Source of the DNA: a virus
IMG/VR virus record: IMGVR_UViG_3300000243_000004
Span: 1-41,904 of that record
Strand: one strand, 5' to 3'
Length of the DNA stretch: 41,904 bases
Positions 1 to 41,904 of this stretch are shown here, one piece after another; position 1 is the stretch's first letter, and the number at the start of each line of letters is the position of its first letter. The translations under genes and the position numbers were made by a program. Below the pieces are notes generated by a model that worked only from the letters and a program-made list of their open reading frames with translations, was not told the origin of the DNA and searched no databases.

Positions 1-224
1 GTTCGTAAAGTTTTATTAATTGTATCCCAATATTGGTATAATAGTGAAGCGGTTACTAATTTAGCAAATTCCAATGAACCCGCCATTATAATAACCTCTA
101 GAGAAGCTCCAGCAAATAATTTGCTAAGACCACTTACTGAGTAGAAAGCGGCTGAAGTTGAAACTGATAAAGCCGAAAAGGCTATTAGGAATGGAAACAT
201 TCCTTGTTTTATTTTTTCTATCAT
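1..224 (-). CDS. Partial membrane protein, N-terminus only
   Basis: The frame opens with ATG at 222-224 and runs off the window at base 1, giving 74 full codons. Two hydrophobic stretches are visible: residues about 9-33, starting MFPFLIAFSALS, and about 43-66. It is therefore a polytopic membrane protein whose remainder lies outside the window. From memory, N-termini of this kind occur in large uncharacterised proteins of marine T4-like phages, but I cannot name a function. A late-type promoter motif ends only two bases before this ATG. That suggests the true start may be the second ATG (198-200), which would leave a leader like those of the other late genes. Confidence 0.6.
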   Translation of the reverse strand, partial: MIEKIKQGMFPFLIAFSALSVSTSAAFYSVSGLSKLFAGASLEVIIMAGSLEFAKLVTASLLYQYWDTINKTLR

Positions 225-226
225 AG

Positions 227-236
227 TGATAAATAT
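227..236 (-). promoter_or_regulatory. Late-type promoter motif
   Basis: The sense strand reads ATATTTATCA, matching the motif found before other virion genes with C in place of A near the end. It lies 2 bases before the first ATG and 26 bases before the second ATG of the partial membrane protein gene. Confidence 0.5.
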
Positions 237-264
237 AAGAAAAAATTAGCTATAAGCCAAATAA

Positions 265-729
265 TTATGCGTAATCCTTGTAAGTTATAGTAACTTGACC
301 TCCATTTACTAAAACATCTGCTATTGGTGGGTAGATTCTTTTATAAGCATCCGTGGAAGAACCTAAAAACCCACTTTTTGTAATATTTTGTGTTTGTGAA
401 TCCCCTACTAAAAGACACCCAGCTGAGTCGTCATCGTCATTTCCTATATGAATTAATATATATTCAAATCCCGGGACATCTCTAACCCAAAGCATTCCCT
501 TATTAAATTCTTCACCAAATTTATCATCATATCTTTGATTGAATCCGCCTTCTGTGCGAAGGGTTACATTGTATTCTCCTGCAGGGATTCTAGTTTCACC
601 TGGTATTTTTACTTCACGAAACTCATCCTCTAAAGTAAAACATAAAAATTTACGTTTATCTGTAGTGTCAAATAATGCCCCTAGTGTAGAATCACTATCC
701 GAACTAAATCTTAAGACTTCTAATTTCAT
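265..729 (-). CDS. DUF5675-like protein, possible peptidoglycan-active enzyme
   Basis: This 154-residue protein fits the DUF5675 pattern found in phages and Bacteroidota. It has a strand-rich N-terminus (MKLEVLRF), an IPAGEYNV segment, and a C-terminal H-x-G-N followed by S-x-G-C (His94, Cys105 from this start). The His/Cys signature resembles the active-site motif of YkuD-type L,D-transpeptidases; catalysis is my inference, not established. I chose ATG 727-729 because the longer frame begins with TTG and overlaps the upstream gene. With ATG the gene starts one base after that gene's TAA. Its neighbours are small membrane proteins, so a lysis or cell-wall role is possible. Confidence 0.7.
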   Translation of the reverse strand: MKLEVLRFSSDSDSTLGALFDTTDKRKFLCFTLEDEFREVKIPGETRIPAGEYNVTLRTEGGFNQRYDDKFGEEFNKGMLWVRDVPGFEYILIHIGNDDDDSAGCLLVGDSQTQNITKSGFLGSSTDAYKRIYPPIADVLVNGGQVTITYKDYA

Positions 730-730
730 A

Positions 731-991
731 TTATTTTTTAGATTTGTTACCAAATATTTTTCCTAATTCAGCAATACCGAAACTACCTAAAGTAATAAAT
801 AAAAATGAATCATATATAAATTCATTAATTACTAAATCTTTTCCAAAGTATCCGGTAACTAGATCTACAATCGCAAATATAGTCATAATAGCAAATGAAG
901 CAAAACCTACTACAGTTTTTTCATTTATATCGTTACTATCTTTAAAAATATCTCTGAATGCCATCCATTTTTGTTTTAATTTATTTAACAT
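731..991 (-). CDS. Small two-helix membrane protein, holin-like
   Basis: This 86-residue protein has two hydrophobic segments, about residues 27-48 and 55-76, between a basic N-terminus and a basic tail (FGNKSKK). Size and topology resemble class II holins, which release endolysin by forming membrane lesions, but many small phage membrane proteins look like this. It sits one base upstream of the DUF5675-like gene and downstream of the GAF-like membrane protein gene. No promoter motif is visible before it, so it is probably co-transcribed with the upstream gene. Function is inferred from context only. Confidence 0.6.
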   Translation of the reverse strand: MLNKLKQKWMAFRDIFKDSNDINEKTVVGFASFAIMTIFAIVDLVTGYFGKDLVINEFIYDSFLFITLGSFGIAELGKIFGNKSKK

Positions 992-1030
992 AAGATAACT
1001 TTTTTAGTTGCAACTCGTTTTATTTTAAGT

Positions 1031-1636
1031 TCAAGGGGCAGATAAATGACTTGATATGTATCCTGCGATTCTACCTGCTTTGATTTGGAAGTGTTCCCAC
1101 TCATCTTTAGTTAATCGTTTTTTCTTACTAACGAAATCAACTCCTATATTTCCAATATACTTTTCATCTAATGTAAATAAGGGTACTAAGTATGTAGCTT
1201 TTGTACCAACGGATTCTGCTGCTCCTTTTAAACCATAAGTTGCAACTTTTGGATCCCTATAATCATTGATAAAGATTCCTTTGCCTCCCATCATATGTTC
1301 AAATGCTTTAGGATAAAGTGAACAGGGTATATTGCTAAAAGTATGTGCAATTGAAGAAACACCTGCTTTATTAACTTCGTAAAATATTGAGAATTTTTGT
1401 ATTGATTTACCTGTTGGGTAAAAATTACCACCATTATGAAATTGAGCAATCCAAACTCTATCTCCTTTAAACTCTTCTCTTATTTGTTCGAGTTCATCAC
1501 TAATTAAAGAAACACTTGTAATATTTTCTTTAACTATATCCCTACTCTTATTTTTTTCTTTAAGTAAGTATTTTTGTACTACTAAGTAAAGTACAGGTCC
1601 TACTACCCCTGTTAAAAATGCCCCAATTATTTCCAT
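1031..1636 (-). CDS. Membrane-anchored GAF-like domain protein
   Basis: The protein has 201 residues. Residues 1-22 form an N-terminal membrane helix, followed by a basic stop (KYLLKEKNKSR) and a short predicted helix. A soluble domain spans about 45-195; its pattern (DRVWIAQFHNGG, then YLVPLF and IGNIGVDF strands) is GAF-like. GAF domains bind small ligands or mediate dimers, and no catalytic output domain is attached here. It follows a terminator and a late-type promoter, with a 57-base leader. A sensor or inner-membrane role during late infection is conceivable but unproven. I do not recognise a characterised phage homologue. Confidence 0.6.
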   Translation of the reverse strand: MEIIGAFLTGVVGPVLYLVVQKYLLKEKNKSRDIVKENITSVSLISDELEQIREEFKGDRVWIAQFHNGGNFYPTGKSIQKFSIFYEVNKAGVSSIAHTFSNIPCSLYPKAFEHMMGGKGIFINDYRDPKVATYGLKGAAESVGTKATYLVPLFTLDEKYIGNIGVDFVSKKKRLTKDEWEHFQIKAGRIAGYISSHLSAP

Positions 1637-1693
1637 TATATGGCTATGATATATTTAGTATTTATTTCACTATATTTTTGTAACCATGTTTGC

Positions 1694-1703
1694 TTATAAA
1701 TAT
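1694..1703 (-). promoter_or_regulatory. Late-type promoter motif
   Basis: The sense strand reads ATATTTATAA, 57 bases upstream of the GAF-like gene and directly downstream of a terminator hairpin. Confidence 0.55.
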
Positions 1704-1734
1704 AAAAAAGGGAGGTGCAGATGCACCCCTCTTT
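1704..1734 (-). terminator. Intrinsic terminator after the 79-residue membrane protein gene
   Basis: On the minus strand the two arms GGTGCA and TGCACC close a TC loop, and the stem extends through G-T and G-C pairs with one mismatch. A run of T follows. It lies 14 bases below the end of the 79-residue gene. Confidence 0.7.
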
Positions 1735-1747
1735 AATATTTTTTTTG

Positions 1748-1987
1748 TTATTTAAATAGTCCCTTTACCCAATTTTTGAATAAATCCCAATTACGCGTAG
1801 CAAACACACCAAATGCGATACCAGCGTAAAATTTAAAACCAAGTGGTAAAAGAATTAATCCTACAATTAATCCTAAAAACCCTTCTATACCATTACCTAC
1901 TACCCAATTTTTTACTAAGTTAAAGATTCTTTTAAAGAATCCAACTTTTTTAATTGGTGCTGGTTTAACTGATTTTTTTCTTGCCAT
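1748..1987 (-). CDS. Small basic membrane protein
   Basis: This 79-residue protein starts with a strongly basic tail (MARKKSVKPAPIKK). An amphipathic stretch follows, then a hydrophobic core at about residues 35-62 (FLGLIVGLILLPLGFKFYAGIAFGV, written here only in outline as one long or two short helices). It ends in a basic amphipathic tail. It is transcribed from its own promoter-like motif and closed by its own terminator, so it is a single-gene unit. Size and charge would suit a holin-like or membrane-modifying protein, but I do not recognise the family. Confidence 0.6.
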   Translation of the reverse strand: MARKKSVKPAPIKKVGFFKRIFNLVKNWVVGNGIEGFLGLIVGLILLPLGFKFYAGIAFGVFATRNWDLFKNWVKGLFK

Positions 1988-2010
1988 AATTATTTTTATT
2001 TAATTGTTTA

Positions 2011-2021
2011 TTATACATATG
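2011..2021 (-). promoter_or_regulatory. Variant late-type promoter motif (G form)
   Basis: The sense strand reads CATATGTATAA, 23 bases before the ATG of the 79-residue gene. It abuts the nrdA stop codon. Confidence 0.5.
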
Positions 2022-3737
2022 TTAACCATCACAAGAGATGCAATCACTCATTCTGGATCCCAAGTCTCCCTTAATTACACTATCAGTTCTTAAATAATAT
2101 AATGTCTTTATGCCCAACTTCCACGCTTCTAAATGGACTTGATTAATCCATTTAGGTGAATCATTAACATCAAATGATAAATTTAAAGATTGGGTTTGGT
2201 CAATGTAACGCTGTCTAATAGCAGCTTGACGTACTAATTCTAATTGGTTTATTTCAGGGAATGTTAAAAATAATTCCTTTTCCTCAGGTGTTAAAATATT
2301 ATCCGGTAGTCCCTGTACAGAACCATCCTGTTCTAACATTACATCCCACCACTTATCTTTATCTTCTCCTTTTTCAATTAATATTTTCTGTAATTCTTTA
2401 TTCTTTCTAATAAATGTTCCTTTAGCACCATTAAATGTGTAGATATTTGCGGGTAAAGGTTCAATACCTGCTGAAATACCACCTACAATTACTGAATTTG
2501 ATACTGTTGGGGCAACTGCTAATAAGTGAGTATTTCTCATACCTGTTCCTCTACACCATAAAGGTTCTCCATATTCTAAAGCTAAGGCCATAGACGCTTT
2601 TTCAGCTTTTCCTCTAATATCGGAAAATATATTTTTAGTGTGAGATGTTGAGGCAATAGAATTAAATGGTAATCCTTTTTGTTGTAAAAATGAATGCCAA
2701 CCCATTACACCTAAACCTAAAGCACGACCTTTACGAGCATGATTATATGTTCTTTCTAATGATGTTTTACCTGCTGATTTATCAATAAATTCTTGCATTA
2801 CCCCATCTAGAAACCAAGTAGCTAATTCAACTGTATCTGTATCTTTCCATTCATCATACTTTGATAAATTTAAAGAAGATAAACAACAAATAAATGAATG
2901 TTCTTCATCTGTAAATAAAGTAATTTCAGAACAAATATTAGTCATACTAACCTCTAAATTGTTTAACCTATAAGCAATTGGGTTATCTTTATTAACATTA
3001 TCCTTATACATTATATAAGGTTCACCTGTTTCCATTCTGGATTTTAAAATAGTAGCCCATTTATTCATTGATTCTGGGTCTCTTGCCTCTAATTTTCTCA
3101 TAAATGAATCACCTACAACAACACATTGGTGTAAATTAAGACATTGTCTATTAGGATCTCCTTTTGGTCTACGAATTTGTAAAAACTCATCAATGTCTCC
3201 ATGTTCAATATCTAAATTAACAGATGCTGCTCCTCTTCTTACATTCCCTTGGTTAGTTGCTATAATAGATGAATCAAATATTTTAGCCCACGGCACTACA
3301 CCTTCACTTTTACCATTTCCTGTAATTCCTTCTCCACGTTCTCTAATGCGAGATAACGAAATACCTACACCACCACCGGATGCTGTTAACTTCATGAGTT
3401 CCGCGTTAGTTAAACCGATTCCACGTATTGAATCAGGTGTATCAACACCAAAACACGAAATAGGTAAACCTCTATCGGTCCCCATATTTGATAAAACAGG
3501 TGATGCTAAACCTAACCAACCATTCCACATTATTTTGAAGAATTTACTTGCTAGTTCTGGTTTTTTTAATCTTGTAGCTGCGGCATTTGATACCCTTCTA
3601 TAAGCTGTTTTTACAGTTTCGTTAGGTAATAAATAACCTTTAGAAATTGTCGCTAATGAAATCTCATCCATCCATTCTGGGTATTGTTTTCCAGCTTCCC
3701 AATTACTATAATCTACTTGTAGTGCGTTATTTTCCAT
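2022..3737 (-). CDS. nrdA: Ribonucleotide reductase class I, large subunit, short form
   Basis: It reduces ribonucleoside diphosphates to deoxyribonucleotides together with NrdB. The 571 residues carry the class I active site: redox cysteines at C95 (PISCFG) and C284 (FICCLS), the N267-x-C269-x-E271 triad, the radical-transfer pair Y547-Y548 and a C-terminal C566-x-x-C569. E. coli NrdA has 761 residues. The region before the first active-site cysteine is short here, so the N-terminal ATP-cone that senses dATP is absent. The enzyme should therefore lack overall-activity inhibition, which would suit a phage that needs dNTPs in excess. It lies downstream of nrdB with one small gene between. Confidence 0.96.
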   Translation of the reverse strand: MENNALQVDYSNWEAGKQYPEWMDEISLATISKGYLLPNETVKTAYRRVSNAAATRLKKPELASKFFKIMWNGWLGLASPVLSNMGTDRGLPISCFGVDTPDSIRGIGLTNAELMKLTASGGGVGISLSRIRERGEGITGNGKSEGVVPWAKIFDSSIIATNQGNVRRGAASVNLDIEHGDIDEFLQIRRPKGDPNRQCLNLHQCVVVGDSFMRKLEARDPESMNKWATILKSRMETGEPYIMYKDNVNKDNPIAYRLNNLEVSMTNICSEITLFTDEEHSFICCLSSLNLSKYDEWKDTDTVELATWFLDGVMQEFIDKSAGKTSLERTYNHARKGRALGLGVMGWHSFLQQKGLPFNSIASTSHTKNIFSDIRGKAEKASMALALEYGEPLWCRGTGMRNTHLLAVAPTVSNSVIVGGISAGIEPLPANIYTFNGAKGTFIRKNKELQKILIEKGEDKDKWWDVMLEQDGSVQGLPDNILTPEEKELFLTFPEINQLELVRQAAIRQRYIDQTQSLNLSFDVNDSPKWINQVHLEAWKLGIKTLYYLRTDSVIKGDLGSRMSDCISCDG

Positions 3738-3745
3738 TTAGGTTC

Positions 3746-4045
3746 CTATTTTTTAAATGGTTTTTCATCACCCTTTTCATCGAAATACTTGTCCCTTGTT
3801 TTTTTAGATTCTACCCTAATATTTTCGTGTAATTTATTAAAAGTTTCTAACATTTTAACATTTTTGTACCCATTTTCCTGGATTTTCACCAATAGTCGAT
3901 CTACATTATTAAATTGGTTTTCTGTTTCCTGTTTTATTGCCTCCTTTATTATAGACAAAACTTTTCTTGTATCTGGTTCTAATTCTGCATTTTCTAAAAT
4001 TATTAATATCTCTTCTACTTGTGATAAATTTAATTCTAATGTCAT
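3746..4045 (-). CDS. Small uncharacterised helical protein between nrdB and nrdA
   Basis: This 99-residue protein starts at the ATG at 4043-4045 (MTLELNLSQVEEI). The longer frame begins with TTG and overlaps nrdB, so I rejected it. The leader before this ATG is A/C-rich with no Shine-Dalgarno. The sequence is charged and helical with no cysteine pair, so it is not the glutaredoxin or thioredoxin often found beside phage nrd genes. The C-terminus is lysine-rich (GDEKPFKK). It is probably co-transcribed with nrdB and nrdA. I do not recognise its family. Confidence 0.6.
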   Translation of the reverse strand: MTLELNLSQVEEILIILENAELEPDTRKVLSIIKEAIKQETENQFNNVDRLLVKIQENGYKNVKMLETFNKLHENIRVESKKTRDKYFDEKGDEKPFKK

Positions 4046-4080
4046 AATTTGTTTGTTTTTGGTTTGTTTGTGTTTTGTTT

Positions 4081-5067
4081 TTAAAATAAATCGTTTACGT
4101 CCCAATTTTGGACTCCTTTACTATAATTTGTTACTCTATTTGCGAAAAAATCTGTATGTTGTTTACCTGCTGATAAGCTATCAAACCATTTCATTCTTTT
4201 TATTGCGTCTTGGTCTATACCATTAACGATAGCACCATATCCTAAATCACCCATTTTAGTGTTTACTCTATGTTTGATAAATGATACTAAATCATATTTT
4301 GGACATCCTTTTAAATCCCCCATTTCATACACTTTATCAATAAAATCTAATTCTAATTTTAAAGATAGTAATGCAGCTTCTTCAATATCTGCTTTTAATT
4401 CAGGTGTATTAAATTCCGGATGTTCTTCTAATAAGGTTCTAAATAACCAACATCCAGCATTAGAATGTAATGATTCATCTCTAATACTCCACTCAACTAT
4501 TTGACCTACACCTTTAAGCTTATTATCTAATTTAAAGGACAATAAAACTGCAAATGATGAAAATAAATTTACACCTTCTGTAAATGCTGAAAATATAGCT
4601 AATGATTTAGCTCTTTCATGCCAATTTGCTTCACCATTATGAGAATCTCTAACTTCAGTTAATGCTGATATTTTAGCCATTGTAGCTTCATCTTCTAGGA
4701 ACTCACTAAAATTGTCTAATCCTAATTCTTCATTTAGCAAAGAATAGGCTTCAGCGTGAATTGTTTCAAACGCTGCAAAAGTAACAGCCATTTTAATTAC
4801 TTCCGGCTTTCTAAACCATTTTGTAACTAAAGTTGACCAGTAATCATTTACTACAGTTTCTGTTTGAGCAAACCCCTTTAAAATAGTACCAATTATATTT
4901 TTTTCGTTTTCTGTTAGATTTTGTTTCCAATCATTAACATCACTCATCATTGGAACTTCTGTGTGTAACCAATGTGCTTGTTGTTGTTGTAACCAAAAAT
5001 CAGATGCTTCTTGATACTCGAACGGTTTATAAACAATACGTTCTTTTAATAGTGAGGTTTTTGCCAT
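4081..5067 (-). CDS. nrdB: Ribonucleotide reductase class I, small (radical) subunit
   Basis: This is the ferritin-like, 328-residue subunit that generates the radical used by NrdA. By position-matching to E. coli NrdB, the metal ligands are E70, E101, H104, E164, E198 and H201, and the radical tyrosine is Y108 (FETIHAEAY). The first ligand is Glu where E. coli has Asp84, while the tyrosine is kept. Chlamydial class Ic has Glu there but lacks the tyrosine. The C-terminus (WDVNDLF) ends in the acidic/aromatic tail expected to dock with NrdA. The gene lies between the helicase gene and a small unknown gene. Confidence 0.96.
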   Translation of the reverse strand: MAKTSLLKERIVYKPFEYQEASDFWLQQQQAHWLHTEVPMMSDVNDWKQNLTENEKNIIGTILKGFAQTETVVNDYWSTLVTKWFRKPEVIKMAVTFAAFETIHAEAYSLLNEELGLDNFSEFLEDEATMAKISALTEVRDSHNGEANWHERAKSLAIFSAFTEGVNLFSSFAVLLSFKLDNKLKGVGQIVEWSIRDESLHSNAGCWLFRTLLEEHPEFNTPELKADIEEAALLSLKLELDFIDKVYEMGDLKGCPKYDLVSFIKHRVNTKMGDLGYGAIVNGIDQDAIKRMKWFDSLSAGKQHTDFFANRVTNYSKGVQNWDVNDLF

Positions 5068-5089
5068 TTTATAATTGTTTTTATTTAAT

Positions 5090-6478
5090 TTAAGTTTTTA
5101 GATCAAAAAAAGCAGAATTGTATTTCTCTGCTAATTTCTTTTTTGTTTGAAAATCAGTGTCATCTAGACTATTAGATTTAGTACTAGGAGCCCATGTTTT
5201 CTCTTCATTATCACCTGATGGTGAATAGTTTTGGGATACTTCAAAATGTCCCGTACTTGTATCTGCTACTACACCATATGTAATACCATCTTGACCATAA
5301 CGATTTTTCATAATATGAAACCTTCCAGTTCCATTTACTTTGTCTTCCTTTTTACGGGATAAAGACATACAAAAGTCAGTAATCATCAGTTTGTCGTAAG
5401 AACCTGCTGCCTTATCTCCTTCTATAATATCATCATTTGCACCTGCTCTATTAACTTGAGATACTGACCAAATAGGTATGTTAAGTGTTCTAGCTAATCC
5501 CTTTGTACTAACATAAATATCATCAATTTCATCTTTTCGTTCACGATTTTGTTTTTTTGATGAAAGTAAGTCAACATAATCAATTATAACTAAATCAGCT
5601 TTCATTCCCATTCCTTCACATTTTTTAATATGTGATTCAATTGTGGACACAGTTGCGCGTCCTGTGGGGAATTCTTTAATTATTAGTTTACCTGGTAAGT
5701 CAGGAATTAGTTCCATTGCTTTAGGTTTTAGTTTTGCACTATCACTAACATCAATACCTGTAAAGAAAGCATCGTATCTTTTTCCAACATAATCTTCACC
5801 AAGCTCTAAGGTATAATGTAAAACTGTGTAACCACATCTTACAGCATGTCCTCCTAATGCTACTAATGACCAAGATTTACCACCTCCTGGGTTACCAAAT
5901 ATAAGACCAAAATCTCCACTTCCAAGTCCACCCTGTAGTATATTGTTGACCAAATCCCATGGAGTTGGTATAGTTTTTCTTGTATTTTCTCTATAACGGT
6001 CTTCAATGTCTTTAAAATATTCATGTCCTAAGTTTTTATCTTGTCCTGCTTTTAGGGCATTGTCCACTAACCCTCTTATTGCTTCAAAATCACCTGCTTT
6101 TAGTAAATCAACGGATGTCATTAAAGCTCTTTTTAATTGTTGATTTTTACAAAAATTAGTAAATTCTTCTTGTACATACTCTAAATCCTCATCTGAAGCT
6201 ACATAAGCTTGTTTTAATTGTTCCTTTAATGAAATTTGAAGTACATCATTATCTATTTTTTTTAATTCAATTTTTAACGTTTCTAAATTAGGGGTAGTAT
6301 GGTATTTATCATAATATTTTAGGATCTCTTTAATAATCCATTTATGAGCACTATTTTCAAAATATTCCTCACTAATAATATCGTGTATATTAATTAAAAA
6401 CTCCTTATGAGTTAAAAGTGATGAAATCGCTTTTATTTGAAAATCTGTTCCATATTGATTAAGCGTGTGCAGTGTCAT
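5090..6478 (-). CDS. gp41: Replicative DNA helicase, DnaB/T4 gp41-like
   Basis: This hexameric 5'-3' helicase unwinds DNA ahead of the replication fork. The 462 residues comprise an N-terminal helical domain (about 1-150) and a RecA-like motor. The motor shows Walker A at 195-202 (GNPGGGKS), Walker B ending at D300 (LVIIDYVDLL), and the sensor motif SVSQVNR. The length is close to T4 gp41 (475). The gene stands in a run of recombination and replication genes, between the 5' nuclease and nrdB. No primase is recognisable in the window, so a gp61 homologue would have to be elsewhere. Confidence 0.93.
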   Translation of the reverse strand: MTLHTLNQYGTDFQIKAISSLLTHKEFLINIHDIISEEYFENSAHKWIIKEILKYYDKYHTTPNLETLKIELKKIDNDVLQISLKEQLKQAYVASDEDLEYVQEEFTNFCKNQQLKRALMTSVDLLKAGDFEAIRGLVDNALKAGQDKNLGHEYFKDIEDRYRENTRKTIPTPWDLVNNILQGGLGSGDFGLIFGNPGGGKSWSLVALGGHAVRCGYTVLHYTLELGEDYVGKRYDAFFTGIDVSDSAKLKPKAMELIPDLPGKLIIKEFPTGRATVSTIESHIKKCEGMGMKADLVIIDYVDLLSSKKQNRERKDEIDDIYVSTKGLARTLNIPIWSVSQVNRAGANDDIIEGDKAAGSYDKLMITDFCMSLSRKKEDKVNGTGRFHIMKNRYGQDGITYGVVADTSTGHFEVSQNYSPSGDNEEKTWAPSTKSNSLDDTDFQTKKKLAEKYNSAFFDLKT

Positions 6479-6495
6479 ATAACCTTTTTATTTTA

Positions 6496-7536
6496 TTATT
6501 GTTTGTATACTGGGAATTTTGTAAATATATCTTTAATCCACATATCTAAATTCCTTATCATCCCTCCAAGTTTATCTTCATTATACAATGAAATAAACAT
6601 TTCAGCGTTTAAATCCGGTAAATCTTCATCAATTAAATCACTAACGTGTTTTTTACCTCTTTCATCTATTAATGGGATACTTAAATCCATAACCTTATAA
6701 TTAGTTTCAATTCGATCTTTGTCCTGCAATATACGTGAATATACAATATGATCCTTGAATTTCCTAGCACATATGTCAAAAATGTCATCTAAAGTTAATT
6801 CGTGAGTTTTCAATTCAGGAAATTTTTTAAATATACCCTTTTCACCTAAACCTTTAATACCTTTAACATTATCTGAATTATCACCTAATAAAGTTTTATA
6901 TAAAATAAAATTTGAGGGTAATAAACCAAACTTTTGTTCTACTACTTGTGGAGTATAATATTCTTTCTCCATTGGTCTATATACAATAATTTTATCAGTT
7001 ACTAGTTGTAGGAAATCCTTATCACTAGATACTATAAAACAAGTTGAATTATGTCTTTCTACTAGTTTTTCAGCTAACACTGCTATAACATCATCCGCTT
7101 CAACTTTATCGAGTATAGTGGTTTTAACAGGTAATAGTTTTAAATATTGAATTATACGTACAATTTGGTCGATTTTTGAATCATGTTCCTCTTCAATATT
7201 ATCAAACGCTTCCCAATTGGTAATCCTTTGTAAATTTCTTGTTCCTTTGTACTCGGAGAGCAAGTTCTTACGATTTATCGTTGAACCTGCTCCGTCGAAT
7301 ACTACATAAACAGATGTTGGATTTGTTTGTCTAATCATAGCACCTAAAGAACGGAAAAACCCACCTAATCCTCCAATATGTACCCCATCAGGATTTACCA
7401 TATTCATCATAGCAAAATTCCTAAAAAATAGATTTAAACCATCTAGGATTAATACTCTATCGTGTCGTTTTAAAACAGGCTCTTCCCCTTGCTCCTGAAC
7501 TGTATCCAGGAGTTTAAATAAATCTTTGTGCTTCAT
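6496..7536 (-). CDS. rnh: 5'-3' exonuclease, RNase H/FEN family (T4 rnh-like)
   Basis: Flap endonucleases of this family remove RNA primers from lagging-strand fragments. The 346 residues contain the expected acidic metal ligands: D32 (LILDGLNLF), D81 (VVFDG), E146/D148/D149 (EADD), D172 and D174 (SSDKDF), and D219/D222 (LLGDNSDN). The helix-two-turn-helix motif GIKGLGEKG follows at 226-234. T4 RNase H has 305 residues; the extra length here is mostly a short N-terminal extension. The neighbours are uvsX upstream and the helicase downstream. Confidence 0.92.
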   Translation of the reverse strand: MKHKDLFKLLDTVQEQGEEPVLKRHDRVLILDGLNLFFRNFAMMNMVNPDGVHIGGLGGFFRSLGAMIRQTNPTSVYVVFDGAGSTINRKNLLSEYKGTRNLQRITNWEAFDNIEEEHDSKIDQIVRIIQYLKLLPVKTTILDKVEADDVIAVLAEKLVERHNSTCFIVSSDKDFLQLVTDKIIVYRPMEKEYYTPQVVEQKFGLLPSNFILYKTLLGDNSDNVKGIKGLGEKGIFKKFPELKTHELTLDDIFDICARKFKDHIVYSRILQDKDRIETNYKVMDLSIPLIDERGKKHVSDLIDEDLPDLNAEMFISLYNEDKLGGMIRNLDMWIKDIFTKFPVYKQ

Positions 7537-7545
7537 GTTTGGTTT

Positions 7546-8622
7546 TTAAATGTCTGCTTGGTCGAACAGAACAGGTGTTACATCATCATCATCTTCTACA
7601 ATCTCGAAAGTTCCTCCTCCTAGGATTTTAGACCATTCGTCAGCATGTGCCTTCTTGTAGTTGTTTTTGTCTTTATCTGTGTCTTCGATAAATCCATGTG
7701 TGGTCATAACAATTTTACCTCTTGACTGAATACCATTAACGTGGTTCTTATCAATTTGTAAATTAGTACGTTTACCCCATTCAACTTGCTTACCACCTTT
7801 AATTGCTTTAATTTTAGATGTTCCAGCGTTTGAAACGTTTCCAAATGTAACTACAAATGTAGCATCATACCACATTGCCATTCCACCTTTGTTCATCATC
7901 TTTGGTTGACCCATAGGTGATTCTGCTTTTGCTGTCCATACTTTATTAATAGCAATTAATGTGTTAGTATATGGTGCTGATTCTTTACGAGACATTACAA
8001 TACTTTGGTTAACTGTATTACCAAATTGTGTTGACATTGCACCCGCATTCCATTCATTGTTATTTTTCAGTTTTTCAACTGACATAGCACAGGGAATTGA
8101 TCCAATTGAATCCCAGAAAAACGCTAGATCATAAGGTAAGTTACCCTTTTTCTGCTCATTCTGTAAATCCATAATAAAGGCAGCAACATCTTCAATAGTA
8201 TGTACTGTTTCTCTATCAACGTAAATAAAATTACCATCGTAATCAAGTACTTCACCCGTATCTTTATCTTTAATAAGATTAACTTGTAACCCCATTTGGG
8301 CTGCATGTTCCCAGTTCCATTTCATCTCTGTAATGATAAAAACAGGTAGTATCCCCATTTTTTGAGCTTCAACCGCGGCTTCTAGTAAAGCGGTAGTTTT
8401 ACCAGTATCAGAATGTCCTCTAAGTAATGAAATATGTCCCATTGGTATACCTGGTACTCCTGCTATTTCTTGAAAGGCAGGGGATAATGGTATCCACTTT
8501 TGGTCCTTAAATTTGACGTTTTTATCTAAACCTTTAGAAGACTTAAATTTATTTAAATCAAATTTGCTCTTAATCTCGGCAGACACTGCCGCCGAGAGAG
8601 ACTTTGATATTTTTTTCGCCAT
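7546..8622 (-). CDS. uvsX: UvsX/RecA-like recombinase
   Basis: It forms filaments on single-stranded DNA and drives strand exchange, which in T4-type phages also initiates recombination-dependent replication. The 358 residues have Walker A at 69-76 (GHSDTGKT) and Walker B ending at D171 (LAFFWDSIGS). The C-terminus is acidic (VEDDDDV). Length is close to T4 UvsX (391). The gene begins two bases after the gp32-like gene stops, so the two are translated from one message. No UvsY or UvsW is evident in the window. Confidence 0.93.
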   Translation of the reverse strand: MAKKISKSLSAAVSAEIKSKFDLNKFKSSKGLDKNVKFKDQKWIPLSPAFQEIAGVPGIPMGHISLLRGHSDTGKTTALLEAAVEAQKMGILPVFIITEMKWNWEHAAQMGLQVNLIKDKDTGEVLDYDGNFIYVDRETVHTIEDVAAFIMDLQNEQKKGNLPYDLAFFWDSIGSIPCAMSVEKLKNNNEWNAGAMSTQFGNTVNQSIVMSRKESAPYTNTLIAINKVWTAKAESPMGQPKMMNKGGMAMWYDATFVVTFGNVSNAGTSKIKAIKGGKQVEWGKRTNLQIDKNHVNGIQSRGKIVMTTHGFIEDTDKDKNNYKKAHADEWSKILGGGTFEIVEDDDDVTPVLFDQADI

Positions 8623-8624
8623 AT

Positions 8625-9464
8625 TTAGAAAGGAAGATCATCTTTTGGAGTTGTTGAATCTTCAGGAAATAAAGCATCAAATTGATCTGCTTTGTTTTTC
8701 TTAACATTACTAGTATCTAAACTAAAGTTACTAGGTTTTGCTGGTTCTGATTTTGTAGGGAAAGCATTTTCACTTACATTATCTGATTCTGTTTCTTCTG
8801 GTGCTAGCCATTTTTCTAGAGCAGATTTCATTTCATCAAATGAATAGATTTTAAATAATCCTTCTTTAGGATTTGGTTGCTCATTTGTCCAAGTTTCTAC
8901 TTGAGTAGCATCTTCACTTAAGGGTGATGTTTTTAATCTAACACGTACTGATGATTTGTTATAAGGAGTACCTGTTGATTCTGGTCCTACTGTTTCTACT
9001 GTAAGGTCTCTACCACCTACTATATCTGTGTAATCTCCGATTTCATCATCAACAGCTAGTGCTAATAATTCTTCATATACTTGTTTGCCAAATTGCCATA
9101 ATCTAACACCTTTATCTTCTTCTCCACGTACTACTACAGGAACGAAAATACGGTTTTTAGCATCTAACTTTTTAGCTAATACATAATTTTCTTTAGTATA
9201 CTCTTCTCTAAGCTTTTCTGCAAAGAGAGCAATTGGGTCTTTATCCCCAAAATTAGTTGGAGAAATCATTACCTTATTGGTAATACCATAATAGAACTTT
9301 AATTCTGTAAATGGGTTGGAAGTATCATACGTAGAGGGTACGATTCTAATTTGTTGTTTACCTACTGTAGGTCTCCAAAAAATGGTTGTGTAATCAATTT
9401 TTCCACCAGCTTGTGGTTTCGATTGGAGTGTATCCAATTTTGCTTTTAATGCATTTAAATCCAT
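8625..9464 (-). CDS. gp32: Single-stranded DNA-binding protein, T4 gp32-like
   Basis: It coats single-stranded DNA during replication and recombination. The 279 residues follow gp32 architecture: a short N-terminal basic region, a central OB-type core (starting near IFWRPTVGKQQIRIVPS), then a low-complexity acidic C-terminal tail. The gp32 assignment also rests on its position directly before uvsX. The extreme C-terminus is DDLPF, which closely resembles the DDIPF tip of bacterial SSB used to recruit partner proteins. A CGTATATT promoter-like motif lies 41 bases before its ATG. Confidence 0.85.
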   Translation of the reverse strand: MDLNALKAKLDTLQSKPQAGGKIDYTTIFWRPTVGKQQIRIVPSTYDTSNPFTELKFYYGITNKVMISPTNFGDKDPIALFAEKLREEYTKENYVLAKKLDAKNRIFVPVVVRGEEDKGVRLWQFGKQVYEELLALAVDDEIGDYTDIVGGRDLTVETVGPESTGTPYNKSSVRVRLKTSPLSEDATQVETWTNEQPNPKEGLFKIYSFDEMKSALEKWLAPEETESDNVSENAFPTKSEPAKPSNFSLDTSNVKKNKADQFDALFPEDSTTPKDDLPF

Positions 9465-9505
9465 AATGTAACTTATTTTTAATTATAACTGTTTATATGT
9501 AACGG

Positions 9506-9515
9506 AATATACGAA
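9506..9515 (-). promoter_or_regulatory. CGTATATT promoter-like motif before the gp32 gene
   Basis: The sense strand reads TTCGTATATT, 41 bases before the gp32-like start. It shares its core with two other sites, before the polymerase-like gene and the 85-residue gene, and may be an early or middle promoter. Confidence 0.45.
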
Positions 9516-9535
9516 CTATATTTTGGGGAACCAAA

Positions 9536-10003
9536 TTATACTTCGATTATTTTATATATTTTTGTGTTTAATTGACTTAAATCATTATGTTGTGTAAGTA
9601 AAACACAATTTCTATAATGTTGCCAATCTATCTGGAATTTAGTATCTACTACACCACCATTTAACTTCTTAATTAACTCATTAAGGGCGTTTATAGTATA
9701 TAAAGTATTAGATTCTTTCTTTCTATGTACCAATATAGTGTTTTCTGGAATTGTTTGTACATTTCCTTGGTCTACATTATAAGTTACAACGTATTCATCT
9801 TTACCCACGATCTCGAGGACAAACATTTTATTGTATATAATGGTGTATCTGCTTGTAATCTCTTCTAATAAAGAATCTAAATTCTCTAAATTTGTGAAGG
9901 TACAAAATAACTTATTGTTCAAATCTCCTATGTTTTGGAATGACGTTATAACATCATAGTTCGTGTTATACGTATTTGGAGAATTATTTAAAATCGTAGT
10001 CAT
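9536..10003 (-). CDS. Uncharacterised protein between polymerase and gp32 genes
   Basis: I do not recognise this 155-residue protein. It has no signal peptide or membrane helix, and is mixed alpha/beta, with a C-terminal part rich in Leu and polar residues (INALNELIKKLNGG, then DWQHYRNCVLL). Its start overlaps the 3' end of the polymerase-like gene by 20 bases, and a GAAGG lies just before the ATG, hinting at translational coupling. Because of its position it may act with the polymerase or the SSB, but the sequence shows no motif for that. Confidence 0.65.
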   Translation of the reverse strand: MTTILNNSPNTYNTNYDVITSFQNIGDLNNKLFCTFTNLENLDSLLEEITSRYTIIYNKMFVLEIVGKDEYVVTYNVDQGNVQTIPENTILVHRKKESNTLYTINALNELIKKLNGGVVDTKFQIDWQHYRNCVLLTQHNDLSQLNTKIYKIIEV

Positions 10004-11261
10004 AACCTTCTTTTGTTTTTGTATTCAGTTTATACTTAGTAAATATATTTTTTATATCTTCTATTACTTCTTTTTCACTTTCATCCCAGTCAATTAAGAA
10101 CGAATCGTAAGTATATAATACCAATTGAGACTTTTTATTTCTCAATACCTTTATCATATCCCATAATATACGAACGTTCATTGACGTCTCCAAATTTTGT
10201 AGCAAGTAATTAAAAAGTTTTTGTGGATTCATATCCTCCAAATTTTCCTTTTTATATACAAAATTAGAAATCGGACACGTTATCTCCCCTTCGCTTTCAA
10301 ATTTACTCCAGAGATCTTTTACGTATATATCAATTTTCTTAAAAAATTCCAGGTGTTTGTATTCCTTGAATACTCCTCCGTATAGTTGCTTAAATGTTAA
10401 TTCCTTAGATTTGGCGTAGTCAACTTTATATAAAGCTTGTAAATGGCTATGAATATCAACAGAGGGGAAATTATAATCAATGAGGCGACAAGACAGGCTA
10501 GGATGATAAGCGCTAATATCAATGTCAATAAATACCCCATTGCTTGGGATAAAGCTTTTTCTACATCCGTTTTTGTGGGAAAGTGCTGCATAGTTTACGT
10601 TTTTAAATTTATTTGAGGGTCGTGTTGTGGTTGTCCGAAGGTTGTACTGAGTGTATGCTCGTTCACCATCAATTTTATGGAAGTGCTCTTCGAAGGTTGG
10701 TTTGTGTATTTGTATTCCATTTCGTTCGAGGTAGTTGAACACCAAGGATACTTTAGTATTAAAGAATTCATCATATTTAGTTTTTTCTCTGTTAATATTC
10801 GCTTTTAGATCTTCAAAAATGTGTTCGCACAATTCATAATGTTTAACAATCGGGATAATCGTGTTTACACAAATTTCATCCTTATGTTGGTTGTAAAATA
10901 TTTCGTGTGCTTTGGTAGTTGGTCGTATATACGTATGAGGTGGTGCGGTTATGTCATAAAGAGTTTTGTTTGGAAAATAATGTAATATTTCCTTCTTATC
11001 GCGACAATACAATTTTTCAAATTTGTTTATTAACCTTTCAATGCTTGTCTTATACGTGATTAACTCATTAGTAACTTCACTATGATGTATACCCACCATA
11101 AAGCCTTTAGTTGCTTCAAGTGGTCTAATATACATTAAACTTACGTGATTTAGTACGGGGTGTATAGTATCATTATAAGGGATTACTTCGATGAAAGCCT
11201 CCTTATAACTACTATTAATTAGAACATCTAACTGTTCCTTATTTTCTATCAACCAGTACAT
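9984..11261 (-). CDS. Short divergent family-A DNA polymerase-like protein
   Basis: The C-terminal half of this 425-residue protein carries, in order, the family-A polymerase landmarks. These are TTTTRPSN...NVNYAAL (about 210-226, cf. TGRLSS...NLQNIP), motif A with D248 (DIDISAYHPSL), motif B K286-x3-F290-x3-Y294-G295, a Q-x-helix (LLQNLETSMNVRIL) and motif C TYDS at 384-387. The position of the usual motif A glutamate is His253. The N-terminal 200 residues are short and show no intact DEDD exonuclease. T4-type phages normally use a family-B enzyme (gp43), which is not in this window. Replicative role is inferred from neighbours gp32, uvsX and the helicase. It could also be an accessory polymerase. 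Confidence 0.75.
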   Translation of the reverse strand: MYWLIENKEQLDVLINSSYKEAFIEVIPYNDTIHPVLNHVSLMYIRPLEATKGFMVGIHHSEVTNELITYKTSIERLINKFEKLYCRDKKEILHYFPNKTLYDITAPPHTYIRPTTKAHEIFYNQHKDEICVNTIIPIVKHYELCEHIFEDLKANINREKTKYDEFFNTKVSLVFNYLERNGIQIHKPTFEEHFHKIDGERAYTQYNLRTTTTRPSNKFKNVNYAALSHKNGCRKSFIPSNGVFIDIDISAYHPSLSCRLIDYNFPSVDIHSHLQALYKVDYAKSKELTFKQLYGGVFKEYKHLEFFKKIDIYVKDLWSKFESEGEITCPISNFVYKKENLEDMNPQKLFNYLLQNLETSMNVRILWDMIKVLRNKKSQLVLYTYDSFLIDWDESEKEVIEDIKNIFTKYKLNTKTKEGYDYDFK

Positions 11262-11280
11262 ATACCTTTATTTATGGGTA

Positions 11281-11290
11281 AATATACGAT
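11281..11290 (-). promoter_or_regulatory. CGTATATT promoter-like motif before the polymerase gene
   Basis: The sense strand reads ATCGTATATT, 19 bases before the ATG of the polymerase-like gene. It sits where the structural block ends and the replication block begins. Confidence 0.45.
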
Positions 11291-11314
11291 TAATTTATGC
11301 GGTAGCCTAGTTTT

Positions 11315-12154
11315 TTAGTAGTTTTTTCTTATTGAAGTACCTACCTCCCTACTTATAGTAGGAGGTATTATATCTTTAGCAATTTCTTCACCTTCAAATG
11401 GGATTAAGACTCTATGTGGAGATGCAGAATGAAATTTACCTTCCATAATTACTCCCCTAGTTGAATATACATGATAATTACCAGCATAATTTTCATTTGT
11501 ATCTTGAACCTTTAATTCTCCTCCTTTAGTTGTATAATATTCATTTTTTAAAGGGCGATAATATTTTAAATACCTACCTTTAAAGAAATTTGAAAACCCT
11601 CTAATATTTTTTTCTTTTTCGTATAGTAGAGCTATATTTCTATTAATATCATAAACCTCTATTGGTTTACCTACTAATATCCAATCTATTTTAATAGCAG
11701 TATATAACTGAAATGGTACAATTGGATTTTGATTAAAGAAATTATTATAGGTTAGTTGGTTAACTTCTAAGTAATTATTATTAACATTGTGTTTTAAAAA
11801 ATATCTTTGATATTCTCCAGTCTCATATTCTCCTTCAGTTGGGAAAACTATATTTCCTTTTGGGGTGGTAATTGAAATGGGAGATGATGATGTTGATAAA
11901 CTATATCCTATAGGAACTTCTGTTTGGGGAAAAGTAGGATCGCTATCAGAAGGAAGTGATGGTGAATTTGGGGTGTCTTCAAATAATCTTACTAATTGTT
12001 GGTTATTACCATCTTGGGGGGTTTTACCAGTATAATATTTACCATCAGATGTTTTAAAATAAGACCCAACATAGGATTCACCGGTATCTACTAATTGGTA
12101 TTCTTTCCCATTAGTAGATAAATTAGTAGTTAATTGTGATTTTGGGTAGTACAT
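11315..12154 (-). CDS. Uncharacterised baseplate/tail-region protein with an internal repeat
   Basis: This 279-residue protein closes the tail gene block. Residues about 16-59 and 211-254 can be aligned without gaps over 44 positions, sharing a G-E...DT-x-E-x-Y-x-G-x-Y...G...GK pattern. It therefore has two copies of a small, probably beta-rich module flanking a central domain. There is no signal peptide or membrane helix. Its position after the hub-like gene suggests a baseplate or fibre-attachment component. I do not recognise a named family. Confidence 0.6.
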   Translation of the reverse strand: MYYPKSQLTTNLSTNGKEYQLVDTGESYVGSYFKTSDGKYYTGKTPQDGNNQQLVRLFEDTPNSPSLPSDSDPTFPQTEVPIGYSLSTSSSPISITTPKGNIVFPTEGEYETGEYQRYFLKHNVNNNYLEVNQLTYNNFFNQNPIVPFQLYTAIKIDWILVGKPIEVYDINRNIALLYEKEKNIRGFSNFFKGRYLKYYRPLKNEYYTTKGGELKVQDTNENYAGNYHVYSTRGVIMEGKFHSASPHRVLIPFEGEEIAKDIIPPTISREVGTSIRKNY

Positions 12155-12170
12155 TGTTTAATTTATATTT

Positions 12171-15100
12171 TTAGATATTATCCCATGTTTTTTTAGCTGA
12201 TTGGAAAAATGATAATTTAGTTTTATATGTAGGAGAGTCTGAGGTAAAATTTTCTTTTCCTTCAGGGGACCACCATTTATTAATATAAGTTGTAGTCCAA
12301 TTATAAGGATTTGATGTGAAACCTTTAGCACTAACCCTATTCTGCATAAATTTTAGGAAGTTTTCATCGTTTTCAAAAGCTGCAAATTCTCTTAAGCTTA
12401 CTGCATCTTCTCTAGAGAATCTAGCTACTATGAGTTTACTTGATATACTATCTTTACTACCTCCCCAAACTCCACTATCTGTTTGGACTCCAGAATAATT
12501 ATTACCCCCTGCTGAATTAAAGGATCCATTACTTTTACTAGCTTCAGACCATAGTATAGCAAATATAGCAAGTCCTAAATCTTCACCCGCAATTCTAAGT
12601 AATATTTCTTTTGCTTTAGCATAAGTTAATTTTGAAGAGGGAAATGAAGTTAATACTGGGAGTTCTTCATAACGGCTATTACGTGCTGTTTGTTTTTTTA
12701 AATTCTCTTCTGATATAGAAAAAATATAAGGAGTAATTTCGTTTATTTTAGGTACTACTATTGTACCTAAAGATGTTCCCCAATTATTATTAGATATTTC
12801 ATGGTTTACTTTTGTAATTATAAATTTTAAGGAGGTACTGTATGCCTTAGGTAAAAATCTTTGATTAACATCTAGGGCATTAAATATTTTAATCCCCGAT
12901 AACCCATCAATAGTTAAATTTAAATCCATAGGAATAAACCCTATAGTATTTGAAGGAACTAATTTATTCCCCTTTTCATATACTTGAGTGTTGATTTGGT
13001 TTATAAAACCCTTAAATAAAGAACTTCCTATTTTATAAAAATCACTATTAAAATAAAAGTATAAAGGTTCCTCAATAGTTCTTCCATTTAATTTTCCACC
13101 AAGGGCATTAATTAACCATTGTATATAACTTTGAATATTTAAATCTTCAGGTAAATCATCTTTTTCTCTTTTAGCAAGTGTTTTAATGTAACTAGTTTTT
13201 GCTTCAAGAAAATATTCGGCCCATGTAACATTACTGTATGTTCTTTTAGTAACAGGACATCTTTCGTCTATATCTCTTGTACCCGTACCCTTATAAGTTC
13301 CTACATAAGAGATTTCTTGTTTTCTAAAAGTTGAACCACCAATAATTTCTATGTTTTTTAAAGAAAGAAAATCAGGACCATAGAAAAGATCAACATCCGC
13401 TTTTTCAAAATGCTCATACATTTTTTGAACTTGTTCAGAAGTGAAAGGATAAAATTCGGGTTGGATTTTTGGAGGTGTAAGTTCAGCATCCTCAGGATCA
13501 TCATAATCAACAGCATACGCATCCTTTAATCCTTCAGTCCATTTAGAAAAAGACGTCCCATCATAATTTTTAGTGGATTCATTTTGTGCTGTTGCTCCAA
13601 TAGTAATCATACTTGCCAATTCTGGGCCTATTTTAGTTCTAAATCCAAAATCTCTTACAAAATTTGATGTTGATTTTGTATAATCACTATAGTTATACCC
13701 ATAAATTTCAAAGGAGGTGGGAGTTTCTACAAATCTACACCCAAAGTTTGTAGACTTTTCTATTCCGGGGATAGGGTTTTGATCTATTATTTTAATTACG
13801 TTATCATCTTGTATAATTGGTTCTAATTTATTAAGGTTTCCTAAAGAATCATTTATACCATCACATATACTTGATAAAAACTTAAAAAGGGTGATATTAC
13901 CATCTTTAGTATTTTTTTCTAAAATAGTTGAAACAAAATCATAATTAAGATAAATATTCATAATATCCCCATATATTATATTGGTTTCTTCTTCTTGAAT
14001 TGTAAAATTTTTCAATTTAGCAAATGCCTTATAAAAGTTTTTAACACCTACTTTTTTATCTTTAAGTTCCTGGGGGTTTGATATATTTAGTACTGAAGTA
14101 AAAGCAGGTTTAATTAAACATATTTTAGGATTAAAGGAAACTTGGTTAATAAAAGTAGAGCATATACTTTCAGTACTTGTATCAAAAGTAAGAACTTTAT
14201 CCGTATTAATAGAAGGGATGCAATATTTTTCTAATTTTGCTAGTAACTCACTAAAAGTTAAATAATAAGTATATTTGTTACTATCTATTCCCGTAGGGCG
14301 GAATTGGTCATCTTCATTACTTTTGTATTTTTTTCTTATTACGTAATCTATTTCTGTTCCAGATGTATCTGTTTCTTTTAAATTAGAAAATAAAGAAAAA
14401 TAATTCGTTTGGTTACCACTCCAAAAGTCAGGTTTACTTGAAGCTATATCGTTAAATAAATTAAGGGATAAGGTAGAAGATCCTGCATTAGTTATAATAG
14501 GACTTGATACAGTCTTTAGTTGAGCGGTTTGTGCATTACCCTTTTCAAGGGTTTTCTTTAAAGATGCCGCAGATACCAGATCTGATGGTAGTTTTACTTT
14601 TAGGGATTCTATAACATCCCCTATAGTAATTAATTTTAAAGTTATATTATAAGTACCATCGGGTTGAAAATTCCAATCAAAGTTAACTACTTTCCCTAAA
14701 AACCCATCATAGTTAGAACTATATTTTCTTTGATAAGTGCTAATTTCTTTAATTATTTCATTAAAGTTATTCTCATCATTAAACCACATATCTTCGATTA
14801 ATGTATTTTCAACAAATTTTAAAGTTCCACTATTGTCTACGTATTTACTCCACCCCCATTCTAATAACATAGTATACCCTAACTTTAAGTATAAAAGTTC
14901 TATTAACTCAAATTGAAATTTATTATAAGCCTTTAATTCTATTGTTGCTTCTCGAATTGAACCCCTATTTTTACAGTCGATTTTAGCTGAGATTAAACCC
15001 GGGCTAGGTACAAGACCAAAATCTGTCCCTCCTAAACCATAACTACTGTTATTCCATAAGCTATTAGTTTTAGATACTCCAGACCTATTAATATAAGTGT

Positions 15101-15482
15101 TACCCCCATCTGGTGATAATTCTGAAAGGGTGTTAAATAGAATAGCTTTTCTTGCTAATTGGTTTCCTGTAAATTTACTTGTGTTATCTAACCCTATATC
15201 TCTTAATTTTTGTTCTCCTGCGCTGATATTTGATTCTAATTCTTCAAATTTTCCGGTAGTAGGATTGTAAGTAGGAATTGATTCTTCATTATACTCTTCA
15301 CCACATTTTTCACTTACTGTTTGACCTATAACTCTTACGGATGAAGCAAGTTTTAACCAAGCATTATTATTACTTAATACACTAATATCAGATTTATTTC
15401 TGGTTTGTTTCCCATGTAAATACTGTCGTATTGAAATTTGACTTGAGACACTATTATTAATTGATTCTCCTATTATACTCAT
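12171..15482 (-). CDS. Large baseplate hub-like protein with C-terminal lysozyme-like domain
   Basis: At 1103 residues this is the longest gene here. The N-terminal part (about 160-230) has a segment rich in aromatic and charged residues (PSPGLISAKIDCKNRGSI, then LELLYLKLGYT-like text), a pattern I associate with hub proteins of marine T4-like phages. The last 160 residues resemble a glucosaminidase/transglycosylase fold, with a candidate catalytic Glu near residue 980 (ILWSEAS), then GGNNYSGVQ and VWGG. T4 carries a hub lysozyme in gp5, so a cell-wall-piercing role is plausible. Fold and catalysis are inferred from motifs only. It lies between the LysM protein and the duplicated-module protein. 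Confidence 0.65.
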   Translation of the reverse strand: MSIIGESINNSVSSQISIRQYLHGKQTRNKSDISVLSNNNAWLKLASSVRVIGQTVSEKCGEEYNEESIPTYNPTTGKFEELESNISAGEQKLRDIGLDNTSKFTGNQLARKAILFNTLSELSPDGGNTYINRSGVSKTNSLWNNSSYGLGGTDFGLVPSPGLISAKIDCKNRGSIREATIELKAYNKFQFELIELLYLKLGYTMLLEWGWSKYVDNSGTLKFVENTLIEDMWFNDENNFNEIIKEISTYQRKYSSNYDGFLGKVVNFDWNFQPDGTYNITLKLITIGDVIESLKVKLPSDLVSAASLKKTLEKGNAQTAQLKTVSSPIITNAGSSTLSLNLFNDIASSKPDFWSGNQTNYFSLFSNLKETDTSGTEIDYVIRKKYKSNEDDQFRPTGIDSNKYTYYLTFSELLAKLEKYCIPSINTDKVLTFDTSTESICSTFINQVSFNPKICLIKPAFTSVLNISNPQELKDKKVGVKNFYKAFAKLKNFTIQEEETNIIYGDIMNIYLNYDFVSTILEKNTKDGNITLFKFLSSICDGINDSLGNLNKLEPIIQDDNVIKIIDQNPIPGIEKSTNFGCRFVETPTSFEIYGYNYSDYTKSTSNFVRDFGFRTKIGPELASMITIGATAQNESTKNYDGTSFSKWTEGLKDAYAVDYDDPEDAELTPPKIQPEFYPFTSEQVQKMYEHFEKADVDLFYGPDFLSLKNIEIIGGSTFRKQEISYVGTYKGTGTRDIDERCPVTKRTYSNVTWAEYFLEAKTSYIKTLAKREKDDLPEDLNIQSYIQWLINALGGKLNGRTIEEPLYFYFNSDFYKIGSSLFKGFINQINTQVYEKGNKLVPSNTIGFIPMDLNLTIDGLSGIKIFNALDVNQRFLPKAYSTSLKFIITKVNHEISNNNWGTSLGTIVVPKINEITPYIFSISEENLKKQTARNSRYEELPVLTSFPSSKLTYAKAKEILLRIAGEDLGLAIFAILWSEASKSNGSFNSAGGNNYSGVQTDSGVWGGSKDSISSKLIVARFSREDAVSLREFAAFENDENFLKFMQNRVSAKGFTSNPYNWTTTYINKWWSPEGKENFTSDSPTYKTKLSFFQSAKKTWDNI

Positions 15483-15484
15483 CC

Positions 15485-15802
15485 TTAAAACTTATTTAAC
15501 TTATTATATGCACTTTGTATAGCACCAATGTTATTTGGTATTCTAATTTGTATTCCTAATGGTAAATAATAAGTATCTTGTGGGAATGAATCATTTGCTG
15601 TTGATATTATCCACCATAGGGAAGGATCACTATAGTACTCATTAGCTAAAATATCAAACCTATCTCCCGCTTCAGCATAAACATATATGTCATCCGGGGA
15701 TAAAGCAATTTCAGGGTATTTTACGCCCCTATAATATCTTATACCTCTAGTCCCGTTTGGGTCGGTTTTTGTTAATACTCTATTTCTTGTATATCTTCCC
15801 AT
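15485..15802 (-). CDS. gp53: LysM-domain baseplate protein, T4 gp53-like
   Basis: This 105-residue protein contains a LysM-like module at about 38-90 (AEAGDRFDILANEYYSDPS, then LWWIISTAN and IQIRIPN). Short LysM-type proteins with the WWIIS-x-AN pattern are typical baseplate components, including the T4 wedge protein gp53, although gp53 is longer (196). Its ATG overlaps the previous stop by one base (TAATG), indicating translational coupling to the 756-residue tail protein. The hub-like gene follows after two bases. Confidence 0.7.
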   Translation of the reverse strand: MGRYTRNRVLTKTDPNGTRGIRYYRGVKYPEIALSPDDIYVYAEAGDRFDILANEYYSDPSLWWIISTANDSFPQDTYYLPLGIQIRIPNNIGAIQSAYNKLNKF

Positions 15803-18072
15803 TATATAAGTAAATTAGGTGTTTCAAAATTTGAAAAAGAATTAAACACCGGACCTTCAGATTTTAAAACACTAGTTGGTACAACATCTACTCTACTGGG
15901 AACATAATTAATATTACCTTTACCACTTGAATAGTTATTTTTACCTCCTGTTGTTGCTAACCCAATATACTGCTCTTTTCCGTATTCTCCAACGAATGTT
16001 CCACCTCCTTTTAACTTAGCACCATTTTTAGGTGGGAAGAAATTCTTTTGTACTCGGGGTACAAAATCATGGATTGGTATAAAGTTAAACCCTGTAACTC
16101 TAATTATCATAGGTAATTCCTTAACTGAAGGGTCACTTAATATAGTTGAACCATCTTGTGCAAAGGCTTTATTTCCTTCATCGGGGAGAGCTATTTCCCA
16201 AGGTGATTCTGTTGGGATTTCTAAATTTAATCCTGTCATTATACCAACTTGTTCATAACACCAACCCCCTATTGTTAATGATATTAAGTTTCCACCCATA
16301 TAACCTTCTGGTGAATAATCAGGGGCACATACTGAGGCTAAGTAATTTAGCTTTTGATGCATTGGTATTAATTCTTGTTTTGATTGAGCTGCTACAGTCC
16401 AGGATAAAGACATTTGTCTATCAAATCCTTGGTATTTATAAAATTTTTCACCCCTACCCATGTATTTTTGATCTTGCCAGTCAGCAGTAAAATTATCGCT
16501 CATACCATCAATAAAAGCTCTAAAGTGAATATATGTTTTTATATTTGGGTCTCCATTCTTTATTACCCCAATCCTAAATTTTACTAAATCATTTTTAATA
16601 TTATCTGTGGTAGGTGAACTTGATTGATATATAGGTAAAGCATTAATTTTATCTAAAGCTTGTTTATAACCAGAATTTTGTGATACTGTTAAATCTTGTC
16701 CTTCTTCTTGTCTACCAATAGTATAACTTATTCTATTTGCTCTTTTACCTGGGTCTCCTAAGTTAACTCTGTTTTCAATTTTATTATCATTAACATAGTT
16801 TAAACTATTAGGAATAAATTGATTTCCATTAGGTGCTATGTCTTTAGTAAAGTTTGTAATATTGTTTTGATTTCCTGTTTTAGAAAATGGTTCTTTACTT
16901 GATATTTGTTCTTGTGATAGTTGTAGTTGTGGGGTTCTGTCTAATATCCCACTATTAAATGCCTTTCCATTATTTTTAGTTGACAATGAAAAAGGATCAT
17001 CATTTTGTTCGTAAACACTAAAAGTTTGTACTTTTCCATTTCCTAAAAAGGCGCTTTTAATAGAAGTATTTGCGTTTTGTAAAATAAAACTATTTCCTAA
17101 ATATGCCGCACTTGCTCCTACTCTAAGGAATTGGTCATTAGTTATAGCGTTACTTAAGTTTTCATCATTTACTGTAGGACTAATGTTTATATCTCCTATA
17201 GTATAAGAAGTTTTGCCTCCACTTCCTATTTGGTTAGCCCTTGATAAAGGACTACTACCAAAATTGTTAGTATCGAATGGATTTGCAAAACTAGAAAATC
17301 TAGTTGCTGACCCCCAAGTTACTTTTGGTTTTTCTCTTGTTGTATTGGGATTATTAATACCTGTTCTTTGGTCACCTACCATTACAATGTTGGTTTTACC
17401 AACACCTAAAATAGCACCTGGCCCCCCAGAATAAGAATATAAATTATTAACACCTTGAGTATCTGTATTAACTTTGTCAAGTAAACCAAATAATCTACTT
17501 TTAGGACCATCAGTTGCATTAGTATGGATAGTATTTAAATATGTAGGTAAACCTAAAAGAGAATTTCCATCAGGGGATCCAACTGTAGTTTTAAAATTAA
17601 ATCCTAAACCTTGTTTATCTAAATGAAGTCCTATAGCATTACCTGCTGCTTGACCTATTGTAGATAAAGGTAGATATATACCCTGGTTTAATGGGGGTAC
17701 TAAACTACGTAAAAGATTACCAATAGATGTTCCTTCAGGTGGGGGTGTATCCGATTCTTTAAATTCTTTATACCCTACTTGAGAACTAACATTAGTTAAA
17801 GATAATAAATTTTGTTTTGCTATAAATAAAGGTCCTCTAGGAGATTTAAAATCGAAAAACATTTTAGTCATCCTTGAAACATCATTACCTATAATCTTAG
17901 GTAATAGTGTACCCCCTCTTAGTAAAAAATCTGGACCACCTGTTCTTCCTACATCAGAAAGGTCTTCCGGGATTGATGTTTTTACATAGGGTTGGTTGCT
18001 ATTACCTCCTCCAATTGTATCTTTACCATATCTTAAAGATTTAAGATTGGTTGTTAGGTTAACTAATGCCAT
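15802..18072 (-). CDS. Baseplate/tail protein with tube-like C-terminal domain
   Basis: The 756 residues split into a long Asn/Gly/Ser-rich N-terminal part (about 1-480) and a compact domain at about 497-675. The domain has FRAFIDGMSDNF, YMGRGEKFYKYQGFDR and KLNYLASVCAP elements. From memory, similar segments occur in tail-tube-associated baseplate proteins of T4-like phages (gp48/gp54-type tube initiators). No signal or membrane helix is present. It is coupled to the downstream LysM gene by a one-base overlap, and may connect tube, tape measure and hub. The exact T4 counterpart is uncertain. Confidence 0.6.
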   Translation of the reverse strand: MALVNLTTNLKSLRYGKDTIGGGNSNQPYVKTSIPEDLSDVGRTGGPDFLLRGGTLLPKIIGNDVSRMTKMFFDFKSPRGPLFIAKQNLLSLTNVSSQVGYKEFKESDTPPPEGTSIGNLLRSLVPPLNQGIYLPLSTIGQAAGNAIGLHLDKQGLGFNFKTTVGSPDGNSLLGLPTYLNTIHTNATDGPKSRLFGLLDKVNTDTQGVNNLYSYSGGPGAILGVGKTNIVMVGDQRTGINNPNTTREKPKVTWGSATRFSSFANPFDTNNFGSSPLSRANQIGSGGKTSYTIGDINISPTVNDENLSNAITNDQFLRVGASAAYLGNSFILQNANTSIKSAFLGNGKVQTFSVYEQNDDPFSLSTKNNGKAFNSGILDRTPQLQLSQEQISSKEPFSKTGNQNNITNFTKDIAPNGNQFIPNSLNYVNDNKIENRVNLGDPGKRANRISYTIGRQEEGQDLTVSQNSGYKQALDKINALPIYQSSSPTTDNIKNDLVKFRIGVIKNGDPNIKTYIHFRAFIDGMSDNFTADWQDQKYMGRGEKFYKYQGFDRQMSLSWTVAAQSKQELIPMHQKLNYLASVCAPDYSPEGYMGGNLISLTIGGWCYEQVGIMTGLNLEIPTESPWEIALPDEGNKAFAQDGSTILSDPSVKELPMIIRVTGFNFIPIHDFVPRVQKNFFPPKNGAKLKGGGTFVGEYGKEQYIGLATTGGKNNYSSGKGNINYVPSRVDVVPTSVLKSEGPVFNSFSNFETPNLLI

Positions 18073-18081
18073 ATCCTACTT

Positions 18082-18309
18082 TTAAGTTGGAAGGTTATCC
18101 AAATATCTTGTAGGTGTTGCTGGAGACTCTAATGTTGATGGTGGAGGTAAAACTCCATTTACTGGAGATACATTTGCTGCATCTGGGTTTCCTATAGTAG
18201 AATATTGTCTATGTAAAGTAGACGTTGAAAATTCTGGTGTACTAGGTGTTGACCCATTCAGACTTGTAGCTGAAGCTTGACCTGATGTTAATTTGTTTAA
18301 TAAACTCAT
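18082..18309 (-). CDS. Small Ser/Thr/Pro-rich tail-region protein
   Basis: The 75 residues are rich in Ser, Thr, Pro and Asn, with an extended look (NGVLPPPSTLESPATPTR) and no predicted core. It has its own late-type promoter motif 14 bases upstream and lies between the tape measure and the 756-residue tail gene. A structural linker or assembly protein in the tail is plausible. I do not recognise a family. Confidence 0.6.
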   Translation of the reverse strand: MSLLNKLTSGQASATSLNGSTPSTPEFSTSTLHRQYSTIGNPDAANVSPVNGVLPPPSTLESPATPTRYLDNLPT

Positions 18310-18323
18310 AATTGTTTGTTTTA

Positions 18324-18333
18324 TTATAAATAT
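18324..18333 (-). promoter_or_regulatory. Late-type promoter motif
   Basis: The sense strand reads ATATTTATAA, followed by TAAAAC, 14 bases before the ATG of the 75-residue gene. Confidence 0.6.
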
Positions 18334-18337
18334 TAAA

Positions 18338-20776
18338 TTATTGTACTTCGTACATACCTAGAGGAGCCATTTCTGGTGTCTTCTTAATTAGTTGTGATTG
18401 GCCCGTTAACATTTCGCTTAATAGTTTTTCTATCTTGCTATTATCCGTAACTACTGTGGTTTGGTTTGTTTGAGTTTGACCTCCTTGCATCATTTTAGAG
18501 GCTCCGGGGGCAGCTATAAGATCATCGTTTGGTGATAATTCAAATAAACCTCCTTCTTTTGTAGATATTTGTGTTTTACCATCCGCGGGTGAATTAACAT
18601 CACCAACTGATGTTGCAGCCGCTATACCACCTACTAATGCTCCTACCCCTGCAATTGCTAAAGGTATACCAAAAGGGCCTAAACTTGCAGAACCTGTAAA
18701 AATACTTGCTACTGCTGTAATTACGGACTTTACAGCTAAAAATGCTGCTTTTGCACCCATTACAGCTAACAATGTACCTAAACCAGATAATACTGCAGAA
18801 ATTACAACCATAGCGCCTTCGGACTGGGCTAACCAACCAGCAACAGATGCGAACGCATCTACTATAGGGGCAAACATGGATCCAATTGCGGTAAAAAACT
18901 CACTAATTTTACCCATTGAGGCTTCCATTTTTTCAGATGCTGTAGCTTGATCTAACATAGCATCCAAACCACCTTCTTGTGCTTCTTTTTGTGCTTGGGC
19001 TAAACCTACTTCTTTAATTCTAGCATTTAAGACTCTTTCTCTTCTTTCTGCTTCATCTCCACTAGCCCCCGCTATTGCTTCTTGAGTAAATAAGGTTTGT
19101 GCTAAGTCTTCCCTAGACATCCCAACAGCTTTAGCTAATGCTTCTTGCTGTATTCTATTCATAGCAGTAAATTCAGCAGAGTTACCTGCTTGTTCTGCTA
19201 TTTCTTTTGCTACAGTTGCGAAATCATTATTTAACGCTGCTTGTCTTGCTTTTTCTAAATTAATATCTTTATTTAATAATAACTCAGCTTCTAACTCATT
19301 TGAAATAGAAGATTCAAAATCAAGTAAACTACCCGCTATTGCATCTATTTTACTCATCTCCATCCCTAAGGATTTTGCTATTGTAACTGCTTCTGCTAAG
19401 GCTGCAGGATTTTTACCTAGTGATAGGGTAGTTGATGCTGATAATTTACTAACATCTTTTAATACTTCTTTACTATTAATAAATAAACCACTAGATTCAT
19501 TTAAAGCGTTTACTTGGTTTATTAAACTATCTGCATTGTCATCAAAGGAAGCACCGTTAGCAAGGGATAATTTTTGTACCCCCATTAATTCTTCATTAGT
19601 TAACCCTGCAGTTTCCCTTAATTTAGTGAAAGTTGTTAATTGGTCATTTGAAAGTACAACCGATGTACCTAATGCATCATTTATTGATAATAAAGTTTCA
19701 CCTAAGCCCTCACTAGATACGAATAAACTATCTGCTCCTAATGAAGCATCCATAAATCCACTAGCTACGCCTCTTGCTTCACTGTTAGTAAGATTTAATC
19801 CTTTAGCTATATTACCTGTAGTGGTATCAAATCTTTTAAAACCATCAGCAATTTGGGTTACAATCATACTGAGGCCTTTCATAGCAATTGCTAATACTAC
19901 CATAGGGTCAGCTAATGCTTTTTTAGCGGCATTACCCATGAGTTCAAAACTTTTACCCATGACCCTTTGTTTCTTTTCTGAATCGGAAAGTATTTCATCT
20001 CCATCTTCTAAACTTGCAGAGTATTCATCTAACTCTTTATTAATGGTACCAAACCCCATAGCACTAGATAAAGCACCTAGACCTATTTTGTCCATAAAAC
20101 CTTCAGCACCTTTTAAAACGGCACCAGTAATACCTAAATTTTCATTTATCTTTTTGATTTTTTTAATTTCTTCTTCTCTTTTTTCATTTTGAGTAGTTAA
20201 CGCTTCTATGTTTTGATTTGAGTATATAGCTTGTTGGGCACTAACCCCTAACCCTTTTATAGCAGAATCAAGGGCACCTTCAGCCCCTGCTTGTTTCCTT
20301 TGGGATTGTTTAAGTGAATAGTCATCTAACACCCCAGTTTTTGAAGCAGTTTCAAGTATTTTTTCTTGAATTCCTTTTTCTTTAGCAATATTAGAAGCAA
20401 TAGCATTAGCTATTTTTACCCTCTCTTTCTCTTTGCTATTTAGGGCATCAGTTAAGGCGTTTTCGAGTTTTTTACCTTTTTGGATTAAGTCTGTATTTTT
20501 CGCAATTTGCTTTTGAATGCTACCTATATCAGATAAACCACTCTTTTGTCCTAAAATTTCACTTGAAATCTGTTTGTTAACTTTAAGTAAGTTTTGATCA
20601 AATGTGGAACGTTTTGTAGAAATACCTTGGACTTCTTTAATAGAGTCAACTAAGGATGAAGCTAAACCTACAGCATCAGCATCTAAAGAATTTAGTTTTT
20701 GTTTAGTTTTTAACCTCTGTTCTTCTATAGCCGCTAGTTGTTTAGCTCTTTCAATATCCTGTTCGTCTACTGCCAT
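18338..20776 (-). CDS. Tail tape measure protein
   Basis: This 812-residue protein sets tail length and is ejected with the DNA. The N-terminal 250 residues are charged coiled coil; a hydrophobic patch lies near 290-315 and a larger one near 656-722 (VVISAVLSGLGTLLAVMG, then GIPLAIAGVGALVGGIAAA). The middle is Ala/Leu-rich helical with few aromatics, which is typical of tape measures. It lies directly after the tail-assembly pair, the standard gene order. T4 uses gp29 (590 residues), so this tail is predicted to be longer if the usual length scaling holds. It has its own late-type promoter motif. Confidence 0.85.
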   Translation of the reverse strand: MAVDEQDIERAKQLAAIEEQRLKTKQKLNSLDADAVGLASSLVDSIKEVQGISTKRSTFDQNLLKVNKQISSEILGQKSGLSDIGSIQKQIAKNTDLIQKGKKLENALTDALNSKEKERVKIANAIASNIAKEKGIQEKILETASKTGVLDDYSLKQSQRKQAGAEGALDSAIKGLGVSAQQAIYSNQNIEALTTQNEKREEEIKKIKKINENLGITGAVLKGAEGFMDKIGLGALSSAMGFGTINKELDEYSASLEDGDEILSDSEKKQRVMGKSFELMGNAAKKALADPMVVLAIAMKGLSMIVTQIADGFKRFDTTTGNIAKGLNLTNSEARGVASGFMDASLGADSLFVSSEGLGETLLSINDALGTSVVLSNDQLTTFTKLRETAGLTNEELMGVQKLSLANGASFDDNADSLINQVNALNESSGLFINSKEVLKDVSKLSASTTLSLGKNPAALAEAVTIAKSLGMEMSKIDAIAGSLLDFESSISNELEAELLLNKDINLEKARQAALNNDFATVAKEIAEQAGNSAEFTAMNRIQQEALAKAVGMSREDLAQTLFTQEAIAGASGDEAERRERVLNARIKEVGLAQAQKEAQEGGLDAMLDQATASEKMEASMGKISEFFTAIGSMFAPIVDAFASVAGWLAQSEGAMVVISAVLSGLGTLLAVMGAKAAFLAVKSVITAVASIFTGSASLGPFGIPLAIAGVGALVGGIAAATSVGDVNSPADGKTQISTKEGGLFELSPNDDLIAAPGASKMMQGGQTQTNQTTVVTDNSKIEKLLSEMLTGQSQLIKKTPEMAPLGMYEVQ

Positions 20777-20788
20777 GTAAGTGTTTTG

Positions 20789-20798
20789 TTATAAATAT
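20789..20798 (-). promoter_or_regulatory. Late-type promoter motif
   Basis: The sense strand reads ATATTTATAA, followed by CAAAAC, 12 bases before the tape measure ATG. Confidence 0.6.
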
Positions 20799-20800
20799 TA

Positions 20801-21067
20801 TTACTTATAACTTGTTTTACCTTTATATGCTTTACTTGCTTCGGCAAATGCTGGAGTGTTAACTTTACCGTCAGTATTGACTAGATTTTTAGCACCTTTA
20901 CCCCCATTAGAAGCCTTTTCGTTTGCTTTTTTCTCTTCATCATAATATGACCTCATTTCACTATACGTAAATTTACGCAACCAGATAGGCATATTATATA
21001 TTGTGATATAATCATACCCTCCTTTACCATGAAATAATATTTGGTGGATCTGTGAGAATAGGTTCAT
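20801..21067 (-). CDS. Tail assembly protein, second member of a pair (possible frameshift product)
   Basis: From ATG 21065-21067 the frame gives 88 residues (MNLFSQIHQILFHGKGGYD...); a GTG six bases upstream is an alternative. The N-terminal motif FSQIHQILFHGKGGYDYIT and a later NMPIWLRKF are followed by a low-complexity lysine-rich tail. It precedes the tape measure gene, where tail-assembly chaperone partners usually sit. The frame is open upstream through nine codons to a T7 run inside the preceding gene, immediately beyond a TGA. The protein may therefore be made mainly as a C-terminal extension of the 241-residue protein by frameshifting (predicted 336-residue fusion). Independent initiation is also possible, because GAGG abuts the ATG. 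Confidence 0.65.
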   Translation of the reverse strand: MNLFSQIHQILFHGKGGYDYITIYNMPIWLRKFTYSEMRSYYDEEKKANEKASNGGKGAKNLVNTDGKVNTPAFAEASKAYKGKTSYK

Positions 21068-21086
21068 CCTCACTTGGGGTGTATTA

Positions 21087-21812
21087 CTAGATGTCAGGCC
21101 AAAAAAAGCTCATCCCAATTGGGATGCTTACCTCCTCCCCATCCTCTAGGATGTAATTTAAATCTACATCAGGTTGGTTTTCTTTAATGTGTTCTCTTAA
21201 AGCACGTGAATCCCTTGCTAGTAAATAGTTATCTATATATTCTCTAATTTCTTTAGTACCTGTTTCTCCATCAACTGAAGTAATGATGTATTTTAGGCGA
21301 GTAGACAGTTCAGGTGATGCATCTTTTTGAAGTCTTTTTAATCCTGCTATTTCTTTATCAATTTTACCTTCATCATGTCCCGTTAAGATTTTATATGTAA
21401 TTTTTACTTCAGTACTAGGTAAAGTAAAGTTAAATTCATTTTTGCCTGGTTCGTAATCTTCTTCATTAAATGGTTTATTTTCAAGTATAGATAAATCTAT
21501 ATTTTGTTCTTCACCTTTAATTATTACTTTATAGTTTTTTCCATACCCCAAGACACGAGTAGCAATTAAAAGGGCATTTTTATCACCTACAATTAAATCT
21601 TTTATTTCTATTTTAGATACAATAACGGATTCTAATAATTTATCTAAAACGTTACCCTTTTTAATATAGGATTGGTTAGACAAGATATCTTCTTCCTTTG
21701 CTGTCATGTATTTGATTTCTACCTTACCACTAGATAGGGGGTTTGTTTTAGGATAAATTAATCCTTTAGATGGTAATTCTACTTCTTCGGTTGGGAATTT
21801 AAATTCACTCAT
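21087..21812 (-). CDS. Tail/baseplate assembly protein, T4 gp26-like
   Basis: The 241 residues start with a proline-rich N-terminus (FPTEEVELPSKGLIYP), followed by a conserved-looking core (KYMTAKEEDILSN, GDKNALLIATRVLGYG) and an acidic C-terminus ending SFFWPDI. From memory, proteins of this pattern are annotated as gp26 baseplate hub subunit in T4-like phages. Gene order fits a tail assembly chaperone just before the tape measure gene. It has a G-form promoter 31 bases upstream, after the tube gene terminator. The last 40 bases before the T7 slip candidate are unusually G-rich. Confidence 0.6.
   Translation of the reverse strand: MSEFKFPTEEVELPSKGLIYPKTNPLSSGKVEIKYMTAKEEDILSNQSYIKKGNVLDKLLESVIVSKIEIKDLIVGDKNALLIATRVLGYGKNYKVIIKGEEQNIDLSILENKPFNEEDYEPGKNEFNFTLPSTEVKITYKILTGHDEGKIDKEIAGLKRLQKDASPELSTRLKYIITSVDGETGTKEIREYIDNYLLARDSRALREHIKENQPDVDLNYILEDGEEVSIPIGMSFFWPDI
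21101..21107 (-). other. Candidate programmed frameshift site (T7)
   Basis: The sense strand reads AGC TTT TTT TGG in the frame of the 241-residue protein. A +1 (or -2) slip on the T7 run enters the frame of the downstream 88-residue protein. That frame is blocked by a TGA just upstream, so any shift must occur here. A 14-base perfect palindrome (21112-21125) and an AGGAGG lie upstream. Confidence 0.45.
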
Positions 21813-21843
21813 AGTCTTTATTTAGTTAAAACGTTTTTATCAG

Positions 21844-21854
21844 TTATACATATG
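21844..21854 (-). promoter_or_regulatory. Variant late-type promoter motif (G form)
   Basis: The sense strand reads CATATGTATAA, 31 bases before the gp26-like ATG and directly after the tail tube terminator. Confidence 0.5.
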
Positions 21855-21860
21855 TAATAT

Positions 21861-21886
21861 AAAAAAAAAGCTTGGCAAAGCCAAGC
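21861..21886 (-). terminator. Intrinsic terminator after the tail tube gene
   Basis: On the minus strand a perfect 7-bp stem (GCTTGGC/GCCAAGC) closes a TTT loop and is followed by nine T. It lies 28 bases beyond the tail tube stop codon. Confidence 0.9.
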
Positions 21887-21914
21887 AATTTTATATAATT
21901 TATGTAATTGTTTC

Positions 21915-22403
21915 TTAGAAATTTAAAATACAGTAATCAGGTTGAACTGTTAATTGTAGTTCTACTGCTGCACTTTCATTATCCCAGTTGTAATCTCCGA
22001 AATTTGCTTCGGTAATCATAGCTCCTTTGATAATCCATTCAGATACGATATCTCCTACAGGTCCTAATACGTTCATAGTTAAATCTTTTTTATAGAAATC
22101 ACTATAACCATCTCTACCCGTTACTGACTCATGGTGTAATCTAACCCATTCCATACATGCTTGAGCACCTGATGGTGTAATTGGATCAAATAACGTCATT
22201 TGAATTGTGTTCCAAAGTGTTTTACCTTTAACGTATCTTGCAACGTTAATATGGTTCAACTGAACTGTACCTTGAGTTAATGAAACAGCTCCCATACCTT
22301 TAATTTGGTATGAAGGGATTCCATCTACATACAATATAAACCTGTTTTGTTGTTTCGGTTCAAATGCTGTATAAAATATTTCGTTTGGGTCTAATACTGC
22401 CAT
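21915..22403 (-). CDS. gp19: Tail tube protein, T4 gp19-like
   Basis: Stacked hexamers of this protein form the inner tube of the contractile tail. The 162 residues match gp19 in length (163 in T4) and in character: a compact beta-rich protein with an N-terminal motif NRFILYVDGIPSYQIKG and WNTIQMTLFDPITPSGAQ in the middle. The gene lies between the sheath and the gp26-like gene, with a late-type promoter upstream and a strong terminator downstream. It is therefore its own transcription unit, suiting a protein needed in many copies. Confidence 0.9.
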   Translation of the reverse strand: MAVLDPNEIFYTAFEPKQQNRFILYVDGIPSYQIKGMGAVSLTQGTVQLNHINVARYVKGKTLWNTIQMTLFDPITPSGAQACMEWVRLHHESVTGRDGYSDFYKKDLTMNVLGPVGDIVSEWIIKGAMITEANFGDYNWDNESAAVELQLTVQPDYCILNF

Positions 22404-22418
22404 TGTTATATAATTTTA

Positions 22419-22428
22419 TTATAAATAT
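22419..22428 (-). promoter_or_regulatory. Late-type promoter motif
   Basis: The sense strand reads ATATTTATAA, 15 bases before the tail tube ATG. Here the site lies within a TATAAATATTTATA palindrome, so both orientations of the T4-like octamer occur. Confidence 0.6.
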
Positions 22429-22443
22429 TTATAATTATTGTTT

Positions 22444-24495
22444 TTATTCAGGAAATGTTGCTCCAGTTGGTAAAACATTGAAATCTAGAATAATGAATTC
22501 AGCTGTTTTAGTTGGTTGTAAATAAATCTGACCTACTAGCTCATTTCTATCAATTACATCTGGTGTATTATTTGTAGCATCCATTACTACTTTAAAAGCA
22601 TATAATCCTTGTCTTTGTTGTACTGATTCTAAGTATGGGTTTACATTTGCTAAGAAGTTATTTCTTGTTGCATTTGTATTTTGTTCAAATACTAAGTTAT
22701 CTGATACTTGTGTGATATATCCTTTAAGTGCAATTAATAATCTACGTACATTTACTCTATCTAAAGCACTTGCTCTTTTCTGTAAAGTTTTCTGTCCAAA
22801 TACTACAACTCCACTTCCTGGGAATGTTGCAATTGGGTTTACATTTGCTTCGTATAAAGTATCTCTATTACCTGATGTTAATTTTCTTTCTGCTCTTACT
22901 ACACTTCCTAAAGCTCCTCTAAGTAAACCTGCTGGTGCGAACCATGGGTCTGATGAAGCATCTGTAAATGCGTATACTGCAGGAATATATGTTGAAGCTG
23001 GTGCCCAAACTGTTTGTCCTGTTGATGCATCTACCGTTTGTAACCATGGCCAATAAGTAGCGGCATATGAGCTGTCAAAAGCACTTGCTTGTGTTGTAAC
23101 TGTGTTGATTGACGCGTTATACGCTACAATATCAATTACTGCTATACAATCTGTTCTACCTTGGGCTAATGTTACTAAACCAGTTGTTTGTGCTGCGTGA
23201 TCCTGAGAATTTAATCCTGGGGCAGTTATCACATTAAACTGATAATCATCTGAATTGCTTAGTAGGTTAATTGATTGTGTATAATCATTTGCTCCAATAC
23301 CTTGTATATTGGTTGCATTTATATTTTCATTAAACAATGCATCTCCATTTTCAAAGTTTTTACCTTCAGCATCACCAAATGATCCAGAGCTAATTTTTGG
23401 TAAACTACCAGTAAATTCGCTTTTTGCTTCTCCATTATTATTAAAATAAGAAGGTGTTGGTAAACCTACTTCTGAGACATAGATGTAAGCACTTCTTCGT
23501 GGGTAGTTACCATTTGTTTTAACAAAGAAATCTGTACCATCTTGTTCTACCGTTTCGTATGTATCACCTATTACTTTTGAAATATAATTAACTGCTTGAG
23601 GGTCTAAAGATACATTATTATATGTTTCTAATATAGCCTTTTGTGTTGAAGTATCATTTCCTCTTCTTACTAACAATGAAAACTGTCCTGAAGCTGTGTT
23701 TACAGAAGCTATTTCCCATCTAAGATTATTTGCTGAACCACTATCTAATGTACCATTTGCTGAATCTACTGATTGATAATTATTCATCATCTCACCTTCA
23801 GATATAGTGTTAATTACGAAAGAGGATGTTGTTTGTAAATCATCAGCTGTTAAAGAATATAAAAGGTTAGTTCCAACACCTCCACCTACAATTTCTTGAG
23901 CACCTATGGATTCTGATAGGAAGTTTATTGTATCCCCTACTATGTATCCTGTCCCAGGAGTTGTAATTGTAATATTTGTTACAGATGAAGTTTGGGCTGA
24001 TGCTATTTGTGTTGCAAGTGTTATACTAGCTACTGCTCCGTTTCCACTTCCACCATTAACTGCTACATTTAAAAATTCAGTTCCTCCAGTACTACCTGTA
24101 ATGTTTAGTGCATTCCCATTAGAAATTGAAGAAAGTAATTGATTAGCACCACCAACTAAAGCACCTGATGTTAAAGTACTACCTATAGAGCTTGATGCCT
24201 CAGAGAAAGAACCTGTAACAACACGTGTTACTAATAATGATTGTCCTCCTTGAGCAAAATAATTTCTTGCTGAAATTGAATTTAAATAAGTGTATTGTTG
24301 TGATCCACTTTCTACTGATCCTCCAAATATTGCTTCGTATTGGGAAAAAGTAGAAACTCCTACTGGAATACCAACAGGTCCCATTATTGCGGGTCCTATA
24401 ACAGCTGCACCGTAAGTAACAGGTCTAGCCCCAATAAAGGATGAATCATTTTCTCTTGTTAATACACCGGGAGATATTAATGTTGTCTCTGCCAT
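22444..24495 (-). CDS. gp18: Tail sheath protein, T4 gp18-like
   Basis: This is the contractile sheath subunit, 683 residues (T4 gp18 has 659). The N-terminus (LISPGVLTRENDSSF) and C-terminal region (VNVRRLLIALKGYITQ, then NPYLESVQQRQGLYAFKV) are typical of phage sheaths. Residues about 141-195 form a Gly/Ser/Thr-rich module with a GTGYIVGDTI motif, probably one of the protruding surface domains. The gene stands immediately before the tube gene as in T4, with its own late-type promoter 28 bases upstream. Confidence 0.93.
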   Translation of the reverse strand: MAETTLISPGVLTRENDSSFIGARPVTYGAAVIGPAIMGPVGIPVGVSTFSQYEAIFGGSVESGSQQYTYLNSISARNYFAQGGQSLLVTRVVTGSFSEASSSIGSTLTSGALVGGANQLLSSISNGNALNITGSTGGTEFLNVAVNGGSGNGAVASITLATQIASAQTSSVTNITITTPGTGYIVGDTINFLSESIGAQEIVGGGVGTNLLYSLTADDLQTTSSFVINTISEGEMMNNYQSVDSANGTLDSGSANNLRWEIASVNTASGQFSLLVRRGNDTSTQKAILETYNNVSLDPQAVNYISKVIGDTYETVEQDGTDFFVKTNGNYPRRSAYIYVSEVGLPTPSYFNNNGEAKSEFTGSLPKISSGSFGDAEGKNFENGDALFNENINATNIQGIGANDYTQSINLLSNSDDYQFNVITAPGLNSQDHAAQTTGLVTLAQGRTDCIAVIDIVAYNASINTVTTQASAFDSSYAATYWPWLQTVDASTGQTVWAPASTYIPAVYAFTDASSDPWFAPAGLLRGALGSVVRAERKLTSGNRDTLYEANVNPIATFPGSGVVVFGQKTLQKRASALDRVNVRRLLIALKGYITQVSDNLVFEQNTNATRNNFLANVNPYLESVQQRQGLYAFKVVMDATNNTPDVIDRNELVGQIYLQPTKTAEFIILDFNVLPTGATFPE

Positions 24496-24523
24496 TGTCT
24501 ATAGTTTATTTATTTTTATTTTA

Positions 24524-24533
24524 TTATAAATAT
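24524..24533 (-). promoter_or_regulatory. Late-type promoter motif
   Basis: The sense strand reads ATATTTATAA, followed by TAAAAT, 28 bases before the tail sheath ATG. Confidence 0.6.
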
Positions 24534-24552
24534 TGAAAAGTATTTCAAAAAT

Positions 24553-24804
24553 TTATTCCTTTGGAGTAAATTCTCCGTCTTCTAAATTTATATTACCTTC
24601 ACCATATTTATCTTGTAATTCTTTACCAGTTTTTACTTGGTTGTCTTGAAGGACTTTAAAATCTTTTAATATTTCTTCTTTTTGTGTTTTTAACGCATTA
24701 ATTTGTAGTTCTACACCTCCTAACGCGGCAATAATCTCATTTGTTTTATTTTGATATTCTTGTAATAATTGTAACTCTTTTTTTGATAACTTTTGATTTT
24801 TCAT
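24553..24804 (-). CDS. Small coiled-coil protein
   Basis: The 83 residues are nearly all helix, with heptad-like spacing (LQLLQEYQNKTNEIIAAL, then LQINALKTQKEEILKDFK). A short acidic tail ends in EFTPKE. The pattern is prefoldin-like, but that shape is generic. It lies between the tail-completion candidate and the sheath, with its own late-type promoter, which suggests a virion or assembly role. I do not recognise a specific family. Confidence 0.65.
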   Translation of the reverse strand: MKNQKLSKKELQLLQEYQNKTNEIIAALGGVELQINALKTQKEEILKDFKVLQDNQVKTGKELQDKYGEGNINLEDGEFTPKE

Positions 24805-24820
24805 ATATAAATTGTTTTGT

Positions 24821-24830
24821 TGATAAATAT
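24821..24830 (-). promoter_or_regulatory. Late-type promoter motif
   Basis: The sense strand reads ATATTTATCA, followed by ACAAAAC, 16 bases before the ATG of the coiled-coil gene. Confidence 0.55.
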
Positions 24831-24841
24831 GTAAGGATTAT

Positions 24842-25750
24842 TTAAAAGTCGATATCTTCGATATTATTTGTTGTTTCTGTTGTAATAGTAATTTTAGCCT
24901 TAGAATTATATACTTTAGTTGCGTTTAGTTCTTTTTGAATAGTATCAGGTAATATATATCCTCTTAATCTAATATTAAAAGTACCTGTTACTAACCTATC
25001 TTTACCTTGTGTTAATTCGGTTGCGGTAGTAAAGGTATCTATAAAAGCTCTAAATTGAAATCTTTCAGGATTACCCCAATAAGCATCTGAAGCGTACTCA
25101 CATGCTTCTATTATTTTATTTAACTGCTCCATATAATAAGTTTGGATAATACAGCTATATTCCATTGTAACGTAATCGGGTTGTGCTACTATATGAAATT
25201 TTTCAACTGGTTTTCTATTGTTTAAAGTACCAAAGTTACTATAAAAGTTTTTTGAACTAAATTCTTTTGACCATTGACCATATAAATTAGGCATATTAGC
25301 ATCTAGTTTATTAGCTACAGTTCTATCTTTAGTTAATGAGTCCCTTTTTATTACTACAATAGGAAGCATAATTGCTCCACTTTTATCTCTATAGTACCCA
25401 TCACGTTGAAATGATTTCCATCTTTCAGGTGCACCATATATTACAGGTACTTCTCTTCGTTCACCATTTTGATAAACAAAGGGTTTTATTACATTTTGAA
25501 AATAATAAAATACTGCTTCATCAATATCTTTGATACCAACTGAGTATTGTTTGGTAGTATCATCCTTAAAACTCATTTGGTTTGATCTGTTAAAATCAAT
25601 ACCTGTTTCCGTATAATTTGGGTTTGGTGGTGTAATAGAATTATTAGGGTTCCCTGCTTCTCCTCTATCTTCTATCCCTCTAAAAGCAGTATTTTTACTA
25701 GTGCTTAGAGTTAATTGACTTTTTGGTATAGGTTTTCTAGGTTTTGCCAT
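24842..25750 (-). CDS. Putative tail completion/sheath stabiliser protein, T4 gp15 position
   Basis: The N-terminus of this 302-residue protein is low-complexity (about 1-65); the folded part contains FYYFQNVIKPFVY, YVTMEYSCIIQTYYMEQLNKI and FQFRAFIDTF. It lies two genes before the sheath and after two neck candidates, where T4 encodes gp15 (272 residues), the protein that caps the tail and stabilises the sheath. The gp15 assignment is from position and size, not from a motif. Its ATG overlaps the preceding stop by one base (TAATG). Confidence 0.55.
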   Translation of the reverse strand: MAKPRKPIPKSQLTLSTSKNTAFRGIEDRGEAGNPNNSITPPNPNYTETGIDFNRSNQMSFKDDTTKQYSVGIKDIDEAVFYYFQNVIKPFVYQNGERREVPVIYGAPERWKSFQRDGYYRDKSGAIMLPIVVIKRDSLTKDRTVANKLDANMPNLYGQWSKEFSSKNFYSNFGTLNNRKPVEKFHIVAQPDYVTMEYSCIIQTYYMEQLNKIIEACEYASDAYWGNPERFQFRAFIDTFTTATELTQGKDRLVTGTFNIRLRGYILPDTIQKELNATKVYNSKAKITITTETTNNIEDIDF

Positions 25751-26280
25751 TACATTCTTTCTATATGAGGTGAAATTGCTACTTTATCTGCTGGTATGTA
25801 ATATGTTGATACTAATATAGATATTACGTTACCAAATTGATCTAAATCAGGATTTAATGGGTTTGGTGTTCCATCTGAATCATTATTAGGGTATTGTGGA
25901 TTTTTACCTCCCCAATATTGGTTAGCAATTGTACTTTGTACTCCATAATATCTTTCTTCATATAAAACAATATCTCCTACTTGTGGTACAACATCAGCAT
26001 CTACTAAATCATCTCTAAAAAAGTAAAAATTAATACCTTGTTCGAATAATACTCCTTCTCCTGCTTCTGGGTATTGTTCATCTCCTCTATCTATTAAAAC
26101 ATTAAACAGAAAGGGGCCATTATAATATTTTTCTTCAGCGGCTTCGCCATAGATATTTACCTTAGTTTCTTCTAATTTAAATTGGTATAAGGCACATTGT
26201 TGGGTAATAATATTACCCATCAATTCCCTATTAAACTTTCGCATAAGAGAAACATCCCTTTGTCTGGTGTACATTGCCAT
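25750..26280 (-). CDS. Putative neck/head completion protein, T4 gp14 position
   Basis: This 176-residue protein has an N-terminal segment RKFNRELMGNIITQQCALYQ, a beta-rich middle (FLFNVLIDRGDEQYP, VVPQVGDIVLYEERYYGVQ) and a proline-rich loop before the C-terminus. From memory this pattern is common in neck proteins of marine T4-like phages. The gp14 assignment is tentative and rests on gene order (gp13-gp14-gp15). The start lies one base beyond the stop of the upstream neck gene. Confidence 0.55.
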   Translation of the reverse strand: MAMYTRQRDVSLMRKFNRELMGNIITQQCALYQFKLEETKVNIYGEAAEEKYYNGPFLFNVLIDRGDEQYPEAGEGVLFEQGINFYFFRDDLVDADVVPQVGDIVLYEERYYGVQSTIANQYWGGKNPQYPNNDSDGTPNPLNPDLDQFGNVISILVSTYYIPADKVAISPHIERM

Positions 26281-26281
26281 A

Positions 26282-27457
26282 TTATCCTATAAAAATTGTA
26301 TATGGAACCTTTTGTAATTCCAGCATTTTTGAATCTCCTTCTTTTGCTCTTCTTTCTAATGAAGCCATTCTTGAAGTTTCATCTAAATATGTTCTTAATC
26401 TTTCTACTAATGCAGTTTTTTCTGCTGTAGCAGCTGCTATTAAATCTGATTGGTTTAATGTGACATCAGCATTTGGGATTGGTATACTACCATATTTACC
26501 TCTTACATATCCTAACATTTCTTTTGATAATGCTAAGGTATATTCAAATATCCACTGACGTCCTACACTATTAATTTGATCATAATTAGGATTACCATAA
26601 GGTGCATTTGATACATTAGTAACATTCCCTGGTGTTTGCATTACGGCACTAGAAATTCTTTCATCTCTTAAAATATACTCAAACCATATTTTATTTCTAG
26701 TATTATCACCAAATGAAAAATTAGGAATTGGGAATACTCTTAAATTATTATTTCTTATTTCAAATGAATATTGATTTCTTCTAATCGTTTCACTCATTTC
26801 GATTTGCTGTATAACAGCTATATCGTAATTTAAAGGTGCCATTAAATATCCTCCTTCAGCACCAAATCCACCTAGACCCATTACTCCTGCTGCCATTACA
26901 CCTCCGAAACCAAACCCATTGTTTGCTCCTAAAAATCTAGCACCTGCTGGGTAAGGGTTTTCATAGAATACTCTTTTTACTTCTATACCATGCATATATT
27001 CAGATCCTGTAAGACCACTTGATGTCATAAAAGTTTCAAAAGAATAGTCTTGAATACTAGAGGTTAAATCAAATGACCCTGAGTAGTAATTTACATTTCC
27101 CCCACTACCTGCTTCTTCTCCATACTGTTCTGATAGCCTAACTATTGGTTCAAAACTTGGTGTTATAAGTGCATTATTTAAAAGTGATGCCGTTGGTAAC
27201 CCATCAATAGATAATTGATTATCTCGTATTTTATACGCATAAATCTCGTTACCATATGTAGTTACAGCTTCTTCAAATGCTGTAAAGAATGATCCAGATT
27301 GTAATTCTACATCTACTAAAGGATACCCCATTCTTTGGGCACAAAAATCAGCAACTTTATTTGCATCTACTTGAAAATCTGCATCATTGTCATAAAATCC
27401 AAAGGGTGTTTGTCCTACAGCAAATGTACTGGTTCCTGACCAAATAGGTATATTCAT
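26282..27457 (-). CDS. Putative neck protein, T4 gp13 position, with Gly-rich loop
   Basis: This 391-residue protein ends in a segment (TLALSKEMLGYVRGKYGSIP, then ADVTLNQSDLI) that I associate with neck or head-completion proteins of T4-like phages. T4 gp13 has 309 residues. Residues about 178-203 form a glycine-rich stretch (NNGFGFGGVMAAGVMGLGGF), which may be a flexible surface loop. The gene begins the neck block after phoH and has a late-type promoter 36 bases upstream. Its assignment rests on order and overall pattern. Confidence 0.55.
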   Translation of the reverse strand: MNIPIWSGTSTFAVGQTPFGFYDNDADFQVDANKVADFCAQRMGYPLVDVELQSGSFFTAFEEAVTTYGNEIYAYKIRDNQLSIDGLPTASLLNNALITPSFEPIVRLSEQYGEEAGSGGNVNYYSGSFDLTSSIQDYSFETFMTSSGLTGSEYMHGIEVKRVFYENPYPAGARFLGANNGFGFGGVMAAGVMGLGGFGAEGGYLMAPLNYDIAVIQQIEMSETIRRNQYSFEIRNNNLRVFPIPNFSFGDNTRNKIWFEYILRDERISSAVMQTPGNVTNVSNAPYGNPNYDQINSVGRQWIFEYTLALSKEMLGYVRGKYGSIPIPNADVTLNQSDLIAAATAEKTALVERLRTYLDETSRMASLERRAKEGDSKMLELQKVPYTIFIG

Positions 27458-27493
27458 AATTTATTTTTTAACTTATTGAGATATATTATATGT

Positions 27494-27503
27494 TTATAAA
27501 TAT
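27494..27503 (-). promoter_or_regulatory. Late-type promoter motif
   Basis: The sense strand reads ATATTTATAA, preceded by CC and followed by ACATA, 36 bases before the ATG of the neck protein gene. Confidence 0.55.
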
Positions 27504-27515
27504 GGTAAAGATATG

Positions 27516-28202
27516 TTAATCTCTAAAGGTTTGATAAACCTTAAGTATTGGTGATACTATTTCATGTCTATGGTTTTGTAATAAAGTAGAAACACTAAAT
27601 CCTCCTACGCTTTCTTCTATTCTAGATAGGAAGGAAAAGCCGGTTTCCCTTTTGTCTTTTAAATCAATTTGAGCCATATCACCACATATTACCATTTTAG
27701 AGCCTTTTCCTAACCTTCCAATTACTGTCTCCATTTGATTATGTGTAACATTTTGTGCCTCATCTACGATAACAAAAGCTTTTAGAAATGTTCTACCCCT
27801 CATAAATGCAAAGGGTACTATTTCTATATTTCCATTATCTAATTCTTTTGCTATTTTATCCTTACTATATAACATATGTAAGTTATGATATATAGGTGCT
27901 AACCAGGGATCCATTTTCTCTCGAATATCACCAGGTAAGAAACCGATATCTTCTTTTGATACAGTTGGTCTTGTAATTATAATTCTTTCTACTTGTTTAG
28001 TAAATAACATATCAAGTGCTACTTGTGTTGCTACTAAAGTTTTACCTGACCCCGCCATTCCTCTAAGCACCGTTATGGGTGACTCAATTATTTTTGCTTT
28101 AGCTATCTTTTGTTCATCGTTAAGCTGTACATTAAATTTGATGGGTTTTTTGGGTCTTCTTTTTTGAACGAATACATCGTCAGTGTGGTGTTTTGAAGCC
28201 AT
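27516..28202 (-). CDS. phoH: PhoH-like ATPase
   Basis: The 228 residues contain Walker A at 48-55 (GMAGSGKT), Walker B at D147-E148 (FVIVDEAQN), and a sensor region (MVICGDMAQID). PhoH proteins are P-loop ATPases common in marine phages; their role in infection is not settled, and a link with phosphate stress is often proposed. The gene sits between the capsid and neck genes, with a G-form promoter 18 bases upstream directly after the capsid terminator. It is therefore expressed separately from the capsid gene. Confidence 0.93.
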   Translation of the reverse strand: MASKHHTDDVFVQKRRPKKPIKFNVQLNDEQKIAKAKIIESPITVLRGMAGSGKTLVATQVALDMLFTKQVERIIITRPTVSKEDIGFLPGDIREKMDPWLAPIYHNLHMLYSKDKIAKELDNGNIEIVPFAFMRGRTFLKAFVIVDEAQNVTHNQMETVIGRLGKGSKMVICGDMAQIDLKDKRETGFSFLSRIEESVGGFSVSTLLQNHRHEIVSPILKVYQTFRD

Positions 28203-28220
28203 ATAATAACTTTTTGTTTA

Positions 28221-28231
28221 TTATACATATG
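28221..28231 (-). promoter_or_regulatory. Variant late-type promoter motif (G form)
   Basis: The sense strand reads CATATGTATAA, 18 bases before the phoH ATG and just after the capsid gene terminator. Confidence 0.5.
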
Positions 28232-28241
28232 AAAAAAAGAT

Positions 28242-28266
28242 AAAAAAACCCGGCCTAAGCCGGGTT
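28242..28266 (-). terminator. Intrinsic terminator after the major capsid gene
   Basis: On the minus strand an 8-bp stem (AACCCGGC/GCCGGGTT) closes a four-base loop and is followed by a run of T. It lies about 35 bases past the capsid stop codon. Confidence 0.92.
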
Positions 28267-28300
28267 AAATTAAATATGTATTTGATTTTAATTCTCTAAA

Positions 28301-29974
28301 TTATAGAGAGTTTAAACCACTTACTTGGATAGTTCCATAAAATTCTGGTCTAACCATTTTCTTCGCGTAACGAGTCAATAAACCTTTACGTGGTGTGAAA
28401 GTTTCTGGATCGTAAATTAACGGAGTCATGATTAATGGAATGTATGGAGCGAATACAGCACCTGTTTCTAAGAACTGTTGACCTCTAAATCCTAAAAGGA
28501 TTGTGTTTTCAGTCATATAAGGATTTTTGTAAACCTTATAACGTCCATTTAACTGTCCAACTTTTTGAACACCAAATGCGTAAGTTGCTTTAGAAGCATC
28601 ACCATCAGTATCAGCAGCAAATCCTGGAATTGATTCCATGATCGTTCCTACAGCTGGAGAACATACTAGGAAGTTTGCACCACCTCTTAATGTTTTCTGG
28701 TGAATGATGTTACTTAACTTTTGGATTTTAGTTCCTAATGTTTGGAACCATTGTCCTTGAGAATTGAAAAATCCTAAACCTGCTTGTACACCACCTGCTG
28801 CTGTAATAGATTGGTTGTTAATTGCAGACCATATTTCATTTCCTGCTGCTGCATTTTCAATTAACATACTTAAGATCTCTAAGTCAATTTCTAATGAAAT
28901 GTACTCACTTAAGATTGAAGTTAATTCAGCTTCAGCATCTAATGCGTGGTATGCATTTAAATCTTGTGCGAATTCTGGTGTCCATACTGCTTTCAATTTT
29001 CTAGTTTTAGCAACGATCGCAGATGATTTCATCTGTACATTGATTTCTGGAATTTTGATTGCTGGAGAGTTTAAGCTGTTTGGCTCTGGGTTTCCATCTT
29101 CAAAATCACCTCTGTACTGGTCAGTTGGTTGAATTTGGTAAACTACTGAAAAGTCTTCGGCTGCAACTGCTGCGATGTCTGCTCCTGTATCAGTTTTTAA
29201 TGCTAAGAAGTTAACATTTGCACTTCCGTCATATTTAGTGAATGCAGATACTTGAGCACCCGCTGCTGATTGTGATACTGCTCCTGGTACGTCTCCAACT
29301 ACAAGTTGAAATGCTGTTACACCATCAAAATCTACGAATTCTAAAGAACCTGTTGGCATTGAAATTTTCCAGTAATCAACATAATTTGCTGTAGAAGAAG
29401 AGTAATTAGAATCATAATTAAAATCATTCCAATCTGCTTGTACTGCTACAAGACCAGTGGCAACTGATTGTGTGTTGTTAATAGAGTAACCGAAACGACC
29501 TGCTCCGTATAATCCACCTTCTGCATCGTTTCCGAAAGGTAAGTTATCTCCTGTTTTCCCGTATAATGAATCTCCTTTTGCGAAAGGTGTTTTATCACTT
29601 CCGTATTGGAAATCTAGGAAAAATACTAGACCTGAAGGTAAGTTCATTGGTTGTACACTAACGAATTCTTTCGCTGCGATTTGACCAAATACTTTTCTTA
29701 CCAATGGTAAAGCAACTCCTGCCCACTGACCACCTGTGTTAACAGCTGTTTGTGATTGGAATGTTCCTGAAGATGCAGCACCACCACCTGTTTGAGATGA
29801 TTCTACAACTAATTGCTTAGCTTGGTTTTCCAAGATAAGACCCATATTGTTTTTGTTTTGTCCTTCTAGACCTTCTAGTAGACCTGTTTTTGCCCATTTT
29901 CCAGATAATCTGGCCGCATCAGACTGCATAGACTGATATGGGTTTGCGCTTTCTAATAATGAATTTAAGCTCAT
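28301..29974 (-). CDS. gp23: Major capsid protein, T4 gp23-like
   Basis: This HK97-fold capsid subunit has 557 residues (T4 gp23 has 521). The N-terminal propeptide is helical (MSLNSLLESANP, then MGLILENQAKQ). A likely protease site, LVVE, is at 55-58, which fits the hydrophobic-x-x-Glu rule of T4 prohead cleavage. The mature chain would start at Ser59. The C-terminus (RYAKKMVRPEFYGTIQVSGL) is typical of gp23. The gene follows the scaffold gene at 31 bases and ends at a strong terminator. No promoter motif lies between them, so it is probably read from the scaffold promoter. Confidence 0.95.
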   Translation of the reverse strand: MSLNSLLESANPYQSMQSDAARLSGKWAKTGLLEGLEGQNKNNMGLILENQAKQLVVESSQTGGGAASSGTFQSQTAVNTGGQWAGVALPLVRKVFGQIAAKEFVSVQPMNLPSGLVFFLDFQYGSDKTPFAKGDSLYGKTGDNLPFGNDAEGGLYGAGRFGYSINNTQSVATGLVAVQADWNDFNYDSNYSSSTANYVDYWKISMPTGSLEFVDFDGVTAFQLVVGDVPGAVSQSAAGAQVSAFTKYDGSANVNFLALKTDTGADIAAVAAEDFSVVYQIQPTDQYRGDFEDGNPEPNSLNSPAIKIPEINVQMKSSAIVAKTRKLKAVWTPEFAQDLNAYHALDAEAELTSILSEYISLEIDLEILSMLIENAAAGNEIWSAINNQSITAAGGVQAGLGFFNSQGQWFQTLGTKIQKLSNIIHQKTLRGGANFLVCSPAVGTIMESIPGFAADTDGDASKATYAFGVQKVGQLNGRYKVYKNPYMTENTILLGFRGQQFLETGAVFAPYIPLIMTPLIYDPETFTPRKGLLTRYAKKMVRPEFYGTIQVSGLNSL

Positions 29975-30005
29975 GTTTTTTAATTTTAAATTTTAATAAT
30001 TGTTT

Positions 30006-31220
30006 TTAGATTAATCCCGCTAGCTTACGCATACGGTCATATACCTCATTTGATTCAAGAATTGGTTGTTTTGTTGCTGTTGGTTCTAAACCACTAGCTT
30101 TTGAAGCAGCACCTCTTTTAACTGATTCATTAACTTTAGAATTTGTAATTGTGTTTACAATTCCTTCGCTTAATGTTTCATAAATAGCTTTTGCTTGTTT
30201 AACATCCGTTGCTTTGTCAAATGCTTTTAAAACTTTAACTTTTTTACTTTCTGTTAGATTTTTTGCTTTGAAGATTTTATTAGTATAAAGTAACTTAGCA
30301 TTTAAAAGATTAACTTCTTGAAGTTCTTTTTTAAGTTCTTCCATTTCAGCATAATCTTCTTCTTCGTTACGCATTGCTGATCCTGCACCTGCACCCAATG
30401 CCTGTAAAGCGGCATAAGCTTTCTTAGCAGCTGGTCCTGCAGCTTTAGATAATTTCTTTAAAGAGTCAATGATGTTTTCTAAACCGCCAGCGGCTGCTGC
30501 TACTGTAGCATCACCCATTTCGTCCAATTCTTCTCCTTCTTTGAAACGCATTTTTTCAGTTTCACGCTCTTCTGCGTTATCACCTTTCATTCCGTGTCTC
30601 ATGTCTGGGTCTGACATTGCTTCGTCTAGTTCAATTTCAACATCTACGTCTTCGTCTTCAACTTCAACATCTACGTCTTCAACTTCAACTTCTTCAAATT
30701 CGTCACCTGGTTCGATTTCTCCACCAGCGACCATATCTTTAATAACATCTTCGATGAATCCTTTAAGGTCGTCTTCTGACATATCTTCAAGGTCAATTTC
30801 CTCGTCGTCCATGTCTTCTTTTTCGTCCTCTTCTCCGTCTTTGTAGCCTTCTTCTTCTGCGTCAGTACGAGCATCTTCTTCAAGATCTTCTTTCTCGTCT
30901 TTCATGCCATCTTTGTAGCCTTCTTCTTCTGCGTCTGTTCTAGCATTTTCATCTAACTCAAGTTCAGCTAATAATTCGTCAAGGTTGATTTCATCAACTT
31001 TTTCTTTTTTAGCTTCCATTTCTTTTACTTCTTCCTTTTTTTCTTCTTTTACATCTTTATCGTCTTCATCGTCCATCTCCTGTAATTTAGCAGATAGTTG
31101 ATCTTGTAGATAAGGGGTAAAAGCTTCTTCTAAAGCAAGCTTTGCATTCGCGATGGCAGTTTCTTTAACTGATTTAGCATCGGCGATTGCTTCCTTTAAC
31201 AAATCTCTGTTGTTTGTCAT
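30006..31220 (-). CDS. gp22: Prohead scaffold/core protein, T4 gp22-like
   Basis: The 404 residues begin with a helical segment (LLKEAIADAKSVKETAI). A very acidic middle follows (about 50-215), holding two copies of ARTDAEEEGYKDG (93-105 and 117-129) and runs of Asp/Glu. A helical C-terminus ends in RMRKLAGLI. Acidic, helical, cleaved cores are typical of gp22, though T4 gp22 is shorter (269). The gene lies between the protease and the capsid gene, the T4 order. It has a G-form promoter 99 bases upstream, so the messenger carries a long leader. Confidence 0.88.
   Translation of the reverse strand: MTNNRDLLKEAIADAKSVKETAIANAKLALEEAFTPYLQDQLSAKLQEMDDEDDKDVKEEKKEEVKEMEAKKEKVDEINLDELLAELELDENARTDAEEEGYKDGMKDEKEDLEEDARTDAEEEGYKDGEEDEKEDMDDEEIDLEDMSEDDLKGFIEDVIKDMVAGGEIEPGDEFEEVEVEDVDVEVEDEDVDVEIELDEAMSDPDMRHGMKGDNAEERETEKMRFKEGEELDEMGDATVAAAAGGLENIIDSLKKLSKAAGPAAKKAYAALQALGAGAGSAMRNEEEDYAEMEELKKELQEVNLLNAKLLYTNKIFKAKNLTESKKVKVLKAFDKATDVKQAKAIYETLSEGIVNTITNSKVNESVKRGAASKASGLEPTATKQPILESNEVYDRMRKLAGLI
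30839..30935 (-). repeat. Direct repeat within the scaffold gene
   Basis: A 25-base sequence is present twice without change (30839-30863 and 30911-30935), 72 bases apart. It encodes the duplicated DAEEEGYKDG segment in the same frame, so it is a 24-residue unit duplication. Confidence 0.9.
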
Positions 31221-31319
31221 AATAATCCCAAAATTTAGTTTGTGAAATACGGTTATTAAGAACCGTAATAGAAATAATAATTGTCGACATCATATAAGAA
31301 TAATCATGATGTATTGCAG

Positions 31320-31330
31320 TTATACGTATG
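31320..31330 (-). promoter_or_regulatory. Variant late-type promoter motif for the scaffold/capsid unit
   Basis: The sense strand reads ACATACGTATAA, one base different from the other G-form sites, 99 bases before the scaffold ATG and just after the protease terminator. Confidence 0.45.
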
Positions 31331-31350
31331 TGACCTCTTATTAAAAACAC

Positions 31351-31373
31351 AAAAGACGCTCAAATGAGCGTCT
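31351..31373 (-). terminator. Intrinsic terminator after the protease gene
   Basis: On the minus strand an 8-bp perfect stem (AGACGCTC/GAGCGTCT) closes a four-base loop and is followed by a short T-rich tract. It lies about 40 bases beyond the protease stop codon. Confidence 0.8.
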
Positions 31374-31411
31374 AATGTTTAATCCGTCGGTAGCGTCCGA
31401 AGAAAAAGTTA

Positions 31412-32017
31412 TTAAGTTATGGGACATGACCCTTTTGAACAAAGGATTTCATGTATTATACTATTTACTTTTGTGTAGTTATGTTTTGGTACCTCCATGC
31501 CTTCTTTAATCATATGCATGTAAGAACCGGGGTTTGAAGGAGTTGAAACAAAATCCCAACATAATAATTCAAAGTCATCTTGAACTTCCATTACCCCTTC
31601 TCTATTTTCCTCTAATGAACCCATACCACGAGATGATACACCTACGGTTACACCATTACCTACAAGTGCCTTTAATATATTACCTGCTGGTGTTGGTAAA
31701 ACTTCTATTTTACCTATAATGTCATTTCCTTCCCATCTATACCCACTAATAAGGTGTGATACATTTTGTAGATTAATTATTTGAGATTCTGGATGGTCTA
31801 ATTCCCCCATTGAACGTCTTTGTTCAATTAGTTCATTATATTTATCCATTTCTCTTTCCCATAATTCCTTAGAATAATATCTACCGTTACCGTTTTTAAC
31901 TTCACAAGTAGCTAATATCCCCTCAACAATCATATTACCATTTTCTGCATTAACACTTTCAGTTAATACAGTTGGGGTATAGTTAATTGTATGAGTTTCT
32001 ATTAATAGCTTTCTCAT
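31412..32017 (-). CDS. gp21: Prohead protease, T4 gp21-like
   Basis: This serine protease matures the prohead by cleaving scaffold and capsid. The 201 residues (T4 gp21 has 212) carry the catalytic His75 (MGELDHPES) and Ser at 128-129 (GVSSRGMGS). The N-terminus (MRKLLIETHTINYTP) and the folded body match family S78/U9 type. It sits between the EF-hand-bearing head-region gene and the scaffold gene, as in T4 order, and ends at a terminator. The LVVE site in the capsid protein is its likely target. Confidence 0.93.
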   Translation of the reverse strand: MRKLLIETHTINYTPTVLTESVNAENGNMIVEGILATCEVKNGNGRYYSKELWEREMDKYNELIEQRRSMGELDHPESQIINLQNVSHLISGYRWEGNDIIGKIEVLPTPAGNILKALVGNGVTVGVSSRGMGSLEENREGVMEVQDDFELLCWDFVSTPSNPGSYMHMIKEGMEVPKHNYTKVNSIIHEILCSKGSCPIT

Positions 32018-32019
32018 GT

Positions 32020-33420
32020 TTATTTATTTAAACCGTATGCTGATGTTGATTGTCCTACTTTTTTAGGATCACGTTCACCTGCTGGTCCTTGAGTTGGGTT
32101 ATTTTGTCTGTTAAATGAAACAGCATCCATTTCTTCGATTTCTTCTTCGTTAGTTACTACTTCTTTTTGAGAGTAACTTTTACCACAAGTTTTTTCGTAT
32201 ATTCTTTCCATTTGAGATTTTTTCTTCTCTAACATCTTAATATCCTTAGCCATTTCTTTTAATTTAGACTTATCCATTAATTCCAACATATTTTCGTCTT
32301 CATTAATTCCTGTTAGTCTATCTTGCTTTTCACTAATGTGATTAGATAAAAATTCTAATTGAGCTTCCATTTTTACAGCTTCTGCTTCAGCTCCAATTTC
32401 TGCTAATTTAGCATCTATTGAATCTTTTTTAGGTTTTTTCTTTTTATCAGCAGCTGCTTTTTTCATTGGTTCTTTTTTATCACCATCACCATCGATGTCT
32501 GCAAAATCTGGTTTTGCTTTTTCATCCATTGGTCCTGCTTTTTCATCATTTGATTCAGCATATAAAGATGAATGATATTGAGATCCTGCTTGGTCAGCTT
32601 GAAATCCATCTTCAGACATCATTTGTCTAATCATATTTCCTGATTGGGCTGCCAATGAATCTGGGTTTCCTGATGTTACAACACCACCTAATCCTTCTTT
32701 AATTAATTTTTTAAATAAACTTTCTTTGATTGGTTTCATTTTTGTATCTCCTTTTTTTAATTTATCACTGTATCCACTACCTCCGTAGGTTTTACCAGTA
32801 TTTTCTTGTACTTCTGCTTCTGTGTATCCTATACCTACTCCAAATTGACCATTTTTTACATACGTTAATGGGTCCTTAGCTAAGTTTTTAATTACTTTTT
32901 CTTGTGCTTCCTCTAATGATAAAGATGGGTCTTCTTTAAGTTCAAAATATACACCATTCATCATTTCCTGAGCATTAACGTTGTTAATGTTATCTTCTTT
33001 TGGTGAATAATCGTAGTTACGTTTATCAATATTTTCTACACCTTTAGATACTTTTTTTTCTTCAGCTTTAACCTTTTCATCTTCCTTTTCAGTATTGATT
33101 TTTTCATCAATATCCTTATCAATGATAGGTTTTAATGATTTAGCTCTTTCTTCATTAACAAAAGCTTCATATTTACTTTCCCAAGCTTGCTTGTTTGGGT
33201 TAAAATCCTCAGATGTTAGTTGTACTAAGGGTTTTAAAGTAACAATACCACCTAAATCTTCGTTAATTTTACTTTTGCTTTTTAAGATACTTGTAGCATC
33301 TTTATAAGAAGTAAGATTTGATAACAAATTAGGATATGTTCTTTTAGCCTCCTTTAAAAATAAATCCTTGCGGCCTTTACCTTCTTGGATTAAATTGTAT
33401 TGTTCTTGTAGTGTTTTCAT
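32020..33420 (-). CDS. Uncharacterised head-region protein with EF-hand-like loop and internal start
   Basis: The 466 residues are charged and mostly helical. An EF-hand-like loop, DIDGDGD, lies at 308-314 and is followed by a lysine-rich stretch. The C-terminal part is coiled coil (KLKEMAKDIKMLEKKKSQ). The gene stands directly before the protease, where T4-type phages keep prohead core proteins (gp67/gp68), so a core role is likely but unproven. An internal ATG (32737-32739, residue 228) is preceded at 8 bases by AAGGAG. That would give a separate 239-residue protein in the same frame. Confidence 0.6.
   Translation of the reverse strand: MKTLQEQYNLIQEGKGRKDLFLKEAKRTYPNLLSNLTSYKDATSILKSKSKINEDLGGIVTLKPLVQLTSEDFNPNKQAWESKYEAFVNEERAKSLKPIIDKDIDEKINTEKEDEKVKAEEKKVSKGVENIDKRNYDYSPKEDNINNVNAQEMMNGVYFELKEDPSLSLEEAQEKVIKNLAKDPLTYVKNGQFGVGIGYTEAEVQENTGKTYGGSGYSDKLKKGDTKMKPIKESLFKKLIKEGLGGVVTSGNPDSLAAQSGNMIRQMMSEDGFQADQAGSQYHSSLYAESNDEKAGPMDEKAKPDFADIDGDGDKKEPMKKAAADKKKKPKKDSIDAKLAEIGAEAEAVKMEAQLEFLSNHISEKQDRLTGINEDENMLELMDKSKLKEMAKDIKMLEKKKSQMERIYEKTCGKSYSQKEVVTNEEEIEEMDAVSFNRQNNPTQGPAGERDPKKVGQSTSAYGLNK
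32737..32753 (-). promoter_or_regulatory. Strong internal ribosome-binding site and in-frame start
   Basis: The sense strand reads AAGGAG, eight bases, then ATG (residue 228 of the head-region protein). Such a Shine-Dalgarno is rare in this window, where most gene starts have A-rich leaders without one. Confidence 0.55.
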
Positions 33421-33425
33421 ATTTG

Positions 33426-33668
33426 TTATTTTTCTAATAATGTTTTAATATCTTTAATAAAGTCCTTAATTAAATCCGTGCCTGTTACTACTGAGTAGCT
33501 ATTAGGATTTTCTCTATAATATTTTATAGTTTCTATTTTTGCTTGTCTTAATGGTTTTACTAAAGACTGTAATTCGTCTTCTATTTCATTAAAGGCATTA
33601 ACCCTTTCCTCTTGGAACTTAAGTTTAGCCTTATCCTCATCTTCTCTTATCAACTTATAATTATACAT
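33426..33668 (-). CDS. Small helical protein in the prohead gene block
   Basis: The 80 residues are charged and helical (EDKAKLKFQEERVNAFNEIE), with a C-terminal helix ending in TLLEK. No motif is recognisable. It lies between two uncharacterised prohead-region genes, only one base after the upstream stop codon, so it is translated from the same message. Size and position resemble T4 gp67 or gp68, but its sequence shows no clear link. Confidence 0.55.
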   Translation of the reverse strand: MYNYKLIREDEDKAKLKFQEERVNAFNEIEDELQSLVKPLRQAKIETIKYYRENPNSYSVVTGTDLIKDFIKDIKTLLEK

Positions 33669-33669
33669 A

Positions 33670-34242
33670 TTAATATAATTTCTTTACTTCAAGTCCTGAT
33701 CCCTTTTGTACATAAGTACCATTATTTTTAGGAACTAACTTGTATTTAAATTGTTTTACATATGCATTATCTCTAACCCCATCTTCACTTGCTTTAGGAC
33801 CTGGACCTAAGTCTTCACCTGGTTGTTCAGGGCTTTCTTCAAGTTCTTTTTGTTTTTTGGGTTTTTTAAAAGCATATGGTGTTAAATAACTACCTGCTGC
33901 ACCCGACATAGACATCTCATCTACATCTTCTTCAAAAATAGCTTTTTTATAATCTTCTGGGTAATTATTTCTGATATGGGTACGAATTGTATTTCTTAAT
34001 TGTTTTGCTTGTTCATATATGTCTAAAAACTTTTTATCATCTTTAGCTTTTTGATATACACCTTTAGCAGTATTAGCTAACTCCATAGAATCTTCAACTA
34101 ATTTAGTTAAATTAGGAACATAATCTATAGACCAGGATATAGCACCTGTATTAGGGTCTTTATCTGTAACTACAGATTTAACCCCATTATCTACTTTTGT
34201 ATCTCCTACTTCTATTTCCTTAACTTTATATTTGTACCCCAT
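33670..34242 (-). CDS. Uncharacterised protein in the prohead gene block
   Basis: From the first ATG (34240-34242) the protein has 190 residues. A GTG six codons earlier is possible but overlaps the upstream gene further. It starts MGYKYKVKEIEVGD. A helical middle follows, with a MSMSGAAGSYLTPYAF segment and a KKPKKQKELEESPEQPG linker, and a C-terminal part ends in GLEVKKLY. No family is recognised. The 17-base overlap with the upstream gene suggests coupling, and the position after the portal suggests a head assembly role. Confidence 0.55.
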   Translation of the reverse strand: MGYKYKVKEIEVGDTKVDNGVKSVVTDKDPNTGAISWSIDYVPNLTKLVEDSMELANTAKGVYQKAKDDKKFLDIYEQAKQLRNTIRTHIRNNYPEDYKKAIFEEDVDEMSMSGAAGSYLTPYAFKKPKKQKELEESPEQPGEDLGPGPKASEDGVRDNAYVKQFKYKLVPKNNGTYVQKGSGLEVKKLY

Positions 34243-35089
34243 TTGCTGCTTTAATTTCACTTACTAGTTCATAATATTGTAATAAATCAACTAAATTATC
34301 ATTATCTACCTTATCAGTTTTACTTAATTCTGTTAAGAACTTAGTAACTTCTGTAATTTTAATTTTTGTAGCTTGGTCTTTTACATTTTTAGTTGTTTCA
34401 ACTAAAGAAGTTTTTAATTCTTTTATTTTAGAATTATAGAAAGTTCTTAATCCAGGTGTTGAGTCTACAGAATTAATAAATTCTTTAAGTACCTGTTTTT
34501 GGTCCTGACTTAAACCATCATACTTTTCATTGAACTTTTCTAATAATATTCTATAAGTTAAGGACCTTACGTCTTTATCGTAAGTAGCAAATTCTGCTAG
34601 TACTTCATCCTTTTTAGTCTTTTTTATTTCGGTTTTAGTTAAAAATTCTAATATTGTAATTTTACTAGCAATTAACTGGTCATTGTCAACTACACTTTTA
34701 GAATTAACACCTTCAATTAATGTGTATAATGCTGCTGTTTCCTTGTAGTTTTTAATTTGTGAACCGAAGAAAGTATTTAAGTCATAATGATTTTTAATTT
34801 CATTAATTAAATTGTACTTTTGCTTTCTTAAGGCACCTCTATTAAATATTTTAGAATTATCTAGGGTAGTATTTAAATATAAGGCTGCTCTAGATTCGTT
34901 TAATACTTTAGACTTTGTAATTATTTCATACAACTTATATTCACGACCTAATTCTGTTTTTACAAAATAAGTCTTTAGTAAGTCAATAGCCTTAGATTCT
35001 TTTCCCGATAGGGTGTCCGCAGTTATTTGTCTAACAAGCAATTCAAATAGTATACCCGTATTTTTATACTTTGAGTGTTTAATTTTCAT
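34226..35089 (-). CDS. Uncharacterised helical protein after the portal gene
   Basis: The protein has 287 residues from ATG 35087-35089 (the longer frame begins with TTG). The N-terminus MKIKHSKYKNTGILFELLVRQI is distinctive; I associate it with conserved proteins of marine T4-like phages. The rest is helical and charged (EIKNHYDLNTFFGS, TIEFL-like repeats), suggesting a scaffold or core role. It has its own late-type promoter, which overlaps the end of the portal gene. I have no function for it. Confidence 0.6.
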   Translation of the reverse strand: MKIKHSKYKNTGILFELLVRQITADTLSGKESKAIDLLKTYFVKTELGREYKLYEIITKSKVLNESRAALYLNTTLDNSKIFNRGALRKQKYNLINEIKNHYDLNTFFGSQIKNYKETAALYTLIEGVNSKSVVDNDQLIASKITILEFLTKTEIKKTKKDEVLAEFATYDKDVRSLTYRILLEKFNEKYDGLSQDQKQVLKEFINSVDSTPGLRTFYNSKIKELKTSLVETTKNVKDQATKIKITEVTKFLTELSKTDKVDNDNLVDLLQYYELVSEIKAANGVQI

Positions 35090-35104
35090 CAAAAATATAT
35101 TTAT

Positions 35105-35114
35105 TTATAAATAT
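35105..35114 (-). promoter_or_regulatory. Late-type promoter motif
   Basis: The sense strand reads ATATTTATAA, followed by ATAAA, 15 bases before the ATG of the 287-residue gene. Its upstream end touches the portal stop codon. Confidence 0.6.
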
Positions 35115-37012
35115 TAAGATTTTAGTCGAGATTCATCAAGTAATGAAGATTCTGATTTATCTTGTTCAAATATTAGTTGTTTTTTGTCTAGACCCTTAAA
35201 GATATCCTTATTTCTTAAATAAGTTATTTTAGGATCTTCAAATTCTGATAGTCTTGGTTTAGGATCTCCATCATTTTTATCTGTGCCCTTCATACTTTTA
35301 ACTCCTAAAGGATCTTTACCAAAATTATTATCTTGTTTTCCTCTATTAGTAATCCCGTCTTTAGGACGACCTAATTCTGGGTCGTCTTCAGCATACCCAT
35401 CAGGTACATTAGCAGGATCAGACATTGTTCTACCTTTACCATATAATGATGCTAAATCGTGAGGAGTTCCATATGATTGACCACTTTCTACGGGGTCATT
35501 ACCTTCTGCTAGGATTTGATCATTTCTAAATTTACGCTTAGAATCTTCACGAACTAAATCTCTATACTCATCATATTGGTCTTCACTAAAGTGATAAACA
35601 TTATGGTAAATCCAATCAGATGGTACTAAACCTTGTTCTAATAATGTACCTGCTAATTCAGATTTTGATTTCATTAATTCAATTCTTTCTTGATCATAAA
35701 TGATAGAAGGAGTTGTCATTGATAACTCAAAATTGGTTAAAGTTTCATCTCTATACCCTTGTGTGTATAAATGGACTAAAGCTATTTTTTGTAATTCTGA
35801 TATTAATATTCTTTGTATTCTATCAATAGTACGAGCAAATCTAATATCTTGTTGTGCTAATGTAGATTTACCTGCTTCTCCTTCCCCATACCCCATAAAG
35901 GCTTTAGGTACTTTTAGAGCAGCAAATAATTTTTCTCTTAAATATTCAACATCAGCAATACCATCATATTGTAATCCCGGTGTTGTGTCGATTTTTGTCG
36001 CACTATCATTACCACGAACAGGAATATAAAAATCTTCTAACATGTTTTGCATGTTATATTTTAAATTATACTCACCTGTTTTTTCATCCATCATTGGAGT
36101 ACGTTTCATGTTATTGATAGTTTTCTGCATAAATGCTTCTACTTCATTAGGTGGAATTGCTCCAACATTTACATAAAATACTCTTTTTTCAGGTGCACGA
36201 GCAATTCTATGAATTAACATCGCGTCTTCCATTAACGTATATTGTTTAAATAGCTTTCTAGCAGGTTCAATGTAAGCTCTACCATATGGAAGATAATTAA
36301 CATCACCTACCATTCTAAAATGAGCCATTTCATAATTATCATATACAATGCCACCTCTATCATCATTTATACCGTTAGCTCCTGCTACGTTATAATAACC
36401 ACTAGAAGAACCACCAGAAAAACCTTCAGGATTCCATTTAAATCTTACTTCAGAAGGGTTATCAGGATTTTGTCCTTCAATCCTTTCAATATGGTAAGCA
36501 GTATATGGGATTACATTGTAAACACCAAATGTTTCTGCTATTTCTAATTTTAAGAAAAAATCACCATATTTACACATTTGTCTAACCCACATCCATAGAT
36601 TAAATTCTACATTTAATACGTCATAGAATAAGTTATATAGAATTTTCTGTATATCCTCATTAGAACTTCTAATTTGAAGCACTTCACCCATATCATTTTT
36701 AAGAGTAGATTCATCCGCTATAATATCAAGAGAAGAAGCTATAATAGCATCTGTGTCCATTACATCATATTCTGAGTATAGTTGTGTTCTTAAATATTGA
36801 TAATTTAAGTTGAATTGTGCCCCGTATAATGAAGTAGGAGCTGAAGAGTAGACTTTATTAAATCTGTCTACTAGAGCATTTGTTTCATACTCTCCACTAG
36901 ATTGGATATGACCCGAATCTATGGTTTTAATTTGGTTACCTCCAACATTTCGTATTACTACGTCTGTAGAAAATAATCTCCTTAATCTTGTAAATACACT
37001 TTTATCCGCCAT
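35114..37012 (-). CDS. gp20: Portal protein, T4 gp20-like
   Basis: The dodecameric portal forms the DNA entry vertex and nucleates the prohead. The 632 residues (T4 gp20 has 524) contain the expected body: LDIIADESTLKNDMGEVLQI, then a motif WMWVRQMCKYGDFFLKLEI near residue 150. A long C-terminal tail is rich in charged residues. The length excess is mostly this C-terminal extension. It stands directly after the terminase, as in T4-like genomes, with its own late-type promoter 18 bases upstream. Confidence 0.93.
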   Translation of the reverse strand: MADKSVFTRLRRLFSTDVVIRNVGGNQIKTIDSGHIQSSGEYETNALVDRFNKVYSSAPTSLYGAQFNLNYQYLRTQLYSEYDVMDTDAIIASSLDIIADESTLKNDMGEVLQIRSSNEDIQKILYNLFYDVLNVEFNLWMWVRQMCKYGDFFLKLEIAETFGVYNVIPYTAYHIERIEGQNPDNPSEVRFKWNPEGFSGGSSSGYYNVAGANGINDDRGGIVYDNYEMAHFRMVGDVNYLPYGRAYIEPARKLFKQYTLMEDAMLIHRIARAPEKRVFYVNVGAIPPNEVEAFMQKTINNMKRTPMMDEKTGEYNLKYNMQNMLEDFYIPVRGNDSATKIDTTPGLQYDGIADVEYLREKLFAALKVPKAFMGYGEGEAGKSTLAQQDIRFARTIDRIQRILISELQKIALVHLYTQGYRDETLTNFELSMTTPSIIYDQERIELMKSKSELAGTLLEQGLVPSDWIYHNVYHFSEDQYDEYRDLVREDSKRKFRNDQILAEGNDPVESGQSYGTPHDLASLYGKGRTMSDPANVPDGYAEDDPELGRPKDGITNRGKQDNNFGKDPLGVKSMKGTDKNDGDPKPRLSEFEDPKITYLRNKDIFKGLDKKQLIFEQDKSESSLLDESRLKS

Positions 37013-37030
37013 TTAATATATAATTATTGT

Positions 37031-37040
37031 TTATAAATAT
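37031..37040 (-). promoter_or_regulatory. Late-type promoter motif
   Basis: The sense strand reads ATATTTATAA, preceded by CC and followed by ACAATAA, 18 bases before the portal ATG. Confidence 0.6.
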
Positions 37041-37042
37041 GG

Positions 37043-38623
37043 TTATAATAACCAACTAATATCTTCTGTGTTACCTTTATCGTCCTTTATGCTATAGGGG
37101 TTTTTTACTTGTTGACCATAACCACCACCATAACCACCTTGATATGGTGTTCTATTAACTGTCATATTACTTAATGACTGTTTTGTTAAATCAATTCCTC
37201 TTTGTTTAAATTTTAATGCTGTGTCTCTAACATACATTCCCATTCCAAAAGCCATTACTAAATCATCATTATACCCAGTTTGTGCTTCTGCTCTTCCATT
37301 TTTCCAAATAAAAACTTTCATTTCTTCAATTAATCGTCTTGATTGGATTGTTACTCCTTTATCACCAATATATTCTTGAAACTTACCTATTATCATAGGT
37401 CTTGTTTTAGATGACATTGTAAATCCTGCTACTTTTTTAGAATTGTCTTCATATTGGTCAAAATACGAACTGGCATTGGCTTCTCCACTCCTTTGTGAAT
37501 AGTAAAGGTTAGAATAGTTTCTATCTATTGCTACTTGTATTGTAGCCCAACCTATGTTAGCATTTTCAATTACAAGTAAAGCTTCATTATATTCTGTAGC
37601 TAAACCTACTAATAAATGTCCAAATTCTTTAGTACCTATTTGACCTTTATATTCTGCTACTTGAACGTTAGTTTCAACATCCATTACATGACAAGTAGAA
37701 AAATCTTTTCCATCACCTCTAGCAACATCAGCTAAAACCATATAAGATCTAGAATAATCGGCATTTTCCCAAACCCATAGGTTTTGATCTGCCCCTCTAC
37801 GTTCTAATGGGTCTTTAATAAAGGATTTTTCATAATATTCTAAATGTTCATTATAAAATACAATATCACCCGATGTACTAAAATCGCAGTCACATTCTTG
37901 TGCTGCTAGTCTAGGATCACCTAATAAAGCATCTTGTGCATTTCTCCATGTTTGATCTCTTTCAGGGTGTACATACCAAGGTAATTTAATAGGTAAAAAG
38001 TCATTTTCTCCCGCTTCAGCTTTAACCCATGTTTGGTGAAACCAATTACCTGTACCATAGGGAGTTGATAATACGATTGCACCACCCCCTGTTGCTAAGG
38101 TTTGTTGTGCAGATGCCCATGTCTCAGCAATGTTATCAATAAAAGCTGCTTCATCAATTATCAATAAAGATACTGCCTCCGAACGTGCTGCATCAGCATT
38201 TGAAGATTTTGCTTGTATTTTTGAACCATTAGTAAATCTTAATGATAATTTGTTATTTTCGGCAGCATCTACTTTTAACCATGAGGGTAAATTTTCCCAC
38301 ATGAATTGTACTTTTGTTACTAAGTTTCTTGCTGTTGCTTGTGTAGTTGCTAATGCTAATACATTTCGATCTTTATGGAAAGTCATTAACCAAAGAGAAT
38401 AACCTGATGCTAGTGTAGATATACCTAATTGTCTAGATTTTAATATAGCACTATAATCGTTATTTTGAAATAACGTTAATACTTTTTCTTGAAATGGGTA
38501 CAGATTAAACTGTATGCGACCACGTTGTGGATGCTGTATATAACAGTATTTACGCATAAAATGTATTGGGTCTGTAGCACATTTTAAATATTCCTGACGT
38601 ATTACTTTTTTTATATCGGCCAT
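37043..38623 (-). CDS. gp17: Terminase large subunit, T4 gp17-like
   Basis: This packaging motor and nuclease has 526 residues (T4 gp17 has 610). The ATPase domain has a variant P-loop at 62-70 (KSRQLGIST) with the lysine at the first position and Ile where T4 has Lys. Walker B ends at D157-E158 (LLIIDEAAF). The nuclease domain shows D299 (VLADVARGDG), E353 (LVIENANIG) and a GYNDDLV motif near 457. The C-terminus is Gly/Tyr-rich (GGYGGGYG). No small terminase gene is recognisable upstream. Confidence 0.95.
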   Translation of the reverse strand: MADIKKVIRQEYLKCATDPIHFMRKYCYIQHPQRGRIQFNLYPFQEKVLTLFQNNDYSAILKSRQLGISTLASGYSLWLMTFHKDRNVLALATTQATARNLVTKVQFMWENLPSWLKVDAAENNKLSLRFTNGSKIQAKSSNADAARSEAVSLLIIDEAAFIDNIAETWASAQQTLATGGGAIVLSTPYGTGNWFHQTWVKAEAGENDFLPIKLPWYVHPERDQTWRNAQDALLGDPRLAAQECDCDFSTSGDIVFYNEHLEYYEKSFIKDPLERRGADQNLWVWENADYSRSYMVLADVARGDGKDFSTCHVMDVETNVQVAEYKGQIGTKEFGHLLVGLATEYNEALLVIENANIGWATIQVAIDRNYSNLYYSQRSGEANASSYFDQYEDNSKKVAGFTMSSKTRPMIIGKFQEYIGDKGVTIQSRRLIEEMKVFIWKNGRAEAQTGYNDDLVMAFGMGMYVRDTALKFKQRGIDLTKQSLSNMTVNRTPYQGGYGGGYGQQVKNPYSIKDDKGNTEDISWLL

Positions 38624-38625
38624 TG

Positions 38626-39030
38626 TTATTTTAGTAAAAGAATTACGCCAACAATAGCTACTATACCTACACCTCCTGTTAATTTGGTTTTAAGTCTTTG
38701 TTTCTTCAATGATAACTTTAATTTTTTGTTTAATTCCTGTGATAATTTAAATTGGTTATTGTTATTAAACAATATAGAATTAAAATTAGTAATTTGGGAA
38801 TTAAGATTATTAATAGTACTATCTTTTAAAACAATTTTATTTTCTAATAAAAAAACTTTAGTTGATACAAGAGATAGTTCTTTTTTAAGCCCATCACCCA
38901 ATATTAGGTCTTTAATTACGAGTTTTACTATTGGTTTTTTTAATTGAATCGAGGTATCGTTTGTAACGCTCTGTGAAAAACCTAGTAAGCTCGTCATCGT
39001 TAAGAGAATCAACAGCATTAATTTTTTCAT
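38626..39030 (-). CDS. Spanin-like protein with signal peptide and C-terminal hydrophobic helix
   Basis: The protein has 134 residues. Residues 1-20 look like a Bacteroidota-type signal peptide (MKKLMLLILLTMTSLLGFSQ) with no lipobox cysteine. A coiled-coil middle (about 45-100) is followed by a basic region and a hydrophobic C-terminus (GIVAIVGVILLLK). Its first 119 bases overlap the preceding gene in another frame, an arrangement typical of Rz/Rz1 spanin pairs that fuse inner and outer membranes at lysis. The absent lipobox makes a classic o-spanin unlikely; it could be a different envelope-disrupting protein. Confidence 0.6.
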   Translation of the reverse strand: MKKLMLLILLTMTSLLGFSQSVTNDTSIQLKKPIVKLVIKDLILGDGLKKELSLVSTKVFLLENKIVLKDSTINNLNSQITNFNSILFNNNNQFKLSQELNKKLKLSLKKQRLKTKLTGGVGIVAIVGVILLLK

Positions 39031-39295
39031 TTGTTTGTTTTTTTAATGTGATAATCTTATTATTCTGTAAATAAATCGCCTTATCTAATTTAAATATTTT
39101 CTGGTTTAATGTATCTATTTTATATTCTAAACCATCATTTATGTTATGTAGTGAATCTATTTTAGACTCTAATGCATCTATTTTGCTGTTATACTCAAAT
39201 ACATAGCTTTCTTCATTTGAAGAGTACATATTAATTAAATAGTAGACCCCAAAAAATGCTATAGCAAGGTATAAAAATCTTTCTTTAGACGACAT
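38912..39295 (-). CDS. Rz-like spanin candidate, inner-membrane anchored
   Basis: The 127 residues have an N-terminal membrane helix (about 6-24, FLYLAIAFFGVYYLINMY). A long coiled coil follows (about 35-95) with repeated D-x-L-x-x-K-I patterns, and the C-terminus contains LNDDELTRFFTERYKRY. This is the layout of i-spanins: a membrane anchor plus a periplasmic coiled coil. It overlaps the 193-residue gene by 11 bases upstream and the signal-peptide gene by 119 bases downstream. Lysis function is inferred from architecture; it lies next to the terminase rather than near an endolysin. Confidence 0.65.
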   Translation of the reverse strand: MSSKERFLYLAIAFFGVYYLINMYSSNEESYVFEYNSKIDALESKIDSLHNINDGLEYKIDTLNQKIFKLDKAIYLQNNKIITLKKQTNEKINAVDSLNDDELTRFFTERYKRYLDSIKKTNSKTRN

Positions 39296-39866
39296 CTTTT
39301 TCTAATTTAGCAACTAAAGCTTCTAGCTCTTTCTTTTTAGGAGTTTTTAATTTTAATTTGTCCTTAATTTTTTCTTTTTCAACACCATCTGCTTTACTAT
39401 AGTCACGAGCTAATGATTTCATCTCAGTAGTAATATTTTTTAATGCTTTAACTGCTAGGTCTAATTTTTTATGTTTACCCCTAGCTCCTTTAGCTGCTTT
39501 AATTGCTTTTGCGTCTACATCATCATCATCACCAGCCTCTTCATTTAAACTAAACCCTATAGTAGCATCATTTACTCCCTTAAAAAACCCATTTCTATAA
39601 GCTTGGAAATCAACGTCATTGTTAATACCAACTACATCATGGTTAAAGTGCATAGCAACTGCTTTGTCTCCATCAGTGTATCCTATTTCTTCTAAATCGG
39701 CTAAACCAATATTAGCTTCTTCTAAACCTAAATCCTTACTTAATTTAGCTGTTTTTTCAAGTTCTTTATTTAATTCCTTTTGGTTATCAACATCTTCGGG
39801 AGATGCTTCAGAAAGTGATGTTACTATTTCCCCTTTTATAAACTCTTTTAATTCAGATCTTTTCAT
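39285..39866 (-). CDS. Uncharacterised protein upstream of the spanin-like genes
   Basis: This 193-residue protein begins MKRSELKEFIKGEIVTSLSE, a start seen in several virion-associated proteins of marine T4-like phages as I recall. A helical region and an acidic DDDDVDAK stretch follow, then a lysine-rich C-terminal coiled coil. It has a late-type promoter 27 bases upstream, so it opens the terminase unit. I considered a small terminase (gp16) because of its position, but see no DNA-binding motif to support that. Confidence 0.6.
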   Translation of the reverse strand: MKRSELKEFIKGEIVTSLSEASPEDVDNQKELNKELEKTAKLSKDLGLEEANIGLADLEEIGYTDGDKAVAMHFNHDVVGINNDVDFQAYRNGFFKGVNDATIGFSLNEEAGDDDDVDAKAIKAAKGARGKHKKLDLAVKALKNITTEMKSLARDYSKADGVEKEKIKDKLKLKTPKKKELEALVAKLEKDVV

Positions 39867-39893
39867 TAGATTTAATATTATTATTAGATTTTA

Positions 39894-39903
39894 TTATAAA
39901 TAT
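39894..39903 (-). promoter_or_regulatory. Late-type promoter motif
   Basis: The sense strand reads ATATTTATAA, followed by TAAAAT, 27 bases before the ATG of the 193-residue gene. It is the first late-type site in the direction of transcription. Confidence 0.6.
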
Positions 39904-39904
39904 G

Positions 39905-40435
39905 TTAAAGACTAGTAATATTCAATATTTGTTGAATTCGCTCCTCTGTAGATCCGGATATCTTTTCTATTTTACCCGCTTTATGACCATGTCTTTTAAT
40001 AAGTGTAGTAATTGTAAAATCAATTAAATCCCTATAATGTTCATCGGTTTCACGTATACCATTATCTTCAATTTCTATCCCATGAGGAGATATATAAAAT
40101 ATATAATCGTATTCTCTAATAAATTCGCTAGCATATACTTCAAACGCATCCTTATCTTGGTGGGGTATTGACTTAGCATTTAAGGTAAACGCCATAACAT
40201 CTAATATCGTTCTATCTGTAATAATATCATCGTACATTAATTCCCCACATCGTTCAGCTAAAAATACTGTTTGTCCCTTTAATGTAGAATCAGTATTTAA
40301 AGGAATACCTAATGACATTAAATGTTGACTACGTTCTGTTGCAAATTTATAACCTTTAAATTGCTCTAATTCATTTAAAGCATTTACTAATGTAGTTTTA
40401 CCTACACTCATTGTTCCACATAACCCTATTTTCAT
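39905..40435 (-). CDS. P-loop nucleotide/nucleoside kinase-like protein (AAA_28/NadR type)
   Basis: The 176 residues carry a P-loop at 7-14 (GTMSVGKT). An ATERSQHL segment follows, and an ITDRTILDVMAF motif matches the metal- or substrate-binding Asp of nucleoside-kinase-like P-loop enzymes. It resembles the AAA_28/NadR kinase group, whose members phosphorylate nucleosides or nicotinamide riboside; the substrate here is unknown. Its start lies six bases after the stop of the 85-residue gene. A role in nucleotide or cofactor metabolism during infection is likely but not shown. Confidence 0.7.
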   Translation of the reverse strand: MKIGLCGTMSVGKTTLVNALNELEQFKGYKFATERSQHLMSLGIPLNTDSTLKGQTVFLAERCGELMYDDIITDRTILDVMAFTLNAKSIPHQDKDAFEVYASEFIREYDYIFYISPHGIEIEDNGIRETDEHYRDLIDFTITTLIKRHGHKAGKIEKISGSTEERIQQILNITSL

Positions 40436-40440
40436 ATCTT

Positions 40441-40698
40441 TTAGTTTCTATGATTAGCACCTTTTGCTGCCGGTTTTTTATACCAAGGCAGTCCTGATTG
40501 TTGTGATATTGCTTCTTTCCAATCATCTTTTGACATTGGAATACCATATAGGTAATATTCTCCCTTTCTACTAATTCCTTCAGGAATTAAAGCAGGACCT
40601 TCCCAATTATGTAGCTTACCATCCCAAATATAAGCAATGGTGCCATCTACTTTTTTTAATTTTTGGCTTTTAGGCCAATCTGTTGATTGTTTTTTCAT
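40441..40698 (-). CDS. Small Trp/Gly-rich protein
   Basis: This 85-residue protein has a beta-rich middle with aromatic-rich repeats (YIWDGKLHNWEGPALIPEG, then GEYYLYGIPM). The pattern resembles the W-x-G...H...GPA repeats of some phage and bacterial proteins, which look like short MORN-type hairpins. The tail is basic and disordered (KKPAAKGANHRN). A CGTATATT motif is only six bases before the ATG. The function is unknown. Confidence 0.55.
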   Translation of the reverse strand: MKKQSTDWPKSQKLKKVDGTIAYIWDGKLHNWEGPALIPEGISRKGEYYLYGIPMSKDDWKEAISQQSGLPWYKKPAAKGANHRN

Positions 40699-40704
40699 GT
40701 CTAT

Positions 40705-40714
40705 AATATACGAA
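40705..40714 (-). promoter_or_regulatory. CGTATATT promoter-like motif before the 85-residue gene
   Basis: The sense strand reads TTCGTATATT, six bases before the ATG, and is almost identical to the site before the gp32-like gene. The short distance would imply a nearly leaderless message. Confidence 0.4.
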
Positions 40715-40716
40715 AT

Positions 40717-41904
40717 TTAATTTAATTCTCCTAATATACTTTCAGCAACATATGTCCCTTGTGCACCACTTACCGTTATACCTCTAGCTGATAAAGCATC
40801 TCCTACGAAATGGACGTTGCTATATTTGGTGAGTGCTAGATTGGTATAATCGACAAGTGGCTCAGGTGATAGATATTTTACTTCAGGTACATAAATACCC
40901 CAATCGTCTTTTAATGTTGGGAATATTTTTTTCATATCCTCAATAAAATCGTCAATATATGAAAAATACCCTTCAAATACTTCTCTTACTTCATCCATAC
41001 CTGATTCGCTAATTGGTAATGCTGATACATTTTCCCCTTCAGAGGTTAGTGATGGTTTACGAGTGGGGCTATAGTATAAACCAGTATCATTTGTATTTAA
41101 AATAGATACTAAATTCCTACACCATTCAAATGGTTTATCAATACCCTGTACTTCCATTAATATTCCAAAATTAGTCATATTATTTCGGAATGCTTCATCT
41201 TTTTTAGCGTGTCCATTGTACGAATGGTCTCCATACGTTTCTTCAACTGCTACATACGCCGCATTGTTGTTTGTACAGAAAGAACGTAATGATACGCCTT
41301 TATCTTCATACTTTCTATATAATTTGAAATCGTAAGACACATCAATTAATTTCTGGAAGTGTTTTTGTGGTGCTTCAAATCGAACACCAATTTGTACTGG
41401 TTTTGGTTCAGTTGGTAATTCATACTGTTCTGCTAATTGTTTACCAAAGTCAATACCTGATTTGCCTACACCAAAGATAAGTGTATCATATGAAATAGGC
41501 CAATTTTTTGGATTTACAAAAGATTCTTCTTCGCCAATAAATAATTCATTATTATCAAAATCAATAGCTGTTACTTTAGTTTCCCATATAAATTCTACAC
41601 CACCTTCTACTAAAAAGTCATACCAATTTTTACCTATTTCGTGTAAATAATCAGTACCAACGTGCCATACAGGGAATAATCTTAGCCCAAAATATGGTTT
41701 AATAAAATCTGGTTCTGCAATAGGATTTGAACATTGTACTTCCTCTGGTTTAGGGTGGAAACGTTTGAAGTTAGCTATAACTTGATCAAATAATTCCATT
41801 GCCTTCTCTTCACCACAATATTTAGATAATTGACCACCAATTGAAGTATGATAAGTTAATTTACCATCAGACCAACCACCTGCTCCTAGGAAACCTTCCA
41901 TTAC
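40717..41904 (-). CDS. FAD-dependent dehydrogenase, 5' end beyond the window
   Basis: The reading frame is open to the window edge; the first Met (41899-41901) is internal. The segment MEGFLGAGGWSDGKLTY matches the substrate-side motif (GFGGAGAFSDGK) of COG2509-type FAD-dependent dehydrogenases. The C-terminus has the FAD-contacting pattern VGDALSARGITVSGAQG. The N-terminal Rossmann GxGxxG lies outside the window. About 395 residues remain, so the full protein is probably near 450-500. No substrate is known for this group. In a phage it would count as an auxiliary metabolic gene. Confidence 0.75.
   Translation of the reverse strand, partial: VMEGFLGAGGWSDGKLTYHTSIGGQLSKYCGEEKAMELFDQVIANFKRFHPKPEEVQCSNPIAEPDFIKPYFGLRLFPVWHVGTDYLHEIGKNWYDFLVEGGVEFIWETKVTAIDFDNNELFIGEEESFVNPKNWPISYDTLIFGVGKSGIDFGKQLAEQYELPTEPKPVQIGVRFEAPQKHFQKLIDVSYDFKLYRKYEDKGVSLRSFCTNNNAAYVAVEETYGDHSYNGHAKKDEAFRNNMTNFGILMEVQGIDKPFEWCRNLVSILNTNDTGLYYSPTRKPSLTSEGENVSALPISESGMDEVREVFEGYFSYIDDFIEDMKKIFPTLKDDWGIYVPEVKYLSPEPLVDYTNLALTKYSNVHFVGDALSARGITVSGAQGTYVAESILGELN

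Follow-up and report, generated by a model that had tools for sequence, protein, structure and literature searches.

The 425-residue protein encoded on the minus strand at positions 9984–11261 of the window (the whole stretch analyzed, a linear 41.9-kb virus fragment) belongs to divPolA1, an already published group of divergent family A DNA polymerases, and displays every divPolA1 feature that can be looked for within the window. We consider it likely that divPolA1 is a catalytically competent, proofreading-dead and short-thumbed family A polymerase that these phages carry in addition to their regular polymerase. This reading draws on the computed Pol I fold, the active-site residues, the lost exonuclease acids, purifying selection, the position of the gene within its cluster and the regular polymerases of relatives. 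To the known class we add an invariant histidine, a near-invariant tyrosine, a conserved partner gene (orf155), the scale of the family and, in the clade of the window, a split family B polymerase (PolB). Described so far from 14 genomes, the class here grows to more than 300 copies, which fall into three clades and share a single gene order.

divPolA1 was defined on Flavobacterium phage vB_FspM_immuto (immuto) and its relatives, 14 phages of 155–190 kb (Yutin et al. 2024, Virol J 21:200, PMC11348598). In these phages the exonuclease aspartates are replaced, the thumb is truncated and the palm residues are kept, and divPolA1 is always accompanied by a regular DNA polymerase of family A, B or C (PMC11348598). 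The window derives from a marine T4-like phage, probably one with a flavobacterial host. Apart from the replication genes it is T4-like, encoding a terminase, portal, head maturation protease, major capsid protein, sheath and tube, and contigs bearing divPolA1 have been binned in Flavobacteriales, Winogradskyella and Flavobacteriaceae metagenome-assembled genomes (MAGs), a weak hint at the host.

Fold and family of the polymerase

The earlier note on this DNA had described a 425-residue open reading frame (ORF) at these coordinates with family A motifs A, B and C and a TGRxSN-like motif in the correct order, all of which is borne out by sequence, Protein Data Bank (PDB) profile and fold. On the minus strand, the TxxRPSN motif (TTTTRPSNKF, residues 210–219) is followed by motif A (DIDISAYHPS, residues 246–255; 10497–10526), motif B (KELTFKQLYGG, residues 286–296, within a motif B region of residues 282–296; 10374–10418) and motif C (LYTYDSFL, residues 382–389; 10095–10118). 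These supply the features that define family A, namely the motif A aspartate (D248, Klenow D705), the K-x3-F-x3-YG pattern of motif B (K286, F290 and Y294, equivalent to K758, F762 and Y766) and the motif C aspartate (D386, Klenow D882). The glutamate usual in motif A (E710) and the arginine usual in motif B (R754) are not present; these residues are usual rather than fold-defining, and the published divPolA1 is still filed under family A.

Taken alone, the window protein has no meaningful Pfam match. PF00476 is matched by 25 of 108 relatives (best 7e-13), and a profile of 108 homologues searched against the PDB returned 23 matches, all of them family A polymerases (Taq, Klenow; best E 0.016). 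Structure prediction, proposed in the earlier note as a check, yielded an AlphaFold2 model (pLDDT 92.6, pTM 0.90) with a palm-fingers-thumb fold of the Pol I type; the top Foldseek matches in the PDB are all Pol I-type (E down to 4e-17), and Klenow 1kfd aligns with the model at a TM of 0.77. Profile and fold together exclude a family B or RNA polymerase identity. No RNA polymerase is among the 23 PDB matches, and the T7-type RNA polymerase motif A (DxSxxGxQH) is not found, the divPolA1 motif A being mostly Dx[SD][AG][YF]H. Comparison of divPolA1 with the regular phage PolA by hhalign, in which the second profile was shallow, gave no significant score; for the motif register we accordingly rely on the PDB profile matches and the model.

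Secondary structure in the N-terminal ~130 residues resembles that of an exonuclease, and a TM of 0.77 over the length of the query takes more than the polymerase part alone; together these indicate a degenerate exonuclease domain. The position of Klenow E357 is I27 in the window and is acidic in none of the homologues, acidity at positions 25 and 91 is lost in the Mel-JY01-like clade (clade C), and position 143 is Glu instead of Asp in nearly all homologues. With the register set by eye and from the model, in agreement with Yutin et al., the catalytic acids of the exonuclease appear to be gone and the proofreading site dead. The earlier remark that the protein lacks a visible exonuclease domain is therefore right as to a working exonuclease but not as to the domain itself, which is degenerate rather than absent. 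The stretch between E143 (at the ExoIII site) and R214 measures 71 residues, compared with 167 in Klenow numbering (D501–R668), and considering also the helices of the model we place the thumb region at ~96 residues shorter than that of Klenow.

Among phage records, tblastn matched the protein to immuto gp001 (35% identity over 96% of its length, E 9e-72). This similarity, the replaced exonuclease acids, the truncated thumb and the ordered replication genes downstream mark the window protein as divPolA1. Separate scans confirmed 104 relatives with the first query, at least 569 with an alignment query, 312 with immuto and 109 with Mel-JY01, in overlapping sets, and the loci that were fetched contain 304 divPolA1 ORFs. 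The family falls into three clades: a marine clade that holds the window (~54–91% identity within it), an immuto-like clade (~35%) and a Mel-JY01-like clade (~25%).

Active-site residues and the motif A histidine

Residues were counted in 233 distinct divPolA1 sequences of at least 370 aa, drawn from the 304 ORFs. R214, N217, D248, H253, K286 and Q355 are invariant (233/233), F290 and Y294 are kept in 232, and D386 is found in 232, with a gap in the remaining sequence. Compared with seven relatives, divPolA1 of the window shows a dN/dS of 0.14–0.20, and the gene is under purifying selection.

A histidine in place of the motif A glutamate, singled out in the earlier note at residue 253, is confirmed by alignment of the 108-homologue profile with PDB sequences, in which His253 stands opposite the motif A glutamate of Taq, equivalent to Klenow E710. 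It is common to the whole family and not peculiar to the window. A tyrosine (Y282 in the window) occupies the R754 site in 230 of the 233 sequences. The regular PolA of immuto-type phages, which serves as an internal control, retains the motif A glutamate together with every exonuclease residue. Glu710 of Pol I is highly conserved and blocks ribonucleotides (PMC9324360), making its replacement noteworthy, and the text of the divPolA1 paper (PMC11348598) mentions neither the His and Tyr changes nor a steric-gate effect. Because histidine is bulky and may itself still act as a gate, one can only hypothesize from the sequence that His253 alters rNTP selection. The conserved Glu-to-His and Arg-to-Tyr changes in the nucleotide site could also lower or redirect activity.

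At locus L068 (6132–7421), as well as in L069, a divPolA1 variant diverges sharply past about residue 245, carrying F290L, Y294N and G295S and retaining His253. It is possibly a recombinant or an active site in decay.

Gene order and regular polymerases in relatives

The setting of the gene in a T4-like replication cluster with gp32, uvsX, FEN and helicase (DnaB) genes, recognized in the earlier note, was confirmed. Downstream of divPolA1, and likewise on the minus strand, lie orf155 (9536–10003), a 155-aa conserved partner whose gene shares 20 bases with the 3′ end of the polymerase gene, a gp32-like single-strand DNA-binding protein (8625–9464), a UvsX/RecA-like recombinase (7546–8622), a 5′–3′ exonuclease/FEN (6496–7536), a DnaB-like replicative helicase (phrog_19; 5090–6478) and both subunits of ribonucleotide reductase (2022–5067; small subunit 4081–5067, large subunit 2022–3737). 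Two genes upstream on the same strand, of 279 and 1103 aa (11315–15482), mark the border of the structural module and were found in 168 of 168 loci with room for them.

In the 89 loci that extend 9.5 kb or more downstream of divPolA1, orf155, gp32, uvsX and DnaB are present in all and FEN in 88. Gene order is kept within each clade (39/39, 23/23 and 26–27/27) at inter-clade protein identities of 25–36%. The order divPolA1-orf155-gp32-uvsX-FEN-DnaB is essentially fixed, though the kind of regular polymerase varies by clade, and the cluster is thus the steadier of the two. Such stability favors a nonredundant role for divPolA1 at the fork or in recombination-dependent replication. Homologues of orf155 occur in 282 loci, with a highly conserved core (VHRKKESNTLYTINALNELI) and a dN/dS of 0.04–0.10, below that of divPolA1; the protein has no Pfam, PHROG or PDB fold match. 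A 484-kb jumbo phage (LR756508; locus L315) carries a divPolA1-orf155-gp32-FEN-DnaB cluster in which uvsX was not detected. It also has a family C polymerase match and, ~18–25 kb downstream, PolB matches in two ORFs.

For each relative contig we tabulated how far it extends past divPolA1 on the downstream side and how far away a regular polymerase lies. A regular DNA polymerase is present in all 25 relatives sequenced far enough (6 in the marine, 10 in the immuto and 9 in the Mel-JY01 clade). It is a PolB 21–32 kb away in 6/6 marine contigs with >33 kb downstream, a full PolA 37–54 kb away in 10/10 immuto-clade contigs with >46 kb, and a PolB 20–32 kb away in 9/9 Mel-JY01-clade contigs with >32 kb. 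Several shorter marine contigs also have PolB, from 19.7 kb on; none was found in marine contigs L120 and L069, whose 27 and 30 kb downstream fall within the observed range of distances. Family C polymerases were found in no relative except LR756508 and two MAG bins, where they are presumably the host's.

Two ORFs, divided between motifs B and C, encode the marine-clade PolB; its exonuclease motifs are intact, and the halves together span phrog_262 almost completely (78–567 and 563–851). The search for gp43 suggested in the earlier note thus succeeded in close relatives, as this split gp43-like PolB, but not in the window, where the absence of a regular polymerase is uninformative since the window stops 10 kb downstream of divPolA1 and that of relatives lies 20–54 kb downstream. 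Of the two roles offered there, replacement of gp43 is not supported, given a regular polymerase in 25/25 adequate relatives and a split gp43-like PolB ~20–32 kb away in close relatives; an accessory enzyme is the better option. The split gp43-like PolB was seen in L144 (463–3137), L091, L094, L142, L143, L146, L338 and L339, some relatives of the Mel-JY01 clade included; its halves overlap by 16 bases in L144 and elsewhere have small ORFs between them, one of which is cytidylyltransferase-like.

The regular PolA of immuto-type phages retains the exonuclease motifs DTE, NASFD and YAAAD. A separate DnaG-type primase occurs in contigs of all three clades, immuto included, ruling out the idea of a missing primase. 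The T4-type clamp PF02916 was found in 0 of 16 relatives, and a clamp-like ORF that follows the split PolB of L147 was dropped as it had no Pfam, PHROG or PDB support.

Proposed role and comparison with known systems

We infer that divPolA1 most likely serves as an accessory polymerase without proofreading, used to fill gaps or in recombination-primed synthesis, which would make short, distributive DNA tracts with gp32, UvsX, FEN and the helicase. Such tracts would fill gaps behind primer removal by FEN or extend recombination intermediates made by UvsX, and genome copying would be left to the regular polymerase, in the marine clade the split gp43-like PolB. A FEN and a Klenow-like enzyme in one operon resemble a divided Pol I, an analogy that suggests primer removal and gap filling by the pair. 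The gene surroundings of divPolA1 vary less than those of the regular polymerase, which could speak for a more central role than the word accessory implies.

The same constancy counts in favor of a rival reading, in which divPolA1 has superseded gp43 as the main replicative enzyme and the distant regular polymerase is the auxiliary. Its place beside gp32, uvsX, FEN and DnaB is fixed in all clades, the regular polymerase varies among them (split B, A, B), and this contrast of contexts was noted by Yutin et al. (PMC11348598). We regard this as rather unlikely, however, given that divPolA1 appears to lack proofreading and has a short thumb, whereas the regular polymerases retain exonuclease and polymerase motifs, the marine-clade one with a full T4 gp43-type complement. 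Distinctly unlikely is a primer-making or rNTP-tolerant enzyme in which the histidine relaxes sugar selection and mixed RNA/DNA primers are laid or extended, perhaps with orf155. His253 (233/233) and the tyrosine at the R754 site (230/233) fit such an enzyme, as the otherwise highly conserved Pol I glutamate excludes ribonucleotides (PMC9324360), but all three clades have a DnaG-type primase, the bulky histidine may itself act as a gate, F290 and Y294 are retained, and no primase-like domain is present. A long shot is that divPolA1 and orf155 form a two-subunit, rNTP-tolerant polymerase with a rebuilt sugar/triphosphate site, a Pol alpha-like enzyme for primer extension or handover; if true, this would explain why divPolA1 stays fixed while the main polymerase swaps families.

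A translesion or repair polymerase acting at blocked forks might be suited by the lost exonuclease, by reduced fingers and thumb and by the presence of a separate regular polymerase, but the gene is constantly linked to the core genes of replication and recombination, which makes this role very improbable. Two unusual conserved active-site changes might even be read as signs of a catalytically dead scaffold or regulator of polymerase descent, which is scarcely credible with nucleotidyl-transfer residues invariant or nearly so in 233 sequences and a dN/dS of 0.14–0.20. Since divPolA1 stays while the main polymerase differs by clade, it can now be tested directly, also with immuto as a cultured phage, why two polymerases are kept.

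divPolA1 shares its fold, motifs A, B and C and TxxRPSN with Klenow, Bst, Taq and the apicoplast DNA polymerase I, and differs from the Klenow-type enzymes in a His at E710, a Tyr at both R754 and H881, a shorter thumb and a putatively dead exonuclease. With T4 it has in common the type of replication cluster (gp32, UvsX, FEN/RNase H, helicase), whereas T4 gp43 is of the unrelated family B, and a split gp43-like enzyme exists separately in close relatives of the window. Rhodothermus phage RM378 (Far-T4) has homologues of the gp17, gp20, gp23, sheath, FEN and DnaB of the window but no divPolA1 (best profile E 0.19). Its p024, annotated as a DNA polymerase, reads as the 3′–5′ exonuclease part of a family B enzyme (FDIE, WNGYQFDYPYL, YNAVD), so RM378 is not a precedent for a split family A polymerase; p092, encoded far from p024, is annotated as similar to DNA polymerase, making this another divided polymerase in a Far-T4 phage. 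divPolA2 of barbaviruses is, like divPolA1, a divergent extra PolA beside a regular polymerase, but by its description it is set apart by another N-terminal domain and a variable gene neighborhood (PMC11348598). The nearest known system remains the divPolA1 of immuto, which the window protein matches in sequence, size, dead exonuclease, short thumb, palm residues and neighbors and, to judge by its relatives, probably also in having a regular polymerase alongside; the window differs in belonging to a marine sister clade whose regular polymerase is a split PolB, which does not contradict its membership.
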